Notes under the pieces: generated by a model | What the model saw: only the letters and a program-made list of their open reading frames with translations | The model's database searches: none | What the model was told of the DNA's origin: nothing | Translations under genes and position numbers: made by a program | NCBI RefSeq assembly: GCF_000802245.2 | Contig: NZ_CP021080.1 | Coordinates: 2,914,001 to 2,978,000, forward strand | DNA length: 64,000 nt | Source: Streptomyces pluripotens | Lineage (GTDB): Bacteria > Actinomycetota > Actinomycetes > Streptomycetales > Streptomycetaceae | Direction: 5' to 3' | In this document: positions 1 through 64,000 of the stretch, one piece after another | Layout: every line of letters begins with the position of its first letter | How positions within the stretch are numbered: position 1 is the first letter of the stretch

Positions 1-809
1 TTGGACGCCAGCCGCCGCATGACCTTGCCGCGCCGGTGGTCGGTGCGGGTGGCGCAGCCGCCGGAGCAGTGCTCGCAGACCGAGGGCGAGGAAACGAGGT
101 CGAAGGGGCGGGAGCGGAAACGATATGCCGCCGAGGTCAGGGCGCCGACGGGGCAGATCTGGATGGTGTTGCCGGAGAAGTACGACTCGAAGGGGTCGCC
201 CTCTCCGATGCCGACCTGCTGGAGCGCGCCCCGCTCGATGAGTTCGATCATCGGGTCGCCCGCGACCTGGTTGGAGAAGCGGGTGCAGCGGGCGCACAGC
301 ACGCACCGCTCGCGGTCGAGGAGGACCTGCGTGGAGATCGCCACCGGCTTGTCGTAGGTCCGTTTCCTGCCTTCGAAACGCGACTCCGCGTTGCCGTGCG
401 ACATGGCCTGGTTCTGCAGCGGGCACTCGCCGCCCTTGTCGCACACCGGACAGTCCAGCGGGTGGTTGATGAGCAGCAGCTCCATCACCCCGTGCTGGGC
501 CTTCTCGGCCACCGGTGAGGTGAGCTGGGTCTTCACGACCATGCCGTCGGTGCACGTGATGGTGCAGGACGCCATCGGCTTGCGCTGGCCCTCGACCTCG
601 ACGATGCACTGTCGGCAGGCGCCGGCGGGGTCGAGGAGGGGGTGGTCGCAGAACCGCGGGATCTCGATGCCGAGTTGTTCGGCGGCCCGGATGACCAGGG
701 TGCCCTTGGGCACGCTGATCTCGATGCCGTCGATCGTCAGCGTGACGAGGTCTTCCGGCGGGACCGATGCCTCTCCCCCTCCGGAGGGAGCACTCGTGGT
801 CACGGTCAT
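1..809 (-). CDS. nuoG: NADH-quinone oxidoreductase subunit G, N-terminal part
   Basis: This is the iron-sulfur subunit of the complex I peripheral arm, which passes electrons from the NuoE/NuoF module toward the quinone site. The visible 269 residues hold a ferredoxin-like 2Fe-2S domain ([15 protein letters not shown]), then a cysteine block [10 protein letters not shown] and a further cluster motif CVLCARCTR. The C-terminal molybdopterin-type domain lies beyond the left edge. The ATG at 809 overlaps the nuoF stop, which implies translational coupling. The N-terminal Ser/Gly/Glu-rich extension of about 18 residues is probably disordered. Confidence 0.96.
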
Positions 810-2155
810 GCGTTCACCTCCGGGCGGTCCGCCCAGGCCGTCGACTTGGCCGGGTCGAAGGGGCAGCCCCGGCCCGTGATGTGCTGCTCGTACTCCTCGC
901 GGAAGTACTTCAGCGAGGAGAAGATCGGGGACGCGGCGCCGTCGCCGAGCGCGCAGAACGACTTGCCGTTGATGTTGTCGGCGATGTCGGCGAGCTTGTC
1001 GAGGTCGGGCATGGTGCCCTTGCCCGCCTCGATGTCCCGCAGCAACTGCACCAGCCAGTACGTCCCTTCCCGGCAGGGCGTGCACTTGCCGCAGGACTCG
1101 TGCGCGTAGAACTCGGTCCAGCGGGTCACGGCCCGCACCACGCAGGTCGTCTCGTCGAAGCACTGCAGGGCCTTGGTGCCGAGCATGGAGCCGGCGGCAC
1201 CCACGCCCTCGTAGTCGAGGGGGACGTCGAGGTGCTCGTCGGTGAACATGGGGGTCGAGGAGCCGCCCGGAGTCCAGAACTTGAGGCGGTGGCCATGTCG
1301 CATGCCACCGCTCATGTCGAGGAGCTGACGGAGCGTGATACCGAGCGGTGCCTCGTACTGGCCGGGGCTGGCGACGTGTCCGCTGAGCGAGTAGAGCGTG
1401 AAGCCCGGGGACTTCTCGCTGCCCATCGACCTGAACCATTCCTTGCCGTTTTGCAGGATGGCGGGAACCGACGCGATCGATTCGACGTTGTTCACCACAG
1501 TCGGACAGGCGTAGAGGCCTTCCACCGCGGGGAACGGGGGACGGAGCCTCGGCTGGCCCCGGCGGCCTTCGAGCGAGTCGAGCAGTGCGGTCTCCTCACC
1601 GCAGATGTAGGCGCCGGCGCCGGCGTGCACGGTGAGGTGGAGGTCGAGTCCGCTGCCGAGGATGTTCTCGCCGAGGTAGCCCGCCGCGTAGGCCTCGCGC
1701 ACGGCCTCGTGCAACCGCCGGAGTACGGGGACGACTTCACCGCGCAGATAGATGAAGGCGTGCGACGACCGGATGGCGTGACACGCGATCACGATGCCCT
1801 CGATGAGGCTGTGCGGGTTCGCGAAGAGGAGGGGGATGTCCTTGCAGGTCCCGGGCTCCGACTCATCGGCGTTGACGACTAGATAGTGTGGTTTTCCATC
1901 ACCTTGCGGAATGAACTGCCACTTCATTCCGGTGGGGAATCCTGCGCCGCCGCGGCCTCGCAGCCCGGAGTCCTTGACGTACGCGATCACGTCGTCGGGT
2001 GTCATGGCGAGCGCCCTGCGGAGGCCCTCGTACCCCTCGTGCCTCTGGTAGACGTCCAGGGTCCAGGACCGGTCCTCGTCCCAGAAGGCCGACAGCACGG
2101 GTGCCAGCAGCTTCTCGGGGCCCGTGTCCTTGAGTTCGGGTGCCACGGTCATCAC
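806..2155 (-). CDS. nuoF: NADH-quinone oxidoreductase subunit F
   Basis: NADH-binding flavoprotein subunit of complex I. It oxidises NADH through FMN and passes electrons to NuoE and NuoG clusters at the cytoplasmic tip of the peripheral arm. The 449-residue product has the FMN/NADH glycine-rich loop [10 protein letters not shown] near residue 70 and the 4Fe-4S ligand motif [10 protein letters not shown] near residue 350, with the fourth cysteine in FCALGD. Length is normal for the family. The start is GTG at 2155, overlapping the nuoE stop; the next codon is ATG, so the exact start is ambiguous by one residue. Confidence 0.97.
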
Positions 2156-3072
2156 TCCCCCTCCTCGGCGGTAGGCCCTGCCGCGTCAAGGCCGCGGGGC
2201 GGAGCCCCTGCGTCACGGGTGGTGGGTGACGGGTGGGCGGGGTCGGGGGCCGCTGGCTCCTGCGGCACCTCCTGCCGGCCATGGCGCCCGGCCGGCGGCG
2301 GCTCGTGCACCTCCCGGTCCTGCGGTTCCTCGTGCGGATCGCCGTCGCGCGGGTGCACCACGCGCACGGGTGCGGCTTCTCCCCTTGCCAGGCGCAGGCC
2401 GACCAGCGAAGCCGGCCCCGCGCCGCCGCTCTCCTCGACCGCCCCCGGCCGCTCGTCGGGGAAGCCGGCCAGGATCCGGGCGGTCTCCTTGAAGGTGCAC
2501 AGCCGCGCCCCGCGCGTGGGCTGCACGGTCCGGCCCGCGCGGAGGTCGTCGACCAGGTGCTTGGCGCTGCCGGGCGTCTGGTTGTCGAAGAATTCCCAGT
2601 TGACCATCACGACCGGCGCGAAGTCGCAGGCGGCGTTGCATTCGATGTGTTCCAGGGTGATCTTGCCGTCGTCGGTGGTCTCCCCGTTGCCGACGCCCAG
2701 GTACTCCTGGAGGGTCTCGAAGATCGCGTCGCCGCCCATCACTGCGCACAGCGTGTTGGTGCACACGCCGACCTGGTAGTCGCCAGACGCCTTGCGCCGG
2801 TACATGGTGTAGAAGGTGGCGACCGCGGTGACCTCGGCCGTGGTCAAGCCGAGCATGTCCGCGCAGAACCGCATTCCGGTGCGCGTGACATGGCCCTCCT
2901 GCGACTGCACGAGGTGGAGCAGCGGCAGCAGGGCGGACCGGGAGTCCGGGTAGCGCGCGATCACCTCGTGCGCGTCCCCCTCCAGCCGGGCCCTGACGTC
3001 GTCCGGGTAGGCGGGCGCGGGCGGTTCGGGCATGCCCAGGCCGACGCTCCGGTCCGAAGAAGAGGTGGTCAC
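2152..3072 (-). CDS. nuoE: NADH-quinone oxidoreductase subunit E
   Basis: 24-kDa type 2Fe-2S subunit of complex I with a thioredoxin-like fold, partner of NuoF. The four cluster ligands are visible as CTNTLC and, about 35 residues later, CNAAC. I placed the start at GTG 3072 because it overlaps the nuoD stop (GTGA), like the other junctions in this operon; a longer frame to 3147 only reads antisense to nuoD. The product has 306 residues. The core ends near residue 215, and the last 90 or so residues are a charged, Pro/Glu/His-rich tail that looks disordered. Confidence 0.96.
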
Positions 3073-4409
3073 CGGTCGACGCCTCCCAACACGGGGTCGA
3101 TGGACGCCACGGCGACGATCACATCGGCGACCTGGCCGCCTTCGCACATCGCCGCCATGGCCTGCAGGTTGGTGAAGGACGGGTCACGGAAGTGGACCCG
3201 GTAGGGGCGGGTGCCGCCGTCGGAGACGACGTGCGCGCCGAGTTCGCCCTTGGGTGACTCAACGGCCGTGTAGGCCTGTCCGGGTGGAACCCGGAAGCCC
3301 TCGGTGACCAGCTTGAAGTGATGGATCAGGGCCTCCATCGAGGTGCCCATGATCTTCTTGATGTGGTCGAGGGAGTTGCCGAGTCCGTCCGGCCCGAGCG
3401 CGAGTTGGGCGGGCCAGGCGATCTTCTTGTCGGGGACCATGACCGGGCCGGGCTGGAGCCGGTCCAGGCACTGCTCGATGATCCTCAGCGACTGGCGCAT
3501 CTCTTCCAGGCGGATCAGGAAGCGGCCGTAGGCGTCGCAGGTGTCCGTGGTCGGGACGTCGAAGTCGTACGTCTCGTAGTCGCAGTACGGCTGTGTCTTG
3601 CGCAGGTCGTGCGGCAGGCCGGTGGAGCGCAGGATCGGACCGGTGACCCCGAGTGCCATGCAGCCGGCCAGGTCGAGGTAGGCGACGTCCTGCATGCGCG
3701 CTTTGAAGACGGGATTCCCGGTGGCGAGCTTGTCGTACTCCGGGAGGTTCTTCTTCATCGTCTTCACGAACTCGCGGATCTGGTCCACCGCACCGGGCGG
3801 TAGGTCCTGGGCGAGTCCACCGGGGCGGATGTACGCGTGGTTCATCCTGAGGCCCGTGATGAGCTCGAAGATGTCGAGAATCATTTCACGATCACGGAAT
3901 CCGTAGATCATGACCGTGGTGGCGCCCAGCTCCATGCCGCCGGTGGCGACGCACACCAGATGGGAGGACATCCGGTTGAGCTCCATCAGGAGCACCCGAA
4001 TGATCTTGGTTCGCTCGGTGATGTCGTCCTCGATGCCGAGGAGCTTCTCGACGGCGAGACAGTAGGCGGTCTCGTTGAAGAACGACGTCAGGTAGTCCAT
4101 GCGCGTGACGAAGGCGGTGCCCTGCGTCCACGTGCGGAACTCAAGGTTCTTCTCGATGCCGGTGTGCAGGTAGCCGACGCCGCAGCGGACCTCGGTGACC
4201 GTCTCGCCCTCGATCTCCAGGATCAGACGGAGCACTCCGTGGGTGGAGGGGTGCTGGGGACCCATGTTGACGACGATGCGCTCGTCGTCAGCCCGGGCCG
4301 CGGACTGGACGATCTCGTCCCAGTCGCCGCCGGTGACCGTGTATACGGTGCCCTCAGTGGTCTCGCGCCCCGAAGCCTCGGACGCGGCGGATGCTGACTG
4401 CGTGCTCAC
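3069..4409 (-). CDS. nuoD: NADH-quinone oxidoreductase subunit D
   Basis: 49-kDa subunit of complex I, which forms the quinone-reduction site together with NuoB. The 446-residue product has the family hallmark [13 protein letters not shown] near residue 50, followed by the [NiFe]-hydrogenase-related large-subunit fold. GTG 4409 was chosen because it overlaps the nuoC stop; upstream in-frame sequence runs antisense through nuoC. The first 40 residues form an Ala/Ser/Thr-rich leader before the conserved domain, longer than in many bacteria. Confidence 0.97.
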
Positions 4410-5194
4410 GAGTACGACCTCCGCTGGTCCGGAGCCGGGATCTGGGCGCCCTTGTACTCGACGGGGATGCCGCCGAGGGGGTAGTCCTTGCGCTGCGGGT
4501 GGCCCTGCCAGTCGTCCGGCATGATGATCCGCGTCAGGGCCGGGTGATCGTCGAAGACGATTCCGAAGAAGTCGTAGGCCTCGCGTTCGTGCCAGTCGTT
4601 CGTCGGATACACGGAGACCAGCGACGGAATGTGCGGGTCTTCTTCGGGGGTGCTGACCTCCAGGCGGATCAGCCGGTTGTGGGTGATCGAGCGCAGGTGG
4701 TAGACCGCGTGCAGCTCGCGCCCCTTGTCGTGCGGGTAGTGGACACCGCTGACGCCCGTGCACAGTTCGAAGCGCAGCGCCGGGTCGTCGCGCAGGGTGC
4801 GGGCCACGCGGAGGAGGTGCTCGCGTTCGATGTGGAAGGTCAGCTCACCGCGGTCGACGACCGTCTTCTCGATGGCGTTCTCCGGGAGGAGTCCCTGTTC
4901 TTCCAGGGCGCCCTCCAACTCGTCGGCGACCTCATCGAACTCTCCGTACTCGCCTTCGGACCGCGGGCCGCCGTAGGGGCGGCTCGCCGCTCCCGGGAGC
5001 CGGACCGAGCGGACCAGCCCGCCGTAACCGGAGGTGTCGCCGCCGTTGTTGGCACCGAACATGCCACGCTGGACGCGGATCTCCTCGCCCCCTTGGCCGC
5101 GCCGGCCGGGAAGGTTGGAGGCGGAGAGGTCCTTCTCGGGGTTCACCCCGTTCGCGGAACCGTTCACGCCGTTGGTGCCGTTCGCGTCGCTCAC
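4406..5194 (-). CDS. nuoC: NADH-quinone oxidoreductase subunit C
   Basis: 30-kDa subunit of complex I, a scaffold in the peripheral arm next to NuoD and NuoB. The 262-residue product carries the signature ending [16 protein letters not shown] and [18 protein letters not shown]. The first 80 residues are Asn/Gly-rich and of low complexity, as in a disordered leader. Start ATG 5194 overlaps the nuoB stop (ATGA). nuoC and nuoD are separate genes here, unlike the fused nuoCD of enterobacteria. Confidence 0.96.
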
Positions 5195-5745
5195 CTCAGC
5201 AGCCCCTTCATCTCGATCGTCGGCAGGGCCTTGAGCGCAGCCTCCTCGGCCTCACGGGCCGCTTCCTCCGCGTTGACCCCGAGCTTCGAGGTCTGGATCT
5301 TGTGGTGCAGCTTGAGGATCGCGTCCATCAGCATTTCGGGACGTGGCGGGCAGCCCGGAAGGTAGATGTCGACGGGAACGATGTGGTCGACGCCCTGGAC
5401 GATCGCGTAGTTGTTGAACATGCCTCCCGAGGAGGCGCAGACACCCATGGAAATCACCCATTTCGGGTTGGGCATCTGGTCGTAGACCTGCCGCAGGACG
5501 GGCGCCATCTTCTGGCTGACCCGGCCCGCGACGATCATCAGGTCGGCCTGGCGCGGTGATCCGCGGAAGACCTCCATGCCGAACCGCGCCAGGTCGTACC
5601 TGCCCGCCCCCGTCGCCATCAGTTCGAAGGCACAACAGGCGAGGCCGAAGGTCGCGGGGAAGACGGACGCCTTCCGCACCCAGCCCGCGGCCTGTTCGAC
5701 GGTGGTCAGCAGGAATCCGCTCGGCAGTTTCTCTTCGAGTCCCAT
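5191..5745 (-). CDS. nuoB: NADH-quinone oxidoreductase subunit B
   Basis: PSST-type subunit that carries the terminal 4Fe-4S cluster N2 and donates electrons to menaquinone. The 184-residue product shows the tandem cysteine pair in GLACCAFE, the third ligand in MGVCASSGG and the fourth in LPGCPPRP. The C-terminal tail is Ala/Glu-rich. It lies 13 nt downstream of nuoA and overlaps nuoC by four bases. Confidence 0.97.
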
Positions 5746-5758
5746 GTCCTAAAGCCCC

Positions 5759-6118
5759 TCAGTCCCATTCCAGGCCGCCGCGCCGCCATACGTACGCGTA
5801 CGCGACGAAGACGGTGAGCACGAAGAGCAGCATCTCCACGAGCCCGAAGATCCCCAGGGCGTCGAAGGTGACGGCCCAGGGATAGAGGAAGACGATCTCG
5901 ATGTCGAAGACGATGAAGAGCATCGCCGTCAGGTAGTACTTGACGGGGAAGCGCCCGCCGCCGGCCGGCGTGGGGGTCGGCTCGATGCCGCACTCGTAGG
6001 CTTCGAGCTTGGCGCGGTTGTACCGCTTCGGACCGATCAGCGTGGCCATGACCACGGAGAAGATCGCAAAGCCTGCCCCGAGGGCTCCCAGTACGAGGAT
6101 GGGCGCATACGCGTTCAC
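5759..6118 (-). CDS. nuoA: NADH-quinone oxidoreductase subunit A
   Basis: Small membrane subunit of complex I, 119 residues, near the quinone tunnel. Three hydrophobic segments are visible: an N-terminal helix at residues 5-27, then two closely spaced helices at about 65-110. The family motif YECGIEPT lies in the loop around residue 40, and the FDIEIVFLYPW motif near residue 75. It is the first gene of the leftward nuo operon. A Rex-type palindrome about 110 bp upstream suggests redox control. Confidence 0.96.
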   Translation of the reverse strand: MNAYAPILVLGALGAGFAIFSVVMATLIGPKRYNRAKLEAYECGIEPTPTPAGGGRFPVKYYLTAMLFIVFDIEIVFLYPWAVTFDALGIFGLVEMLLFVLTVFVAYAYVWRRGGLEWD

Positions 6119-6225
6119 CGCTCCTCGCTCCTCTCAGTCGGCACTGACTGCTGGCGGTTGCACTGGGCTCACATCCACCCCACTGGTCCCACGAACTCCG
6201 CCCGCCCCGGCGAAGATCGAGAACA

Positions 6226-6241
6226 TGTGAAGCAGGTCACA
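6226..6241. promoter_or_regulatory. Probable Rex operator upstream of nuoA
   Basis: The sequence TGTGAAGCAGGTCACA is a perfect inverted repeat, TGTGA-N6-TCACA, matching the Rex operator core known from Streptomyces. It lies 108 bp upstream of the nuoA start, in a region with no gene. Rex releases DNA when NADH/NAD+ rises, so it would derepress nuo under electron-acceptor limitation. The match and position are seen; the function is inferred from the family. Confidence 0.78.
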
Positions 6242-6693
6242 AGCCCAGTTGCCTCGCATCTTATGCCCGTCGCTCTGTGATCTGCGACACGGGGTATTCC
6301 ACAAGCTTTGTGATCTCCACCACCTGACGAAGGATCATGAAGTCGGATGATGGGTGATCTTCATACGCGAAGCGTTCAGTTGATCACTAGAAGTGACATT
6401 TCCGCCTGTCACTGCAGGCCAGAAGGGTCGTCTCAATATCAAGAAGGTTCCGCTGCATGCAAATTGGCCCTAGGTGCACGGCATTGATAAAAGGCCGCAT
6501 TCACACATCAGAAGGAGGGGGGAGCCCAGATGTGGACGCGAGCACGGGCGCGTGCACGCGTTCACGAGCTCCGCACACGCGAGACGCGGCCCTCCCGGTA
6601 ACCGTTCCGTGACCTCCGCCACATCGATGAGAGATCCATGAGAACCGGGCTTGGCCAATGACCTCAACCAGTGGTAGGCGAGGGGCAATTCGG

Positions 6694-6731
6694 ACGTAAT
6701 GATCAAAGACCGTGATCAAGGGCTTGATCAC
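6694..6731 (+). promoter_or_regulatory. Upstream control region of the NlpC/P60 gene with palindrome
   Basis: Two signals abut here. Positions 6694-6712 hold a 19-base element beginning ACGTAATGATCA that recurs with one mismatch at 39224-39242. Positions 6712-6731 form a perfect palindrome, GTGATCAAG-GG-CTTGATCAC. Both lie 130-170 bp before the coding start. The rest of 6242-6693 contains scattered TGATC words but no gene I can support. The binding protein is unknown. Confidence 0.5.
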
Positions 6732-6862
6732 CGACGTCCACAATGTCCGTTACGGCGTCAATAAAGAGTGACACGCCCGGGATTCAGGGTCTCGATTGAA
6801 CAACTGTGGCGCACCACACGTTTCTTGAAGATATGAAGCAGCCCCTGGTACCGGTTGTTCCC

Positions 6863-7714
6863 ATGTCCCACACCGCTCACATACGCAGCCACCGGAAGCC
6901 CCGCCGCAGCGCGTCGACCCTCGCCGTGCGGGCCGGAGTCACCGGCGGCGTGCTCGGCTCCCTGGCCGTCGCCGGTGCGTCCGGTTCGGCGAACGCTGCC
7001 GAGCCGGTGACGCAGACCCTTGAACTGCCCACCCTGACGGCCGACCTGGCCGCGCAGGCGGCCAGGTCGGCGGACGCCACTGAGCAGGCCGCCGCGAACT
7101 ACCAGCTCCAGGCCGAGCGTGACGCGGCTGCCGCAAAGGCCGCGAAGCAGGCCAAGGCAGACCTCGCGGAGGCCAAGAAGAAGGCGACGGAGGCCAAGAA
7201 GAAGGCCGAGGAGGCCGCCCGCAAGGAGGCCGCCGCACGCGCTTCGCGCAGCGCACAGCGGACGACGCTCTCCACCACGGCGAACACCTCCACCAGCACC
7301 AGCACGTCCGCCGGCACCTCCACCCACACCTCCGCGCCCACCAGCACCTCCACGGCCACCGGTTCCGCCGCGGCCGTCATCAGCTTCGTCAAGGCGCAGC
7401 TGGGCAAGGCCTACGTGTCCGGTGCCACCGGCCCCTCCGCCTACGACTGCTCCGGCCTGGTGCAGACGGCGTTCAAGCAGGTCGGCATCACCCTGCCGCG
7501 GGTCTCCCAGAACCAGTCGACCGCCGGCCACCAGGTCTCGCTGAGCAACCTGCAGCCGGGCGACATCCTGTACTGGGGCAGCGCGGGCAGCGCGTACCAC
7601 GTGGCGGTGTACATCGGCGGCGGTATGTTCATCGGAGCGCAGAACCCGTCCAGCGGTGTCGTCGAGCACCCGCTGTCGTACGACCCGCCGACCGGCGCCG
7701 TGCGGGTGCTCTGA
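6863..7714 (+). CDS. Secreted NlpC/P60 (C40) peptidoglycan endopeptidase
   Basis: Exported cell-wall hydrolase predicted to cut stem-peptide bonds. The 283-residue product starts with a basic region and hydrophobic stretch ending in SGSANA, a likely signal peptidase I site. A Lys/Ala/Glu coiled coil follows at about 55-135, then a Ser/Thr-rich linker, and a C-terminal NlpC/P60 domain with catalytic Cys in YDCSGLVQ and His in AYHVAVYIGGG. I chose ATG 6863 because it places the signal peptide normally; in-frame starts at 6806 (GTG) and 6833 (ATG) would add a leader. A strong hairpin terminator follows. Confidence 0.92.
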   Translation: MSHTAHIRSHRKPRRSASTLAVRAGVTGGVLGSLAVAGASGSANAAEPVTQTLELPTLTADLAAQAARSADATEQAAANYQLQAERDAAAAKAAKQAKADLAEAKKKATEAKKKAEEAARKEAAARASRSAQRTTLSTTANTSTSTSTSAGTSTHTSAPTSTSTATGSAAAVISFVKAQLGKAYVSGATGPSAYDCSGLVQTAFKQVGITLPRVSQNQSTAGHQVSLSNLQPGDILYWGSAGSAYHVAVYIGGGMFIGAQNPSSGVVEHPLSYDPPTGAVRVL

Positions 7715-7740
7715 GCGCACCCGCACCCCTCTCACGCGCG

Positions 7741-7773
7741 CAGGGCCGCAGCCGCTCGGGGGCAGCGGCCCTG
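7741..7773 (+). terminator. Hairpin terminator after the NlpC/P60 gene
   Basis: CAGGGCCGC pairs perfectly with GCGGCCCTG across a 15-nt loop, starting 27 nt after the stop codon. There is only a weak T-rich tail, as is common for Streptomyces terminators. Confidence 0.7.
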
Positions 7774-7929
7774 GCGTCTTCTCGGCCCGGCGCGACGTCT
7801 TCTCAGGCCGCCCCGGCAGCTTCCCGGTACGCCGCGGCGCCGCCCCGAGCCGCTCTGCCTCCCCCTGACGCATCCCGCGCCCTGACTGGCACCTCAGGCG
7901 CACGCCGCTGGGCCGCGGTCCGTCCACGA

Positions 7930-8145
7930 GCGAAGGCGGCAGCGCGCTGTCTCGCCCACCAAACCCACCACGCGCACGGGTACGTCCATCTGGACCGGCT
8001 CTCCCAGCGGGAGAAGGCGGAAACGCTCCGGCAGGTGACGGCCCGGCGTGACGACGTGTACGCCCGCCGGGCCGCCGGGGCCGAGATCCTGAGCCGCGCC
8101 CAGGACGGGCTCACGCCTTCGGAGTCACCTTGCTCAGGCCGTTGA
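7930..8145 (+). pseudogene. Remnant of a small charged protein gene without a usable start
   Basis: One frame here reads like a real protein: a His/Arg/Glu-rich helical stretch with SQREKAETLRQV and ARRAAGAEILSRAQDG, and nearly every third codon position is G or C. The frame stays open upstream to about 7716, but codon bias fades before 7930 and no ATG, GTG or TTG lies where a start is needed. It ends by overlapping the last 35 bases of the convergent flavoprotein gene. Most likely a 5'-truncated or frameshifted gene. Function unknown. Confidence 0.4.
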
Positions 8146-9394
8146 TGATGCGGTCCATCGCGTCGCCGCCCGTGGGATCGGTGAGGTTGGCGAGCAGCTT
8201 CAGGGTGAACTTCATCAGCATCGGGTGGGTGAGGCCGCGCTGGGCGGCGATCTGCATGATCTTCGGATTGCCGATGAGCTTCACGAAGGCCCGGCCGAGG
8301 GTGTAATAGCCGCCGTAGGTGTCCTTGAGGATCCGGGGGTAGCGCTGCAGGGCAATCTCGCGCTGGGCAGGCGTGGCCCGCGCATGGGCCTGCACGATGA
8401 CGTCGGAGGCGATCTGGCCGGACTCCATGGCGTAGGCGATGCCCTCGCCGTTGAAGGGGTTCACCAGACCGCCGGCGTCACCGACCAGCAGCAGACCTCG
8501 CGTGTAGTGCGGCTGACGGTTGAAGGCCATGGGGAGAGCGGCGCCGCGGATGGGGCCGGTCATGTTCTCCGGGGTGTAGCCCCAGTCCTGCGGCATGGAC
8601 GCGCACCAAGCCTTGAGGACCTCGCGCCAGTCCAGTTCCTTGAAGGCGGCGGAGGTGTTGAGCACGCCGAGGCCGACGTTGGAGGTGCCGTCACCCATGC
8701 CGAAGATCCAGCCGTAGCCGGGCAGCAGGCGGTCCTGGGGGCCGCGCCGGTCCCATAGTTCCAGCCAGGACTCCAGGTAGTCGTCCTCGTGGCGCGGGGA
8801 GGTGAAGTAGGTCCGCACCGCAACGCCCATCGGGCGGTCCTCGCGGCGGTGCAGGCCCATCGCGAGGGACAGGCGGGTGGAGTTGCCGTCGGCCGCGACG
8901 ACGAGCGGCGCGTGGAAGGTGACCGCGCGCTTCTCCTCGCCGATCCTGGCGTTCACGCCGGTGATCCGGCCGGTGCGTTCGTCGACGACCGGAGCGCCCA
9001 CGTTGCAGCGTTCGTACAACCGGGCGCCCGCCTTCTGGGCCTGGCGGGCCAACTGCTCGTCGAAGTCGTCGCGCTTGCGGACCAGGCCGTAGTCCGGGAA
9101 GGAGGCGAGTTCCGGCCAGTCCAGCTGGAGGCGGACGCCACCGCCGATGATGCGCAGGCCCTTGTTGCGCAGCCAGCCGGCCTCCTCGGAGACGTCGATG
9201 CCCATGGCGACGAGCTGCTTGACCGCGCGCGGGGTGAGACCGTCCCCGCAGACCTTCTCGCGCGGGAACTCGGTCTTCTCCAGGAGCAGGACGTCTAGAC
9301 CGGCCTTGGCGAGGTGGTACGCGGTCGTGGAGCCGGCTGGCCCCGCACCCACGACGATCACATCGGCGGTGTGGCCGGAGAGGGGCTCGGTCAC
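8111..9394 (-). CDS. Geranylgeranyl reductase family FAD oxidoreductase (MenJ-like)
   Basis: FAD-dependent reductase of the geranylgeranyl reductase family. Actinobacterial members (MenJ) saturate a double bond in the menaquinone side chain, and the position next to nuo and menG supports that role. Features are the N-terminal dinucleotide fold VIVVGAGPAGS, the motif PREKVCGDGLTPRAV, and the C-terminal FAD contact LLVGDAGGLVNPFNGEG. I use GTG 9394, preceded by a GGGGAG ribosome site; this gives 427 residues. An upstream in-frame start at 9445 is possible. The substrate could also be another polyprenyl lipid. Confidence 0.85.
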   Translation of the reverse strand: MTEPLSGHTADVIVVGAGPAGSTTAYHLAKAGLDVLLLEKTEFPREKVCGDGLTPRAVKQLVAMGIDVSEEAGWLRNKGLRIIGGGVRLQLDWPELASFPDYGLVRKRDDFDEQLARQAQKAGARLYERCNVGAPVVDERTGRITGVNARIGEEKRAVTFHAPLVVAADGNSTRLSLAMGLHRREDRPMGVAVRTYFTSPRHEDDYLESWLELWDRRGPQDRLLPGYGWIFGMGDGTSNVGLGVLNTSAAFKELDWREVLKAWCASMPQDWGYTPENMTGPIRGAALPMAFNRQPHYTRGLLLVGDAGGLVNPFNGEGIAYAMESGQIASDVIVQAHARATPAQREIALQRYPRILKDTYGGYYTLGRAFVKLIGNPKIMQIAAQRGLTHPMLMKFTLKLLANLTDPTGGDAMDRIINGLSKVTPKA

Positions 9395-9492
9395 GGCGGG
9401 ATCTCCCCAAGGTTCGAAATCTGCGTGCCGACCGGCACTGGACACGGGCAGTCTATTCAGCAGACTTGATCACCCGGCTGAAGGGCTGCCCC

Positions 9493-10011
9493 GTGAACGG
9501 ACCTCTCCCCGTAGTACGGCTGCGCGTTCCCACCCATGAGGACGCGGTCGCCTGGCACCGGGCCTTCGACGACCCCGAGGTGATGGAGTTCCAGGGCGGC
9601 AGACCGGCGGCGCTGTCGGTCTACGAGGAACTCACCGCGCGCCAGCGGCGGCACGACGCGGAGCGCGGTTTCTGTTTGTGGACCCTGCTGGACGAGTCGG
9701 GTGGGGTCATCGGCTTCACCGGCGCCCAACCTTGGCGGCCCAACTGGGGCCCGGTCGGCGAGATAGAGATCGGCTGGCGGCTCGGCCGGGCGCACTGGGG
9801 CAAGGGGTACGTCACGGCGGCTGCACGGAAAACACTGGAACGGGTACGGGCGGCCGGCGTCCCGAATGTGGTGGCGATGGTGCGACCGGGCAACGAGCGG
9901 TCGATCGCTGTGACCCGGCGGCTCGGCATGGAGCCTGCGGAGACCTACACACGTCCCCCGCTGGACGAGCCGGTGCGCTGTTTCCGCCTCCTTCTCGAAC
10001 ACGCACGGTAA
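9493..10011 (+). CDS. GNAT family N-acetyltransferase (RimJ/RimL-like)
   Basis: Acetyl-CoA-dependent acetyltransferase; acceptor unknown. The 172-residue product has the Rim-type pattern: an N-terminal RLRVPTHEDAVAWHRAF, then EIEIGWRLGRAHWGKGYVTAAA for the acetyl-CoA loop, and AMVRPGNERSIAVTRRLGM near the C terminus. GTG 9493 was preferred over an in-frame TTG at 9466. It is divergent from the flavoprotein gene. Confidence 0.86.
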   Translation: MNGPLPVVRLRVPTHEDAVAWHRAFDDPEVMEFQGGRPAALSVYEELTARQRRHDAERGFCLWTLLDESGGVIGFTGAQPWRPNWGPVGEIEIGWRLGRAHWGKGYVTAAARKTLERVRAAGVPNVVAMVRPGNERSIAVTRRLGMEPAETYTRPPLDEPVRCFRLLLEHAR

Positions 10012-10085
10012 CCAACTGTCACAGAAAGACATCGGCGCCTTCCTGATGGGGCCGCACGGGAGTTACCCTGCCAGTACCGCTGGGG

Positions 10086-10430
10086 GTGACATCCGTGCGT
10101 ATAACACCCGAAACACCCGAAGTGCGCGTTCCACGCCTGGTCGGTCTGATGGCTGTGGATGCGCGCGAAACAGCCCGGGCGCGGGGCCTGCTCCTCCACG
10201 CACCGGACCGCCCGGACTTCCACCGCACCGTGGTCGACTACGTCGTACGCCAGTATCCGCAGCCCGGCGCCGAGGTGCCGCCGGACTCGATGGTCTACGT
10301 GTGGTTCGACTTCGGCGAGGGAGAGGGCGGCGGAGGCGTGCGTGAACCACGCATCCCACGACCGCCCACGGGCGGGATGCAGCGTGAACTGGGCGAGCCC
10401 GGGGACGCCTTCGAGACGATCAACCAGTGA
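10086..10430 (+). CDS. Small PASTA-domain protein
   Basis: A 114-residue protein with one PASTA-like module, VRVPRLVGLMAVDARETARARGL, followed by VVRQYPQPGAEVPPDSMVYVWF. PASTA modules usually bind muropeptides on kinases and penicillin-binding proteins, but no signal peptide or membrane segment is visible here, so it is either cytoplasmic or paired with another protein. The tail is Gly/Glu/Pro-rich. The first start is GTG 10086, with a second GTG three codons later. It converges on menG. Confidence 0.75.
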   Translation: MTSVRITPETPEVRVPRLVGLMAVDARETARARGLLLHAPDRPDFHRTVVDYVVRQYPQPGAEVPPDSMVYVWFDFGEGEGGGGVREPRIPRPPTGGMQRELGEPGDAFETINQ

Positions 10431-10442
10431 CACGCCCCGCCC

Positions 10443-11138
10443 TCAGCCCTCCTTGAAGCCCCGGTGCAGCGCGACCACGCCGCCGGTGAGGTTGCGCCAG
10501 GCCACCTTGGACCAGCCCGCCTTGCGCAACCGTTCGGCGAGGGCGGGCTGGTCGGGCCAGGCCCGGATGGACTCGGCGAGGTAGACGTACGCGTCCGGGT
10601 TCGAGGACACCGCGCGCGCCACCGGCGGCAGCGCCCGCATCAGGTACTCCGTGTAGACCGTCCGGAAGGGCGCCCAGGCCGGGTGCGAGAACTCGCAGAT
10701 CACCACGCGCCCCCCGGGCCGGGTCACCCGGTGCATCTCCCGCAGGGCCGCGTCCGTGTCCTGCACGTTGCGCAGCCCGAAGGAGATCGTCACGGCATCG
10801 AAGGTGTCGTCCCTGAACGGCAGCTTCGTCGCGTCGCCCGCCGTGAACGGCAACCAGGTGTGCTTCCGCTTGCCGACCTGCAGCATTCCGAGGGAGAAGT
10901 CGCAGGGGACGACGTACGCGCCGGTCTGCGCGAAGGGCAGCGAGGAGGTGGCCGTACCGGCCGCGAGATCCAGGATCTTCTGCGCGGGACGCGCGTCAAC
11001 CGCCCTCGCCACCTCCTTGCGCCAGCGCCGGTCCTGCCCCAGCGACAGCACGTCGTTGGTCAGGTCGTACCGTTCCGCCACGTTGTCGAACATCGAGGCG
11101 ACTTCGTGCGGCTGCTTGTCCAGGGATGCGCGGGTCAC
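10443..11138 (-). CDS. menG: Demethylmenaquinone methyltransferase
   Basis: SAM-dependent C-methyltransferase for the last step of menaquinone synthesis. The 231-residue product has the family opening [20 protein letters not shown], motif [13 protein letters not shown], the UbiE signature [18 protein letters not shown] and [16 protein letters not shown]. Start GTG 11138 aligns with family N termini; a longer frame to 11357 lacks homology. It lies in the same direction as mqnC and the flavoprotein gene, consistent with a quinone gene neighbourhood. Confidence 0.94.
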
Positions 11139-11308
11139 CCACCCATTGTTGCAGCGTGGTCCGGTCTCACGGTAGGAGCCTCGGCTTCCTGCGCGCCGCA
11201 ACGTCCTCCTCCCGTTCGCGAGCCGAACGAAGCCGATCCGGAAGCACGACAGCGCGAGGACGCTCTCCGGCTGGACCGGCGGTCGCCCGTCCACCGGCCG
11301 ACGACGTC

Positions 11309-11917
11309 TCAGCGGCGGCGGAACACCAGCCGTCCCGCCACGACCGTCGCCACGCACGTTCCCGCTCCGCGTTCGGCCAGCTCTGCCTCGTCGCGGACGT
11401 CGAACACCGCGAACCGGGCGGCGGAACCGGGCTCACGCGCGGGCGGCACCATGGGCTCCGGGTCGCCGGTGGCGAGCGGGTCCAGGGAAGGCTTGCCGCC
11501 GGGGTGCCCGAGCCTGCCCACCACCCCCAGGCCGGTGCGCCGCACGGCGTCCCGCACCGCGCGGTTGCGCAGCGGTTCACAGGCCACGGCGACCGTACCG
11601 TGGGCGAGCATGCGCTGCACCCCGCGGCGGGCGCTCGCACCCCAGCGTGCGTCGTCGAGCACGATCGTGGAGAGCGCGTCCCCGGACAGCGGCTCGGTGC
11701 CGAGGGTGTCGGCCTCACGGGGATCGGGGTGGTAGGTCGCCTCCAGCAGTTCGTTCCCGTAGAGGTTGACGAACCCCGGCGTGAGGATGCCGGGCCAGTT
11801 GCGCACGCGTGCACGCGGGTGGGCCGCGACCAGTTCCGCCAGGGGTCCGGCAGCCGCGATCCCCTCGCCCTCGACGGCGAGGGCGTCGCCCCTGGAGTCG
11901 GCGTGAATCGTCAGCAC
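11309..11917 (-). CDS. Imidazolonepropionase-like composite-domain protein lacking metal ligands
   Basis: A 202-residue protein related to the outer beta-sandwich part of the amidohydrolase superfamily. The usual opening GFVDxHxH has become [20 protein letters not shown], so the metal-binding HxH is missing. The barrel is largely absent: the protein goes from SDRs of the first third straight to a C-terminal [12 protein letters not shown] strand typical of these enzymes. It lies 7 bp after mqnC in the same direction, so it is co-transcribed with a menaquinone gene. Catalysis as an amidohydrolase is unlikely; it may be a binding or regulatory protein. Confidence 0.72.
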
Positions 11918-11924
11918 GGCAAGC

Positions 11925-13124
11925 TCAGTTGGAGGCCAGCAGCTTCAGCTCGGGGTGGGCCGTGCCACCCTCGATCGCCGTTGAGGAGATGTGGGAGACC
12001 ACACGGTCGTCGGCGGGGTCGTTCGCCGGGTCGTCGTGCACGACCAGGTGCTCGTAGGTCGTGGCGCGCTGCGCGGGGACCCGGCCCGCCCTCCTGATGA
12101 GGTCGATGATCTCCAGGCGGTTGGACCGGTGCTTGGCACCGGCCGAGGAGACCACGTTCTCCTCCAGCATGATCGAACCGAGGTCGTCCGCGCCGTAGTG
12201 CAGCGACAGTTGGCCGACCTCCTTGCCCGTGGTGAGCCACGAACCCTGGATGTGCTGGACGTTGTCCAGGAAGAGGCGGGCGATCGCGATCATCCGCAGG
12301 TACTCGAAGAGGGTCGCCTGGGTACGGCCCTTCAAGTGGTTGTTCTCGGGCTGGTAGGTGTACGGGATGAACGCGCGGAAGCCGCCCGTACGGTCCTGCA
12401 CGTCGCGGATCATCCGCAGGTGCTCGATCCGCTCGGCGTTCGTCTCCCCGGTGCCCATCAGCATGGTCGAGGTGGACTCCACGCCCAGCCCGTGCGCGAT
12501 CTCCATGATCTCCAGCCAGCGCTCGCCGGACTCCTTCAGGGGCGCGATGGCCTTGCGGGGGCGCTCGGGGAGCAGTTCCGCGCCGGCGCCGGCGAAGGAG
12601 TCGAGGCCCGCCTCGTGGATCCGGGTGATCGCCTCCTCGACGGACACCCCACTGATCCGGGCCATGTGCTCGACCTCGGAGGCGCCCAGCGAGTGGATCA
12701 CCAGCTGCGGGAAGGCCTCCTTGATGGCGCGGAAGTGCTTCTCGTAGTACTCGACGCCGTAGTCCGGGTGGTGCCCGCCCTGGAACATGATCTGGGTACC
12801 GCCCAGCTCGACCGTCTCCGCGCAACGGCGCAGGATGTCGTCGAGGTCGCGGGTCCAGCCCTTCGCGGTGTCCTTGGGAGCCGCGTAGAAGGCGCAGAAC
12901 TTGCACGCCGTGACACACACGTTGGTGTAGTTGATGTTGCGCTCGATGATGTACGTCGCAATGTGCTCGGTGCCGGCGTACTTGCGACGGCGTACGGCGT
13001 CGGCGGCGGCGCCCAGCGCGTGCAGCGGGGCGTCCCGGTAGAGGTCGAGCGCCTCCTCGGGGGTGATCCGCCCACCGGCGGCAGCACGGTCGAGGACGGA
13101 CTGGAGGTCGGCCTTCTCGGTCAC
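11925..13124 (-). CDS. mqnC: Cyclic dehypoxanthinyl futalosine synthase
   Basis: Radical SAM enzyme that cyclises dehypoxanthinyl futalosine in the futalosine pathway to menaquinone. The 399-residue product carries the cluster motif CVTACKFC (CxxxCxxC) near residue 70 and follows the MqnC pattern in FYAAPKDTAKGWTRD and MFQGGHHPDYGVEYYE. Downstream motifs such as GTGETNAERIEHL and FIPYTYQPENNHLKG also fit. It is related to MqnE in this window but is clearly distinct. Start ATG 13124. Confidence 0.96.
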   Translation of the reverse strand: MTEKADLQSVLDRAAAGGRITPEEALDLYRDAPLHALGAAADAVRRRKYAGTEHIATYIIERNINYTNVCVTACKFCAFYAAPKDTAKGWTRDLDDILRRCAETVELGGTQIMFQGGHHPDYGVEYYEKHFRAIKEAFPQLVIHSLGASEVEHMARISGVSVEEAITRIHEAGLDSFAGAGAELLPERPRKAIAPLKESGERWLEIMEIAHGLGVESTSTMLMGTGETNAERIEHLRMIRDVQDRTGGFRAFIPYTYQPENNHLKGRTQATLFEYLRMIAIARLFLDNVQHIQGSWLTTGKEVGQLSLHYGADDLGSIMLEENVVSSAGAKHRSNRLEIIDLIRRAGRVPAQRATTYEHLVVHDDPANDPADDRVVSHISSTAIEGGTAHPELKLLASN

Positions 13125-13202
13125 CGGCGTCCCTTTCGCAGGGTTCGTAAGGGTTGTGGACGGACCGCACCAGCCTACGCCAGCCCCTTCGGCCCGCCGA
13201 GG

Positions 13203-13988
13203 TCAGGCCGCGTAGGCGCCGAGCAGCAGCCCGGTGTAGGCGCCCGCCATGAGGAACGGGCCGAACGGGATGGCCGTCTTGCGCCCGGCCCGCCGGACGA
13301 CGACGAGCACACCGCCGTAGAGCGCGCCGAACAGGAACCCGGCGAAGGTGCCGAGCAGCACGGTCGGCCAGCCGTACCAGCCGAGCACGGCGCCCATCCC
13401 CACGGCCAGTTTCACGTCGCCGAAACCCATTCCACCCGGATTGATGAGGAACAGCGCGAAATAGCCGGTACCGAGGGCCAGGGCGCCGTACAGCCCGGTG
13501 AGCCAGTGGCCAGCGTGCTCGGGCAGCAGCGCGACGAGGCCCAGCAGGACGAGCGCGGCGGCCGCGAGGGGCAGGGTCAGCGGGTCGGGTAGGCGCTGCA
13601 CCCGGAAGTCCACGACTGCCAGCACCACACCGACCGGGGCGAGCAGCAGCCAGACCGCCAGCTCGGGGCGGGTACCGGTGGCTGCGGCCAAAGCGACACA
13701 GACCAGTGCGGTCACCGCGGAGAGGAGTGGGGCGGAGGGGACATACGGCGGCCCGTCCGCACCGGACGTCCCCTGCGCACCCGGCGACGCGGCTTCCCCC
13801 GAGCCACCGGGTGCGCACTGACCGCAGCGCGCCGGTCCGAACCAGCCCCGGAGCGCGTGTCCCCGCGGGCACCGGTCGCGCCATCCCTCCCCCGCCGGGA
13901 CCGCGAAGCGGTAGGCGGCCCTGGGGAGCAGTGCTCCCGCCACGGCGCCCCACAGCGCGGCGGCGGCCCACAGCAGCTCGTCGCTCAT
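13203..13988 (-). CDS. A24 family prepilin peptidase, likely without methylase domain
   Basis: Membrane aspartyl protease that processes type IV pilin or Tad-like pilin precursors. The 261-residue product is mostly transmembrane helices. The two catalytic aspartates are visible in AVVDFRVQRLPDPLT and GMGFGDVKLAVG. A cytoplasmic CxxxG/CxxC-like Cys-rich stretch (CPRGHALRG, CGQCAPGG) remains near residues 40-65. Start ATG 13988 overlaps the stop of the truncated upstream regulator (ATGA), so the gene was once translationally coupled to it. Confidence 0.88.
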   Translation of the reverse strand: MSDELLWAAAALWGAVAGALLPRAAYRFAVPAGEGWRDRCPRGHALRGWFGPARCGQCAPGGSGEAASPGAQGTSGADGPPYVPSAPLLSAVTALVCVALAAATGTRPELAVWLLLAPVGVVLAVVDFRVQRLPDPLTLPLAAAALVLLGLVALLPEHAGHWLTGLYGALALGTGYFALFLINPGGMGFGDVKLAVGMGAVLGWYGWPTVLLGTFAGFLFGALYGGVLVVVRRAGRKTAIPFGPFLMAGAYTGLLLGAYAA

Positions 13989-14370
13989 CCGGCCGCGGTG
14001 ACGCCCTCGCGCCACGTGGGCAGGAGTTCGTCGAGGAGGGCTTCGGTGCGCGGCGGGAGCCCGCGTACCCCGCTGCGGGAGAGGAGATCGGCAGCGCGCG
14101 AGCGCAGGAGGTCCGGGTCACCTGCGGCGTGGACGACGCGCAGGAGTTCGTTCCACAGCCGCTCATCCGCCAGAGCGGTCTTCAGCGCCGCTTCGAGCGC
14201 TTCGGTCGCCTTCTCCGTGCGGTTCTTCTCCATGTGGAACGCCGAGAGCGCAAGGCCGATGTCTGCAACCAGCAGAGGGAGCTGCGCATCGATGATCTCG
14301 TTGGAGAGCCAGCCGTAGCGGCTCTCGGGGCGGTCCGCGAGCAACGGGCCACGGACGAGGACCAGCGCGT
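13985..14370 (-). pseudogene. C-terminal remnant of a BTAD/SARP-type regulator
   Basis: The last 125 or so codons match the tetratricopeptide-like BTAD domain found at the end of large LysM/BTAD regulators of Streptomyces: RGPLLADRPESRYGWL, then VADIGLALSAFHMEKNR, and GLPPRTEALLDELLPTW. The DNA-binding and membrane parts are missing. The frame stays open to 14701, but upstream codon use is less biased and I recognise nothing there. It was apparently cut by the insertion whose transposase tail lies at 14790-15094. Confidence 0.72.
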
Positions 14371-14789
14371 CCGTGCTGGCCCTGCCTCGCAGAGCAACGC
14401 GGACGCCGGAGCACCCAAGTTGGCGACGTGTGTCAACCCTCTGAAACCCGATCACATCAGTGCTGGGCCTATGACACTCATCGACCACCGCTCTGGTGCG
14501 ACCAGGGTCGGCGACGCCTTCACGCATTCGGGAAGGAAAGCTGACGACGTCATCTTCGCAGGGGCGCCTGGGGTCACGGTCGGCAAGGCTTCCGATCTTC
14601 ATCTCGATCCCCATCACGTCTAGGCGGGCAAGGCGAAATTCGACCCCGCTCCCGAGGTGTCCGCGGCACTCAATCCGCTTGAACGGCACGACGACCATCA
14701 CATCAGGTTCGGCAACGACCCGACATCCTCAGCCTTCGGCGGTCGGACCTTCGGTACCGGCGACGGGCGCTCGATCGGCCACGCACCCA

Positions 14790-15094
14790 GCGGGTGCTGG
14801 GGTGCGGGTCCGTCCCCGAACAACCTGACGAACATCGTGCTGGGCCAGGCCGACAAGGCCCTTACCATCGTTCAGCTGCCCGCCTACGCGCCCGACCTCA
14901 ACCCAGCCGAGGATGTGTGGTCCCTGGTCAAGCGCGACATCGGCAACCTCGCCGCCGGCCTCAGCCACGTCACCCGCGCGGCCAGGACAGCCGAGCACCG
15001 TGCGCGCCTGGAACAGGTCCGGTTGGCCTGGCCCCGCGAAGTCGTCGAGACGGCTCCAGGAACCTACGAGTGGAACCCCAGCCGCAAGCGGTGA
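14790..15094 (+). mobile_element. C-terminal fragment of an IS630-like DDE transposase
   Basis: About 95 codons encode the end of a DDE transposase: LTIVQLPAYAPDLNPAEDVW followed by LVKRDIGNLAA, the third catalytic-residue region of IS630/Tc1 elements. The N-terminal part with the first two aspartates is missing, and 14400-14790 holds only lower-bias sequence with no recognisable gene. No terminal inverted repeats are obvious. The element is dead. Confidence 0.72.
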
Positions 15095-15146
15095 CCACCT
15101 TCCAAGGAGCCGACATCACTCTTTCAAGTTCAGTAGCGACAGTGCT

Positions 15147-15186
15147 CTTGACTGAACTTCTGTCTTCTTGACTGAACTCCTGTCTT
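15147..15186 (+). repeat. Two-copy 20-bp tandem repeat
   Basis: CTTGACTGAACTTCTGTCTT is repeated immediately with a single T-to-C change. It lies 53 bp after the transposase fragment and 134 bp before the mqnA stop. It may be a scar of insertion or excision. The rest of 15187-15319 shows no gene. Confidence 0.75.
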
Positions 15187-15319
15187 GTGGGGAGTCCACT
15201 GTGAAGCGGGCTTTGCACCTCCCAGCGATTGCGCGGCGCCCCGCCCTCCCCTCCACGGGCCCCTCAGGCCCCCAGAGGACACAGCAGCAGGGTAGGCGGA
15301 AACGGGTTCCCGGCTCCGC

Positions 15320-16177
<858 letters not shown>

Positions 16178-16457
16178 CTAGCCCCCCGTGCGGTACGGTG
16201 CTCGACCGACCCCGCCCGTCAAACGGGCCAGTGGACCTTCAAACCTTCGAGTGAAGTGATCTTGGCCTCTATTGCTTTCGGCTGCCTGCGTGCTAGGCTC
16301 GCCGCAAGTTGCAGTTTGGTTTCCCTTGCAGTACAGAGCCTGCGGAGCATGTGACCGCGGGCTCTCGTCGTTTTCAGACATATGCAGTTGTGCAGCACCG
16401 TTTCACACTTGCAGGTTCTGGAGCAGGGCAAACCCTTTGTGAGCCCAAGGAGGGCTT

Positions 16458-16661
16458 ATGGCTACCGGAACCGTTAAGTGGTTCAACGCCGAAAAGGGCT
16501 TTGGCTTCATCGCCCAGGAGGGCGGCGGCCCCGACGTCTTCGTTCACTACTCCGCGATCAACGCCACCGGCTTCCGCTCCCTTGAGGAGAACCAGCAGGT
16601 GAGCTTCGACGTGACCCAGGGTCCGAAGGGCCCGCAGGCGGAGAACGTCACCCCCGTCTGA
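16458..16661 (+). CDS. Cold-shock protein
   Basis: A 67-residue CspA-family nucleic-acid chaperone with both RNA-binding motifs, KGFGFIAQE (RNP1) and DVFVHYSAI (RNP2). An AAGGAGGGC ribosome site directly precedes ATG 16458. The 290-bp region upstream has no gene and probably holds the promoter and a long leader, as in other csp genes. A strong terminator follows. Confidence 0.96.
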
Positions 16662-16727
16662 TCACTGGCTGATCGTTGCCTGACCGCATGATCGCCACCT
16701 GATCGCAGAACCTGAGTGCAGTACCCA

Positions 16728-16769
16728 AGGAGCCCCGCGCCGCTCGGCGACGGGGCTCCTGCCTTTTCC
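16728..16769 (+). terminator. Rho-independent terminator of the cold-shock gene
   Basis: AGGAGCCCCG pairs perfectly with CGGGGCTCCT across a 13-nt loop and is followed by GCCTTTTCC. It lies 67 nt after the stop. The region from here to 17174 contains no supported gene. Confidence 0.9.
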
Positions 16770-17174
16770 CGTCCGGGTGTTCCGTCCACCTGCTGTTCGG
16801 ATGTCCTCCATGCTTGGGACGAACGCCGTTCCAGCGACACGCTCCCCTGTCCACGGGGCACAGCACCCCGGTACGGGCATGCGTCCTCCCAGCCTCGGTC
16901 CGACGCCTTCTCCGCACGGCCCGGCCGCCACCTTTTCCTCGGTGACCACAAGGTGCTCGGGATCCCCGGAATGCGGGGTCCGGAATCCCGTACGGCCCCG
17001 GGCTCCAGCCACCCGGAATGCCGGTCCCCGCGCGCACCGGGCGGGCATGCGGAGAGCAGGACGGCCAGGAGACCGGGAGCACACGGTCCCCGGGTGCGGC
17101 GACGACGGCGCTACGGATGACGGGGGTGGGGAGCGGGGCCCCGACTGTCGGCGGGGTTCGCTACCGTCCCCACC

Positions 17175-17825
17175 GTGATCGAGACCGAGGACTCCCTGAC
17201 CGCCACCCGCACCTTCTACGACGCCGTCGCCGACGACTACGCCGAGCACTTCCGGGACGTGATCGTCCGCACACCGCTGGAGCGGGCACTCCTCGTCGCT
17301 TACGCCGAGTTGGTCGGACCCGGCGGGACCGTGGTCGACCTCGGCTGCGGCCCCGGCCGGGTCGCCGCCTACCTGGCGTCCCTCGGTCTGAACGTGTTCG
17401 GGCTCGACCTGTCCGAGTCCATGCTCGCGGTCGCCCGCCGCGAACACCCGGAGCTGCGCTTCGCACAGGGTTCGATGCTGGACCTCCCCCTGACCGACGG
17501 TTCGCTCGCAGGTGTCGTCTCCTGGTACTCCAGCATCCACACGCCCCTGGAGGAGCTCCCCGCCCTCTTCGCCGGATTCCACCGCGTACTGGCTCCAAGC
17601 GGCCACCTCCTGCTGGCCTTCCAGGTGGGTGAGCGGCCCCGCCGCCACGACCGCCCGTGGGGGCACCCGGTGGCACTCGACTTCCACCGGCGGCGCCCCG
17701 AACAGATGGCGGAGCTGCTGGGCGAGGCCGGATTCGCGCTGCGCTCCAGCACCGTACGCGAGCCGGACGAGGCGCTGGCGGAGTCAGTCCCGCAGGCCTT
17801 CCTGCTGGCTCGGAAGGAAGGCTGA
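17175..17825 (+). CDS. Class I SAM-dependent methyltransferase
   Basis: A 216-residue cytoplasmic methyltransferase of unknown substrate. Motif I is VVDLGCGPGRVAAYLASLG, followed by the acidic motif FGLDLSESMLAVAR and FHRVLAPSGHLLLAFQ. Start GTG 17175. Its 3' end overlaps the convergent LysR gene by 42 bp. Small-molecule methylation is more likely than RNA or protein, but nothing in the sequence settles this. Confidence 0.88.
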   Translation: MIETEDSLTATRTFYDAVADDYAEHFRDVIVRTPLERALLVAYAELVGPGGTVVDLGCGPGRVAAYLASLGLNVFGLDLSESMLAVARREHPELRFAQGSMLDLPLTDGSLAGVVSWYSSIHTPLEELPALFAGFHRVLAPSGHLLLAFQVGERPRRHDRPWGHPVALDFHRRRPEQMAELLGEAGFALRSSTVREPDEALAESVPQAFLLARKEG

Positions 17826-18719
17826 AGGGCTGGCGGCGGCCCGGCACTCCACGACCGTGTCCGCGAAAGCCCGGGCGGGAGGGCTGAGTGCCTCCCAGCG
17901 GCGGACGGCCCAGCCGACGGGGAGAGACCGCAGGCCGGGGAGGGGGACGAGACGCAGTTCGCCCTCCCCCGGCACCGGCAGCCCGGGAACGGCGGGAACG
18001 ACGGCCCGCCCCACCCCCAGCTCGGCGAGCATCAGGGCCGTGTCCCAGTCGGCGACACTGGTGTCGTAACTGAACCGGACGCCCAATTCCGCGCAGGCGG
18101 TGTCCAGGTGGGCCGCGGAAGCTGAGTTGGGGGGAAGCCGGACGAGCCGTACGTCGCCCAGCTCGGCGGCGTCTAGGACGGGCCGTCCGGCCAAGGGGTC
18201 GTCGGCACGCACGGCAAGCACCCAGGGCAGCTCCACCACCATCCGCTGCTCGATGCCCCGGACCGGCGCGCCGAGCGTGATCCAGGCGAGGTCGAGGGTG
18301 CCGTCAGCCAGGGCGTCGAAGGTGCCGCGCCCCGAACTGACCGTGCGGAAGTCGAGGTTGACCTTGGGGTGGCGGCTGCGGAAGGTGACGACGGCGTCGG
18401 CCATGAAGTGACGGACCGTGGTGGCACCGGTGGCGACGCGAACGTGTCCGCTGTGCCCGTCGATCAGGTCGCGCAGGTGCCGTACGGCGTGGTCGAGGCC
18501 GGAGATCCCCTCGGCCGCGGCTGCTTCCAGTACCCGGCCGGCCTGGGTGGGTGCAACCCCGCGCGGTTGGCGCTCCAGCAGGGCCACGCCCGTCTCCCGC
18601 TCCAGCCGCTTGACGTGCTGGCTGACGGCGGACTGGGTACAGCCGAGGTTCCGGGCCACGGAACTGAGGCTTCCGGCCCGGCACACGGCCACGAACACAC
18701 GGAGGTCGTCCAGGGTCAC
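17784..18719 (-). CDS. LysR family transcriptional regulator
   Basis: The product is 311 residues if GTG 18719 is used; an in-frame TTG lies three codons upstream. The N-terminal winged helix is clear (LDDLRVFVAVCRAGSLSSVA and QSAVSQHVKRLERETGV), followed by a type 2 periplasmic-binding effector domain. A 9-bp inverted repeat with a T-N11-A pattern lies just upstream and probably mediates autoregulation. The effector is unknown. The convergent methyltransferase overlap argues against a shared operon. Confidence 0.9.
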   Translation of the reverse strand: MTLDDLRVFVAVCRAGSLSSVARNLGCTQSAVSQHVKRLERETGVALLERQPRGVAPTQAGRVLEAAAAEGISGLDHAVRHLRDLIDGHSGHVRVATGATTVRHFMADAVVTFRSRHPKVNLDFRTVSSGRGTFDALADGTLDLAWITLGAPVRGIEQRMVVELPWVLAVRADDPLAGRPVLDAAELGDVRLVRLPPNSASAAHLDTACAELGVRFSYDTSVADWDTALMLAELGVGRAVVPAVPGLPVPGEGELRLVPLPGLRSLPVGWAVRRWEALSPPARAFADTVVECRAAASPSAFLPSQQEGLRD

Positions 18720-18735
18720 AACCCCCAAGCTAGCA

Positions 18736-18760
18736 CTTGGGTTTGACGAGAAAACCCAAG
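18736..18760. promoter_or_regulatory. LysR-type operator
   Basis: CTTGGGTTT and AAACCCAAG are exact inverted copies separated by seven bases, centred about 29 bp upstream of the LysR start. This is the usual place for an autoregulatory LysR box. Confidence 0.7.
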
Positions 18761-18903
18761 GATTGACTGTGTTCAGGGGGCGTACCAGGATCGTGGACGG
18801 GCCGCGACCGACCCAGGCGGCAACCCGCTCCGCGCCCCCGCTGAGTCCGGACGGAGGCGGGACCGGTGGGGAGCGGGTGCCGACCGAACCACGGCGGAGA
18901 CGG

Positions 18904-18988
18904 CCGGCCGGGCGGGCGGTGGTCTTCGACCATGCCGCGGCCGAGGCCCGCAGGCACGGCGAGGCCCGCAGGCACGGCGAGGCCCGCG
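18904..18988 (+). repeat. Inverted partial copy of the acyl-CoA synthetase gene with 18-bp tandem repeat
   Basis: Plus-strand bases 18904-18967 closely match the reverse complement of 19892-19950 inside the neighbouring synthetase gene. In the same frame they encode AVVFDHAAAEARRHGEA, against AVFDRAAAVARRYGEA in the enzyme. An 18-bp unit GAGGCCCGCAGGCACGGC is then repeated 2.5 times (18943-18988). This looks like the scar of a lost second synthetase copy or an inverted duplication. Confidence 0.62.
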
Positions 18989-19012
18989 CGCACGCGTCCC
19001 CACACCGCTCCG

Positions 19013-20953
19013 TCAGTGGTCGTACAGCGCCTCCACCTCCTGGGCGAAGTCCCGCATGATCTGCTCGCGCCGGAGCTTCATCGAGGGGGTGAGGTGGCCC
19101 TGTTCCTCCCTGAAGTCCGTCGCCAGGACGGTGAAGCGGCGGATGGACTCGGGGCGGGACACCAGCTTGTTCGCCTCGTCCACGGCCCGCTGCAGAGCCG
19201 CCGTCAGCTCGTCGTCCCTGCAGAGGAGTTCCGGGGGAACCGGGTGCTTGCCGATCATCCGGCGCCAGTGGGTGATGCCGTCGGGGTCCAGGGTGATCAG
19301 CGCGGCGACATACGGTCGGCCGTCGCCGACCAGCATCACCTGGGAGATCAGCGGGTGCTGGCGCAGCCAGTTCTCCAGTGGGGCCGGTGCCACCGATTTG
19401 CCGCCCGCTGTGATCAGGAGTTCCTTCTTGCGGCCGGTGATGGTGAGGTATCCCTCGTCGTCCAATGCTCCGAGGTCGCCGGTGGGCAGCCAGCCATCAC
19501 GCGTGGCGGGCACGACTCCGCCTGCCTGCGGGTCCCAGTAACCGCGCAGGACGTGGTCGCCGGCGACGAGGATCTCGCCGTCGGCCGCTATCCGCACCCG
19601 GGTGCCGGGCAACGGCCAACCGACCGTACCCAGTCTCGGCCTCAGCGGCGGGGTGACGGTCGACGCGGCCGTGGTCTCCGTCAGGCCGTACCCCTCGAAG
19701 ATCTCGATGCCGGCACCGGCGTAGAACGCGGCCAGCTGCCGGCCGAGCGGGGAGCCACCGCAGACCGCGTGACGGACCCTGCCGCCCATGGCGGTGCGGA
19801 TCCGGCGGTAGACGAGCGGGTCGTAGAAGGCGCGGGCAGTCCTGAGGGCGCGGCCCGGTCCCGGGCCGGTGCCGGTCTGCCGCATCTCGACCGCCTCGCC
19901 GTACCGGCGGGCCACGGCCGCGGCGCGGTCGAAGACCGCTGCCCGGCCGGACGCCTCCGCCGTGGCCCGCGCGGAGTTGTAGACCTTCTCCAGCATGTAG
20001 GGGATGGTCAGCAGGCAGGTCGGTTGGAAAGCGGCCAGATCCGGCAGGAGGTCCTCGGCCGCCAGGCTCGGTGCGTGGCCCAGGCGGACTCCGGACCGGA
20101 CGCAGGCGATGGCCACCATCCGCCCGAAGACGTGCGACATCGGCAGGAACAGCAGTACCGAGGGCTCCTCGTCCTGCGCCTTGAAGACCGGGTAGAGCAG
20201 TTCGATGGCGTTGTCGACCTCGGCGAAGAAGTTGCCGTGCGAGAGGGCACAGCCCTTGGGGCGGCCGGTGGTACCTGAGGTGTAGATGAGCGTGGCGAGC
20301 GTGTCGGGGCCGGACATTCCCCGGCGTACGCCCACTTCACCGTCCGGCACCCGCACGCCCACTTCGGCCAGCTGTTCCACGTGCCCCTCGTCCATCACCC
20401 ACAGGTGGCGCAGGTCTGGCAGCCGCTGCAGTTCGGGGCCGATGGCCGAGGCCTGGGCGGCGGTCTCCGTGATCAGGGCGACCGCGCCGGAGTCGTGCAG
20501 GATCCAGCGGGTCTGGAAGATCGAGGAGGTCGGGTAGACGGGCACCGTGACCAGGCCGGCGGCCCAGGCGGCGAAGTCGAGCAGTGTCCACTCGTACCGG
20601 GTGCGGGCCATGACGGCGATCCGGTCGCCCGGCAGCAGCCCCTCGGCGATCAGCCCTTTGGCCACCGCCAGCACCTGCTCGGCGAACCGTGCGGCCGTCA
20701 CGTCCGTCCAGCGGCCGTCGGGCGTCCGGCGGCCGAACACGACCGCGCCGGGAGCCGTTCCGGCGTTCTCGAACGGCAGGTCGGCGAGCGATCCACGGGC
20801 CACCCGCAGCGCGAACGGCGGGACGGACGCCTCCCGCACGACCCCGTCCAGCCGCCGGACCTCGGGCTCCACCAGGACCGGGCGGCCGTCGTAGTCGGTG
20901 CCGCTGACGGGTGCGCCGGAGGAGGCGGGGGTGTTCGGGTACGGAGTGGGCAC
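19013..20953 (-). CDS. Long-chain acyl-CoA synthetase (AMP-forming)
   Basis: Activates fatty acids to acyl-CoA through an acyl-adenylate. The 646-residue product has the AMP-binding signature LIYTSGTTGRPKGCALSHGN, the motif GYGLTETTAA, and TGDLGALDDEGYLTITGRKKEL with the catalytic-lysine C-terminal domain. GTG 20953 follows GAGGAG at good spacing; an upstream ATG at 21004 is in frame. The neighbouring region carries an inverted fragment of this gene. It belongs to the FadD15-like group by layout; the acyl specificity is unknown. Confidence 0.9.
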   Translation of the reverse strand: MPTPYPNTPASSGAPVSGTDYDGRPVLVEPEVRRLDGVVREASVPPFALRVARGSLADLPFENAGTAPGAVVFGRRTPDGRWTDVTAARFAEQVLAVAKGLIAEGLLPGDRIAVMARTRYEWTLLDFAAWAAGLVTVPVYPTSSIFQTRWILHDSGAVALITETAAQASAIGPELQRLPDLRHLWVMDEGHVEQLAEVGVRVPDGEVGVRRGMSGPDTLATLIYTSGTTGRPKGCALSHGNFFAEVDNAIELLYPVFKAQDEEPSVLLFLPMSHVFGRMVAIACVRSGVRLGHAPSLAAEDLLPDLAAFQPTCLLTIPYMLEKVYNSARATAEASGRAAVFDRAAAVARRYGEAVEMRQTGTGPGPGRALRTARAFYDPLVYRRIRTAMGGRVRHAVCGGSPLGRQLAAFYAGAGIEIFEGYGLTETTAASTVTPPLRPRLGTVGWPLPGTRVRIAADGEILVAGDHVLRGYWDPQAGGVVPATRDGWLPTGDLGALDDEGYLTITGRKKELLITAGGKSVAPAPLENWLRQHPLISQVMLVGDGRPYVAALITLDPDGITHWRRMIGKHPVPPELLCRDDELTAALQRAVDEANKLVSRPESIRRFTVLATDFREEQGHLTPSMKLRREQIMRDFAQEVEALYDH

Positions 20954-21004
20954 GGGCGGCTCCTCGAACGTGCAGCGGTGTGGGTGATGCACTGCTTGCT
21001 GCAT

Positions 21005-21402
21005 GACGTACGCGCCTCACACACCCGGGTGTTCACCGGCGGCGGGCCGCAGAAAGGGGGGTACCGGCGGTCAGGCAGGCGTTCGTCCGGGCCTGCGGTG
21101 GGCGGCTCGTGCGGGTCCGGTGGGCGACCGGGGCCAGAGGTGCGCACCCTCGGAGGCGGTGTGGCGGCAACGGGCTCTCACCCTCGGCTCCTCACTCGCG
21201 ACACGGACTTACCTCCGGTAACTTTACTCCCGAGTAGGCAATGTGGGACGTGCCGCGCGAAAGTTGGGGCCAGACACTGAGAGCCAGGTGACGCCGAGAA
21301 CCAGGTGATGTCCCCGGCGGCATCGGCCACGTCCTGCGGTCGGGCGCCGTGGATCTCGCCCTCGGACTCGGCCAGGCGCGCTGGCTGCAGGAGCGGGGCG
21401 GG
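21005..21402. other. Intergenic region without a supported gene
   Basis: This stretch upstream of the acyl-CoA synthetase contains only unbiased open frames. Two near-copies of GAGAACCAGGTGA lie at about 21280-21310. It presumably holds the synthetase promoter. Confidence 0.5.
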
Positions 21403-21615
21403 CTACAGGGGGCAGGTCACGGTGGTGGCCTGGTCGGCCTGTTGGTCGGAGAAGGGGCAGGGCGCACGGCTGATCACGGCGGCGCTACCGGTGGCCGGAT
21501 CGCAGTCCACGACCGGTCCGGACCGGATCAACCGCATCGCCGCCCGGTGCCGGGCCGCCCCAGCACCACCGGTGGGGACGGCATCCAGGGCGGACCTGTG
21601 GCGTGCTCCGCTCAC
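21403..21615 (-). CDS. Unrecognised small protein or C-terminal gene remnant
   Basis: A 70-codon frame from GTG 21615. The second half, from MRLIRSGPVVDCDPATGS to the end, has about nine in ten third positions as G or C, with a sequence that looks like real protein and two cysteines near the C terminus (APCPF, VTCPL). The first third has weaker bias. It could be the tail of a gene whose 5' part was lost. I recognise no family. The flanking 21616-21844 holds no supported gene. Confidence 0.3.
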   Translation of the reverse strand: MSGARHRSALDAVPTGGAGAARHRAAMRLIRSGPVVDCDPATGSAAVISRAPCPFSDQQADQATTVTCPL

Positions 21616-21844
21616 CGACTACCCCGGGGAGCGCGGGTGGAGGCATCCTGCCGGAACCGTGGTGTGGACAGAGCAACGGAATGGGGACACCCGCGACTTC
21701 GGCCATCTGGTCCGTCAAGGCGGCCACGCAGCCGCACGCACGGAGACTTCGTGCGGCGGCGTCGAGCGGCTGAGGCTCCTGCACCGCCCTCGGCAACCAC
21801 CTGGCCCTGACGCCTCCAGGGCGGCGAGACCAGTTGCGGTAGGA

Positions 21845-22153
21845 CTAGCTGGGCGAGGTCGCCCCACCCTGTGCCCGCGCGGAGTCGTCCACGGCGTCCT
21901 CCTGGTTGCGGTTGGCCTCCAGGTTGGCCTTCATCCGGTCGACCTTGCCCACGATCTGCACCGAGGCCCGGTCCCGTTCCTTGCGTAGCACGACCCAGCT
22001 GATCGGTGCCGAGAGGACCAGGGCGAGCAAGAGGACCCAGAGGAAGTTGGAGTTGCCGAAACCGCGCGGGAAGATGCCGGAGTAGACGGCTCCCCAGACG
22101 ACCACGAGGCAGCCGACGTAGATGCCGAGGCGCATCAGCGTGTAGCGGAGCAT
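21845..22153 (-). CDS. DUF4229-type small membrane protein
   Basis: A 102-residue protein with two transmembrane helices (about residues 5-25 and 35-60: MRLGIYVGCLVVVWGAVYSG, then FLWVLLLALVLSAPISW), followed by a charged cytoplasmic tail, LRKERDRASVQIVGKVDRMK. This matches the pattern of DUF4229 proteins found in actinobacteria. ATG 22153 was chosen over 22177 as the N terminus then starts at the membrane segment. Function unknown. Confidence 0.72.
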   Translation of the reverse strand: MLRYTLMRLGIYVGCLVVVWGAVYSGIFPRGFGNSNFLWVLLLALVLSAPISWVVLRKERDRASVQIVGKVDRMKANLEANRNQEDAVDDSARAQGGATSPS

Positions 22154-22228
22154 CTCAATCCACTCGTCCGATTCCAAAAAGGGTCGTCATCCAGTGAAGC
22201 ACGACCGACAGGCGATCATGCAGGGGGG

Positions 22229-22753
22229 TCAGCCGAGGGGGAGCAGCATGATGACGTCCTCGCGGTCGTCACCCGGGGCGACACGGATGGCGCCGGGCAC
22301 CCGGCCGACCTCCTTGTAGCCGCAGGACGCGTAGAAGCGCTCCAGGCCGAGCCCGCCCCGACAGGTCAGCCGTATCGCCTCGATGCCGTCGATGCCCCGG
22401 GCCGCGTCCGCGGCAGCGGCCAGCAGGTCGCGGCCGTAGCCCTTGCCCTGGTGCCGCGGGTGCACCATCACCGTGTACAGCCACAACCAGTGGGTCATCA
22501 GCCGGTGTGCGTTGCGGGTGAGGAAGGCAGTCGCGGCCACTTCACCGCTCTCGTCGTGCCCGACGAGCAGTCGACAACGTCCCTCGGCCAGCTGGACGAA
22601 GTGACGCAGCAGCTCCGGCCGGATCTCCTCCCTGGACACCGGGGGTACGAAGCCCACGGCACCGCCCGCGTTGGAAACGTCCGCCCACAGATCGAGGATG
22701 CCGTCTCGCAGAACCGGGGTGATGGCGGGATCCAGGGTGAAGGTAAGCGGCAT
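22229..22753 (-). CDS. GNAT family N-acetyltransferase
   Basis: A 174-residue acetyltransferase. The acetyl-CoA loop is LYTVMVHPRHQGKGYGRDLL, and the C-terminal part LERFYASCGYKEVGRVPGA is typical. Acceptor unknown. It lies between the DUF4229 gene and mqnE, in the same direction. Start ATG 22753. Confidence 0.86.
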   Translation of the reverse strand: MPLTFTLDPAITPVLRDGILDLWADVSNAGGAVGFVPPVSREEIRPELLRHFVQLAEGRCRLLVGHDESGEVAATAFLTRNAHRLMTHWLWLYTVMVHPRHQGKGYGRDLLAAAADAARGIDGIEAIRLTCRGGLGLERFYASCGYKEVGRVPGAIRVAPGDDREDVIMLLPLG

Positions 22754-22947
22754 TGTCGAATGTTATCCCTTACCAGAGGGTGTCACCGGCCGCCTTCGGT
22801 CGGGGCTCGGCCGCCACGGGCCGACCACAGGCCAGGGCCCGCGCGCGGTCGGCTCGCGCAGGCCCGGCGTCTTGCGGGTCAGATCCGGTGCCCGCACGGC
22901 TCGGCCGAGGGAACCCAGCGTCCTCGACGGCGGGCACCTCCGCTCGC

Positions 22948-24111
22948 TCACACCCGCATCGGCTGCGGCGACTCCCGGCGCAGGGGGTCCGGGCCGTCGT
23001 ACTCCCGGATGACCTCGTAGCGGGTGTTGCGCTCCACCGGGCGGAAGCCGGCGTCCCGGATCAGCTCCAGCAGGTCCTCGCGGGTCAGCTTGTTCGGGGT
23101 GCCGTAGTTGTCCGCGTCGTGTGTGATCTTGTATTCGACGACCGAGCCGTCCATGTCGTCGGCACCGTGCTGGAGGGCCAGCTGGGCAGTCTGCACACCG
23201 TGCATCACCCAGAACACCTTCACGTGCGGGACGTTGTCGAACAGCAGCCGGGAGACGGCGAAGGTCTTCAGTGCCTCGGCGCCGGTCGCCATCCGGGTCC
23301 GGGCCTGGAGCCGGTTGCGGATCTTGCCGTCCTTCATGTCCACGAAGTCGTGCTGGTAACGCAGTGGGATGAAGACCTGGAAACCACCGGTCTCATCCTG
23401 CAGCTCACGCAGCCGCAGCACGTGGTCGACGCGGTGCCGGGGCTCCTCGATGTGACCGTAGAGCATGGTGCACGGGGTCTTGAGCCCCTTCTCGTGCGCC
23501 AGACGGTGGATACGGGACCAGTCCTCCCAGTGGGTTCGGTGGTCCACGATGTGCTGTCGGACCTCCCAGTCGAAGATCTCGGCGCCACCACCGGTGAGGG
23601 ACTCAAGGCCCGCGTCGATCAATTCGTCCAGGATCTCGCTCGCACTCAGCCCGGAGATCGTCTCGAAGTGGTGGATCTCCGTCGCGGTGAAGGCCTTCAG
23701 GGAGACGCCCGGGAGGGCGGCCTTCAGTTCCCGCAGCGATCGTGGGTAGTAGCGCCACGGCAGGTTGGGGTGCAGGCCGTTGACGATGTGCAGCTCGGTG
23801 AGGTTCTCCGACTCCATCGTCTTGGCGAGCCTGACGGCCTCCTCGATGCGCATCGTGTACGCGTCCTTCTCGCCCGGCTTGCGCTGGAACGAGCAGTAGG
23901 CGCAGGAGGCCGTGCACACATTGGTCATGTTGAGGTGCCGGTTGACGTTGAAGTGCACGACATCGCCGTTCTTACGGCGCCGCACCTCGTGGGCCAGGCC
24001 GCCCAGCCAGGCCAGGTCGTCCGACTCGTACAGGGCGATGCCGTCCTCGCGGGTCAGCCGCTCACCGGAGCGGACCTTCTCCTCCAGCTCGCGCTTGAGC
24101 CCGACGTCCAT
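22948..24111 (-). CDS. mqnE: Aminofutalosine synthase
   Basis: Radical SAM enzyme that joins 3-enolpyruvyl-benzoate to the SAM-derived ribosyl unit, giving aminodeoxyfutalosine. The 387-residue product has CTASCAYC near residue 70 and family motifs ELHIVNGLHPNLPWRYYPR and GLESLTGGGAEIFDWEVR. I use ATG 24111; the open frame upstream to 24189 has no family match. It follows mqnA chemically and is paralogous to mqnC. Confidence 0.95.
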   Translation of the reverse strand: MDVGLKRELEEKVRSGERLTREDGIALYESDDLAWLGGLAHEVRRRKNGDVVHFNVNRHLNMTNVCTASCAYCSFQRKPGEKDAYTMRIEEAVRLAKTMESENLTELHIVNGLHPNLPWRYYPRSLRELKAALPGVSLKAFTATEIHHFETISGLSASEILDELIDAGLESLTGGGAEIFDWEVRQHIVDHRTHWEDWSRIHRLAHEKGLKTPCTMLYGHIEEPRHRVDHVLRLRELQDETGGFQVFIPLRYQHDFVDMKDGKIRNRLQARTRMATGAEALKTFAVSRLLFDNVPHVKVFWVMHGVQTAQLALQHGADDMDGSVVEYKITHDADNYGTPNKLTREDLLELIRDAGFRPVERNTRYEVIREYDGPDPLRRESPQPMRV

Positions 24112-24149
24112 GCCAACACCTTTCCACGACAGCCTGACCAACGGTATCG

Positions 24150-24605
24150 CTACACCTCGTCCGGCAGTTCTCCGACCCGGTTCTCCCACTTGGTGGAGAG
24201 CACGATGGTGGTGCGGGTCCGGGAGACTCCCTTGGTTCCGCTGAGCCGTCGGATGATCTTCTCCAGACCGTCCACGTCCGCCGCCCGGGCCTTGAGCATG
24301 AAGGAGTCGTCACCGGCGATGAACCAGCAGTCCTCGATCTCCGACAGGTCCCGCAACCGCTGGGCCACGTCCTCGTGGTCAGCGGCGTCGGAGAGCGAAA
24401 TGCCGATCAGCGCGGTGACGCCGAGACCGAGCGAGGCCGCGTCCACCGTGGCGCGGTAACCGGTGATGACACCGGCCGCCTCCAGCCGGTTGATGCGGTC
24501 GGTGACACTGGGCCCCGACAGACCGACGAGGCGTCCCAGCTCCGCGTAGGAGGCCCGGCCGTTCTCCCTCAGGGCCTGGATGAGTTGCCTGTCCACCGCG
24601 TCCAT
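24150..24605 (-). CDS. Lrp/AsnC family transcriptional regulator
   Basis: A 151-residue regulator with an N-terminal winged helix (VDRQLIQALRENGRASYAEL and SGPSVTDRINRLEAAGV) and a C-terminal RAM/AsnC effector domain at about 65-145. The stop is 38 bp upstream of mqnE in the same direction, so it may be co-transcribed with the menaquinone genes. The effector, usually an amino acid, is not evident. Confidence 0.9.
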   Translation of the reverse strand: MDAVDRQLIQALRENGRASYAELGRLVGLSGPSVTDRINRLEAAGVITGYRATVDAASLGLGVTALIGISLSDAADHEDVAQRLRDLSEIEDCWFIAGDDSFMLKARAADVDGLEKIIRRLSGTKGVSRTRTTIVLSTKWENRVGELPDEV

Positions 24606-24691
24606 GCGTTCAAAGCCTTCCGCTGAAGAGTTCCTGAGTTGCTGAAGAGTTCCTGAGTGAGGACGGGCAGCGCCGCCTGTCCTGCCGGGCG

Positions 24692-25366
24692 CTACCGGTC
24701 CGGCCTCCCGCCGCCCAGTTCACCCCGCCACCGTCGGTACAGCCCGTGCCCCACGCCCGCCGCGTCCAGGACCCGCCCGGCCACGAAGTCGACCAGATCC
24801 TGGATGTGGGTGGCTCCCGCGTAGAAGGCGGGAGAGGCCGGGACGACGGTGGCACCGGCATCGTCCAGCGCCACGAGGTGTCGCAGTGTCCGGCCGTCGA
24901 GGGGGGTCTCCCGCACCGCGACGACCAGCGACCGGCGCTCCTTCAGCGTGACGCTCGCCGCCCGCTGCAGCAGATCCTTGGACAGGCCGAGCGCCACCCC
25001 GGCCACGCAGGCCGTGGAGGCGGGCACGATGAGCATCCCCTTCGCCGGGTACGACCCCGAGGACGGGCCGGCGGCGAGGTCTCCCGCGGCCCAGTACCGC
25101 ACCCCGCTGACGTCCACGTCGAAGGTTCCGGGCTTGCCGTCGGCCCCCTGCGCCAACCATTGCCGCAGGTCGTCCTGCCAGTGGGCGTCCCGGAACGAGA
25201 TCCCGGTCTCGTCCAGCAGCGTCAGCCGCGAGGCCCGGCTGACCACCAGGTCCACCGCCTCCCCCGCCCCCAGCAGGGCCCGCAGCACAGCCGCCGCATA
25301 TGGCGTCCCGGAAGCTCCGGACACCCCCACGATCCAAGGCGCGCGCTGCGTTTCTCCTGCGTTCAC
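24692..25366 (-). CDS. mqnM: Flavin prenyltransferase (UbiX-like, futalosine branch)
   Basis: Makes the prenylated FMN cofactor needed by UbiD-type decarboxylases, here presumably the mqnL product. The 224-residue protein has the UbiX opening WIVGVSGASGTPYAAAVLRAL, the KGMLIVPASTACVAGVALG segment and RRSLVVAVRETPLDGRTL. GTG 25366 is the natural start; the longer upstream frame runs through noncoding sequence and mqnP antisense. Confidence 0.9.
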   Translation of the reverse strand: MNAGETQRAPWIVGVSGASGTPYAAAVLRALLGAGEAVDLVVSRASRLTLLDETGISFRDAHWQDDLRQWLAQGADGKPGTFDVDVSGVRYWAAGDLAAGPSSGSYPAKGMLIVPASTACVAGVALGLSKDLLQRAASVTLKERRSLVVAVRETPLDGRTLRHLVALDDAGATVVPASPAFYAGATHIQDLVDFVAGRVLDAAGVGHGLYRRWRGELGGGRPDR

Positions 25367-25579
25367 ACCTTGAGCGTACCGGGGGGTCGGCGCGGGTTCA
25401 GGACCGGTCGGCGGCCCCGGGGGCCACCAGAGGACGGCCGGTGTCCAGCGGAAGGCACCCTGTCCGCCTCCACGGCCACCCGTCGCCCTCGGCCACCCGT
25501 CCCCGCGGGCACGCACGGCCTGGCCTGGGCAACCGCCCCGCCCCGGGCCCGTCCTGGTCGGGGTGCCCGGGGCAGGAGA

Positions 25580-25612
25580 GGGACAGGAAGGGGACAGGAA
25601 GGGGACAGGAAG
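25580..25612. repeat. Three exact copies of an 11-bp tandem repeat
   Basis: GGGACAGGAAG is repeated three times head to tail in the 284-bp gap between mqnM and mqnP, with a degenerate fourth copy upstream. No gene is supported in this gap. It may vary in copy number between strains. Confidence 0.85.
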
Positions 25613-25650
25613 GGGAGCGGGGCACGGCACGGGGTGGGCCGCACCGTGTT

Positions 25651-26553
25651 TCAGAGGGTCAGTCCGCGGAGCAGGAGGTCCAGCAACGCGCACACGAACA
25701 GTGCAATGCCGATGAAGCCGTTGACCGAGAAGAACGCCCGGTTCAGGCGGGATAGATCGTGGGGGCGCACGATGCGGTGCTCGTAGACGAACGCGCCCGC
25801 GACGACCACCAGGCCCAACCAGAAGAAGGCACCGGCTCCAGTGATCAGGGCGTACCAGACGAACAAGGCCGTCGTGACCGTGTGGCAGGCTCGGGCACCC
25901 CAGATGGCCGCCGGGACGCCGAATCGGGCCGGGACCGACAGGACGCCGATCTCGCGGTCGGCCTCGACGTCCTGACAGGCGTAGATCAGGTCGAAGCCGC
26001 CGATCCAGACGCCCACGGCGAGTCCGAGGATCACTGCTTCCCAGGACCAGGAGCCGGAGATCGCGAGCCAGCCGCCGATGGGCCCCATGGCCTGGGCGAG
26101 CCCCAGGATGGCCTGCGGGAAGTTGGTGAACCGCTTGCCGTAGGGGTAGACCACCATCGGGATCACCGCGACCGGCGCCAGGGCGAGGCACAGCGGGTTG
26201 AGCAGGGCGGCAGCGCCCAGGAAGACCACCAGGGCGATCAGGGCACCGGTCCAGGCGTGACGGACGGTCATCGCACCGGTCACGAGTTCGCGGTGCGCCG
26301 TCCGGGGGTTACGGGCGTCGATCTCGCGGTCGATGATCCGGTTGACCGCCATCGCGAACGTGCGCAGCCCGACCATGCAGACGGTGACCAGCAGCAGCCG
26401 GCCCCAGTGGATGTGCCGGTCCGTTTCGTACATCGCGGTGAGGGAGGCGATGTAGGCGAAGGGCAGGGCGAAGACGGAGTGCTCGATCATCACCAGGCGT
26501 AGGAAGGCCTTGGTGCGACCGGGCTGCGGAATCGCTGCGGAGGCGCTGCTCAC
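25651..26553 (-). CDS. mqnP: Menaquinone-pathway polyprenyltransferase (UbiA family)
   Basis: Integral membrane enzyme that attaches the polyprenyl chain to the 1,4-dihydroxy-6-naphthoate ring. The 300-residue product has eight to nine hydrophobic helices and the two Asp-rich motifs that bind Mg-diphosphate: NRIIDREIDARNPRT near residue 70 and YACQDVEADREIG near residue 190. Its place between mqnM and mqnL fixes the pathway. Confidence 0.93.
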   Translation of the reverse strand: MSSASAAIPQPGRTKAFLRLVMIEHSVFALPFAYIASLTAMYETDRHIHWGRLLLVTVCMVGLRTFAMAVNRIIDREIDARNPRTAHRELVTGAMTVRHAWTGALIALVVFLGAAALLNPLCLALAPVAVIPMVVYPYGKRFTNFPQAILGLAQAMGPIGGWLAISGSWSWEAVILGLAVGVWIGGFDLIYACQDVEADREIGVLSVPARFGVPAAIWGARACHTVTTALFVWYALITGAGAFFWLGLVVVAGAFVYEHRIVRPHDLSRLNRAFFSVNGFIGIALFVCALLDLLLRGLTL

Positions 26554-26629
26554 CGGCCGTACCCCGGTTCACACCCGCGGCGGGGGAACCCCGTCCCCGC
26601 GCTGCCGCACCCCACCATGTCGACGTCCC

Positions 26630-28087
26630 TCACAGTCCGTACTCCTTCCAGCGCCGGGTCACCCGTTCGGCCGTGCCGGGGTCCGACTCCACCATGTCCG
26701 GCCAGCCCCCGTCGCGTGTGTAGCCCTCCTCCGGCCATTTCCGCGTGGCGTCGATCCCCGCCTTGCCGCCCCAGAACTGCTGGTAGGAAGCGTGGTCGAG
26801 GTGGTCGACGGGGCCTTCGACGACCGTGAGGTCACGGGCGTAGTCCGTGTTGCCGAGGGCCCGCCACGCGACCTCGTGCAGGTCGTGGACGTCGCAGTCG
26901 GCGTCCACGACCACGATGAGCTTGGTCAGGGACATCATGTGTGCCCCCCACACCGCGTGCATCACCTTCTGCGCGTGCTTCGGATACTTCTTGTCGATCG
27001 AGACGATCGCACAGTTATGGAAGCCGCCCGCCTCGGGGAGGTGGTAGTCCACGATGTCCGGAACGATGATCTTCAGCAGGGGGAGGAAGAAGCGTTCGGT
27101 GGCGCGGCCGAGCGGGCCGTCCTCCGTCGGTGGGCGGCCCACGACGATCGACTGGAGCAACGGACGCCTGCGCATCGTCACACAGTCGATCTTCAGCGCC
27201 GGGAACGGCTCCTGCGGGGTGTAGAAACCGGTGTGGTCGCCGAAGGGACCCTCGGGCAGCATCTCGCCCGGTTCCAGCCAGCCCTCCAGGACCACCTCGG
27301 CGTTCGCGGGCACCTGCAGCGGGACCGTCTTGCAGTCGACCATCTCGATCCGCTTGCCCGCGATGAACCCCGCGAAGAGGTACTCGTCGATGTCTCCCGG
27401 CAGCGGGGCGGTGGAAGCGTAGGTGACGGCGGGGGGACAGCCGAAGGCGATCGCGACCGGGAGGCGCTCACCGCGCCGGGCCGCCACCTGGTAGTGGTTG
27501 CGGCTGTCCTTGTGGATCTGCCAGTGCATGCCGATGGTGCGCTTGTCGTGGCGCTGCAGTCGGTACAGGCCGAGGTTGCGGATGCCGCTCTCGGGGTCCT
27601 TGGTGTGGGTGAGGCCCAGATTGAAGAAGGAGCCACCGTCCTTCGGCCAGGTGAACAGGGCCGGCAACCGCTCCAGGTCGACCTCGTCGCCGTGCAGGAC
27701 GACCTCCTGCACGGGTGCGCTGTCGGGTTTCACCTTCTTCGGTGGCACGTGGGCCATCGCGCCCAGTTTCCCGAAGGCCTCGCGCACGCCGACGAAACCG
27801 TGCGGCAGCTCGGGCCGCAGCAGACCGCCGATCTTTTCGGAGATCTCGCCGTACGACGTCAGGCCCAGCGCCTTCAGCAGCCGACGGTCGGTGCCGAAGA
27901 CGTTCATCGCCAGGGGCATCGCGGACCCCTTGACGTTCTCGAAGAGCAGCGCCGGTCCACCGGACTTCTGCACCCGGTCGACGATCTCCCCGACTTCCAG
28001 AGAGGGGTCGACCTCGGCCTTGATGCGCTTGAGGTCTCCCTCGCGCTCCAGCGCCCGCAGCAGGGAGCGAAGATCGTCGTAAGCCAT
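26630..28087 (-). CDS. mqnL: Menaquinone biosynthesis decarboxylase (UbiD family)
   Basis: prFMN-dependent decarboxylase acting late in the futalosine pathway. The 485-residue product shows the UbiD pattern: GGPALLFENVKGSAMPLAMN, then the active-site ELPEGPFGDHTGFYTPQEPF-like region (here MLPEGPFGDHTGFY) with the catalytic Glu. Residues near the N terminus and AHMMSLTKLIVVVDADCDVH are also typical. Start ATG 28087. It completes an mqnL-mqnP-mqnM gene group. Confidence 0.93.
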   Translation of the reverse strand: MAYDDLRSLLRALEREGDLKRIKAEVDPSLEVGEIVDRVQKSGGPALLFENVKGSAMPLAMNVFGTDRRLLKALGLTSYGEISEKIGGLLRPELPHGFVGVREAFGKLGAMAHVPPKKVKPDSAPVQEVVLHGDEVDLERLPALFTWPKDGGSFFNLGLTHTKDPESGIRNLGLYRLQRHDKRTIGMHWQIHKDSRNHYQVAARRGERLPVAIAFGCPPAVTYASTAPLPGDIDEYLFAGFIAGKRIEMVDCKTVPLQVPANAEVVLEGWLEPGEMLPEGPFGDHTGFYTPQEPFPALKIDCVTMRRRPLLQSIVVGRPPTEDGPLGRATERFFLPLLKIIVPDIVDYHLPEAGGFHNCAIVSIDKKYPKHAQKVMHAVWGAHMMSLTKLIVVVDADCDVHDLHEVAWRALGNTDYARDLTVVEGPVDHLDHASYQQFWGGKAGIDATRKWPEEGYTRDGGWPDMVESDPGTAERVTRRWKEYGL

Positions 28088-28252
28088 GTGTCACAGTATC
28101 GGCCACCCACTGCCCCGGCCCCGTCACCGGGGCGGCCGGGACGCGCACCGAGCCCTCTCCGTTTCCCCCGTTCCAGGACAGCCCGTCACGGCCACCCGCT
28201 AACCTGGCCCGATCACCGGGGCCGTCTCACATCGTCGGGAGAGCGCACACGC

Positions 28253-28639
28253 ATGCTCAGGTATCTGCCGTTCCTGCTGGTCCTGGCACTGTGGATCTAC
28301 GCCTTCGTGGACTGTCTGAACACCCCTGAGGAAGAGGTGCGCCACCTGCCGAAGCTGGGATGGGTGATCATCATCCTGCTGTTCGGTGAGGTCCTGGTCG
28401 GCCCGGTCGCCTGGTTGCTGACGGGCAGGGCGCGACTCGCCCCGGCGGATGGCTCCACCCCCTCGGAGTGGCATCGCGACGCCGCCGAGAACTGGGTCGC
28501 TCCCGATGACAACCCCGAGTTCCTCAAGTCCCTGAACACGGAGAACCGGCAGGACGGCGGGCCCAAGGGGCGCATGGGGAACGCCGGGGACGAAGGGGGC
28601 ACGGGGGACAAGGGCGACGACTCGAAGAGCCACGACTGA
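28253..28639 (+). CDS. PLD-nuclease N-terminal domain membrane protein
   Basis: A 128-residue protein with two transmembrane helices: MLRYLPFLLVLALWIYAFVD, then LGWVIIILLFGEVLVGPVAW. This arrangement is the small N-terminal domain usually found before phospholipase D domains, but no PLD catalytic domain follows. The C-terminal 60 residues are Gly/Asp/Lys-rich and probably disordered. It is the first of three rightward genes. Function unknown. Confidence 0.8.
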   Translation: MLRYLPFLLVLALWIYAFVDCLNTPEEEVRHLPKLGWVIIILLFGEVLVGPVAWLLTGRARLAPADGSTPSEWHRDAAENWVAPDDNPEFLKSLNTENRQDGGPKGRMGNAGDEGGTGDKGDDSKSHD

Positions 28640-28698
28640 CCCGTGGAGCTTCGGCCACGGACATTGCCACGACACTCCGCTCACCGCAGAGTGGGACC

Positions 28699-29148
28699 GT
28701 GGAAGAACAGCAGGCCCGTACCTGGCTCGCCACCGCCGTCGAAGAGGCCCGCACCGGACTCGCCGAGGGCGGCATCCCGATCGGCGCCGCGCTCTACGGC
28801 GCCGACGGTGCCCTGCTCGGCCGCGGCCACAACCGCCGCGTCCAGGACGACGACCCCTCGATGCACGCGGAGACGGCCGCCTTCCGCGCGGCGGGGCGGC
28901 AGCGCACCTACCGCGGCACGACCATGGTCACCACCCTCTCCCCCTGCTGGTACTGCAGCGGTCTGGTCCGCCAGTTCGGCATCTCGCACGTGGTGATCGG
29001 TGAGGCCAGGACGTTCCGGGGCGGCCACGACTGGCTGGCCCGGCACGGGGTGCGGATCGTGCTCCTGGACGATCCGGAGTGCGTGGAGATGATGCGTGAC
29101 TTCATCGGGCGCAACCCGGCCCTGTGGCACGAGGACATCGGCGCGTAG
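28699..29148 (+). CDS. Nucleoside/cytosine deaminase
   Basis: A 149-residue zinc-dependent deaminase. The zinc ligands and proton shuttle are visible as MHAETAAF (HAE) and LSPCWYCSGLV (PCxxC). The C-terminal GEARTFRGGHDWLARHGV resembles fungal-type cytosine deaminases, so cytosine or a related base is the likely substrate. Start GTG 28699, 59 bp after the membrane-protein gene. Confidence 0.88.
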   Translation: MEEQQARTWLATAVEEARTGLAEGGIPIGAALYGADGALLGRGHNRRVQDDDPSMHAETAAFRAAGRQRTYRGTTMVTTLSPCWYCSGLVRQFGISHVVIGEARTFRGGHDWLARHGVRIVLLDDPECVEMMRDFIGRNPALWHEDIGA

Positions 29149-29289
29149 TCCCCGTCGCGCCGGTGTGTGCCGGCCGGCGGTCGCCGGGCCGGTCACCATC
29201 GGTTAATCACTTCCGCGTTCGGCCTGCCATCCGTTCCGTTGAAATGAACCGGCCGGGCACATCCCGGCCGCGTCTCACGCCATTGCCTT

Positions 29290-29317
29290 GAGGGGGCCCG
29301 CATCCAAGAGCCCCCTC
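29290..29317 (+). promoter_or_regulatory. Stem-loop just upstream of the condensation-domain gene
   Basis: GAGGGGGC pairs with GCCCCCTC across a 12-nt loop, ending 15 nt before the GTG start at 29333. It is too close to the start to be only a terminator of the previous gene, and it could affect ribosome access. Confidence 0.55.
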
Positions 29318-29332
29318 TGCGATGGGAGACGC

Positions 29333-30745
29333 GTGCGAATCACTGACATCCAGCGCTGCGACGTCCGGCCGGGACGGCTCGTCGAGTGGACGCTGAGCCC
29401 GGCAACCGTCGCGACGGCAGCGGCGCTGCCGGAGGACTCCCGGCCACCCGCCTACATCCAGGAGTCGCACATCAGGACGGCCAAGTGCGTCCGGGACGAC
29501 GGCCTGTTCGTGCCGACGTGGCTCGGCTCCGCCTTCGACCTGCCGGGTCCGGTCGACCTCGATCTGCTGCAGGAGGCGCTGCGTGCCTGGACGGTGCGGC
29601 ACGAGACGCTGCGCAGCGGCTTCCGCTGGACCGGCCGCTCGGGCGACGAACTGCGCCGGTTCACGCTCGACCCCGCCGACGTGTCCCTGTGCCGGGAGGT
29701 GGTCGGCGACTTCTCCGACGCGGACGACCTCGTCCGGCACCTCCAGGACCGCTTCGACGCGGTCGCGGACGCACTGCGCTGGCCGAACCTGATCTACACG
29801 GCCGTGGTACGGGACGACGGAGCCAGCGTGTACATGGCCTTCGACCACAGCAACGTCGACGCCTATTCACTGCACCGCATCGCCGCCGAGATCCACGATC
29901 TGTACACGACGGGGCTGACCGGGGCCGAACCCGACTGCCGTGTCCCGGCGGCCAGTTACGTCGATTTCTGCCAGATCGAGCGGGCGGACGCCGACGGCAT
30001 CGACGACCGGCACGCGATCGTGGGCCGCTGGCGCGAGTTCATCCGCCGCTGCGACGGGAAACTGCCGGGCTTCCCGGTCGACCTGGGCCTGGAGCCGGGC
30101 GGCCGGCTGCCCCGCCAGCGGATGCTGTGCGAGCCACTGGCGGACGCCGACGAGGCAGCGGCCTTCGAGGCGTACTGCAGGCCCTACGGCGGCAGCCTGG
30201 CCGGCCTGCTGGCCGCGACCGCGCTCACCGTCCACGAGCTGGGCGGACAACCCGTGTACCGGACGGTGGTGCCGTTCCACACCCGGATGAAGTCCCGATG
30301 GGGCGACTCGGTGGGGTGGTACGTGGGTGGCGCACCCATCGAGGTGCCCGTGGGTCGCTCCCCCGATTTCCCGGACACCCTGCGGGCGGTGCGCGCCGAG
30401 CTGCGGGCGAACCGTTCCCTGGCCCGGATGCCGTTGGCTCGGGTGCTGAGCCTGCTCGGCGCGGACTTCCGGCCGACCTCACCGGACCTCTACTCGATCG
30501 TCTCCTACCTCGACGCCCGGGCCATCCCCGGCGCCGAGCGGTGGGCGGAGCTGAAGGCGCACGCGCTGCTGCGGGTGTCGTACGGGGACCAGGTGTGCGT
30601 GTGGGTGAACCGGCTGCCCGAAGGCCTGTGGCTGGCGAGCCGGTACCCGGACACGGACACGGCGGCGAAGAACCTTGGGCTGTACGCCGAGCGACTGCGG
30701 GACCACATCGCCTCGGTGGCACGCGGCGGCCCGGCCCTGCCGTGA
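29333..30745 (+). CDS. Stand-alone condensation-domain acyltransferase
   Basis: A 470-residue protein of the NRPS condensation/PapA superfamily without carrier or adenylation domains nearby. The HHxxxDG active-site motif appears as FDHSNVDAYS near residue 180: the second, catalytic His and the Asp are kept, while the first His is Asp and the Gly is Ala. The DFGWG region is not obvious; VGWYVGGAPIEV stands near the expected place. It probably links an acyl or aminoacyl group to a small acceptor, but the natural substrate is unknown. Start GTG 29333. Confidence 0.78.
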   Translation: MRITDIQRCDVRPGRLVEWTLSPATVATAAALPEDSRPPAYIQESHIRTAKCVRDDGLFVPTWLGSAFDLPGPVDLDLLQEALRAWTVRHETLRSGFRWTGRSGDELRRFTLDPADVSLCREVVGDFSDADDLVRHLQDRFDAVADALRWPNLIYTAVVRDDGASVYMAFDHSNVDAYSLHRIAAEIHDLYTTGLTGAEPDCRVPAASYVDFCQIERADADGIDDRHAIVGRWREFIRRCDGKLPGFPVDLGLEPGGRLPRQRMLCEPLADADEAAAFEAYCRPYGGSLAGLLAATALTVHELGGQPVYRTVVPFHTRMKSRWGDSVGWYVGGAPIEVPVGRSPDFPDTLRAVRAELRANRSLARMPLARVLSLLGADFRPTSPDLYSIVSYLDARAIPGAERWAELKAHALLRVSYGDQVCVWVNRLPEGLWLASRYPDTDTAAKNLGLYAERLRDHIASVARGGPALP

Positions 30746-30851
30746 TCCGGTGGACGTCACCCGCCCCGACCGGAACCGGCTCCCCTTTCCGCACCGCTGA
30801 CCGGAACGGGGGCCCGCCATCGTCCCGGGCCCGGGACCGCGACGGTCTGGA

Positions 30852-31259
30852 TTACACAGACCCCATCTTCTCGATCAACCGTTCGAATCTGGTCCGCCAG
30901 TGGGACTCCGACTCACCCGCGCTCTCCCCCTGGAACTCCCGGGTGAAGCGCAGCACGCTCGCCGCGTCGCCGTCCCGCTCCAGGTGGAACCGGATCCGGC
31001 CGCCCTCCCCCACCGTGTACTCCGCGACCCGGTCCACGTCCCAGGCGGTGATCCGCCCGGCGCCCAGATCGCGCAGAACGACCGGGCCGTCGAGCCGGGG
31101 TTCGAGAACGTCGACGGCGGTGAACCATTCCCCGAGCCCCTCGGGGGTGGCCACCGCCGACCAGACGTCTTCCATGCGGCGCGGGATGCGCACCAGAAAG
31201 TGGAGTATGTGCGTGTTCCCGTGCGTCTGGCTGGTGCCCTGTTCGATGGAACCGCTCAT
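30852..31259 (-). CDS. SRPBCC/AHSA1-like protein
   Basis: A 135-residue START-like fold protein. The hallmark opening is FLVRIPRRMEDVWSAVATPE with GLGEWFTAV, then a beta-rich middle and a C-terminal helix ESHWRTRFERLIEK. These bind hydrophobic ligands or act as co-chaperones. It lies 25 bp downstream of ccsB and reads toward it in the same direction, so it may share the cytochrome operon. Function unknown. Confidence 0.82.
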   Translation of the reverse strand: MSGSIEQGTSQTHGNTHILHFLVRIPRRMEDVWSAVATPEGLGEWFTAVDVLEPRLDGPVVLRDLGAGRITAWDVDRVAEYTVGEGGRIRFHLERDGDAASVLRFTREFQGESAGESESHWRTRFERLIEKMGSV

Positions 31260-31284
31260 GGCACCAGTGTCACCGACCGGGCGC

Positions 31285-32385
31285 TCACACGCCCGCGTAG
31301 GAGTGCTTGCCGTTCACGAAGATGTTGACGCCGTAATAGTTGAAAAGCCAGCAACCAAAGGCGATCATCGCCAGATAGGCGGCCTTGCGCCCCTTCCAGC
31401 CGGCCGTGGCGCGGGCGTGCAGGTAACAGGCGTAGGCGACCCAGGTGATGAAGGACCAGGTCTCCTTCGGGTCCCAGTTCCAGTAGCGGCCCCAGGCATC
31501 ACCGGCCCAGATCGCGCCCGCGATGATCGTGAACGTCCACAGCGGGAAGACGGCCGCGTTGACCCGGTAGGCGAACTTGTCGAGGGACGCGGAAGCGGGC
31601 AGCCGCTCCAGGACGGAGGTCGCGAAGGAGCCGGGCTTGCCACCGGCCTGCAGCTTGGTCTCGTACGAGTCCTTGAACAAGTACAGGATCGTGGCGACCG
31701 CACCGACGTAGAACACCGCACCGCAGAAGATCGCGGTGGAGACGTGGATGTACAGCCAGTACGAGTGCAGCGCGGGAACCAGCTGGTCGCTCGCGGTGTA
31801 CAGGACGGTGACGGCGAGACCGAGGTCGAGCAGGACCGTGGTGATCAGGAACAGTCCGAGCCAGCGCACGTTCTTCTTCAGCGCCAGCAGCGTGAGGTAC
31901 ACAGCGACGGCGACCGTGGAGAAGGTGATGTTGAACTCGTACATGTTGCCCCACGGCGCCCGTTCCACCGAGGCCGCGCGGGCGGCGACGCCGCCCAGCT
32001 CCACCAGGAAGGCGAGCACGGTGAGCGAGACGGCGATGCGCCCGTAGAGGTCGCCCTGCGCGTCCCCGCCGTGCGCACCGGGCCCGTCCGGCACGTCCCG
32101 CGCGCCGGACGTCGAGCGGACGACCACCTTGGGCCGCTCCAGCACGGCAGTCCCGCCGGCCCGATTCACGGTGACCGCGGGACCGCTCGCCCGCTGAGCA
32201 CTGTCGGCGGTGAGCGCGGCGGCCGTTCGGCCGACCTTGCTGCGGCTGCCGAGCAGCCACTCGGCGATATAGGCGAAGAAGGCCAGTGTGTAGACGGCCA
32301 TGGACGAGTAGATCAGCGTGTTGCTGATGCTCGCCAGGTGTTCGTTGGTCGCGGCGGCGAGCTCGGTTGCGGCGGCGAGAGTCAC
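31285..32385 (-). CDS. ccsB: Cytochrome c maturation protein CcsB/ResC
   Basis: Haem-handling membrane subunit of System II cytochrome c synthase, partner of ResB. The 366-residue product has about eight helices and the tryptophan-rich haem motif in WGRYWNWDPKETWSFITW. Conserved His residues flank it (LHSYWLYIHVSTA). Start ATG 32385 overlaps resB by four bases. Confidence 0.94.
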   Translation of the reverse strand: MTLAAATELAAATNEHLASISNTLIYSSMAVYTLAFFAYIAEWLLGSRSKVGRTAAALTADSAQRASGPAVTVNRAGGTAVLERPKVVVRSTSGARDVPDGPGAHGGDAQGDLYGRIAVSLTVLAFLVELGGVAARAASVERAPWGNMYEFNITFSTVAVAVYLTLLALKKNVRWLGLFLITTVLLDLGLAVTVLYTASDQLVPALHSYWLYIHVSTAIFCGAVFYVGAVATILYLFKDSYETKLQAGGKPGSFATSVLERLPASASLDKFAYRVNAAVFPLWTFTIIAGAIWAGDAWGRYWNWDPKETWSFITWVAYACYLHARATAGWKGRKAAYLAMIAFGCWLFNYYGVNIFVNGKHSYAGV

Positions 32386-34115
32386 TTCTCAGCCCCTTCG
32401 GCAGGTACGACTTGGGAGGCGGGGGATGCTTCGTTGGACGCTGAGGGGTCGTCGGGGTCGACTGCCCCCGGCGCCTGGTCGTAGAGGGTTCCGGCGAGGT
32501 CGCCCAGCTCCTCGGGCACCTTGGCGGACTCGCTGCGGCCGAGCCCGGCCATCTCGACCACCGTGACGCCGTCGGCGCCGCGCACCGCCCGCACCCACAC
32601 CCGGCGGCGCTGGATGAACAGGGACGCGGCCAGACCGAAGATCGCGGCGAGGGCACCGCCGAGCGCCCAGCCGCTGCCCGGCTCCTGGACGATCTCGAAG
32701 CCGGCCCATTCCTTGACGGTCTTCCCGAAGGTCACGGACCCCGCGCCGCCCGGCAGCTTCATGGTCTGCCCCGGCCGCAGGTTCGCCAGCAACTGCTTGC
32801 CCTTGGCGTCCTTGTAGTCCTTCATATGGGTCTTGTCGAGCTGGTAGACACTCTGCGGGATGCCCGCGTCGACGCCGAGGCTGCCGTGGTACGGCTCCAG
32901 GTGGAGCACCGGGTTCAGCAGCGCCGGGAACTCCGAGAGCACCGAGTCGCCACCGCCGTAGGTCGGCAGGAAGAACGCCTTGATGCCGAGCTGCTCCTTC
33001 TTCCCCTGGGCGTTGCGGTAGCCGTCCATGACCTTGATGACACCCTGCGAGGTGACGTTGCCGTCGAGGGGCAGCAGCGGCACGGCATCGTGGTAGACGA
33101 CCTTGCCCTTGGCGTCGCGAACGGTGATGACGGGCGCGTAGCCGTGGCTGACGAGGTAGACCTTGGCGTCGTCGATCTTCAACGGCTCGTTGACCTTGAT
33201 GGTGGTCGGCCGCTCCTTGCCGTACGCGCCCTTGCTGTAGGCGATCTTCGCCTCGAAGGTGCGCGCGGTGCCGCGGTTGGGGCCGGTCACTTCGTAGGTG
33301 GCCCTGAAGTCCTTCAGGTCGAAGCTGAACGGCACGAGGTCGTCGTTCCGGAACAGGCTGCCGGATTTGAAGTCGTCGTACATCGGCAGCGCGTTGGAGA
33401 AGCCGTCGCCCTCCACCATCAGCTTGGTGCCGTCGGACTTGTACATCTGGCCCGAGGCGAAGGCGACCAGCAGCACGATCAGGGCGACGTGGAAGACCAG
33501 GTTGCCCAACTCGCGCACGTAGCCCTTCTCGGCCGCGACCGCGTCACCGGCCGCGTGGGCGCGGAAGCGGCGCTTCTTGAGCAGGGCGAGCGCAGCCTCG
33601 CGGATCTGTTCCGGGTCTGCGGTGGTGCGCCAGGTGGTGTAGGCGGGCAGCCGGTCCAACCGCTTGGGCGCGCCCGGCGGACGGCCGCGCAACTGGCCGA
33701 CGAACTGCCAGGTGCGCGGGACGATGCAGCCGATGAGGGAGACGAACAGCAGGATGTAGACGGCGGAGAACCACACCGAGCTGTAGACGTGGAACAGACC
33801 GAGTTTGTCGTAGATCGGCGCCAGCGTCTTGTGGGCGTCGCGGAAGGCCTGGACCTTGTTGATGTCGGCGCCGGTCTGCGGGATCAGTGAACCCGGGATC
33901 GCGCCGAGCGAGAGCAGCAGGAGGAGCAGCAGTGCGACCCGCATCGAGGTCAGTTGCCGCCAGAACCAACGGACCCAGCCGATGACGCCGAGGCCGGGCG
34001 TACTTACCGGTTCCTCCCGCGGCGCGGTGGACAGCTGTGAGCCCGCAGCTCCCAGTTCCTCCTGCTCCTGGTCCTCGGCTCCACTCGGGGAGTTGTCGGC
34101 CGTGGTCTTGCTCAT
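32382..34115 (-). CDS. resB: Cytochrome c maturation protein ResB/Ccs1
   Basis: Membrane scaffold of System II cytochrome c synthase that holds apocytochrome. The 577-residue product has N-terminal helices (VALLLLLLLSLGAIPGSLIP), a third helix near residue 110, a large extracytoplasmic domain at about 230-520, and a final helix (GGALAAIFGLAASLFIQRRR). A basic/acidic tail of 55 residues follows. ATG 34115 is three bases after the ccdA stop region. Confidence 0.94.
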   Translation of the reverse strand: MSKTTADNSPSGAEDQEQEELGAAGSQLSTAPREEPVSTPGLGVIGWVRWFWRQLTSMRVALLLLLLLSLGAIPGSLIPQTGADINKVQAFRDAHKTLAPIYDKLGLFHVYSSVWFSAVYILLFVSLIGCIVPRTWQFVGQLRGRPPGAPKRLDRLPAYTTWRTTADPEQIREAALALLKKRRFRAHAAGDAVAAEKGYVRELGNLVFHVALIVLLVAFASGQMYKSDGTKLMVEGDGFSNALPMYDDFKSGSLFRNDDLVPFSFDLKDFRATYEVTGPNRGTARTFEAKIAYSKGAYGKERPTTIKVNEPLKIDDAKVYLVSHGYAPVITVRDAKGKVVYHDAVPLLPLDGNVTSQGVIKVMDGYRNAQGKKEQLGIKAFFLPTYGGGDSVLSEFPALLNPVLHLEPYHGSLGVDAGIPQSVYQLDKTHMKDYKDAKGKQLLANLRPGQTMKLPGGAGSVTFGKTVKEWAGFEIVQEPGSGWALGGALAAIFGLAASLFIQRRRVWVRAVRGADGVTVVEMAGLGRSESAKVPEELGDLAGTLYDQAPGAVDPDDPSASNEASPASQVVPAEGAEK

Positions 34116-34118
34116 CGG

Positions 34119-34883
34119 TCAGATCCCCACATCGAAGCCGTCGGACCAGGTCTGCATCTGCTGTACCAGGCTGTCCCAGGCACCGGTCAGCAGCAGCGCA
34201 CCGGTCACGATCATCATCGTGCCGCCGATGCGCATCACCCAGACATAGTGGCGCTTGATCCAGCCGAAGGCGCCGAGCGCCCTGCGGAACGCGACCGCAG
34301 TGAGGACGAAGGGCACTCCGAGGCCGAGGCAGTAGACCACCGCCAGCAGGGCGCCGCGCCCGGCGCTCGCCTCGTGCCAGGAGAGGAAGTTCACCGAGGA
34401 CAGGGTCGGGCCGAGGCAGGGAGTCCAGCCGATGCCGAAGAGGGCGCCGATGACGGGCGCCCCCATCAGGCCCGCGGTCGGCCGCTTGTGGAAGCGGAAC
34501 TCGCGCTGGGTGAACCAGGGCATGAGCCCCATGAAGAACGCGCCCATGAGGATCATGAGCACGCCGAGCACCTTGCCCAGTGGGTCCTTGTACTCCTGCA
34601 GGGTCGAGCCGAAGAAGCCGAACAGGGCCCCGCCGGAGACGAAGACGGCGCTGAACCCGACCACGAACAGGGTGGCCCCGGCGACCATGCGTCCCCGTTT
34701 GGCCTCGCCCAGGTCGGTCCCGGCGATTCCGGTGACGTAGGAGAGGTAGCCGGGGACCAGCGGGAGGACACAGGGCGAGAAGAAGGAGACGAGCCCACCC
34801 AGCAGGGCCACCGGCACGGCAACCAGCAGGGCTCCGTGGAGCACGGTCTCGTTCTGTGCCGCGAGCGTCAGCAGTGCACTCAC
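34119..34883 (-). CDS. ccdA: Cytochrome c biogenesis thiol transporter CcdA
   Basis: A 254-residue membrane protein of the DsbD/CcdA family that moves reducing equivalents across the membrane to keep apocytochrome thiols reduced. Six helices are visible. The redox cysteines are in SFFSPCVLPLVPGYLSY and GWTPCLGPTL. It lies one base after resA and just before resB, so ccsB, resB, ccdA and resA form one operon. Confidence 0.95.
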   Translation of the reverse strand: MSALLTLAAQNETVLHGALLVAVPVALLGGLVSFFSPCVLPLVPGYLSYVTGIAGTDLGEAKRGRMVAGATLFVVGFSAVFVSGGALFGFFGSTLQEYKDPLGKVLGVLMILMGAFFMGLMPWFTQREFRFHKRPTAGLMGAPVIGALFGIGWTPCLGPTLSSVNFLSWHEASAGRGALLAVVYCLGLGVPFVLTAVAFRRALGAFGWIKRHYVWVMRIGGTMMIVTGALLLTGAWDSLVQQMQTWSDGFDVGI

Positions 34884-34884
34884 G

Positions 34885-35475
34885 TCACTTCTCCGCGAGG
34901 ACCGGCTTGAGCATCTTCAGCAGGGCCGTGTCGTCGAGCGGCTGCAGCGCCCGCGCGGCGATCTTCCCGTGCCGGTCGATGATGAGCGTGGAGGGGATCA
35001 GCTGCGGGTTGAGCGTGCCCTTCTTGAAGCGGAGCATCAGCTTGCCGGTCGGGTCGTACAGGCTGGGGTAGGTGATCCCGTTGTCCTTCTCGAAGGCGAC
35101 CGCGGGGGTGGTGCTGGTGTCGCGGGTGTTGATGCCGACGAACTGCACGCCCTTGTCCTGGTACTCCTTGGAGACCTTGGAGAAGTACTTCGCCTCCTCC
35201 CGGCACGGCCCGCACCACGAACCCCAGACGTTGACGACGATGACCTTGCCCTTGTAGTCGGCCACGTCGGCGGTCTTGCCGTCGATGGTCTTGCCGGACA
35301 GGTCGGGGGCGGTGGCGCGTTGGCCCACGGGGGCCGTGTCGATGCCGTTGTCGCCGGTGACGAATCCGGTGTGGCCACCGCCGCCGGAGGTGCCGCCCTT
35401 ACCGCACGCGGACATGGTCAGGGCCGCGACGGCGGCCACGGCGCTGAGCAGGACGGCGCGGCTTCGGGTACTCAT
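34885..35475 (-). CDS. resA: Thiol-disulfide oxidoreductase lipoprotein (ResA/TlpA)
   Basis: Extracytoplasmic thioredoxin-fold protein that reduces apocytochrome c disulfides, recharged by CcdA. The 196-residue product has a lipobox LTMSAC with lipidated Cys24, a Gly-rich linker, and the active site WCGPC at Cys88/Cys91. The conserved cis-Pro region IPSTLIID is present. It starts the leftward operon resA-ccdA-resB-ccsB. Confidence 0.95.
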   Translation of the reverse strand: MSTRSRAVLLSAVAAVAALTMSACGKGGTSGGGGHTGFVTGDNGIDTAPVGQRATAPDLSGKTIDGKTADVADYKGKVIVVNVWGSWCGPCREEAKYFSKVSKEYQDKGVQFVGINTRDTSTTPAVAFEKDNGITYPSLYDPTGKLMLRFKKGTLNPQLIPSTLIIDRHGKIAARALQPLDDTALLKMLKPVLAEK

Positions 35476-35605
35476 GTGAAAAGTTTCGCATGCCTGTTCC
35501 GACGATCTCGCGCGCCCCCCTGCCGGGCGGAAAACCGCATTTCAGGGCGTATTTACACAGGACATTTCAGACTCTCGGGCGGCATGCGGGGACACTCGGG
35601 GCGCC

Positions 35606-36898
35606 TTAGGAAGCCGACCCCCCACCGGAGGCTCCGGCGCCGTGCAGGAATTCCTTCCACCCTCCCGCGGGCCGCTGCCCGACCTCCAGTGTGCGCAGCC
35701 TGGCGAGCACCTCGGGCTTCTGCGCGTCCATCCAGTCCACGAACTGGCGGAAGGAGACCAGCCGCACATCGGCACCCTTCTCCTTCTCCCGCGCGATGTG
35801 CTGGAAGGCCTCCTCGACGGAGTCCATGTAGATGCCGCCGTTCCACTGTTCGAAGTGGTTGCCGATGAAGAACGGTGCGCGATTTGTCCTGTATGCCCGC
35901 TCGAAGCCGGCGATGTACGACGCCGCGGACTGCTTCCGCCAACCCGGGTAGTTGGCGGGGGGTGCCTTGGTGGAGTTCACGGACTGGTTGGCGAGCATGT
36001 TGTAGTCCATCGACAGGACCTCGAAGGAGTGCCCCGGGAAAGGGATCTGCTGCAGCGGCAGGTCCCAGATGCCGAGCCGCTTCGCCGGCCACACCTGCCG
36101 GCCGCCCGGCGAGGAGGCGTCGTAGCGCCAGCCCAGCTCGCGCGCGGTGGGCAGCAGGTTGTTCTGGCCGAGCAGACAGGGCGTACGGCCGCCGACCAGC
36201 TCCTTGTCGTAGTCGAACGGCAGCGAAGGCAGCTCGGTCCAGCCGGTGTTGGTCCGCCACTGCTTCACGAACGCCTTCGCCTGCTGGATCTCGCTCTTCC
36301 ACTGCTGCGGGGTCCAGTTGGCCACCGTGCCGTGACCGGAACAGAAGTGCCCGTTGAAGTGGGTGCCGATCTCATGGCCCTCCGACCAGGCCCGGTGCAC
36401 ATTGGCCAGCGTGGCCTTGATGTGTTCGTCGGTGAGGTAGCCGATGTCGGAGGCGCCACGCGGGTTGTTCGGGGGGTTGTACAGCCGCTTCTTCGACTCG
36501 GGCAGCAGGTACAGCCCTGAGAGGAAGAAGGTCATGCTCGCACCGTGCTCCTTGGCGAGGTCCAGGAAGCGCGGGAAGAGGCCGTTGCCGACCTCGCCGG
36601 CGCCGTCCCAGGAGAAGACCACGAACTGCGGCGGGGTCTGGCCCGGCTCCAGCGGCTCGGGCTTGGCCGGCTGATGCGGCTGCCTGCCCGTGAAGGAGGT
36701 GGAGCCGTCGCCGATGGGCCGGGCCGGATGCGCACTGCTCGCGCCCCCGCGCCCACCCTTGCCCTGACCGGCACCGTCCGGGCGCCCGGCGCCGTCCGAC
36801 GGTTGGGAGCTGTCGCAGCCGACGAGACCGGCGGCCACCGCGCCCGCCCCGAGGCCGAGTACGCCCCTCCTGGAGAAGGTCCGGGAGACGGTGCGCAT
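35606..36898 (-). CDS. Polysaccharide deacetylase-like lipoprotein
   Basis: A 430-residue secreted protein. A twin-arginine-like SRTFSRRGVLGLGAGAV leader leads to a lipobox, LVGC, then a Ser/Gly/Pro linker of 50 residues. The NodB-like fold is seen in FVVFSWDGAGEV, SMTFFLSGLYLL and GHEIGTHFNGHFCSG. The TFDDG metal motif is changed to SWDGA, so one Asp of the usual pair is missing, while the HxxxH-like GTHFNGH remains. It could be an inactive or altered deacetylase. A long inverted repeat lies in its leader. Confidence 0.78.
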   Translation of the reverse strand: MRTVSRTFSRRGVLGLGAGAVAAGLVGCDSSQPSDGAGRPDGAGQGKGGRGGASSAHPARPIGDGSTSFTGRQPHQPAKPEPLEPGQTPPQFVVFSWDGAGEVGNGLFPRFLDLAKEHGASMTFFLSGLYLLPESKKRLYNPPNNPRGASDIGYLTDEHIKATLANVHRAWSEGHEIGTHFNGHFCSGHGTVANWTPQQWKSEIQQAKAFVKQWRTNTGWTELPSLPFDYDKELVGGRTPCLLGQNNLLPTARELGWRYDASSPGGRQVWPAKRLGIWDLPLQQIPFPGHSFEVLSMDYNMLANQSVNSTKAPPANYPGWRKQSAASYIAGFERAYRTNRAPFFIGNHFEQWNGGIYMDSVEEAFQHIAREKEKGADVRLVSFRQFVDWMDAQKPEVLARLRTLEVGQRPAGGWKEFLHGAGASGGGSAS

Positions 36899-36904
36899 GG
36901 AAAT

Positions 36905-36960
36905 CCCCGATCGTCGTACCTACTGGTGGTCACTCACTCAGAGGGACGCGACGATCGGGG
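36905..36960. promoter_or_regulatory. Perfect 12-bp inverted repeat upstream of the deacetylase-like gene
   Basis: CCCCGATCGTCG is repeated exactly in inverse as CGACGATCGGGG 32 bp apart, beginning seven bases upstream of the ATG at 36898. It could be a leader hairpin or a protein-binding site. The spacing is long for a simple dimeric repressor. Confidence 0.65.
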
Positions 36961-37043
36961 AGGTTCCGCTATTTCTTATGTTTTTCGTAGTACTCCCGGT
37001 AAGAGGTCTTGAGTCATGCCAAACGGGCCGTCAGGCCCCTTGC

Positions 37044-37748
37044 TCAGGCGCCGAAGGCCTTGCCCTGGGCCGCACCCTTGCCCTTCTGCTGCTTGGCGCC
37101 TGCGCGCAGATGGGCCGGCACGAGATCGATGGCGGGCTCGCTGTAACCGACCGACACGATCTGGTCACCCTGGTAGGTGAAGGTCGTCAGGGAGGCCAGC
37201 GTGCACTGCCGCCTGCGCGGGTCGTGCCACAGTCGCCGCCGCTCCACGTACGACCGCACGATCCAGATCGGCAGCTGATGGCTGACCAGCACCGCCTCGT
37301 GCCCACGCGCCTGGTCCTTGGCCGAATTCAGCGCGCCCACCATCCGTACGACCTGGTCGATGTACGGCTCGCCCCAGGACGGCCGGAACGGATTGACGAG
37401 GTGCTTCCAGTTGTCCGGCTTGCGCAGCGCGCCGTCGCCGACCCCGAAGGTCTTGCCCTGGAAGACGTTGGCGGCCTCGATCAACCGCTCGTCGGTGCCC
37501 AGGTCGAGACCGTGCGTCTTGGCGATCGGAGTGGCGGTCTCCTGCGCCCGCTCCAGCGGAGAGGCGGCGACGTAGGTCACGTCCCGTGAGGCCAGGTGCT
37601 CGGCGACCCGATCGGCCATCTTCCGGCCCAGTTCGGAGAGGTGGTACCCGGGCAGTCGCCCGTAGAGGATGCCGTCCGGGTTGTCCACCTCACCGTGGCG
37701 CATGACGTGGACGACGGTGACGTCCTTCTTGTCGGTGCTGTTGCTCAC
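37044..37748 (-). CDS. Histidine phosphatase family protein
   Basis: A 234-residue member of the phosphoglycerate-mutase-like phosphatases. The catalytic motif is [15 protein letters not shown] (RHG), and the second His lies in [16 protein letters not shown] 37748 overlaps the hemL stop (GTGA), so it is translationally coupled to hemL; a longer frame is an artefact running antisense to hemL. The C-terminal 20 residues are Lys/Gln/Gly-rich. Substrate unknown. Confidence 0.88.
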
Positions 37749-39070
37749 GCCGTGGCCTCCGCAGCCGCCCGGGCCGCCGCCGGAAGGGCGTCGGCGATCA
37801 TCTGGATGGCCCGCTCGTCGTGGGCCGTGGACACGAACCAGGACTCGAAGGACGACGGCGGCAGATAGACGCCGTTCGACAGCAGCGAGTGGAAGAACGC
37901 GGTGAAGCGGAAGGACTCCTGGCGCTTGGCGTCCTCGTAGGTGCGCACCTGCCGGTCGGTGAAGAACACCGAGAACATGTTGGAGGCGGTCTGCAGCCGG
38001 TGCGCGACCCCCTCCTTGCTCAGCGCCTCGGTGACCAGGGACTGGATCTGCGCGGAGACGGCGTCGACCTTGTCGTAGGCCGCCTCGTCGAGCAGCCGCA
38101 GTTGGGCGAGCCCGGCGGCGGTGGCGATCGGGTTCCCGGACAGCGTGCCGGCCTGGTACACCGGCCCGGCGGGCGCGAGGTGGGCCATGACGTCGGCCCG
38201 GCCGCCGAACGCTGCCGCGGGGAACCCACCACCCATGACCTTCCCGAAGGTCATGAGGTCGGGCGCGACGCCGTCGACCCCGAACCAGCCGCTCCGGCTG
38301 GTCCGGAACCCGGTCATGACCTCGTCGGAGATGTACAGGGCACCGTTCTTCCGGCAGGCGTCCCTGAGCCCCTGGTTGAACCCGGGGGCCGGCGGCACCA
38401 CACCCATGTTCCCGGGCGAGGCCTCCGTGATCACGCAGGCGATCTCCCCCGGGTGCCGGTGGAAGGCCTCCTGCACGGCTTCCAGATCGTTGTACGGCAA
38501 CACGATCGTGTCTCTGGCCTGGGCACCGGTGACACCAGGCGTATCGGGCAGCGCGAAGGTGGCCACACCACTGCCGGCCGCCGCGAGCAGCGAGTCCACG
38601 TGCCCGTGGTAGCACCCGGCGAACTTGATGACCTTGGACCGCTGCGTGAACCCGCGGGCGAGCCGGATGGCCGACATCGTCGCCTCGGTCCCGCTGCTGA
38701 CGAGCCGCACCTGCTCCACCGGCTGCACCCGGTCGACGATCTCCTCGGCGAGCGCGACCTCGCCCTCGCCCGGCGTGCCGAAGGACGTACCGCGTGCGAC
38801 GGCCTCCTGGACCGCGGCGAGGACCTCCGGGTGTGAGTGGCCGAGGATCATCGGCCCCCAGGAGCACACGAGATCGACGTATTCGCGGCCGTCGACGTCG
38901 GTGAGATAGGCCCCCTTCCCCGACGCCATGAAGCGGGGGGTGCCGCCGACGGCGCGGAAGGCGCGCACCGGCGAATTCACGCCGCCGGGCGTGACGACGG
39001 AGGCACGGTCGAAGAGCGCCTGGGAGCCGGGCGCATCGTAGGGATAGGGCGTTTCGCTCAGGGCACTCAT
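37745..39070 (-). CDS. hemL: Glutamate-1-semialdehyde 2,1-aminomutase
   Basis: PLP enzyme that makes 5-aminolevulinate, the precursor of haem and cobalamin, in the C5 pathway. The 441-residue product has the PLP-lysine motif [19 protein letters not shown], the [12 protein letters not shown] substrate loop and [10 protein letters not shown]. Its length and order of motifs are normal. Haem supply fits the adjacent cytochrome c maturation genes. Confidence 0.96.
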
Positions 39071-39223
39071 GACGTGCGGCTTCTCCGGCTTTCTCGGACT
39101 CCGGTTGCGGGGTGACCTCCTCAGGGTAGGCCGCGCCCCGGCGGGGCAGCGGTCGGCCTCGAGATCAAAACGGCGCCATCCGCCATCTGCGAGACTGAGA
39201 GCTGATACACACAGCTCATACGC

Positions 39224-39242
39224 ACGTAATGATCAGAGACCG
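39224..39242 (+). promoter_or_regulatory. Second copy of the ACGTAATGATCA element
   Basis: These 19 bases match 6694-6712 with one mismatch and have the same orientation toward the next rightward gene, 127 bp before its start. The rest of the 298-bp hemL upstream gap shows no gene; it must also carry the hemL promoter. Binding factor unknown. Confidence 0.45.
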
Positions 39243-39368
39243 GGAAGATCCCCCCGGACTGTTGTTCCACCGCACGTTTCGGCGTGCGGCCGTGGGGGAG
39301 GTCACTGACACGATGATCGGGTTGCGCGGCGGGGGCCACGCGTCCTAGAAAAGCAGTCGGGTGGAGAT

Positions 39369-40154
39369 ATGCATCGCGGTGGCGGACTGGGCGAGGGGAC
39401 TGACGACCTGGGTCCTCGGCGTGCCCGGCGGGGAAGGCACCGGCGCGACGCGGAGGAAGCGACCGAAGCACGTCAGACTGACTCACGTCAGGCACAGGGT
39501 GTACCGAGCGACCCCGAGCGACACGACCGGCAGATCGACCGGCAGATCGACCGGCAACTGGACCGCTCTCTGGACCAGCAGGCGGACCGGCCTGTTGACC
39601 GGCGGGCGGACCGACCGCTTGACCGGCAGGCGGACCGGCCGGTCGAACGCCGGCTGGACTACCGGGTGGAAGAACGGGTGGACCGCCTGCGGGCGGGGAG
39701 CGGGAATGGTGGCCGGGTGGGGGTGACGTACAAGTACTTCGGCGCGCCGGACGGCGCGACCGCGGCCCGCGTCCCCATCTCGATGCGCCCCGAGGAACTC
39801 GGCGGCGACGAGTTGGGCATGAACGGCATGTTCACCAAGATCAAGCCAGAGACGATGGCCGCGATGGTGCTGACCGGCATCGAGGGTGTGCCCCTGCACA
39901 GGGTGCCGCCCCTCGAACTGGTCGTCCTGCACCCCGACTACGCGGTCGTCAGACTCCCCATGACGGTCGTCGACCCCCTGCGCGGCATCGGCGAGGAGGC
40001 GGTCGGAGCGGCGGCCTTCATCTGGTCGACGGTCCCCGACCGGGGTGGCCCGCGGGACGCGTTCAACGTCTACCAACTGCTGCACGAGTGGCAGGACTTC
40101 AGCCACCGGTTGCATGAGGCGGGGCATCAGCCGTATTGCCTTGTGTGGCCCTGA
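39369..40154 (+). CDS. Conserved actinobacterial protein used as integration target
   Basis: A 261-residue protein. Residues 50-105 are low complexity: a repeated four-residue pattern DRQI/DRQL/DRPV (for example DRQIDRQIDRQLDRS). The folded C-terminal part of about 145 residues starts at TYKYFGAPDGATAARVPIS and ends in QPYCLVWP. No catalytic motif is evident. A GGAG lies just before ATG 39369. Its last 75 bases are the attachment target of the island that begins here: the 22-bp core lies at 40079-40100, and codons after it are synonymous variants of those at 49605-49658. Confidence 0.75.
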   Translation: MHRGGGLGEGTDDLGPRRARRGRHRRDAEEATEARQTDSRQAQGVPSDPERHDRQIDRQIDRQLDRSLDQQADRPVDRRADRPLDRQADRPVERRLDYRVEERVDRLRAGSGNGGRVGVTYKYFGAPDGATAARVPISMRPEELGGDELGMNGMFTKIKPETMAAMVLTGIEGVPLHRVPPLELVVLHPDYAVVRLPMTVVDPLRGIGEEAVGAAAFIWSTVPDRGGPRDAFNVYQLLHEWQDFSHRLHEAGHQPYCLVWP

Positions 40155-40174
40155 GCTGGGGTTTCTTGGGGCTT

Positions 40175-40203
40175 GGGCGGGGTCTTCGGGCCTCGCCCTT
40201 TTT
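40175..40203 (+). terminator. Terminator after the target gene
   Basis: GGGCGGGG pairs with CCTCGCCC (one G-T pair) across an 8-nt loop, followed by TTTTT. A related hairpin follows the copy at 49658. It may serve the plus-strand gene and insulate the convergent integrase. Confidence 0.7.
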
Positions 40204-40221
40204 GGTGCCGGGGCGGGGGCG

Positions 40222-40950
40222 TCAGGCGGCCAGGGCACATTGAGGGCACATCGGCTTTGCCGGGGGTGGTGATGTGCCCTGGGTTGCGGGCGGGCCGCCG
40301 TCGTCTTCCACTCCCTCCTCCGCCTCGGCTCCCGTTTCCGCTTCCGTTTCCGTGAAGGCGTCGTCGATCGCCTTGCGGATGCGGATCTCGCTGGACGGCA
40401 GCAGGTGCGTGTACGTCCGCAGCGTGAAGCCCGGGTCCGAGTGGCCGAGGTACTCGGAGAGCGCCTTGATGCTCTCCCCCGCGTCCAGGAGCACAGAGGC
40501 GTACGCGTGCCGGAGGGCGTGCATGCCGTCCTCCGGGGCCGCCCGGAGGTAGCGCGCACCGCGCTCGCGGGGAGGGATCACGCCGGCGGCGGCCAAGGCG
40601 CGCTTCCAGTCACCCATGTTGAAGACGCTGCGGTTGTACGCCCAGCTCTTCGTGTCGACGAAGAGAAGGCAGAAGGTCTTCGGCTCACTGCCCGGCCTGG
40701 CCCACGGGAGGGTGACCTCGACGGGCGGGAACTCCTTCATGTGAGCCTTGAGGGCCGAGGCGAGCTGAGCCGACAGGGGCACGGACCGGATCCTGTTGCC
40801 CTCGGGCAGGGCGAAGACGGGCTTTGTGCCGACGAGCCGCACCTGGCGGTTGACGTGGATCCAGCCGCCCTTGAAGTCGATGTCCTCGGCTGCGAAGCCG
40901 AACACCTCGCCCTGACGCAGGCCGCAGCCGAAGGCGAGCTTGCCGCCGGC
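40222..40950 (-). pseudogene. Tyrosine integrase, catalytic domain only
   Basis: The C-terminal catalytic domain of a phage-type integrase remains with all expected residues: Arg in GCGLRQGEV, HALRHAYASVLL with His and Arg, His in YLGHSDPG and Tyr in TLRTYTHLLP. The N-terminal SAM-like arm- and core-binding domains are missing. At about 40950 the frame runs into sequence that is antisense to a relaxase, so a deletion joined the two genes. The tail is Glu/Ala-rich and ends in a Cys-pair motif (KPMCPQCALAA) whose DNA forms the arm-like repeat at 40232-40251. Confidence 0.85.
40232..40251. repeat. Pair of AGGGCACAT arm-like repeats
   Basis: AGGGCACAT occurs at 40232-40240 and 40243-40251, 11 bp apart, with an inverted single copy (ATGTGCCCT) at 40272-40280. 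The same pair recurs at 49457, 57173 and, inverted, 57762. The position at the integrase end beside the attachment core suggests arm-type integrase sites. Confidence 0.65.
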
Positions 40951-42050
40951 CTGATCCGCTACCTGTACGACACCAGGAAGGCCAAGGACCACACCGACCC
41001 CCACCTGGTCGCCTCCTGGGACGGCTTCGCCCCCGACCCCGGCCGCACCGCCGACTTCAACGCCACCAAGAAACTCCTCGTCGCCGGCCTCGACCTGCAC
41101 GTCAAGCAAGCCGAGCGCCTCGGCCGCGCACCGAAGCAGCATGTGTGGCACTGCTCGATCCGCGCCGCCGAGACCGACCGCCACCTCAGCGACGAGGAGT
41201 GGGCCGACATCGCCCGCCGTGTCGTCGCCGCCACCGGCATCGCCCCCGACGGTGATCCCGACGGCTGCCGCTGGGTCGCCGTACGGCACGCACCGGACCA
41301 CATCCACATCGCCGCCACCAAGGTCCGTCCCGACCTACGCACCGCCCGCCACTGGAACGACTACCTCACCGCCGACCGCGAACTCGCAGCCATCGAGAAG
41401 GAGTACGGCCTGCACCAGATCATGCGAGGAGACCGCACCGCCGCCAAGCGCCCTACCCGTGCCGAGCAGGAGAAGGCCAAGCGCACCGCCCGCGAACGCC
41501 TGCGCACCACGCTCCGTACCGCCGTGGCCGCCGCCACCAGCACCGAGGAGTTCGTCCACCTTCTCCAGCACACCAACGGCATCCTCCTCGACATCAAGCA
41601 CTTCCCGTCCGGGGACGTCCGCGGCTACACGGTCGCCATGGCCAACGACACGAACGGCAAGCAGCAGCCGGTCTGGTACTCCGGCTCCGAGCTCTCCCCA
41701 GACCTGTCCTTTCCCAAGATCCGCAAGCGCCTCGACGCCACCGAACCGCAACCAGTCCCGCGCAAGACCAACCCGTGGCACCAGGCCACCGCCGCCGCGG
41801 AACGCATCCCCCATCGCCTGAGCACAGTGAAGACACAGCGGCCCAAGCCCACGTGGCTGCCTTCGGTGAAGCCCTCGACGCCCTGCCCCTTCGCGCACCC
41901 CAGGCAGTTCAGCCCCAACTCCGTCAGGCAGCCGAGGCGTTCGAGCGCGCCACTCGCTCCCGCATCCAGGCCGAGACCAGCACGCCCGCGCCCTGCGCGG
42001 CGCCGTGCGGGCCATGGTCCGCGAGCCCGCCCACAAAGACGGCGCTGGCG
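40948..42050 (+). pseudogene. MobA-like relaxase, truncated and frameshifted
   Basis: The sequence from GLIRYLYDTRKAKDHTDPHL onward is the mobilisation nuclease of Streptomyces elements. It includes the three-His metal motif (VRHAPDHIHIAATKV) and HVWHCSIRAAETDRHLSDEE. The first residues with the usual catalytic Tyr region before LIRYLY are missing at the junction with the integrase. The reading frame changes near 41830 (continuing as AQAHVAAFGEALDALPLRAP) and again near 41980 (HARALRGAVRAMVREPAHKD). At least two frameshifts plus a 5' deletion make it a pseudogene. Confidence 0.8.
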
Positions 42051-42053
42051 GCC

Positions 42054-42578
42054 TTACCGCCCCCGGGCCTCGGTGAGTGCCGTCACCAGCACGTCCAGGT
42101 CGCCGGTGTAGACGATCACGTCCTCGTCGTCGGCCGGAGGGGCGAAGCGGGCGAAAAAGTCGTCCAGGGCTTCGGGGGTGACGGTCAGCGCGTTGGCGTC
42201 CTCGCGTGCGTTGCGCTCGGCCAGGCGCCGCAGCAGCTCGTCGCGGTCGGCGGGGAGGTAGACCACAACGGGCAGGCCACCCGCTTCGCGGGCGGCCTGC
42301 CGCCAGACGTCGCGCTCGGCACGGCGCCACAGGCCGTGGTCCAGGACGACGTCGTTGCCGGCCTCGATCTCCTTGATGAACCGGTCCCGGGTCGCTTCGA
42401 CCACGGGCCGTTCGCGCTCGAAGTAGGTGTGCTCGGGGTAGTCCACGCCGTACCGGCCGTGGAGGCGGTGGACCTCTTCGTCCACGGACAGCCTCAGGTA
42501 GCCGCGGGCGGCCAGGGCCTGGGCGACGGTGGTCTTTCCGGAGCCGGTGAGACCGGCCAGGAGTACGGCGAGTGGCAC
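42054..42578 (-). CDS. Small P-loop kinase (AAA/zeta-toxin-like)
   Basis: A 174-residue ATP-binding protein. Walker A is LLAGLTGSGKTTVAQAL; LSVDEEVHRLHGRYGVDY and DVVLDHGLWRRAERD supply the acidic residues typical of small-molecule or nucleotide kinases such as YdaG/zeta-type. GTG 42578 is 49 bp after the upstream glycosyltransferase gene, so it is the last gene of that operon. It may phosphorylate the sugar or product made by its neighbours; this is inference. An upstream ATG at 42650 is in frame. Confidence 0.78.
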   Translation of the reverse strand: MPLAVLLAGLTGSGKTTVAQALAARGYLRLSVDEEVHRLHGRYGVDYPEHTYFERERPVVEATRDRFIKEIEAGNDVVLDHGLWRRAERDVWRQAAREAGGLPVVVYLPADRDELLRRLAERNAREDANALTVTPEALDDFFARFAPPADDEDVIVYTGDLDVLVTALTEARGR

Positions 42579-42627
42579 GGGGGGCTTCCTTCCGCGACAT
42601 GCTGTCCGCGCGTGCGAGCGTTGCCTG

Positions 42628-43500
42628 TCAATCCTGGCCGCTGTGGGCATGCGGACGCCAGGTGGTGAAGATGTTGCGGGCCTCGGAGGGCCAGCTGAAG
42701 GGCATCCGGTCCAGACTTGCCCGGCGGAAGGCGAACCGCGGATCGCTGGTGTTGATCACGCCGCCGTGCTGGCCGACGTGGGCCAGCAGGCGTCCGGCCT
42801 CGTCGCGGACGGCCGGGGTGTGCTCCTGCCAGGTGCCGGTGGTGAAGTGCTGGACCCGTCGGCGAAGGTCGTCCAGGACGCCCGAGCGCCACTTGAAATG
42901 GTGAACTGCGCAGATGCGGTCCGCGTCGGGCCGGTGGCCCGGAGAGCGGTGGTTGCCGGAGGAGACGGTGACGTCGTGGCGGGCGAGGACGATCTTCCTC
43001 GGGTCACCGTGCAGAAGCCGGTGGGTGAGGTGGCCGCCGAGGGGATAGGCGAGATCGAGGCCGCCTTCGGGCCGCCAGCCGGTCAGGCGTCCGCTCGCGG
43101 CGACGCGGTCGAGCATCAGACCGCCCACCACCCGGTGTCCGGACTTGTCGGCCTGGGCGATCACCTCGTTCAGCGGGGCGGGGTACTGCTGGAACTCGTC
43201 GGCGTCGGCCAGCAGGTGCCAGCCGGGACCGGCCCGGTGCCGCAGGGCGTCGCGGAGCTGGGTGTTGGTGTGCTCGTGCCACGGGCCGGTGCTGGTGCTG
43301 GTGCCGGTGGGGATGATGCCCAGCTCGCGGGCGGCGGCCTGGAGCTCATGTCGTTGCCGGTCGGGTACGTGGTCGGGGAGGTGGAAGGCAATCAGGAACC
43401 GTTCGACGCCCAGCCACCGGTAGTGGCGGGCCCAGGCGGCCAGCAGCGGCGGCTCGACGGGGCCGACGACGGCGATCAGCGCGGGAGGCGTGCTCGGCAT
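42628..43500 (-). CDS. Glycosyltransferase, GT92/GT2-like
   Basis: A 290-residue protein with an N-terminal ALIAVVGPVEPPLLAAWARHY and a clear DxD metal motif, WHLLADADEFQQYP, near residue 120. This is the layout of the GT92-like family annotated as glycosyltransferase family 2 relatives. Later parts include AVHHFKWRSGVLDDLRRRV. ATG 43500 directly follows the stop of the upstream gene with no gap, indicating coupling. No membrane segment is seen, so it acts in the cytoplasm. Confidence 0.78.
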   Translation of the reverse strand: MPSTPPALIAVVGPVEPPLLAAWARHYRWLGVERFLIAFHLPDHVPDRQRHELQAAARELGIIPTGTSTSTGPWHEHTNTQLRDALRHRAGPGWHLLADADEFQQYPAPLNEVIAQADKSGHRVVGGLMLDRVAASGRLTGWRPEGGLDLAYPLGGHLTHRLLHGDPRKIVLARHDVTVSSGNHRSPGHRPDADRICAVHHFKWRSGVLDDLRRRVQHFTTGTWQEHTPAVRDEAGRLLAHVGQHGGVINTSDPRFAFRRASLDRMPFSWPSEARNIFTTWRPHAHSGQD

Positions 43501-44730
43501 TCAGGACTCCTTCGTGCGCAGGGGAGCGAAGGTGCGGGTGAGGAAGTCGGCCTGCTCGGCGGCCGACCGCATCCCGAACAGGCCCGGGGCCGCCGGTCCG
43601 GGCAGTGGGGGTGGCTGGCGGATGACGGTGTGCAGGGCGTCCGCGAGGGCGTCCGGGTCGCCGGCGGGGAACGTCAGGGCCCAGGGCTGGCCGTGCAGGC
43701 GGGCGGTGAGGGCGTCGTCGTGTTCGGAGATGACCAGGGGGATGTCGAGGCGGGCGGCGTCCATGACGAGTCCGGACTCCTTTCCGGTCCCGGGACGGCG
43801 GGCGACGAGAGCGGCGTCGGCGGCGGCGTACACGAGCCGCAGCACTGACTCGCTGACCGGACCGGGCACGGTGTGCACCCGCAGATCGGGCAGGGACCGC
43901 CATCGCTCAACGACGGCCTCGTCGAGCGGGGAACCGGTGACCACCAGGTGCAGGGGCTCCTTGAGCCGGTCCAGGGCGGCGTCGACGACGGCGATGTCCT
44001 TGTAGGGCCACCAGCCGCCGACCAGGCACACCACGGCCTCAGAGGCGGGGATGTCGAACGCGGCCCGGCCTCCGTCGCGTTCGGCGTCGCTCAGGCAGCG
44101 GCCGTCATCGACCGCGAAGGCACCCACCACCGCGGGCAGGTCAGCGAAGGTCGCGGCGAACTGATCGCCAACAGCCTGCGTCGGGTACACGGCGATCACC
44201 CTTTGCTCGCCCCGGCGGGCGAGCCGGCCCAGCAGCCGCACCACGGCGTCCTCAGTGGTGACCGCCTCGTGGACGAACCGCAGGTGCGGCTGCCCGCCGA
44301 GGAGGGCGGCGGCCCCGTGCAGGGCCTCGCTCGCGGTCAGGATCACCACCGCGTCGGCGCCGGGCTCCAACCGACGAGCGGACCGCAGGGCGGACGCCTC
44401 GGCCAGGCAGCGGGCGAGGAGGGTGATCTGGTGCGGCACCCTCCGCAGACGGCCAGGCCAGCGGCGCGAACAGAGGACCCGCTGCCCGGCCGAGGAGAGC
44501 CCGGCCGCCAGCCGGGCGAAGGCCCCCAGCACGGTTGCCGCCGCCCCGGCCGGTGCGGTCACCAGCCCGGCGTCCGCCTCGCGCAAGGTACGTACCACCT
44601 CGGAGGCGATCCCGTGCGGTGCGATGACGAGGCTGCCGGGCCGGGCCTGGGCGAGGGCCACCAGCGTGCGCTGGTGGTGCCCGCCCAGGCGGTTCGCGTA
44701 CGGCTCGATGAGTACGAGCGGGCCGGTCAT
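43501..44730 (-). CDS. Glycosyltransferase, GT4-like (GT-B fold)
   Basis: A 409-residue protein with an N-terminal LIEPYANRLGGHHQRTL acceptor domain and a C-terminal donor domain. The latter has VVCLVGGWWPYKDIAVVDAAL, then the E-x7-E-like region RRPGTGKESGLVMDAARLDIP near residue 330. ATG 44730 overlaps the preceding gene by four bases. Substrates are unknown. It is the third of the operon's four glycosyltransferase genes. Confidence 0.75.
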   Translation of the reverse strand: MTGPLVLIEPYANRLGGHHQRTLVALAQARPGSLVIAPHGIASEVVRTLREADAGLVTAPAGAAATVLGAFARLAAGLSSAGQRVLCSRRWPGRLRRVPHQITLLARCLAEASALRSARRLEPGADAVVILTASEALHGAAALLGGQPHLRFVHEAVTTEDAVVRLLGRLARRGEQRVIAVYPTQAVGDQFAATFADLPAVVGAFAVDDGRCLSDAERDGGRAAFDIPASEAVVCLVGGWWPYKDIAVVDAALDRLKEPLHLVVTGSPLDEAVVERWRSLPDLRVHTVPGPVSESVLRLVYAAADAALVARRPGTGKESGLVMDAARLDIPLVISEHDDALTARLHGQPWALTFPAGDPDALADALHTVIRQPPPLPGPAAPGLFGMRSAAEQADFLTRTFAPLRTKES

Positions 44731-45431
44731 CCGGACACCGCCTGGTCCCCGTGGGCGGCGGTGAACCTCTCCCGCAGCCAGGTGGGGTCGTTGAGGTGGT
44801 CGAACTGCTGCGGGTCACGCGCGGCCTGGCGGGCGAAGGAGACGCCCTCCCTGGCCCCGGCAGCGGCGTAGGCGGCGAACTCGCCGCTGCGGCTGAGCAT
44901 CCAGGCATCGACACGCTGGTGGGCGTCGTCGTCGGCCATGCTGTGCTCGCTGCCGCGGGCGAGCATCGCGCACTCGCGGAAACCGGCCTTCCAGGTGTGG
45001 AAGGGGCTCTGGTTGAACCGCGTGATCCCGGCAGCGTGCTCGGTGAATTCGATCCGCCCGGGCAGAGCGGCAAGTACGTCCACGGCCTCGCCCATATCCC
45101 GCAGAGCACTGCGGCGGATCAGCTTCAAGCCGCCGTAGCCGTAGGTCAGACCGTTGACCGGGTTGACCGCCCGCCACACCCGCATGGAGACGCCCTCCTC
45201 CAGCAGTTCGACGGTGGCCGGATCGAAGTCGGTGTCGATGGCGAAGTCTCCGTCGGCGAGGAAGAACTGCTCGCGCTCGACGACCTCGGCGCACAGCCGG
45301 TAGGCCCGGCGCATCCCGTGGACCCCGTGCAGGCGCTTGACGGTGCCGCCCATCGTCCGCTGGAGCCGGGAGTGCAGGGAGTTGGCCATCGGCTCGTCGT
45401 ACGACAGGAACACGGCGTCGAAGCCGGTCAC
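44727..45431 (-). CDS. Glycosyltransferase-like protein with DxD motif
   Basis: A 234-residue protein with the pattern of small GT-A enzymes: VTGFDAVFLSYDEPMANSL at the start and a DxD stretch FFLADGDFAIDTDFD near residue 70. Downstream, NGLTYGYGGLKLIRRSAL and a short Asp/His tail follow. GTG 45431 overlaps the upstream gene (GTGA). It could also be a nucleotide-sugar-dependent modifying enzyme of unknown type. Confidence 0.65.
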   Translation of the reverse strand: MTGFDAVFLSYDEPMANSLHSRLQRTMGGTVKRLHGVHGMRRAYRLCAEVVEREQFFLADGDFAIDTDFDPATVELLEEGVSMRVWRAVNPVNGLTYGYGGLKLIRRSALRDMGEAVDVLAALPGRIEFTEHAAGITRFNQSPFHTWKAGFRECAMLARGSEHSMADDDAHQRVDAWMLSRSGEFAAYAAAGAREGVSFARQAARDPQQFDHLNDPTWLRERFTAAHGDQAVSG

Positions 45432-46588
45432 GAGATCGCCTCCAGGTAGCGGGCAGCGACCAGGGCGGGGGCAAAGTCGGCAGTGGAGGCGTGCGCCCGC
45501 TTGGCGTGGACGGCGTGGAACTCGTCGTCCGTGGCCAATCGCTCGGCCAGGGCGACGGCCTCGGCCGGGGTGGAGAAGCACAGCTCCGGGTCGACGTGCT
45601 CAGCGAGCCAGCCCAGGCGGGGCGAGATGACCGGAAGGCCCATGCCCTGGCAGTCGATCACGCTCATCGACCATGGGCAGCCGGGCCTGAATGGGGCGAT
45701 GCCGAAGCGGGCGCCGGCCAGCAGGTTCTTGTAGCGGACGCGGTCGGCCCGGTCGGAGACGACCTGCACGTGCGGCAGCGCGGCGAGCCTCTCGCGCATC
45801 TTCTCGGGGCTGTCGTCCAGACCCTTGCGCTCGGCCCGGCGCTGCCCGAACAGGTCCATCACCCGCAGCCGCACCGCACCGGAGTCACTGAGTCGGCGGG
45901 CCAGGTCCACGAACTGCTCGGTGCCGTAGTGCGCGTACAGCCGGTGGTTGTAGACACCGATGGCGCCGACCGTGCCGGAGGCAGCCTGAACCGTGGCGGG
46001 ATCGCGGACCAGACGCTCGTCACGCGGTGCGGGCACCACCCGCAGCCGGTCGCCCAGGTCCACCGTCATCCGGGCAGCGGCGGCCGACACCCACGAGGTG
46101 GCCGTGGCGGAGTGGACCATCACCCGGTCGCACGCGGCCAGGCCCGCGGCGAACGCCAGCAGCACAGGCCGCCCGAGCCCCGCGTCGTCCAGCGACGGGT
46201 CGAGCAGCATCTGCCCACCGCCCGCGAACGAGAACGGCAGGTAGTGGCAGTACCCGGCCAGCAGCGCATCCGACCCGGCCTCCAGCAGAGCCGTGCGGAC
46301 AGCCGGGGCCTCCTCGATCTGGTTGGCCACCACCACATCCGGCTTCTCCGAACCGATCAGGGCCACCAACTCGTCGATGTCCGCGGAGAACCGGGCCCGG
46401 TACTTCGTTCCGGGCACCTTCGTCCGGTGGAATCCGCAGCGGGCATCCCCGGCCGCAGCCGGGGCCGCAACGGTCACTTCCGCCCCGGCGTCGGCCAGGG
46501 ACGGGGCCAGCAGATCCGCGAAGATCCACCCCGAATCCGCCGACAACCGGTCGGGGTTGGAGATGTTGAGCAGGTACAGCACGCGCAT
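45428..46588 (-). CDS. Glycosyltransferase, GT4/GT1-like
   Basis: A 386-residue GT-B enzyme. The N-terminal domain starts MRVLYLLNISNPDRLSADSG; the donor domain holds GVYNHRLYAHYGTEQFVDLA and the late FGIAPFRPGCPWSMSVIDCQ-type motif (GIAPFRPGCPWSMSVIDC, GMGLPVISPRLGWLAEHV). ATG 46588 has GGAGG eleven bases upstream; a longer frame to 46687 is not needed. It is first in the five-gene leftward operon and divergent from the XRE gene. Confidence 0.76.
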   Translation of the reverse strand: MRVLYLLNISNPDRLSADSGWIFADLLAPSLADAGAEVTVAAPAAAGDARCGFHRTKVPGTKYRARFSADIDELVALIGSEKPDVVVANQIEEAPAVRTALLEAGSDALLAGYCHYLPFSFAGGGQMLLDPSLDDAGLGRPVLLAFAAGLAACDRVMVHSATATSWVSAAAARMTVDLGDRLRVVPAPRDERLVRDPATVQAASGTVGAIGVYNHRLYAHYGTEQFVDLARRLSDSGAVRLRVMDLFGQRRAERKGLDDSPEKMRERLAALPHVQVVSDRADRVRYKNLLAGARFGIAPFRPGCPWSMSVIDCQGMGLPVISPRLGWLAEHVDPELCFSTPAEAVALAERLATDDEFHAVHAKRAHASTADFAPALVAARYLEAIS

Positions 46589-46672
46589 GGTTGCTTCGCC
46601 TCCCTCATCCGCCCGGGGGTCGATCCGGGCAACTGAGGGAAGGAAAACGGCGACGCACACCGTGACGGGATG

Positions 46673-46698
46673 ATGAACTTGGATCACTCACGGTTCAT
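46673..46698. promoter_or_regulatory. Divergent promoter region with small inverted repeat
   Basis: ATGAAC and GTTCAT form a 6-bp inverted repeat with a 14-bp spacer, in the 147-bp gap between the glycosyltransferase operon and the XRE gene. It is a candidate XRE operator. The repeat is short, so chance is possible. Confidence 0.35.
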
Positions 46699-46735
46699 TC
46701 ATGCTCACTGACCATGACGCGGGGCAGGTCTTTCG

Positions 46736-47710
46736 ATGGACGCGCACAGCGAAGAGATCACCGTCGAGCAGGCGGCCGAGGACTTCGCGGCCGAGGTAGC
46801 CAGATGGCGGGAAGTACGCGGCATGTCCAAGCGGGCATTAGCGCTGGCCATGGGCTTCGACCCGTCCTACGTCAGCCACGTCGAGTCCGGCCGCCACAAG
46901 CCCACCGAGGAGTTCGCCAGGCTCGCCGACGAGCACCTGAACGCCGGGAAGGCGATTTGGCGGCGCTGGTGCGACTACGAGCAGGCCCGCACGAAATCCA
47001 GGCGCCAACCCACGACCCCACCGGCCCAGCGCAGGCCCGAGCAGCCGTACGCCACCGGGTCCGCCCTCGTCGTCGAACACGACGCCGCCCGCCTCCAGTA
47101 CGACGGCCACTCCTACCGGCTCACCATGAGACGGCTCCTGCGGAACACCGGCGACGACCCGGTGACCCGCTACCTGATCCGCGTCTCCGTCGACCGCTAC
47201 CCCGGCGACCCCGAGCAGTCCAACGCCCACTACCGCGTCCACCCGCTGACCTGGGACGAACTCGCCCTCACCGCCACCTGCCGCGGCGAGGCGATGCGCT
47301 GGCAGGCCAAGCACGACCGCGACGCCTTCAAGGAGGTCTGGCTGCTGTTCGACAACGAACACGGCCGCTTCCCGCTCTACCCCGGCGAGTCCGTGTGGAT
47401 CGAGTACGCCTACACCGTCGGCGACGACAAATGGGGCAACTGGTTCCAGCGGGCCGTCCGCCTGCCCACCGAACAACTCGAAGTCCAGCTCGCCTTCCCC
47501 GCCGCCCTCGACCCCGTCGTGTGGGGCACCGAGACCTCCATGACCGCGGAAGCCTCACCCCTGCGGACCCCGCCCGTCCGCAGCGACGACGGTGAACTGA
47601 GGCAATTCACCTGGATCACGACCACGCCCGCCCTCCACGCTCGGTACCGTCTTGAGTGGAGGTTCCGGGCACGGCCCGAACACAACACGGAACAAGGGGA
47701 CTTCAGGTGA
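46736..47710 (+). CDS. XRE regulator with large beta-rich C-terminal domain
   Basis: A 324-residue protein. Residues 20-75 are a helix-turn-helix (VARWREVRGMSKRALALAMG and PSYVSHVESGRHKPTEEFA). After a Pro/Arg linker, residues 105-315 form a Trp/Tyr- and Arg-rich domain (YLIRVSVDRYPGDPEQSN, LLFDNEHGRFPLYPGESVWI). I do not recognise the family; it looks like a ligand or stress sensor. It overlaps the deformylase gene by four bases (GTGA), so the two are co-translated. Confidence 0.8.
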   Translation: MDAHSEEITVEQAAEDFAAEVARWREVRGMSKRALALAMGFDPSYVSHVESGRHKPTEEFARLADEHLNAGKAIWRRWCDYEQARTKSRRQPTTPPAQRRPEQPYATGSALVVEHDAARLQYDGHSYRLTMRRLLRNTGDDPVTRYLIRVSVDRYPGDPEQSNAHYRVHPLTWDELALTATCRGEAMRWQAKHDRDAFKEVWLLFDNEHGRFPLYPGESVWIEYAYTVGDDKWGNWFQRAVRLPTEQLEVQLAFPAALDPVVWGTETSMTAEASPLRTPPVRSDDGELRQFTWITTTPALHARYRLEWRFRARPEHNTEQGDFR

Positions 47711-48273
47711 TTGACGTGCGGCCCAGCCAACAGATGCGCGACCTCGGAGTCGTCCAGCACGGCGCCGGCATCCTGGCCGAACCGGCCCGCGCCTTCACCC
47801 TGCCCGCCGAGCGCGACGAGGCCGAGCGCATCACCGACGAACTGTTCGCCGCGATGGAACGGATCGGCCAGGTCCACCCCTTCGCCAAGGGCATGGGCAT
47901 CGCCGCCCCGCAGATCGGCATCGGCCGCACCGCCGCCGTCGTCCAGCCGCCCGGCGACACACCCGCCGTCATCCTGCTCAACCCGAAGATCACCGACCGC
48001 TCCGACGAACTGGACGAGCAGTACGAGGGCTGCCTGAGCTTCTTCGACGTCCGCGGCCTCGTCCCCCGCCCCCTGAAGATCACCGTCGAGACCACGACCC
48101 TGACCGGCGAGACCATCACCACCGTGTACGAACGCGGCCTCGCCCGCCTCATCCACCACGAGATCGACCACCTCGACGGCCTGCTCTACACCGCCCGCAT
48201 GCGCACCGGCGTCGCCCCGATCCCCGTGGAGGAGTACCGGCAGACCGGCAGGGCCTGGGCATACGAGCAATAG
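47707..48273 (+). CDS. def: Peptide deformylase, accessory copy
   Basis: Metalloenzyme that removes the formyl group from nascent proteins. All three motifs are present: GMGIAAPQIG, EGCLSFFDVRG and HHEIDHLDG (metal His, catalytic Glu). The 188-residue size is normal. Start GTG 47707 overlaps the XRE stop. Chromosomal deformylases are usually next to fmt or infB, so a copy tied to a regulator and sugar transferases on an island suggests a special role, such as resistance to a deformylase inhibitor or processing of a small peptide. Confidence 0.93.
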   Translation: MIDVRPSQQMRDLGVVQHGAGILAEPARAFTLPAERDEAERITDELFAAMERIGQVHPFAKGMGIAAPQIGIGRTAAVVQPPGDTPAVILLNPKITDRSDELDEQYEGCLSFFDVRGLVPRPLKITVETTTLTGETITTVYERGLARLIHHEIDHLDGLLYTARMRTGVAPIPVEEYRQTGRAWAYEQ

Positions 48274-48329
48274 TCGGGACAGCACCTTCTGGACTGACCT
48301 GGCAGATGTCGACCAGTCCGGGCAGCAGG

Positions 48330-49037
48330 TCAGCTGGCTCCGGCTGACTCCTCAGGCAGCGCAACGGGACGCAGCACCGTCAGGGAATCTTCCTGACTAG
48401 CGACCATTGTGAAGGGGAACCTGTCCACCTGCAGGCACAGGTCGACATCGTCGGGGTGAACGCCCTGGTATCCACGTCGAACCCCGTCGTCGAGATCGGT
48501 GGCTGCCCAGGAGGTTCTCGCACGGTGGAGAAACGGGGCTGCCTCAGCATCGACTCCGGCGAGACGCTGACCGATGTATTCAGCGCAGGCCAGGTCCTCA
48601 GCGGCCTGGCCATCGTCGCCGGTGATCACGAACGTCACCGGCCCGGAACCATCCATCTTCAGAAAGCGCGCTGTCGCACCGGCCACGACGAAACTCGCGC
48701 ACAGAACCAGCGGCGCGCTCGAAACGGCCAGCGCGCCGACGGTTCCGGCCGTCGTCTTCTGCACCAGAGTGCGACCGGCCAGATCGAGTGACCTGATCAG
48801 ACCGGGCGAGTTCACCGTGTCGAAGCCCGTTGCTGGGGCACCGTCCTTCAGGGCCAGCCAGCCCGAGCAATTCTCCTTCAAGGCCAGCGCCTCGGCGTCG
48901 GACGGGGCCAGGACGATCTTCTCTGCACCCCGCGAAAACGCCCAGGCAGCCACGGTGAAGGCCCGCATCACGTCGACGACAACAGCAACGCGCGGAACGT
49001 CCGTCAACTCCGGGATACCGACGAAACGATGATCCAT
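48330..49037 (-). CDS. 2-phosphosulfolactate phosphatase family protein (ComB-like)
   Basis: A 235-residue ComB-fold phosphatase. Recognisable parts are [40 protein letters not shown] and [14 protein letters not shown]. ComB removes phosphate from 2-phosphosulfolactate in coenzyme M synthesis; bacteria without coenzyme M also carry it, with roles mostly untested. It converges on the deformylase gene. Start ATG 49037. Confidence 0.8.
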
Positions 49038-49169
49038 CCAGTCATTCTCGTCGGCGCCACATCGCTCTCGCCATGGGTCTGCCCAGCGACCCAGTCTCGG
49101 CCCATCTGAACCATCTGGATCGCGGATGTCCCGTCACATCGAGCCGCGGCTTGTCGCACCGGTCTTTGC

Positions 49170-49433
49170 GTGAACCTGCGCCACGAAGGGCGGGACTGGT
49201 TTGAGAGTGAGATGGTGTCCGCTTGGGCACGGGACCTGGGCCTGGCCCCTCACGCGTGCGGCGCCATCGGTGACAGCAGGTCCGACCTGCCGCTGTTCGC
49301 GTCCGTCGGACTGAGCGTGGCGTTCAACGCCTCAGCAGCGGCTTGGGCGGCGGCAACGACTGCGGTGGACGCCGGTGACCTGCGTACGGTGATTCCCACC
49401 CTGGCCCGCCTGCTCTCGGCCCCCGACCGATGA
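49170..49433 (+). pseudogene. C-terminal remnant of an HAD phosphatase (SerB-like)
   Basis: About 87 codons from GTG 49170 encode the last part of an HAD-IB phosphatase, with motif IV in ACGAIGDSRSDLPLFASVGL and a following SVAFNASAAAWAAA. The catalytic Asp motif DxDxT and the cap are missing. It lies immediately before the arm-like repeat and right attachment site, so it was cut during island formation. Confidence 0.72.
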
Positions 49434-49456
49434 CCAGGGAAGGCCGCAGGCCACGA

Positions 49457-49476
49457 GGGCACATCCAGGGCACATG
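49457..49476. repeat. Pair of AGGGCACAT arm-like repeats, right end of island 1
   Basis: AGGGCACAT at 49457-49465 and 49468-49476, followed by GAGCCTGGGAA. About 30 bases here match 57173-57203 with one mismatch. It lies 107 bp before the right 22-bp attachment repeat, in the place expected for the distal arm sites of an integrase. Confidence 0.68.
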
Positions 49477-49582
49477 AGCCTGGGAAGAGGCGTTGAACCA
49501 TGAGAACTTCCGAGAGGAGTTTTCCCAGGTCAACGCACATTTCCCTGCGAAATCCGAGGCCAGCGCCCTCCCGTCACCAGTC

Positions 49583-49658
49583 GCTGCACGAGTGGCAGGA
49601 CTTCTCACACCGGCTGCACGAGGCGGGGCACCAGCCCTACTGCCTGGTGTGGCCCTGA
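49583..49658 (+). repeat. Right attachment site and duplicated 3' end of the target gene
   Basis: The first 22 bases equal 40079-40100. The next 54 bases encode the same peptide end (HRLHEAGHQPYCLVWP) and stop, with synonymous changes such as CTG for TTG and CAC for CAT. The sequence after the stop also resembles 40155-40280, including a hairpin and an integrase tail. Preceding codons are unrelated to the target gene, so no functional protein is expected. Confidence 0.85.
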
Positions 49659-49724
49659 GCGGGGTTTCTTGGGGGTCGAGCGGGGTCTTCGGGGCCTCGC
49701 CCCTTCCGTGCCTGGGAGGAGCCT

Positions 49725-50148
49725 TCAGGCGGCGAGGGCACATTGGTTTTGCTGGGGGCGGTGATGTGCCCTGGGGCTCTCCGGTTTCCGACGGCGGCGC
49801 GCCTGTGAAGGCGTCGTCGATCGTCTTGCGGGTGCGGGTCTCGCTGGACGGCAGCAGGTGTGTGTACGTCCGGAGCGTGAAGCCCGGGTCCGGGTGGCCG
49901 AGGTGCTCGGAGAGCGCCTTGATGCTCTCCCCCGCGTCCAGGAGCACAGAGGCGTACGCGTGCCGGAGGGCGCGTGCATGCCGTCTTCCGGGGCCTCTTG
50001 GAGGTACCTCGCCCCGCGCTCGCACGGAGGGATCACGCCGGCGGCGGCCAGGGCTCGCTTCCAGGCACCCATGTTGAAGACGCTGCGGTTGTAGGCCCGG
50101 CCCTTCTCGTCGACGAAAAGCAGCCGGAAGGTCTTGGGCCGCGCCTGG
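49725..50148 (-). pseudogene. Second tyrosine integrase fragment, frameshifted
   Basis: Homologous to the integrase at 40222-40950 but shorter. The frame RPKTFRLLFVDEKGRAYNRS continues to EDGMHA; then two extra bases near 49971 shift the frame, and the rest (ALRHAYASVLLDAGESIKAL, HPDPGFTLRTYTHLL) is read in another frame. The tail has a single AGGGCACAT at 49735-49743. At about 50148 it joins a WbqC-like gene. Not functional. Confidence 0.82.
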
Positions 50149-50387
50149 CTGATCAGCGTCGGGCGCCCATGTGGAAGGTGCGTCGGGAGCGTGGGCCACT
50201 GCTGCCGACCAGGATCGTCCAAGGCGGCCAATCGGGCGCGGTGCTGGAAATCGCGCCGGGCGAACTGCACGTCGGTCAGGACGATCCATCGGTCGGCGGC
50301 GAAGAGCTTCGCCAACGTGGACAGCCGTGGGAACAGGTTCGGCTGGTGGATCGCGCACACCCCGCCCGACGAGCGGACATGGGACAA
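50149..50387 (-). pseudogene. N-terminal fragment of a WbqC-like protein
   Basis: Seventy-nine codons from TTG 50387 match the start of WbqC family proteins: GGVCAIHQPNLFPRLSTLAK and WIVLTDVQFARRDFQHRARL. The catalytic and remaining parts are lost where the frame enters the integrase fragment. It would start one base after the ydcF-like stop, so it was once in that operon. WbqC proteins are found in sugar-ligand and lipid-A-like modification gene sets. Confidence 0.75.
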
Positions 50388-50388
50388 C

Positions 50389-51078
50389 TCAGGTGCTGAT
50401 GAGGCGGCTGTCGAAGCCGGCTCCCAGGAGACGCTCGTACGCGTCATACACATCCCCCGGTACGTGCTGCTCGACGGCGAAGCCGAGCTTCGGGTACTCG
50501 ATCACCCGTTGCAGGTCCCCGACAAGCATGTCGACGACGAGCTTCTCGTCGCCGATGGACTTGATGTAGTCGTCCAGTTCCAGCGGCTCTGAGGCACAGA
50601 CAACCTCTGCCTCGGGCCACAGCTTGCGGCAGGTCGCGTACGAACGGCGCTCCATGTACGGCTTGGAGATCAGCAGCAGCGACTCGACCGCGATGCCGGC
50701 CTCGGCCAGCAGCTCGCGGGAGAAGGTGATGTTCTGGCCGGTGTTGGCCGCCTTCGACTCGACCAGGATTGCTTCGTCCGGAACGCCCAGGCTCAGGGCA
50801 TGCTCGCGATAGTGGACGGCCTCGCCGCGCGGGAAGCGGGCGCGGGTGGTGGGGCTGTTGCCGCCGCTGAAGACCACGACCGGGAAGAGGCCGGCACGGT
50901 AGAGGTCGGCGGCTGTGGTGGCCACGCCCAGGTCGTGGCTGCCGAGGCCGATCGCTGCCGAGCAGGGCCGCTGCTCGTGGCCCATCTGGTGGTAGTTCCA
51001 GATCAGCGTCGCGTCGTGGAACTGCTCGTCGGTGATCTGGCGCTGCTCGTGCTGCGGCACTGGCACTCCCTGGCTCAT
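50389..51078 (-). CDS. YdcF/DUF218 family protein
   Basis: A 229-residue ElyC/SanA/YdcF-type protein. It shows the family core AAIGLGSHDLGVATTAADLY and VVVFSGGNSPTTRARFPRGE, followed by ILVESKAANTGQNITFSREL. No signal peptide or membrane helix is visible, unlike SanA, so it is cytoplasmic and could bind SAM or a nucleotide. ATG 51078 overlaps the end of the broken regulator gene (ATGA). Confidence 0.85.
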   Translation of the reverse strand: MSQGVPVPQHEQRQITDEQFHDATLIWNYHQMGHEQRPCSAAIGLGSHDLGVATTAADLYRAGLFPVVVFSGGNSPTTRARFPRGEAVHYREHALSLGVPDEAILVESKAANTGQNITFSRELLAEAGIAVESLLLISKPYMERRSYATCRKLWPEAEVVCASEPLELDDYIKSIGDEKLVVDMLVGDLQRVIEYPKLGFAVEQHVPGDVYDAYERLLGAGFDSRLIST

Positions 51079-51480
51079 CCCTGCTGGCCTCTTCGGATGC
51101 TCTCGATGCTGCGCAGCTGGTGGCTCAGCCCGTACTGCCGAGCCACCTGCGCCGCCTGATCGAGGTCGGACAGCCCATCATTCCGGGCCGCCGCGTCCGA
51201 CAGAAGGATGTGCCCGTAGGCGGTGTCCAGCCGCACCCGCTGCATCGGGGGAGTCGACCGTGCCGGTGGTGCGCGCGATGTCGATGCGGTGCAGGGCCTA
51301 CTTCAGGTCGCCAGCGCCTCGGTGAGCCAGGGCCAGCTTTTGGTGGGCGACCGACCAGTCCTCCGGCTCGCCTAGGTCCTCGAAGGAGCGGGTGGCCTCG
51401 ATCATGACGCCGGTCGCGTACTCGTTGTCGCCCTCCTTGTTCAGCGCCGTACCCACCCAGAGCCGGGCCCTGGCACGATC
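51075..51480 (-). pseudogene. C-terminal remnant of an XRE/TPR regulator
   Basis: Tetratricopeptide-like sequence reads ARARLWVGTALNKEGDNEYA, then SFEDLGEPEDWSVAHQKLAL, before a TAG stop near 51300. A further shift lies near 51255 in the TTGTVDSP region, and the last part (LDTAYGHILLSDAAARNDGL, QYGLSHQLRSIESIRR) is read in another frame down to the ydcF start. The helix-turn-helix is absent. This is the typical end of Streptomyces XRE/TPR regulators that precede ydcF. Confidence 0.72.
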
Positions 51481-51592
51481 GTGCGTCGTGGGCCCGCCCC
51501 TTCTCGTCGGCGAAGAGAAAGCGGAAGGTCTTCGGCCCGCCGTCCGGCTTGGCCCAGGGCAGGGTGACTTCGACCGGCGGGAGCTCCTTCAT
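51481..51592 (-). pseudogene. Third integrase fragment
   Basis: Some 36 codons (MKELPPVEVTLPWAKPDGGP, then KTFRFLFADEKGRAHD) match the middle of the integrase at 40222-40950, where MKEFPPVEVTLPWARPGSEP is found. It ends at the regulator remnant. It is further evidence for repeated insertion and deletion in this block. Confidence 0.75.
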
Positions 51593-51611
51593 GCGGGCGC
51601 TGAGCTCTACA

Positions 51612-52224
51612 TCAGTACTCGGTCAGGTCAATGAGAACGTCGGCGTGCGGGTCATCGGACGGTCGATGCAGATGGGGATTATCCAGGTACCCCGGAGACT
51701 GGACAGCCCCCAACAAGCTGGGCCCCGTACGCGGCAACGGCACATCCACCCCCCACACTTCACGTTCAGGCGAGTTGATGTAGAGGCGGAGTGTAGACGC
51801 CGAACGCATCAGGAATCCGAGCAGGAACGGCTCGCCCTCGTCATACACCTCAGCCAACTGCCGCAGCACCTCCACGGCCTGCGCCTCCTGCCCCAGGGGC
51901 ACAGGCGGCATCTTCTCCCCGTCCAGGCGCACATGATGCATACCCATCACCTCCTTCACCTCGGAGCTGGAGTACAGCTGCAAGCCGTTCACTACCTGAG
52001 CGAGCACGCCCGGGACCGCCGCAGGCACCATCCCGAACGGCAGCTCGTACAGGAAGTCGATCCCTTCCGTCCCTTCACCGCAATGCACAGCCACCCGCAG
52101 CCCCTCCGGCCAAGGCGGGCAGCCACGCATACGGCGCGACAGGACATGCGGTGTAGTGCAGGAGAAGACGACACAGTGCCGCCTGCTCCTGCCTCTGCTC
52201 GGATGCGGTGAGAGCTTCGCCCAT
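51612..52224 (-). pseudogene. Frameshifted hypothetical protein
   Basis: From ATG 52224 one frame reads MGEALTASEQRQEQAALCRL and ACPVAPYAWLPAL. Near 52100 it shifts, and the other frame continues from EGLRVAVHCGEGTEGIDFLY through YSSSEVKEVMGMHHVRLDGE to DVLIDLTEY at 51612. Joined, they make about 200 residues with even codon bias. I do not recognise the family. A sequencing error is possible but the surroundings are full of decay. Confidence 0.6.
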
Positions 52225-52396
52225 GCTGGACACGTGTTTCCTCGCTGGTTGTGGCAGTACTCCGTGATGACGCCGATGGTTTTCCCCTCCCGGCGTCGTA
52301 CACACCATCGAGGCTCTTCCTGGCCTGCCACACCACGACGGTGATCTGGGCCGGGCGAGAGTGGGGGACACCTGTCTCCTTGGCTGGGCGGGGAGT

Positions 52397-53764
52397 TCAG
52401 CAGCCGCCGGAGGAGGCGGCCGGAACGCCGACGCCGATCTGGAGGGTGGCCGGGGCGCCGCAGCAGCCACCGCCTTCGCCGACCTGGGCGACGTCGGGGT
52501 CGTCGTAGAGGCCGGCACCACCACACACACCGCTCTCCGGCAGGGTCAGCTCGACACGCTCGGCGGCATCGCGGTCGCCGGCGATCGCGGCGGCGATGGA
52601 GCGGACCTGCTCGTAGCCGGTCATCGCGAGGAACGTGGGCGCTCGGCCGTAGGACTTCATGCCGACCAGGTAGACGTCCTGCTCCGGGTGGGCGAGCTCG
52701 TTGACGCCGTGCGGGTAAACGGTGCCACAGGAGTGGACGTTCGGGTCGATCAGCGGGGCCAGTGCGGTCGGGGCCTGGAGGCGTTCGTCGAGGCCGAGAC
52801 GGACCTCGGAGAGGAACGACAGGTCGGGGCGGAAACCGGTCAGCACGATGACCTCGTCGACCGGGTCCAGGCGGCGGCCGTCCTCGGCGACCAGGACGAG
52901 CCGGTCGCCGTCACGTTCCACAGCCTGTGTGCGGAAGCCGGTCACCGCACTCGCGTGGCCGTCGTCGACGGCCGCCTTGGCACGCAGGCCCAGGGCGCCT
53001 CGGGCGGGGAGTTGGTCGGCCTCACCGCCGCCGAAGGTGTTCGCGCCGATACCGCGCCGCAGGACCCATGCCATACGTGTGCCGGGCTCCTCCTTGGCCA
53101 GGTCGGCAAGGTAGGCCAGCGCGGTGAAGGCGGATGCGCCGGAGCCGATGACCGCGGTGCGCTTGCCCGCGTACCGGGCCCGAACCCCCGGGTCCCGCAG
53201 GTCGGGCACGCGGTAGGAGATGCGGTTGGCCGCCGCTCTCTCGCCGAGGGCGGGGAGCCCATCGGCGCCCATCGGACCGGGGATGGACCAGGTGCCGGAG
53301 GCGTCGATCACAGCGCGGGCGGCGATGCGCTCCTCGCGACCGCCCGCCAGCTCGATGTGCACGGTGAAGGGCTGCTCGTCGCGGCCGGCGTCGACAATGC
53401 GGTCACGGCCGGCGCGGGCGACACCCGTCACGGTGGCGCCGTAGCGGATCTTGTCGCCGAGGACGCCGGCGAGCGGCTGCAGGTACTGCTCGGCCCACTC
53501 ACCGCCGCTGGGGTACGTCGCGCCGTCGGGGCGCATCCAGCCGACGGCGGCGAGGAGCTTCTCAGCCGCTGGATCGATGACCTCCTCCCACGGGGAGAAC
53601 AGTCGCACGTGTGCCCAGTCGCGCACGGCGGTGCCGGCGGAGGGGCCGGCCTCCAGGACCAGCGGTTCGAGGCCGCGCTCAACGAGGTGGGCGGCGGCAG
53701 CGAGGCCGACGGGGCCTGCGCCGATGACGACAACGGGCAACTGGCCAGTGGCGGATGCGTTCAC
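52397..53764 (-). CDS. FAD-dependent oxidoreductase with Cys-rich tail, arsenic-linked
   Basis: A 455-residue flavoprotein monooxygenase/reductase. Two dinucleotide folds are visible, LPVVVIGAGPVGLAAAAHL and RTAVIGSGASAFTALAYLA, with VIVLTGFRPDLSF near the end. The last 42 residues carry four cysteines (414, the pair 434-435, and the terminal residue 455) in a Gly-rich setting (EGGGCCGAP, SSGGC), a possible arsenite-binding or redox tail. Start GTG 53764. It is divergent from arsR2, and an operator lies between them. Streptomyces arsenic clusters often carry such a gene (called arsT or arsO); the reaction is not settled. Confidence 0.8.
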   Translation of the reverse strand: MNASATGQLPVVVIGAGPVGLAAAAHLVERGLEPLVLEAGPSAGTAVRDWAHVRLFSPWEEVIDPAAEKLLAAVGWMRPDGATYPSGGEWAEQYLQPLAGVLGDKIRYGATVTGVARAGRDRIVDAGRDEQPFTVHIELAGGREERIAARAVIDASGTWSIPGPMGADGLPALGERAAANRISYRVPDLRDPGVRARYAGKRTAVIGSGASAFTALAYLADLAKEEPGTRMAWVLRRGIGANTFGGGEADQLPARGALGLRAKAAVDDGHASAVTGFRTQAVERDGDRLVLVAEDGRRLDPVDEVIVLTGFRPDLSFLSEVRLGLDERLQAPTALAPLIDPNVHSCGTVYPHGVNELAHPEQDVYLVGMKSYGRAPTFLAMTGYEQVRSIAAAIAGDRDAAERVELTLPESGVCGGAGLYDDPDVAQVGEGGGCCGAPATLQIGVGVPAASSGGC

Positions 53765-53821
53765 GGTTCCCTCTTCGTTTCGACGTTTGTCGATGGCTTA
53801 TGCGGTCAGCATGGCACCTGA

Positions 53822-53853
53822 TTCGATGAGCGTCAACATAGACATTCATCGAA
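53822..53853. promoter_or_regulatory. Putative ArsR operator of the Cys-tailed oxidoreductase gene
   Basis: TTCGATGA and TCATCGAA form a perfect inverted repeat with a 16-bp spacer, 58 bp upstream of the leftward gene. The spacer contains GTCAACATAGA, shared with the operator at 53901-53934. Confidence 0.65.
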
Positions 53854-53900
53854 ACAAACCCCGCACCCCCACCCGTCGACCGAGACCCCTCGCTCGCCTG

Positions 53901-53934
53901 GTTCGACATGTGTCAACATAGATGCATGTCGAAC
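53901..53934. promoter_or_regulatory. Putative ArsR operator overlapping the arsR2 start
   Basis: GTTCGACATG and CATGTCGAAC are exact inverted 10-mers with a 14-bp spacer containing GTCAACATAGA. The ATG of arsR2 (53926) lies inside the second arm, so repression would block transcription or a leaderless message directly. Confidence 0.72.
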
Positions 53935-54300
53935 ACCAAGGTGCTGCCGCTGGTCGAGCCCCACTCCGACGCCGTGGCGCCGTGCTGCCCGCCGCTCACC
54001 GAGCGCCGCTTCACCGCGGACGAGGCCGAGACGGCCGCGCGGATGTTCAAGGCGCTGGGCGACCCGGTGCGGCTGCGGCTCTTCTCAGCGGTGGCCTCGC
54101 ACGAGGGCGGCGAGGCGTGCGTGTGCGACATCTCCGACGTGGGCGTCTCCCAGCCGACCGTCTCCCACCACCTGAAGAAGCTCAAGGAGGCCGGCCTGCT
54201 GACCTCCGAGCGGCGCGGCACCTGGGTGTACTACCGGGTCGAGCCATCCGCGCTGGCCGCGATGGGCACGTTGCTGACCATCGCGCCGGCGGAGGCCTGA
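53926..54300 (+). CDS. arsR2: ArsR family arsenite-responsive repressor (type with CVC motif)
   Basis: A 124-residue metalloregulator. The As(III)-binding motif EACVCDIS (Cys65, Cys67) lies in the recognition-helix region, ahead of VSQPTVSHHLKKLKEAGLL. A further Cys pair sits at positions 20-21 (VAPCCPP). ATG 53926 is chosen as it lies inside the operator; an earlier in-frame ATG at 53908 is possible. It controls itself and the divergent oxidoreductase, by inference from the shared operators. Confidence 0.88.
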   Translation: MSNTKVLPLVEPHSDAVAPCCPPLTERRFTADEAETAARMFKALGDPVRLRLFSAVASHEGGEACVCDISDVGVSQPTVSHHLKKLKEAGLLTSERRGTWVYYRVEPSALAAMGTLLTIAPAEA

Positions 54301-54459
54301 CCTCGCCCCCGGGAGTACGCCCGGTCGTGGAAGTCGCCGTCCACGGTGACGGCGGCGGTCCACACCGAGGGCTGTGGGTCCTTACGTGCGCCACCGCCCT
54401 GTTTGACGCCCCGCCCAGGAACGCACACGAAATGTCACTGACCGTGGAGGACTTGGCAC

Positions 54460-55515
54460 CTACCCGAGCGAGGCAGCGATGTCACGAGCGGCTTCCCGAG
54501 CCGGCCGCCCGACCCCGATCAGCGTGGCCGAGGCCGGCCCGGTCCAGTCGCCGTAACCGAGCAGGTGCAGGCGTGGCTCGTCCACGGCACGCGTGCCTTC
54601 GACAGCGATGTGACCACGGCAATCCCGCAGCCGGAGCGGCGCCAGGTGGGACAGCGCCGGCCGAAAGCCGGTGCACCAGATGATCGCGTCTGCCTCGGCG
54701 CACGTGCCGTCGGCCCATTCGAGCCCAGTGGGAGTGAGCCGCGTGAACATCGGCGCCGACCTGAGCAGGCCCCGGTCGCGGGCTTCTCGGACCGGCGGTA
54801 CGGCGACGACGTCCCCGAGTGAGGCGACACCGCCTGTGTCCGTGCGTCCTTCGTCGAGGGTCCGCCGGCGGGCGGTCGCCACGTCGAACAGAACGCGTCC
54901 GTCGACGTCGTCGGGGAGGAAACGGAGAGCCCGCTGCGTGACCCAGGTCAGCTGGGTGTCGTAGGCGAGGTCGGCGGCAATCTGGGCGCCGGAGTTGCCG
55001 CCGCCGACCACGATCACACGGCGGCCCGCGAAATCCTGCGGTCGCTGGTAGTCGACGGTGTGCAGTTGACGGCCGCCGAAGTCTCCGCGGCCTGCGATCG
55101 CGGGCAGGAAGGGGCGCCACCAGGTGCCGGTGGCACTGATCACCGCTGCCGCCGGCCAGGTGCCGGAGGCGGTCTCCACCCGCAGCAGTCGACTGTCCCG
55201 GTGGATGCCAAGGACGCGTACGGGCCGCTCAACGGGCAACTCGTACCGCTTCTCGTAGTCGGCGAGGTACTCCACCACGTGCTGCGCGTCGGGGTAGGTC
55301 GCACCGTTCTGCGGTGGCATGAGGCGACCGGGCAGGGAAGAGTACGCGGCCGGGGAGAACAGGCGAAGCGAGTCCCAGGCGTGCTGCCAGGCGCCTCCCG
55401 GAGCGGCCTGGGCGTCGAGGATGACGAAGTCGACGCCCAGGCGGCGCAGGTGATAGCCGGCGGCAAGCCCGGCCTGGCCACCCCCGATCACCACGACCGG
55501 AGCCGTCCGCGTCAT
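54460..55515 (-). CDS. Flavin monooxygenase-like ArsO homologue
   Basis: A 351-residue FAD/NADPH enzyme with PVVVIGGGQAGLAAGYHLRR at the N terminus and VIVVGGGNSGAQIAADLAY in the middle. The FMO-type motif is present as the region around AWQHAWDSLRLFSPAAYSSL. In Streptomyces arsenic clusters such a gene is called arsO, but its reaction is not established. ATG 55515 overlaps the channel gene by four bases, so it is coupled to aqpS. The convergent gap to arsR2 holds no gene. Confidence 0.8.
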   Translation of the reverse strand: MTRTAPVVVIGGGQAGLAAGYHLRRLGVDFVILDAQAAPGGAWQHAWDSLRLFSPAAYSSLPGRLMPPQNGATYPDAQHVVEYLADYEKRYELPVERPVRVLGIHRDSRLLRVETASGTWPAAAVISATGTWWRPFLPAIAGRGDFGGRQLHTVDYQRPQDFAGRRVIVVGGGNSGAQIAADLAYDTQLTWVTQRALRFLPDDVDGRVLFDVATARRRTLDEGRTDTGGVASLGDVVAVPPVREARDRGLLRSAPMFTRLTPTGLEWADGTCAEADAIIWCTGFRPALSHLAPLRLRDCRGHIAVEGTRAVDEPRLHLLGYGDWTGPASATLIGVGRPAREAARDIAASLG

Positions 55516-56300
55516 TCGGTGACTTCCCGGCCGGGCATGAACACGAGCGCCACCAGCGCCAGTCCGACCACAACTCCGACAAGCTGCATGCCGATGAACC
55601 CCGCGACCGAAGCCGGCGCAATGCCGGCGAAGGTGTCGGTGAAGGCGCGGCCAATGGTCACCGCTGGATTGGCGAAGGATGTGGACGAGGTGAACCAGTA
55701 CGCAGCACCGATGTACGAAGCCACGGCCACCGGCGCGAAGCGCAGGCGGTCGGTGCGGGCCAGGCCGAAGATCAGCAGGATCAGTCCGGCGGTCGCGACC
55801 ACCTCGCCCAGCAGGAGATGCCCGGCGGATCGGTCGTGGGTGGACCACTTCACGAGCGGTTCGCCGAACATCGCATCGGCCAGCACCGAGCCCGCGACCG
55901 CACCGACGATCTGAGCAGGGACGTATACCGCCGCCTCGCGCAGCGTGACGCCGGGGCCGCCGCGTCGGGCCGTCCACCACTCGGCCAGGGTGACGGCCGG
56001 GTTGAAGTGCGCACCGGAGACGGGGCCGAACAGGGCGATCAGGACGCCGAGCCCGAAGACGGTGGCCGTGGAGTTGGCCAGCAGTTGCAGCCCCACGTCC
56101 TTGGTCAGTTCCGTGGCCTGGATGCCGGAGCCGACCACGATCGCGACGAGCGCCGCCGCGCCGACCAGTTCGGCGGCGGCCTTGGCGAGCAGCGGAGGAC
56201 GCCGGGGCGGAGTCGCGCCCGGAGCGGGCTGCGGCTCGGCGGCGGGGGCTATGGGGGATTCCCCCGTTCTGCCGTGCTGGGTGGCCTCGGTGGCGGTCAA
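55512..56300 (-). CDS. Aquaporin-family channel, AqpS-like
   Basis: A 262-residue MIP channel with six helices and the two NPA motifs, AHFNPAVTLAEW (100-102) and FANPAVTIGR (211-213). The Arg normally following the second NPA motif is Val, a change known in the arsenite channel AqpS of Sinorhizobium. Placement next to arsR and arsC supports As(III) leaving the cell down its gradient after arsenate reduction. I use TTG 56300, which follows GAGGAG at good spacing; a longer frame exists. The N-terminal 40 residues are Pro/Ala-rich. Confidence 0.85.
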   Translation of the reverse strand: MTATEATQHGRTGESPIAPAAEPQPAPGATPPRRPPLLAKAAAELVGAAALVAIVVGSGIQATELTKDVGLQLLANSTATVFGLGVLIALFGPVSGAHFNPAVTLAEWWTARRGGPGVTLREAAVYVPAQIVGAVAGSVLADAMFGEPLVKWSTHDRSAGHLLLGEVVATAGLILLIFGLARTDRLRFAPVAVASYIGAAYWFTSSTSFANPAVTIGRAFTDTFAGIAPASVAGFIGMQLVGVVVGLALVALVFMPGREVTE

Positions 56301-56341
56301 CAGGAACTCCTCGGTGCAGGTGTCGCCGTCAAGGCGGGGGA

Positions 56342-56656
56342 TCAAGGGCAGGACCGCTTCACGCGGTGCTCGGCGGTGGCACGCGCGGTCTCCGCGAGGT
56401 CGGCGAACTGACCGGCAAGCGAGGCGATGACGTCGGGCTTGAGTCGGTAGTAGGTGAACCGGCCGCACGGCTCCGTCTCCACGACCCCCGCCTCACGCAG
56501 CACCTTCAGATGGTTGGAGAGGTTGGTCTGCTTGGCCCCCGTCTCCTCGATCAGGTGCGTCGTGCAGAGCGTCTCCTCGGCAAGCAGGGTGACGATCTGG
56601 AGGCGGAGCGGGTCCGCGAGGACCCGCAACAGATCAGTGTCGACTGACGTCAGCAT
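56342..56656 (-). CDS. arsR1: ArsR family repressor of the aqpS-arsO operon
   Basis: A 104-residue winged-helix repressor with TLCTTHLIEETGAKQTNLSN and HLKVLREAGVVETEPCGRFT. Cysteines at 31, 64 and 103 are likely As(III) ligands; the pattern differs from the CVC type of arsR2, so it belongs to another ArsR subclass. It starts the leftward operon with aqpS and arsO and is divergent from arsC. Confidence 0.9.
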   Translation of the reverse strand: MLTSVDTDLLRVLADPLRLQIVTLLAEETLCTTHLIEETGAKQTNLSNHLKVLREAGVVETEPCGRFTYYRLKPDVIASLAGQFADLAETARATAEHRVKRSCP

Positions 56657-56725
56657 GGACTGATACTTTCACATCATTCCTGGCTGATACCAGCCTGGGC
56701 TGATCTACTGACGAAGGAAGAACCG
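56657..56725. promoter_or_regulatory. Divergent arsR1/arsC promoter region
   Basis: This 69-bp gap must hold both promoters. It contains GGCTG-ATAC-CAGCC (56682-56695), an inverted repeat, and three copies of CTGAT. It is a candidate ArsR1 operator. Confidence 0.55.
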
Positions 56726-57145
56726 ATGCCCTCCAGCCCGCTCGCCTCCGTGCTGTTCGTCTGTATCCACAACGCCGGGCGTTCGCAGATGGCCGCCGGC
56801 TTCCTCTCCCACCTCGCGGGTGACCGGATCGAGGTCCGCTCCGCCGGCTCCGTGCCCGCAGACCAGGTCAACCCGGCCGCGGTCGAGGCGATGAGTGAGG
56901 TCGGCATCGACATCGCCGACCAGCAGCCCAAGATCCTCACGACCGAGGCCGTCCAGGGGTCTGACTACGTCATCACCATGGGCTGCGGCGACGCCTGCCC
57001 GATCTTCCCCGGCAAGAGGTACCTCGACTGGGCCCTGGAGGACCCGGCGGGCAAGGGCGTCGAGGCCGTCCGCCCGATCCGCGACGAGATCAGGAAGCGG
57101 ATCGAGGCCCTGATCGCGGAGATCGACGCCGAGCGAGAGGCGTGA
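56726..57145 (+). CDS. arsC: Arsenate reductase, LMW-phosphatase type
   Basis: A 139-residue enzyme that reduces arsenate to arsenite. The P-loop CIHNAGRSQMAAG supplies Cys13 and Arg19; GCGDACPIFPGKRYLDW holds Cys87 and Cys91, close to the GCGDACP motif of mycothiol-coupled corynebacterial enzymes, unlike the wider spacing of thioredoxin-coupled ArsC. So mycothiol and mycoredoxin are the probable reductants. Start ATG 56726. The product arsenite would leave through the AqpS-like channel. Confidence 0.93.
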   Translation: MPSSPLASVLFVCIHNAGRSQMAAGFLSHLAGDRIEVRSAGSVPADQVNPAAVEAMSEVGIDIADQQPKILTTEAVQGSDYVITMGCGDACPIFPGKRYLDWALEDPAGKGVEAVRPIRDEIRKRIEALIAEIDAEREA

Positions 57146-57172
57146 CGACCGCGACGGACAGCGGCACGCGCG

Positions 57173-57192
57173 AGGGCACGTCCAGGGCACAT
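57173..57192. repeat. Pair of arm-like repeats after arsC
   Basis: AGGGCACGT at 57173-57181 and AGGGCACAT at 57184-57192, 11 bp apart, followed by GAGCCTGGGAA. It matches 49457-49487 over 31 bases with one change. It lies 28 bp after the arsC stop and probably marks an end of a former element. Confidence 0.68.
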
Positions 57193-57234
57193 GAGCCTGG
57201 GAAACGGTGAGCCCGGGGCCAGGGAGGGTCCATA

Positions 57235-57281
57235 GCCCAGGCCCAGGCCCAGGCCCGGGCCCGGGCCCGGGCCCGGGCCCC
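57235..57281. repeat. Hexanucleotide tandem repeat
   Basis: About 47 bases of GCCCAG units turning into GCCCGG units. The CCCGGG part is self-complementary. It lies just outside the arm-like repeat and contains no gene. Length probably varies by slippage. Confidence 0.85.
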
Positions 57282-57441
57282 TGCATCGTGCAACCAGGCC
57301 GGGGAAATCCGTGCTCAGCCTCCGAAGTGACCGCGCGTACAGGTGGTTTGCCGCGAACCTCCGGGAACGGGACTCCTCTGCGGCCGAGCTCACGACACGC
57401 CCTGACCGGCGGTCAGGGAATGCGGCCACGCCCCCCGTGCG

Positions 57442-57711
57442 GGCTTCATCTCGGGGTGCGTCTTCCGGGTCATACGGAAGCAGCCCGGCTCCACGCAGGA
57501 GGAGGTCGCCGAGCAGGTGGAGGTCTCGCCGGACACGGTCGCGGGGTGGGAGACCGGGCGACGCCCGCTCACGGCTGTGCCCGTCGGCCAGATGCTCGTG
57601 CACCGCCGCCGGCGGGTGCAGCCGGGCACCGCTCCTCCCCTCCTTCGAGTCCTTCGAGCCCTCGAACCGGCCCTTGAAGCGGACCTCGTCCTCATCGAGC
57701 GCGCTCGATGA
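57442..57711 (+). pseudogene. XRE helix-turn-helix protein remnant
   Basis: One frame reads VFRVIRKQPGSTQEEVAEQV, then SPDTVAGWETGRRPLTAVPV and LRVLRALEPALEADLVLIER, the pattern of a common Streptomyces XRE regulator. No start or N-terminal part is present, and the C terminus is interrupted compared with the usual family. It is a remnant of a regulator next to the second inverted arm repeat. Confidence 0.6.
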
Positions 57712-57761
57712 GGACGCCTCCGCCACGGAGAGTCCAGTGGTCGGCGTCGTTTCCCCGGCTC

Positions 57762-57781
57762 ATGTGCCCTGGATGTGGCCT
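57762..57781. repeat. Inverted arm-like repeat pair
   Basis: ATGTGCCCT at 57762-57770 and ATGTGGCCT at 57773-57781 are the reverse complement of the pair at 57173-57192 and 49457-49476, including the flanking GGCTC. This may be the right end of accessory block 2. Confidence 0.6.
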
Positions 57782-57811
57782 GGCCTCAAGGGGCAGGGCG
57801 GTGGGCGTCGC

Positions 57812-58312
57812 CTATCTGGCGCCTCGGCGCCGGTCGGCCGTGCCCATGACGGGTGCCCAGAGCCGGTCGGCGTCACCGGCGGCAAGGCTGCCTTTGTAGA
57901 CGTCGATCTTGCGGTCGATGAGCTTCAGGTTCTCCTGCATCTCCGCCAGCTTGGCCAGCACGTCGGCACGGTGGGCCTCCAGGAGGGCCAGGCGTTCCGC
58001 CTCGTTGCCCGGTCCGGCGGCGACCAGTTCGGCGTACTCACGGATGCCCCTGATGGGCATGCCGGTGGCGCGCAGCTTGGTGCAGATGACGATCCATTTG
58101 AGGTCCAGCTCCCGGTACCGGCGCCGGCCACCGCTGGTGCGGTCAACGGGACTGATGACCAGGCCGGCACGCTCGTAGTACCGGAGTGTGTGCACGCTCA
58201 CTCCGGTGAGGCGGGCTGCCTCGGCGATGGTCACGCCTTCCGCGGGCAGGGTGCTGAAGCGCGCCTTCGGCCCGACGGCATCGGATGCTGACTGCGGTTT
58301 GGTTTCGAGCAC
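57812..58312 (-). CDS. MerR family transcriptional regulator
   Basis: A 166-residue regulator with a MerR helix-turn-helix (VTIAEAARLTGVSVHTLRYY and ERAGLVISPVDRTSGGRRRY) and a long C-terminal coiled coil, LLEAHRADVLAKLAEMQENL. No cysteine ligand cluster is visible, so it probably senses an organic ligand. It is divergent from a truncated MFS gene 24 bp away, its likely former target. Confidence 0.88.
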   Translation of the reverse strand: MLETKPQSASDAVGPKARFSTLPAEGVTIAEAARLTGVSVHTLRYYERAGLVISPVDRTSGGRRRYRELDLKWIVICTKLRATGMPIRGIREYAELVAAGPGNEAERLALLEAHRADVLAKLAEMQENLKLIDRKIDVYKGSLAAGDADRLWAPVMGTADRRRGAR

Positions 58313-58336
58313 GCTCCAAACCCTAGCGTCGTGGCC

Positions 58337-58480
58337 ATGACTCCATCAGTGCTGTCTCCAGCCGCGGCCCCCGAGTTGAGCCCGCGCCGCAAGACCCTGG
58401 TGCTGGCGATCTGTTGCGCCAGCATCGTCGTCGTGGTGATGGATACCCCCATCGTCAATGTCGCTCCGCGATGGGCACGC
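58337..58480 (+). pseudogene. N-terminal stub of an MFS transporter
   Basis: ATG 58337 starts a frame with ELSPRRKTLVLAICCASIVV and VMDTPIVNVA, the first helix of a DHA2-type MFS exporter (family text MDTTIVNVAL). The expected LPSI and later helices are missing; unrelated sequence follows. It is divergent from merR, as usual for MerR-controlled exporters, and has been cut. Confidence 0.72.
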
Positions 58481-58564
58481 CCGCCAGGTCTTCCAGGGCG
58501 AGCCGCGCCCTGCCGCGGCAGTCTGACCACGCGGCCGCGGTGTGAGTGGAGTTCCGGCCGGTCC

Positions 58565-59296
58565 TCAGCCCTCGCCCCGGTGGACGACGGTGAGGTGGCG
58601 GTCGGGGCCGGGTGTCTCGATCTCGTCGACCGCTGCGACGGCCAAGTCCTCGGCACTGATCCAGGATCGACCGTCGGTACCGGTGAGCAGGGTGTCGCCG
58701 CCCCGCAGGTAGCGGCCGGTCCGCGCACCCGGTTCCAGTAGCGCCGGCGGACTTAGGTAAGCCCAGTCAGCGCCGGCGTGCGCCTGGCAGGTGCGCAGTT
58801 GGGCGATCCCCGCGGTGGCGACGGCCCTCCACTGGGCGGGCACGTACACCGGGTCGTCGGCGACCAGCAGTTCCTGGCCGCCGGGGCTGCGCAACGTGCC
58901 GGCGCCGCCGACCACGAGGAGACGGGCCCCCAGTTCCGCAGAGACGTCCAGCGCAGTACGGGTGACGCCGATCAGGAACGCCTGATCGACCGGTTCGGTC
59001 CGTACCGTCAGCACGATGGCGTCCGGGACGGCGCCGCCGGCGGCGGAGCCGGCGAACGCCTCGCGTACGGCGGCCGGGTCACGCGCGTCGACGGCGATGG
59101 CCGTCAGGTCCGGGCCCGCGTCCAGGTTCGCGGGCTTCCGGGACAGGGCCAGCACCCGGTGTCCGCGAGTACGGGCCTCGTCGATCACCCGGCTGCCGAC
59201 CATCCCGGTCGCGCCGAGCACGGCGATCGTCAGGCTCGTGCCCAGCTCCCTCCAATCCGCTCTCCCTGAACGGGGCGTCCTCGAACCGACAGCCAC
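58565..59296 (-). CDS. NAD(P)-binding oxidoreductase, atypical SDR
   Basis: A protein with the TIAVLGATGMVGSRVIDEAR dinucleotide motif and RYLRGGDTLLTGTDGRSWIS near the C terminus, as in NAD(P)H-binding NmrA/YwnB-type proteins. The best family start, before TIAVLG, is a CTG codon, so the true N terminus is unclear; I give GTG 59296 (243 residues). Further upstream the frame is built from a 15-bp tandem repeat that encodes VESVA units. Stop 58565. Confidence 0.72.
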   Translation of the reverse strand: MAVGSRTPRSGRADWRELGTSLTIAVLGATGMVGSRVIDEARTRGHRVLALSRKPANLDAGPDLTAIAVDARDPAAVREAFAGSAAGGAVPDAIVLTVRTEPVDQAFLIGVTRTALDVSAELGARLLVVGGAGTLRSPGGQELLVADDPVYVPAQWRAVATAGIAQLRTCQAHAGADWAYLSPPALLEPGARTGRYLRGGDTLLTGTDGRSWISAEDLAVAAVDEIETPGPDRHLTVVHRGEG

Positions 59297-59321
59297 TGAT
59301 TCCACCGCCACTGATTCCACC
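59292..59321. repeat. Two-copy 15-bp tandem repeat at the SDR start
   Basis: GCCACTGATTCCACC is present twice head to tail. Read leftward it encodes VESVA twice in frame with the downstream oxidoreductase. It gives alternative GTG starts. Confidence 0.8.
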
Positions 59322-59382
59322 GTCCCCCAATCCGCCCTTGCTGAATGTGGCGCCGTCGAGTGCGCCGTTCCCGACTCCACTG

Positions 59383-60405
59383 TCACGTGCTCCGTCCTTC
59401 TGGTATCCGCTCTCCCCGCACCCACTCCCCTGAGGGCCGCCCTCCGCCCGCTCCACTCACCCGCGGCCCGTCCGACGTCCTGCGGTCGGACGGCTTCGGC
59501 CGGTTGAACTGCGCCGCGAGCAATGCGGTCAGGGCGAGGGCGAACCCGAGGCACTGCAGCAGGCCCAGGGATTCGCCCAGTACGACGCCGAGGATGGTCG
59601 CGACCAGCGGAGACAGCAGCACCAACGGTGCCGATGCACCTACCGGCAGCTTTCCGATCCCGCGGAACCACAGGGTGTACGCGATCAGCCCGCCCATGCT
59701 GCCGAGCCACAGGTAGCCGACGGCCGATCCGGCATCGATCCCCTGCGGCACTCCCTCGACCGCGAGGGCGAGCGGAAGCAGCAGCAGGCCGCCGAAGGTC
59801 AGTTGCCAGCCGGCGAGGGTCAGTGGGCCGACCCCTGGGGGACGACCCCAGCGCTTGGTGAGGACCACCCCGCCGGCCATGGTGGCCGTACCGCCGAGGC
59901 CGGCGAGTATCCCGACGGTGTCGAGCCGGGCGGCCGGCCCGAGCACCACGCAACCGACGCCGACCACGCCGATCACGCCCCAGATCAGCCGCCAGGTGGT
60001 CGGCCGGTCGCGGAGCACCACGACACCCAGCCCCGCGACCAGCAACGGCTGGACAGCGCCGAGGGTGGCGGCGACACCACCGGGAAGCCGTTCGGCAGCC
60101 AGGAACAGCAGGGGGAAGAAGACACCGATGTTGAGCATGCCCAGGAGGGCAGCTTTCCACCACCAGTCGCGGCTCGGCAGCACCCGGCTGATCGCCAGCG
60201 CGAGCAGCCCGGCGGGCAGGGCGCGCATCAGACCTGCGAACAACGGATGCCCGGGCGGCAACAGCTGAGTGGTCACGGCGTAGGTGGTGCCCCAGGAGAC
60301 GGGGGCGAGAGCGGTCAGCCCTACGGTCGCCACCTGCTGCGCGGACGAGGTCCGCGACGGGCCCGGCGACCGCCCGGTCGGGGAGTTGATGGGACGCATC
60401 TGCAT
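59383..60405 (-). CDS. EamA family (drug/metabolite) exporter
   Basis: A 340-residue membrane protein with ten helices in two EamA repeats: VGLTALAPVSWGTTYAVTTQ near the start, FLAAERLPGGVAATLGAVQP with VVLRDRPTTWRLIWG at the end of repeat one, and PLVLLSPLVATILGVVLGES in repeat two. The last 35 residues are Gly/Arg-rich and cytoplasmic. ATG 60405 was chosen; a second ATG lies two codons on. Substrate unknown; the divergent LysR gene probably regulates it. Confidence 0.88.
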   Translation of the reverse strand: MQMRPINSPTGRSPGPSRTSSAQQVATVGLTALAPVSWGTTYAVTTQLLPPGHPLFAGLMRALPAGLLALAISRVLPSRDWWWKAALLGMLNIGVFFPLLFLAAERLPGGVAATLGAVQPLLVAGLGVVVLRDRPTTWRLIWGVIGVVGVGCVVLGPAARLDTVGILAGLGGTATMAGGVVLTKRWGRPPGVGPLTLAGWQLTFGGLLLLPLALAVEGVPQGIDAGSAVGYLWLGSMGGLIAYTLWFRGIGKLPVGASAPLVLLSPLVATILGVVLGESLGLLQCLGFALALTALLAAQFNRPKPSDRRTSDGPRVSGAGGGRPSGEWVRGERIPEGRST

Positions 60406-60444
60406 GGCATGCAGTCTCGCCAGCAGGCGTCCATGTCTCCAAAG

Positions 60445-60466
60445 CATGGTTGCGATGGCAACTATG
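60445..60466. promoter_or_regulatory. LysR-type operator between exporter and LysR gene
   Basis: CATGGTTGC-GAT-GGCAACTATG is a near-perfect inverted repeat (GTTGC/GCAAC core with ATnG flanks), 20 bp upstream of the LysR start and 40 bp upstream of the exporter gene. Confidence 0.68.
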
Positions 60467-60485
60467 AAAGAGAACCATTGTCCGG

Positions 60486-61409
60486 ATGGATATGCAGCAG
60501 ATGCGGTACGTCGTCGCCGTCGCCGAGACCCGCAACTTCACCCGCGCCGCCGAGCGCTGCTCGGTGGTGCAGTCTTCACTCAGCCACCGGATCGCCGCCC
60601 TGGAGCGGGAGCTCGGGGTCAGGCTGTTCGCCCGGTCGAGCCGCCGCGTCGAACTGACCAGCGCCGGAGCGGCGTTCCTCGACGGCGCGCGCGAGTGCCT
60701 CGCTGCCGCCGATCGCGCGGTCGCCGATGCCGCCGCCGCGACCGGCGCGGTACGCGGCCGACTCGCCGTCGGCGTGATCGTGACCACGGCCGCCATCGAC
60801 GTACCCGAGCTGCTGCAGCGGTACCGCGCCGCGCATCCGGACGTCCATGTCGTGCTCCGGTCCGGACGCAGCGACGAGCTGACGGCGGCGATCCGGAACG
60901 GCGAGCTGGACATCGCCTTCCTCGGCCTGCCGGAGGGCGAACCGCCGCTCGGCGTGGAAACCGTCGTGCTCGATCACGACGAACACGTACTGGTGGTGCC
61001 GGCCGGACACCGACTGGCGAGCGCACCCCGGGTCGAACTGCGGGATATCGCCGAAGAGTTGTTCGTGGACTTCGCGGCCGGGACACCCGGCCGCACCCAG
61101 TCCGATCAGGCGTTCGCCGCCGCCGGCTTGGTCCGCGAGGTCGCGTACGAGGCGGGCGTCGTCGAGTTGATCACCCGACTGATCGCGCGCGGACTCGGCG
61201 TCGCACTGCTGCCGTCGGCGTTCATCCGGCCACTGGCCGCCGGGGATCCCGGACTCTCACTGGTGCCGGTGGCCGACGGGCCGCATCGCGTCGAGTACCT
61301 GGCCTGGAGCCGGTTCAACCCCAGCCCGGCCACCCGGGCGATGCTCGACGTCCTCGGGGTCGGGGCGAGGGCGGGACGTACCGCGGGAGCGGGTCCGCAC
61401 CCGGCTTGA
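60486..61409 (+). CDS. LysR family transcriptional regulator
   Basis: A 307-residue regulator with MQQMRYVVAVAETRNFTRAA and SVVQSSLSHRIAALERELGV as the winged helix, then a type 2 effector domain. The C-terminal 20 residues are Gly/Ala-rich. It is divergent from the EamA exporter and shares an operator with it, a common arrangement where the effector is the exported compound. Start ATG 60486. Confidence 0.92.
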   Translation: MDMQQMRYVVAVAETRNFTRAAERCSVVQSSLSHRIAALERELGVRLFARSSRRVELTSAGAAFLDGARECLAAADRAVADAAAATGAVRGRLAVGVIVTTAAIDVPELLQRYRAAHPDVHVVLRSGRSDELTAAIRNGELDIAFLGLPEGEPPLGVETVVLDHDEHVLVVPAGHRLASAPRVELRDIAEELFVDFAAGTPGRTQSDQAFAAAGLVREVAYEAGVVELITRLIARGLGVALLPSAFIRPLAAGDPGLSLVPVADGPHRVEYLAWSRFNPSPATRAMLDVLGVGARAGRTAGAGPHPA

Positions 61410-61421
61410 GGGCAGCCACGG

Positions 61422-62228
61422 TCAGTCCCGTTGCAGGCGGTCCGCCAGGCCCGCCTCCTGGAACGCCCGCACCACGTCCTCCCGGGTCTCCGTGAAATGG
61501 GCCCAGCTGTCGCAGTGGGCCGGGACCACCCGGCGGGCACCGAGGAGTCGAGCGGCGCTCGCTGTGCCGCTGCCGTCGAGCACCAGGAGGGCGTCGTCGA
61601 GGACCGGCATGCGGGGTGCGCCGGCGAAGAGGACAGCGGTGTCCACGGGGGCACACCGGGCGGCGATCTCCTCGACGATGCGCAGGGAGGCGTTGTCGCC
61701 GCTGACGTAGACGCCGGGCAGGTCGGCGGAGGTGAGCAGGAAGCCGGTGACCTCACCGACGAGCGGTTCGCAACCTTCCGGGCCGTGCAGGGCGGGGGCG
61801 GCGGTCACGGTGACCACACCGCCGTCGGGGCGGGGCAAGTCGACGGACTGCCAGGGGGTGAGCGGCTCGGTGGTGCCGCCAAGGCGCTCCGCAGCCGCGG
61901 GTGTGGTGAAGGTGCGGGGCACGCGGGTGAGCAGGGACCGGCCCGAGTGGTCGAGGTTGTCGGCGTGCTGGTCGTGGGAGAGCAGGACGATGTCCACTGG
62001 GCCGAGTTCGGCGGGGGTCATCCGGGGCGGGGCCGTCTTGGTCAGGGTCCGGCCGCTGGGCGAGGGGTAGTCGCCGGGGCCGTCGAAGGTCGGATCGGTG
62101 AGGAAGCGGACTCCGCCGTACTCGATGAGCACGGTGGGACCGCCGAGGACACGGACGGGGATCCGCTCACCGGCGACGGACCCAAAAGAGCCGGAAGAGC
62201 CGGAAGACCCGGGAGACACAGCAGCCAC
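61422..62228 (-). CDS. MBL-fold metallohydrolase
   Basis: A 268-residue beta-lactamase-fold protein of the UlaG/YwqN-like branch. TVLIEYGGVRFLTDPTFDGP opens the fold; the metal motif HxHxDH appears as LLSHDQHADNLDH, and GVYVSGDNASLR and VVPAHCDSWAHF carry later ligands. The first 20 residues are Ser/Gly-rich. Start GTG 62228. It is divergent from a CGNR regulator with an operator between them. Substrate unknown. Confidence 0.87.
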   Translation of the reverse strand: MAAVSPGSSGSSGSFGSVAGERIPVRVLGGPTVLIEYGGVRFLTDPTFDGPGDYPSPSGRTLTKTAPPRMTPAELGPVDIVLLSHDQHADNLDHSGRSLLTRVPRTFTTPAAAERLGGTTEPLTPWQSVDLPRPDGGVVTVTAAPALHGPEGCEPLVGEVTGFLLTSADLPGVYVSGDNASLRIVEEIAARCAPVDTAVLFAGAPRMPVLDDALLVLDGSGTASAARLLGARRVVPAHCDSWAHFTETREDVVRAFQEAGLADRLQRD

Positions 62229-62257
62229 AACCCTTCACCTCATGGATAGAAGTGTTT

Positions 62258-62294
62258 TCATCCGTGAGAGACGCTAGTCCTTCCTCACGGATGA
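62258..62294. promoter_or_regulatory. Perfect 11-bp inverted repeat operator
   Basis: TCATCCGTGAG (62258-62268) and CTCACGGATGA (62284-62294) are exact inverted copies with a 15-bp spacer, between the divergent hydrolase and CGNR genes. It is the likely CGNR binding site; the second arm overlaps an upstream start codon at 62291. Confidence 0.75.
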
Positions 62295-62308
62295 GCGCAA
62301 GCCGTACC

Positions 62309-62926
62309 ATGAGACTTGTGAAAGAGAGCGATGAGCCGCCCCTCCCCCTCGCGCCCGGCGCGGAGCAGTACCCCGCCCTCGACCTCGCCAACAGCGCCAT
62401 CACCCTGCCCGGCGGCCAATCGGCCGACCTCCTGGGCACGCCCGGCGAAGCGCAACGCTGGCTGGTGGACCGTGCACTCGCTCCCACCGACACCGATCTG
62501 CACCAGACCTGCGCGGACCGGCTGCGCACCCTGCGCGGACACATCCGCAGGGTGCTCGCCTCCCAGGTCGAGGGACGGCCCGCCCCGAGTGATGCCCTGA
62601 CCGCCCTGAACGACGCACTCACCCACGCCCCGGCCGCCTCCCTGCTGCACTGGGCCCCAGACCGCGGGCTGTACCGGGCCGCGGCCCACCCCACCACCCA
62701 GATCGTCGAGCACGCCCTGGCCGTCCTCGCCGCCGACGCCGCCGAGTTGCTCACCGGAGCCGACGCCGCGCGCCTCACCGCCTGCGGCTCACCCCCGTGC
62801 AACCGCTACCTGCTCCGCCACGGCCGCCGCCACTGGTGCTCCACCCGGTGCGGTGACCGCGCACGGGCGGCCCGCGCCTACGCCCGCCGCACCGGCCGGG
62901 CCGGAACGGCCGACCGAACCGGCTGA
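62309..62926 (+). CDS. CGNR zinc-finger/ABATE-domain regulator
   Basis: A 205-residue protein. The N-terminal ABATE-type region (YPALDLANSAITLPGGQSAD) is followed by a helical middle, then the C-terminal zinc finger CGSPPCNRYLLRHGRRHWCS and TRCGDRARAARAYARR. The signature usually written CGNR appears as CGDR here. Such proteins are regulators of stress or metabolism. ATG 62309 was used; in-frame ATG 62291 lies in the operator. The stop is close to the convergent M55 remnant. Confidence 0.82.
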   Translation: MRLVKESDEPPLPLAPGAEQYPALDLANSAITLPGGQSADLLGTPGEAQRWLVDRALAPTDTDLHQTCADRLRTLRGHIRRVLASQVEGRPAPSDALTALNDALTHAPAASLLHWAPDRGLYRAAAHPTTQIVEHALAVLAADAAELLTGADAARLTACGSPPCNRYLLRHGRRHWCSTRCGDRARAARAYARRTGRAGTADRTG

Positions 62927-62939
62927 ACCCAGCTGCCGA

Positions 62940-63096
62940 CAGCACCCCTCCCCGCCAGCGTGCCGCGCACGGCGGCGTTCACGCCCTCGGCCATCATGGA
63001 GCGGCCACGCTCGTAGTCCCGGCCGCCCGGCTGGACGTCGTCGGCGTCGACGAGTCCGGTGACGCCTTCCCTGTCCACGCTGATGGAGATCCGCAC
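62940..63096 (-). pseudogene. N-terminal remnant of an M55 D-aminopeptidase (DppA-like)
   Basis: From GTG 63096 the frame reads MRISISVDREGVTGLVDADD and PGGRDYERGRSMMAEGVNAA, then VRGTLAG, matching the start of M55 metallopeptidases (usual form IYISVDMEGVTG). It then becomes unrelated (RGAVGSWVQPVRS) and runs into the CGNR gene on the other strand. The metal-binding centre is missing, so it is dead. Confidence 0.75.
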
Positions 63097-63113
63097 GACA
63101 CCCCCCGACCAAC

Positions 63114-63128
63114 CCTACGTATTGTAGG
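63114..63128. promoter_or_regulatory. CCTAC/GTAGG palindrome, copy 1
   Basis: CCTAC-GTATT-GTAGG lies 17 bp upstream of the M55 remnant start and 77 bp before the small membrane gene. A similar site is at 63563. BlaI/MecI/CopY regulators bind TACA-type palindromes, but the spacing differs, so the protein is unknown. Confidence 0.5.
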
Positions 63129-63205
63129 TTCCCAACCGCCGACAGCCGCAGGGCCATCCACGCGCCCATCGCATACCCGCTCCGCCGCTTCACGCAGCTT
63201 TCCAG

Positions 63206-63514
63206 ATGACGCACACGACTCATACGACTGTTCACGGGGGACTCGTGCAGGACACCGAAACCGGACCCGGCGAACCCGTCTGCGTACGCAGCCTCGCGCC
63301 GACGCTGACCCTCCTGGCCGTCAGCCTCGCCATCGCCGCCGTCGGCGTGTACGAGCTGTGCGGCTTCGGATTGCACAGCCTCGACCGACGCCCGCACCTG
63401 TTCAGCGACGGCCTGGCCACCGCGGGGGTGATCGTCGCCGCAGTGGCGGCCGGAGCGGCCGCGGGCAACCTCGCCTGGCTGCTGGCGGCGGCCCGGCGCC
63501 GCACCGCCGATTGA
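63206..63514 (+). CDS. Small two-helix membrane protein
   Basis: A 102-residue protein with TM segments at about 30-50 (LAPTLTLLAVSLAIAAVGVY) and 70-92 (GVIVAAVAAGAAAGNLAWLL), ending in AARRRTAD. GTG 63245 is an alternative start inside the frame. It is flanked by two related palindromes. Function unknown. Confidence 0.65.
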   Translation: MTHTTHTTVHGGLVQDTETGPGEPVCVRSLAPTLTLLAVSLAIAAVGVYELCGFGLHSLDRRPHLFSDGLATAGVIVAAVAAGAAAGNLAWLLAAARRRTAD

Positions 63515-63562
63515 CGGATGGGATGCTGTGCACCGACTGTGTGCATCCCGTGTCCATGCTGT

Positions 63563-63577
63563 CCTACAAGATGTAGG
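63563..63577. promoter_or_regulatory. CCTAC/GTAGG palindrome, copy 2
   Basis: CCTACA-AGA-TGTAGG is a perfect 6-bp inverted repeat 43 bp upstream of the last gene. With copy 1 it brackets the small membrane gene and may tie the expression of the three genes together. Confidence 0.5.
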
Positions 63578-63620
63578 GTCTGCCTTGCCCCGTCCCCTTC
63601 TTCCAAGGTGACCAGTCACC

Positions 63621-64000
63621 ATGCCTGCGAGACAGCCGACCCTGATCTCCTCACAGGTGCCCGCTCGGCACAACCCCCGCCGCAGCATCCGCCTGCTCCC
63701 GACCCGCTTCCGCCCGGCCGGCGGCAGTCGGCTGCGTAGCCGCGCCGCCGCGGCCACCGTGTGGTACCTGCGGCTCATGGTGGTCCTGAACCTCGTGGGG
63801 GTCATGTCGCTCCCCTTCCGCGAGGAAGTGCACGAGCACAACGCGGGCGAGTTCTTCACCCCCTACCTGGCCACCGCCGGACTGGTCTCGGCGGCGCTCG
63901 CACTGTTCCTGGCGGTGGTGATGCGCCGGCGCAAACGGGCCGCCTGGGTCTTCAACCTCCTCCTGGCCGGCCCCCTGTTCTGCCTCTACGCCGTGGCCCT
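63621..64000 (+). CDS. Membrane protein, N-terminal part, MprF-like
   Basis: ATG 63621 opens a frame that runs off the right edge after 126 codons without a stop. After a basic leader it has TM helices LRLMVVLNLVGVMSLPF, YLATAGLVSAALALFLAVVM and AAWVFNLLLAGPLFCLYAV. The order of basic leader and helices resembles the N terminus of Streptomyces phosphatidylglycerol lysyltransferase (MprF/LysX-type) proteins, but the catalytic part is not visible. Annotation is tentative. Confidence 0.6.
   Translation, partial: MPARQPTLISSQVPARHNPRRSIRLLPTRFRPAGGSRLRSRAAAATVWYLRLMVVLNLVGVMSLPFREEVHEHNAGEFFTPYLATAGLVSAALALFLAVVMRRRKRAAWVFNLLLAGPLFCLYAVA

Follow-up and report, generated by a model that had tools for sequence, protein, structure and literature searches.

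In the ImmR-ImmA tandem of ICEs, an XRE-type regulator stands beside a metal-dependent hydrolase on integrative elements (PMC8960796 and PMC10233336). The GntR/KorSA regulators of actinomycete integrative elements, among them SCO3932, are mobile-element regulators that act at a shared divergent promoter, and the SCO3932 regulator acts also on secondary-metabolite genes (PMC8584621). Extra deformylases with complete motifs occur on mobile DNA as well (Lamberioux et al. 2025, PMC12690207), and in the accessory enzymes of the resistant Def2 type, as that survey describes them, Tyr in place of Arg at position 97 leads to actinonin resistance. Deformylase genes that turn up as extra copies on mobile DNA are generally taken for drug resistance or redundant housekeeping functions. 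The terms XRE, HTH, and helix-turn-helix do not occur in the main text of the 2025 survey, and no description of an XRE-deformylase protein or unit was found in the open-access literature searched.

The window is the whole stretch of 64,000 nucleotides from Streptomyces pluripotens that was analyzed. An earlier note on this DNA had proposed that an operon of glycosyltransferases (GTs) with a kinase faces an overlapping XRE-deformylase pair, and this arrangement was confirmed at positions 42054–48273, where genes for GT4, GT-A, GT4, GT2-like, and P-loop kinase proteins diverge from an XRE gene that overlaps a deformylase gene. The operon is on the reverse strand. Its first gene (45428–46588) encodes a GT-B glycosyltransferase of the GT4 type (Pfam Glyco_transf_4, E 6e-7 on 45428–46591), with the start at 46588 being set by the gene caller and by the intergenic alignment. 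The next gene (44727–45431) encodes a GT-A-like protein of 234 residues without a Pfam family, which serves as the marker of the cassette. It is followed by a second GT-B glycosyltransferase of the GT4 type at 43501–44730 (Glyco_trans_1_4, E 7e-8; cluster 2), a GT2-like glycosyltransferase at 42628–43500 (Glyco_tranf_2_4, E 2e-7; cluster 3), and a P-loop (AAA_33) kinase at 42054–42578, whose start is that of the gene caller and whose Pfam match (E 7.4e-26) was obtained on the longer ORF 42054–42650. None of the four GTs has a match in PHROGs or NCBIfam. The XRE regulator (46736–47710, forward strand) has an HTH_31/HTH_3 domain (Pfam E 2.3e-11 and 7.9e-7) at residues ~16–77 and a predicted beta domain like that of the M1 aminopeptidase N-terminus at ~106–312. 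The peptide deformylase (47707–48273, forward strand; Pfam E 1.5e-32) has intact catalytic motifs and shares a GTGA overlap with the XRE gene. The window also contains an integrase ORF and a relaxase ORF and is a candidate integrative element.

An even sample of 249 Streptomycetaceae genomes, which is less biased than the loci fetched for comparison, was searched for these proteins. The XRE protein was found in 45 genomes (E 1e-15), the window-type deformylase in 52 (E 1e-40), and the 234-residue GT-A-like protein in 15. The gene for the latter adjoins the XRE gene in divergent orientation in 14 of its 15 genomes; the fifteenth has two pieces only, on different contigs, and no XRE match. These 14 genomes bear out the claim that the GT operon and the XRE-deformylase pair are a conserved unit on mobile DNA. 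The GT-A-like protein is absent, however, from 31 of the 45 XRE-bearing genomes, and the pair is therefore not dedicated to GTs. The earlier note had named a regulator and deformylase occurring away from the GT operon as a refuting condition, and it is on this count that dedication to GTs falls. The system stands nonetheless: what stays constant is the XRE-deformylase pair, here called the handle, with the GT operon as one of several cargoes. Across the phylum the regulator is rare, with 3 of 396 genomes at E 1e-12, the window's own genome included.

The fetched set comprises 107 loci: the window, 15 plasmid loci, 80 genome loci, and 11 viral-contig loci. The genome loci are the best 80 of 310 relatives ranked by similarity to the window, so that GT-bearing loci are over-represented, and one plasmid contributes two loci (L044 and L046), both of which are counted. 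Genes were called with our own codon-usage script, by which some handle starts were misplaced; the names of plasmid cargo genes are as annotated. Under this ranking (best 80 of 310 genome relatives), the GT cassette is the commonest handle form among the fetched loci, with the first GT gene in the divergent operon in 48 of 107. Within these loci, the genome part being the best 80 of 310, a 4-nt overlap joins the first GT pair in 45 of 45 cases and the second in 42 of 44, and a called gene follows def in 45 of the 48. The following genes belong to 43 different clusters, so the cassette ends at def. Pairwise distances of the first GT were found to correlate with those of the XRE proteins (r 0.884, n = 48), the deformylase (r 0.773, n = 47), and the other operon proteins (r 0.735–0.931), again with the best 80 of 310 as the genome part, and 0 of 500 permutations were as high in each of the six tests. 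These sequence comparisons show that the GT operon is transferred along with the handle and has evolved in step with it.

The kinase is optional, being in line in 20 of the 42 loci that have the fourth GT (best 80 of 310 genome relatives plus plasmid and viral loci). No blastp match at 1e-5 was found between the window kinase and the kinases of other cargoes, and for this reason no kinase recurrence across cargoes is claimed. The cassette is present on plasmids of S. enissocaesilis and S. rochei, partially (the first two GT genes) on S. cellulosae plasmids, and in Nocardia nova, from which it follows that it has been transferred between families. The flanks are 13.3 kb apart in the window and ~49 kb apart on one contig of a relative (G251); comparison of the window flanks with those of relatives gave no clean empty site. 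Some neighbors that had been taken for members do not belong to the cassette. The ComB cluster holds the window protein only, among the neighbors compared; the HAD fragment is not part of the cassette; and YdcF and WbqC form a separate pair on other Streptomyces plasmids. Matches to ComB were obtained by tblastn in plasmids at places without annotation.

The handle itself occurs in two forms. The XRE and deformylase portions constitute one ORF in 39 of the 107 loci and separate genes in 64, of which 51 have a 4-nt overlap (genome part, the best 80 of 310); three loci have no called XRE, and one has no def in a stretch that ends just past the XRE gene. A further locus, L203, has the regulator without a deformylase. 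The operons that face the handle differ widely in their chemistry. Among them are QueD/QueE/FolE genes alongside thymidylate-kinase-like, radical SAM, DegT, and HAD genes or an NRPS gene; QueC/QueD/QueE-like (deazaguanine-type) genes with GT, DegT, and Gfo/Idh-like genes (L154 and L155, names read from sequence); radical SAM with creatininase, arylsulfotransferase, GT, methyltransferase, and kinase genes; AMP-binding and ketosynthase genes with a uracil-DNA-glycosylase-like gene (the type to which L156 belongs, by names read from sequence); dTDP-glucose dehydratase with ATP-grasp and DegT; Gfo/Idh/MocA with DegT; and, in Nocardia wallacei, PTPS with a FolE-like gene. Another cargo consists of D-Ala-D-Ala-ligase-like (D-Ala-ligase/Mur), PALP, and C39-like genes. 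Its proteins are 50–54% identical between a Nonomuraea plasmid, where the handle is fused, and Kitasatospora or Streptomyces loci, where it is split, and this makes it a second example of a handle-cargo pair that has been conserved. With the same switch facing such different chemistry genes, the handle looks like a reusable control module. By the rule used, 29 of the 107 loci (genome part, the best 80 of 310) have no divergent operon, although at least three of them (L036, L039, and L045) do have one in the annotation. Control of cargo may accordingly not be the handle's only role, and the mobile element itself may be what it primarily controls.

A tree was built of 114 handles, after L046 (the duplicate of L044) and rows with fewer than 200 aligned XRE residues had been dropped. 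On this tree 11 changes suffice for the GT label, whereas shuffled labels need 37.1 (none of 500 shuffles was as low), and the whole label set requires 27 against a shuffled mean of 62.1 (none of 200 was as low). Of the 49 GT rows, 48 fall in a single, well-supported branch of 61 rows, the rest of which have other cargo or disrupted operons, and the integrated-element class is a single clade of 8 rows. Thirteen rows (the 11 viral-contig loci, L113, and L122) are labeled mobile-looking or unassigned. By these counts, cargo mostly descends with its handle but has in some cases been lost or replaced.

The intergenic region between the two transcription units contains a putative operator. Alignment of 47 GT-class intergenic regions, those outside 60–260 nt being left out, gave the pattern GTGAC..TGAA..TCACTCACGGTTCAYTCA, with its parts in 11-bp steps. 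In the window it lies at 46662–46708 on the forward strand and reads GTGAC, TGAAC, then TCACTCA and TCATTCA with an 11-bp period. With the genome part again being the best 80 of 310, the TCAYTCA repeat at this period (at least 12 of 14 matches) precedes 48 of the 49 handles of the GT class and 36 of the 57 outside it; it was not found in the remaining 21, some of which have truncated handles or mis-called starts, and it is absent from 7 of 7 Micromonosporaceae loci. The 11-bp form was recognized after the GT and other loci had been viewed together, so these counts are descriptive and do not represent an independent or blind test. Dinucleotide shuffles gave at most 0.5% at the 11-bp period (GT class, 0.1%). 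Neighboring periods give 0–4 of 57 in the other loci; in the GT class the half-site is also raised at periods 9 and 10 (20 of 49 and 16 of 49). At a threshold of at least 13 matches, the repeat occurs 88 times in the 2,196,057 bases of 114 loci. For 85 of these occurrences a called handle start is no more than 260 nt away; the other 3 precede handles with a mis-called start (such starts affect the scan in at least L039, L040, L041, L044, L062, L083, and L087), and nowhere else in these loci was the repeat found. The scans show the repeat to be a handle-specific site in the shared divergent promoter region and a putative operator. In the window genome there is one site with at most 1 mismatch (46684–46701), and a backwards control pattern also gives one match. 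With this single site, the regulator most likely acts only there, on its own gene and the divergent operon.

The large domain behind the HTH had been described as unrecognized, and in sequence searches it remains so: there is no Pfam match at E 0.1, and a search of PDB sequences returned HTH matches along with marginal ones. A further PDB sequence search gave just two matches, both at chance level (E 0.016 and 0.78). The earlier note had suggested a comparison by structure. The predicted fold of the middle domain resembles that of the M1 aminopeptidase N-terminus; the PDB matches of the predicted structure are the M1 aminopeptidase/LTA4H N-terminal domain and Ost1, and by the fold criterion used the domain is assigned to Peptidase_M1_N (PF17900). 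With hhalign nothing was found for the C-terminal domain against 14 M1-N stretches of relatives, the number of effective sequences being small. Because profiles do not link the two, the fold match may not mean peptide binding.

We consider it fairly probable that the handle is a one-component, ligand-sensing switch that drives swappable metabolic cargo and that the cassette in the window belongs to a family of mobile cassettes built in this modular way. The XRE domain would bind the phased repeats and control its own gene and the divergent operon. The idea of a sensor derives from the predicted fold; by kinship, the M1-N-like and deformylase domains would form the sensing end for a peptide-like or N-formylated ligand, and deformylation of the ligand would switch off the signal or reset the system. 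In the window the switch would control four soluble glycosyltransferases, with or without the kinase, and these may build a short oligosaccharide, perhaps a phosphorylated one, on an acceptor that is small or soluble. A more far-reaching form of this proposal is a new class of one-component switch, with a deformylase as the signaling enzyme. The XRE and aminopeptidase-like domains would read N-formylated peptides as an indication of stressed translation, of infection, or of peptide signaling, the deformylase would end the signal, and mobile elements would plug different small-molecule operons, in the window one for an oligosaccharide, into the same divergent promoter. We regard this extended form as doubtful.

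The role of the deformylase is central to any explanation. The motifs GxGxAAxQ, EGCxS, and HExDH, which define peptide deformylases and which were matched by script, are all preserved in 123 of the 125 handle deformylases; of the two that deviate, one is truncated where its contig stops. The window protein is a peptide deformylase (PF01327) by its Pfam match and these motifs. The window genome has three other deformylase matches, with 30–35% identity to the handle copy, and relatives of the latter at E 1e-40 are confined to 52 of the 249 genomes; the handle deformylase is evidently an extra copy and not the housekeeping one. In all 124 handle deformylases compared, the residue seven positions past the motif-II Cys is Arg; we take this, from the E. 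coli PDF numbering, to be the actinonin-contact position. The enzyme is therefore preserved, extra, and without the Tyr that marks resistant accessory deformylases; on this residue it does not qualify as a Def2-type resistance deformylase, which was rejected as the principal reading. The earlier suggestion of a resistant deformylase is not supported, given this Arg, the only signature open to checking, and the occurrence of the XRE-deformylase pair with unrelated operons or with none. Self-resistance to a deformylase inhibitor made by the cargo would agree with the known presence of such enzymes in inhibitor gene clusters and with the frequent mobility of accessory deformylases, both as described in PMC12690207. 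Besides the Arg, however, a transcription regulator comes with the enzyme, as a fusion or as a coupled gene, and the cassette in the window contains no NRPS or PKS, as the earlier note had stated, so that we hold self-resistance to be most improbable.

An arrangement similar to ImmR-ImmA, in which the XRE protein represses the element or its cargo, the deformylase acts under stress as a metal-dependent antirepressor by processing the regulator or a partner, and the cargo is a passenger, is unlikely in our view. An XRE protein coupled or fused to a metal-dependent hydrolase does recall the regulator-protease tandem (PMC8960796 and PMC10233336). In the clade of 8 handles an integrase relative is nearby in every case, and 5 of the 8 have DUF3987 and GntR relatives in addition; in L150, Phage_integrase, HTH_17, and DUF3987 genes (integrase, excisionase-like, and replication-type) lie beside the handle, and other handles are on plasmids. 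Among 24 loci checked, integrase relatives were found in 9 (one only 31% identical) and all three genes in 5, and the 11 viral-contig loci have no integrase, DUF3987, or GntR relative except for a weak integrase match in one. The hydrolase, however, is a deformylase with all three motifs and not an M78 protease, and scanning of the integrated-element loci turned up no copy of the repeat at other places, for example at int. An anti-phage or abortive defense function, in which infection is sensed by the handle, for example as a surge of nascent peptides with formyl groups, and an effector or surface molecule is produced or altered by the GT operon, would fit the mobility, the patchy distribution (XRE in 45 of 249 genomes), and the swappable cargo. 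Two plasmid copies of the handle are ~3 kb or less from CRISPR type I-E genes, and a third is within ~9 kb. A PADLOC scan of nine proteins, on the other hand, yielded nothing beyond weak P-loop and HTH matches of partial extent (E 4e-5 to 8e-4), and the cargoes resemble small-molecule chemistry more than known effectors; we judge a defense function to be quite unlikely. Loci for envelope glycans typically have GT4, GT2-like, and GT-A enzymes, and sugar-nucleotide or aminosugar type genes adjoin some other handles, as might be expected of an ordinary surface-glycan modification operon with a local regulator and an incidental deformylase. Against this explanation, which we find very unlikely, no flippase, polymerase, ligase, or sugar-nucleotide gene is among the conserved clusters 0–4, and the deformylase that it treats as incidental has kept its motifs (123 of 125) and is fused to the regulator in 39 of 107 loci, with the best 80 of 310 as the genome part.

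An actinomycete group of deformylases that is tied to a predicted DNA-binding sensor and to a specific putative operator points to a regulatory role for these enzymes. Since one recognizable switch faces many unrelated and mostly uncharacterized metabolic operons, it may serve as a search key for silent small-molecule gene clusters, and the switch is a possible means of turning them on.

Compared with the described systems, the handle combines familiar parts in a different way. The ImmR-ImmA tandem (PMC8960796 and PMC10233336) has the ImmA metalloprotease (M78/COG2856), whereas the handle has a Pep_deformylase and a predicted M1-N-like domain and faces metabolic cargo. The GntR/KorSA regulators (PMC8584621) are of another family than XRE, and in several integrated-element loci a GntR gene adjoins the XRE-deformylase gene. 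The handle domain differs from the M1 aminopeptidases, LTA4H, and Ost1 in that the catalytic M1 domain is missing and the domain sits behind an HTH, and from M1-N itself in having no Pfam match or detectable profile similarity. Finally, the resistant accessory deformylase described in PMC12690207 carries Tyr97, whereas the handle deformylases carry Arg and are joined, by fusion or by gene coupling, to a regulator that has a sensor-like domain.

The cassette, made up of the regulator-deformylase pair (hereafter the handle) and the glycosyltransferase operon that diverges from it, was found to be bracketed by two copies of an integrase end with its flanking sequence. These copies, at positions 40072-40684 and 49576-50139 of the window, are 78-96% identical and are separated by 9.5 kb. 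A third piece at 51125-51592 is similar to them in protein sequence and gave no match in Pfam. The gene for a member of the 2-phosphosulfolactate phosphatase (ComB) family at 48330-49037 is not part of the cassette, although it is adjacent to it; relatives with 60-77% identity were found in 13 actinomycete plasmid records. The segment at 49725-51060 contains a YdcF gene and a WbqC piece, the latter identified by Pfam with an E-value of 2e-6. On two Streptomyces plasmids (L195 and L196), the YdcF-WbqC pair is preceded by a gene for a hypothetical protein of ~367 amino acids.

The handle is also faced by operons of other composition. At L041, L043, L154, and L155, these are long and contain deazaguanine-type genes, together with thymidylate kinase-like, radical SAM, DegT, HAD, and SAICAR synthase-like genes (L041 and L043) or with glycosyltransferase, DegT, Gfo/Idh-like, and HAD-like genes (L154 and L155). 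A second conserved cargo (L070, L086, L093, L158, and L035) consists of D-Ala-D-Ala ligase-like, PALP, and C39-like genes, to which the Kitasatospora and Streptomyces loci add Mur ligase-like genes and a small protein of 62-64 amino acids.

Three Streptomyces plasmids (L043, L045, and L039) carry CRISPR type I-E cas genes downstream of the handle, at a distance of no more than ~3 kb on two of them and ~9 kb on the third. On one Nocardia plasmid, a stretch of >15 kb that includes the handle and the genes for MazF and ParAB is present twice, in opposite orientations (L044 and L046).

The handle itself varies. At L090 (10969-12188) and L102 (1062-2278), the XRE gene is followed by two tandem deformylase genes, the second of which is ~50% identical to the deformylase of the window. 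An XRE relative at L203 (12305-13432) has the same predicted beta-rich C-terminal domain as the handle regulators; no deformylase match was found within the 16-kb stretch that holds it, and it is divergent from a nucleotidyltransferase-like gene, so named from a reading of the sequence and without a Pfam match. In the Micromonosporaceae (L114, L117, L118, L119, L123, and L126), the handle is a single fused protein, and its gene has an FhuF-like gene as its neighbor. The 11-bp repeat, the putative operator that precedes most handles, is absent there. This Micromonosporaceae form is possibly a resident chromosomal version of the handle.
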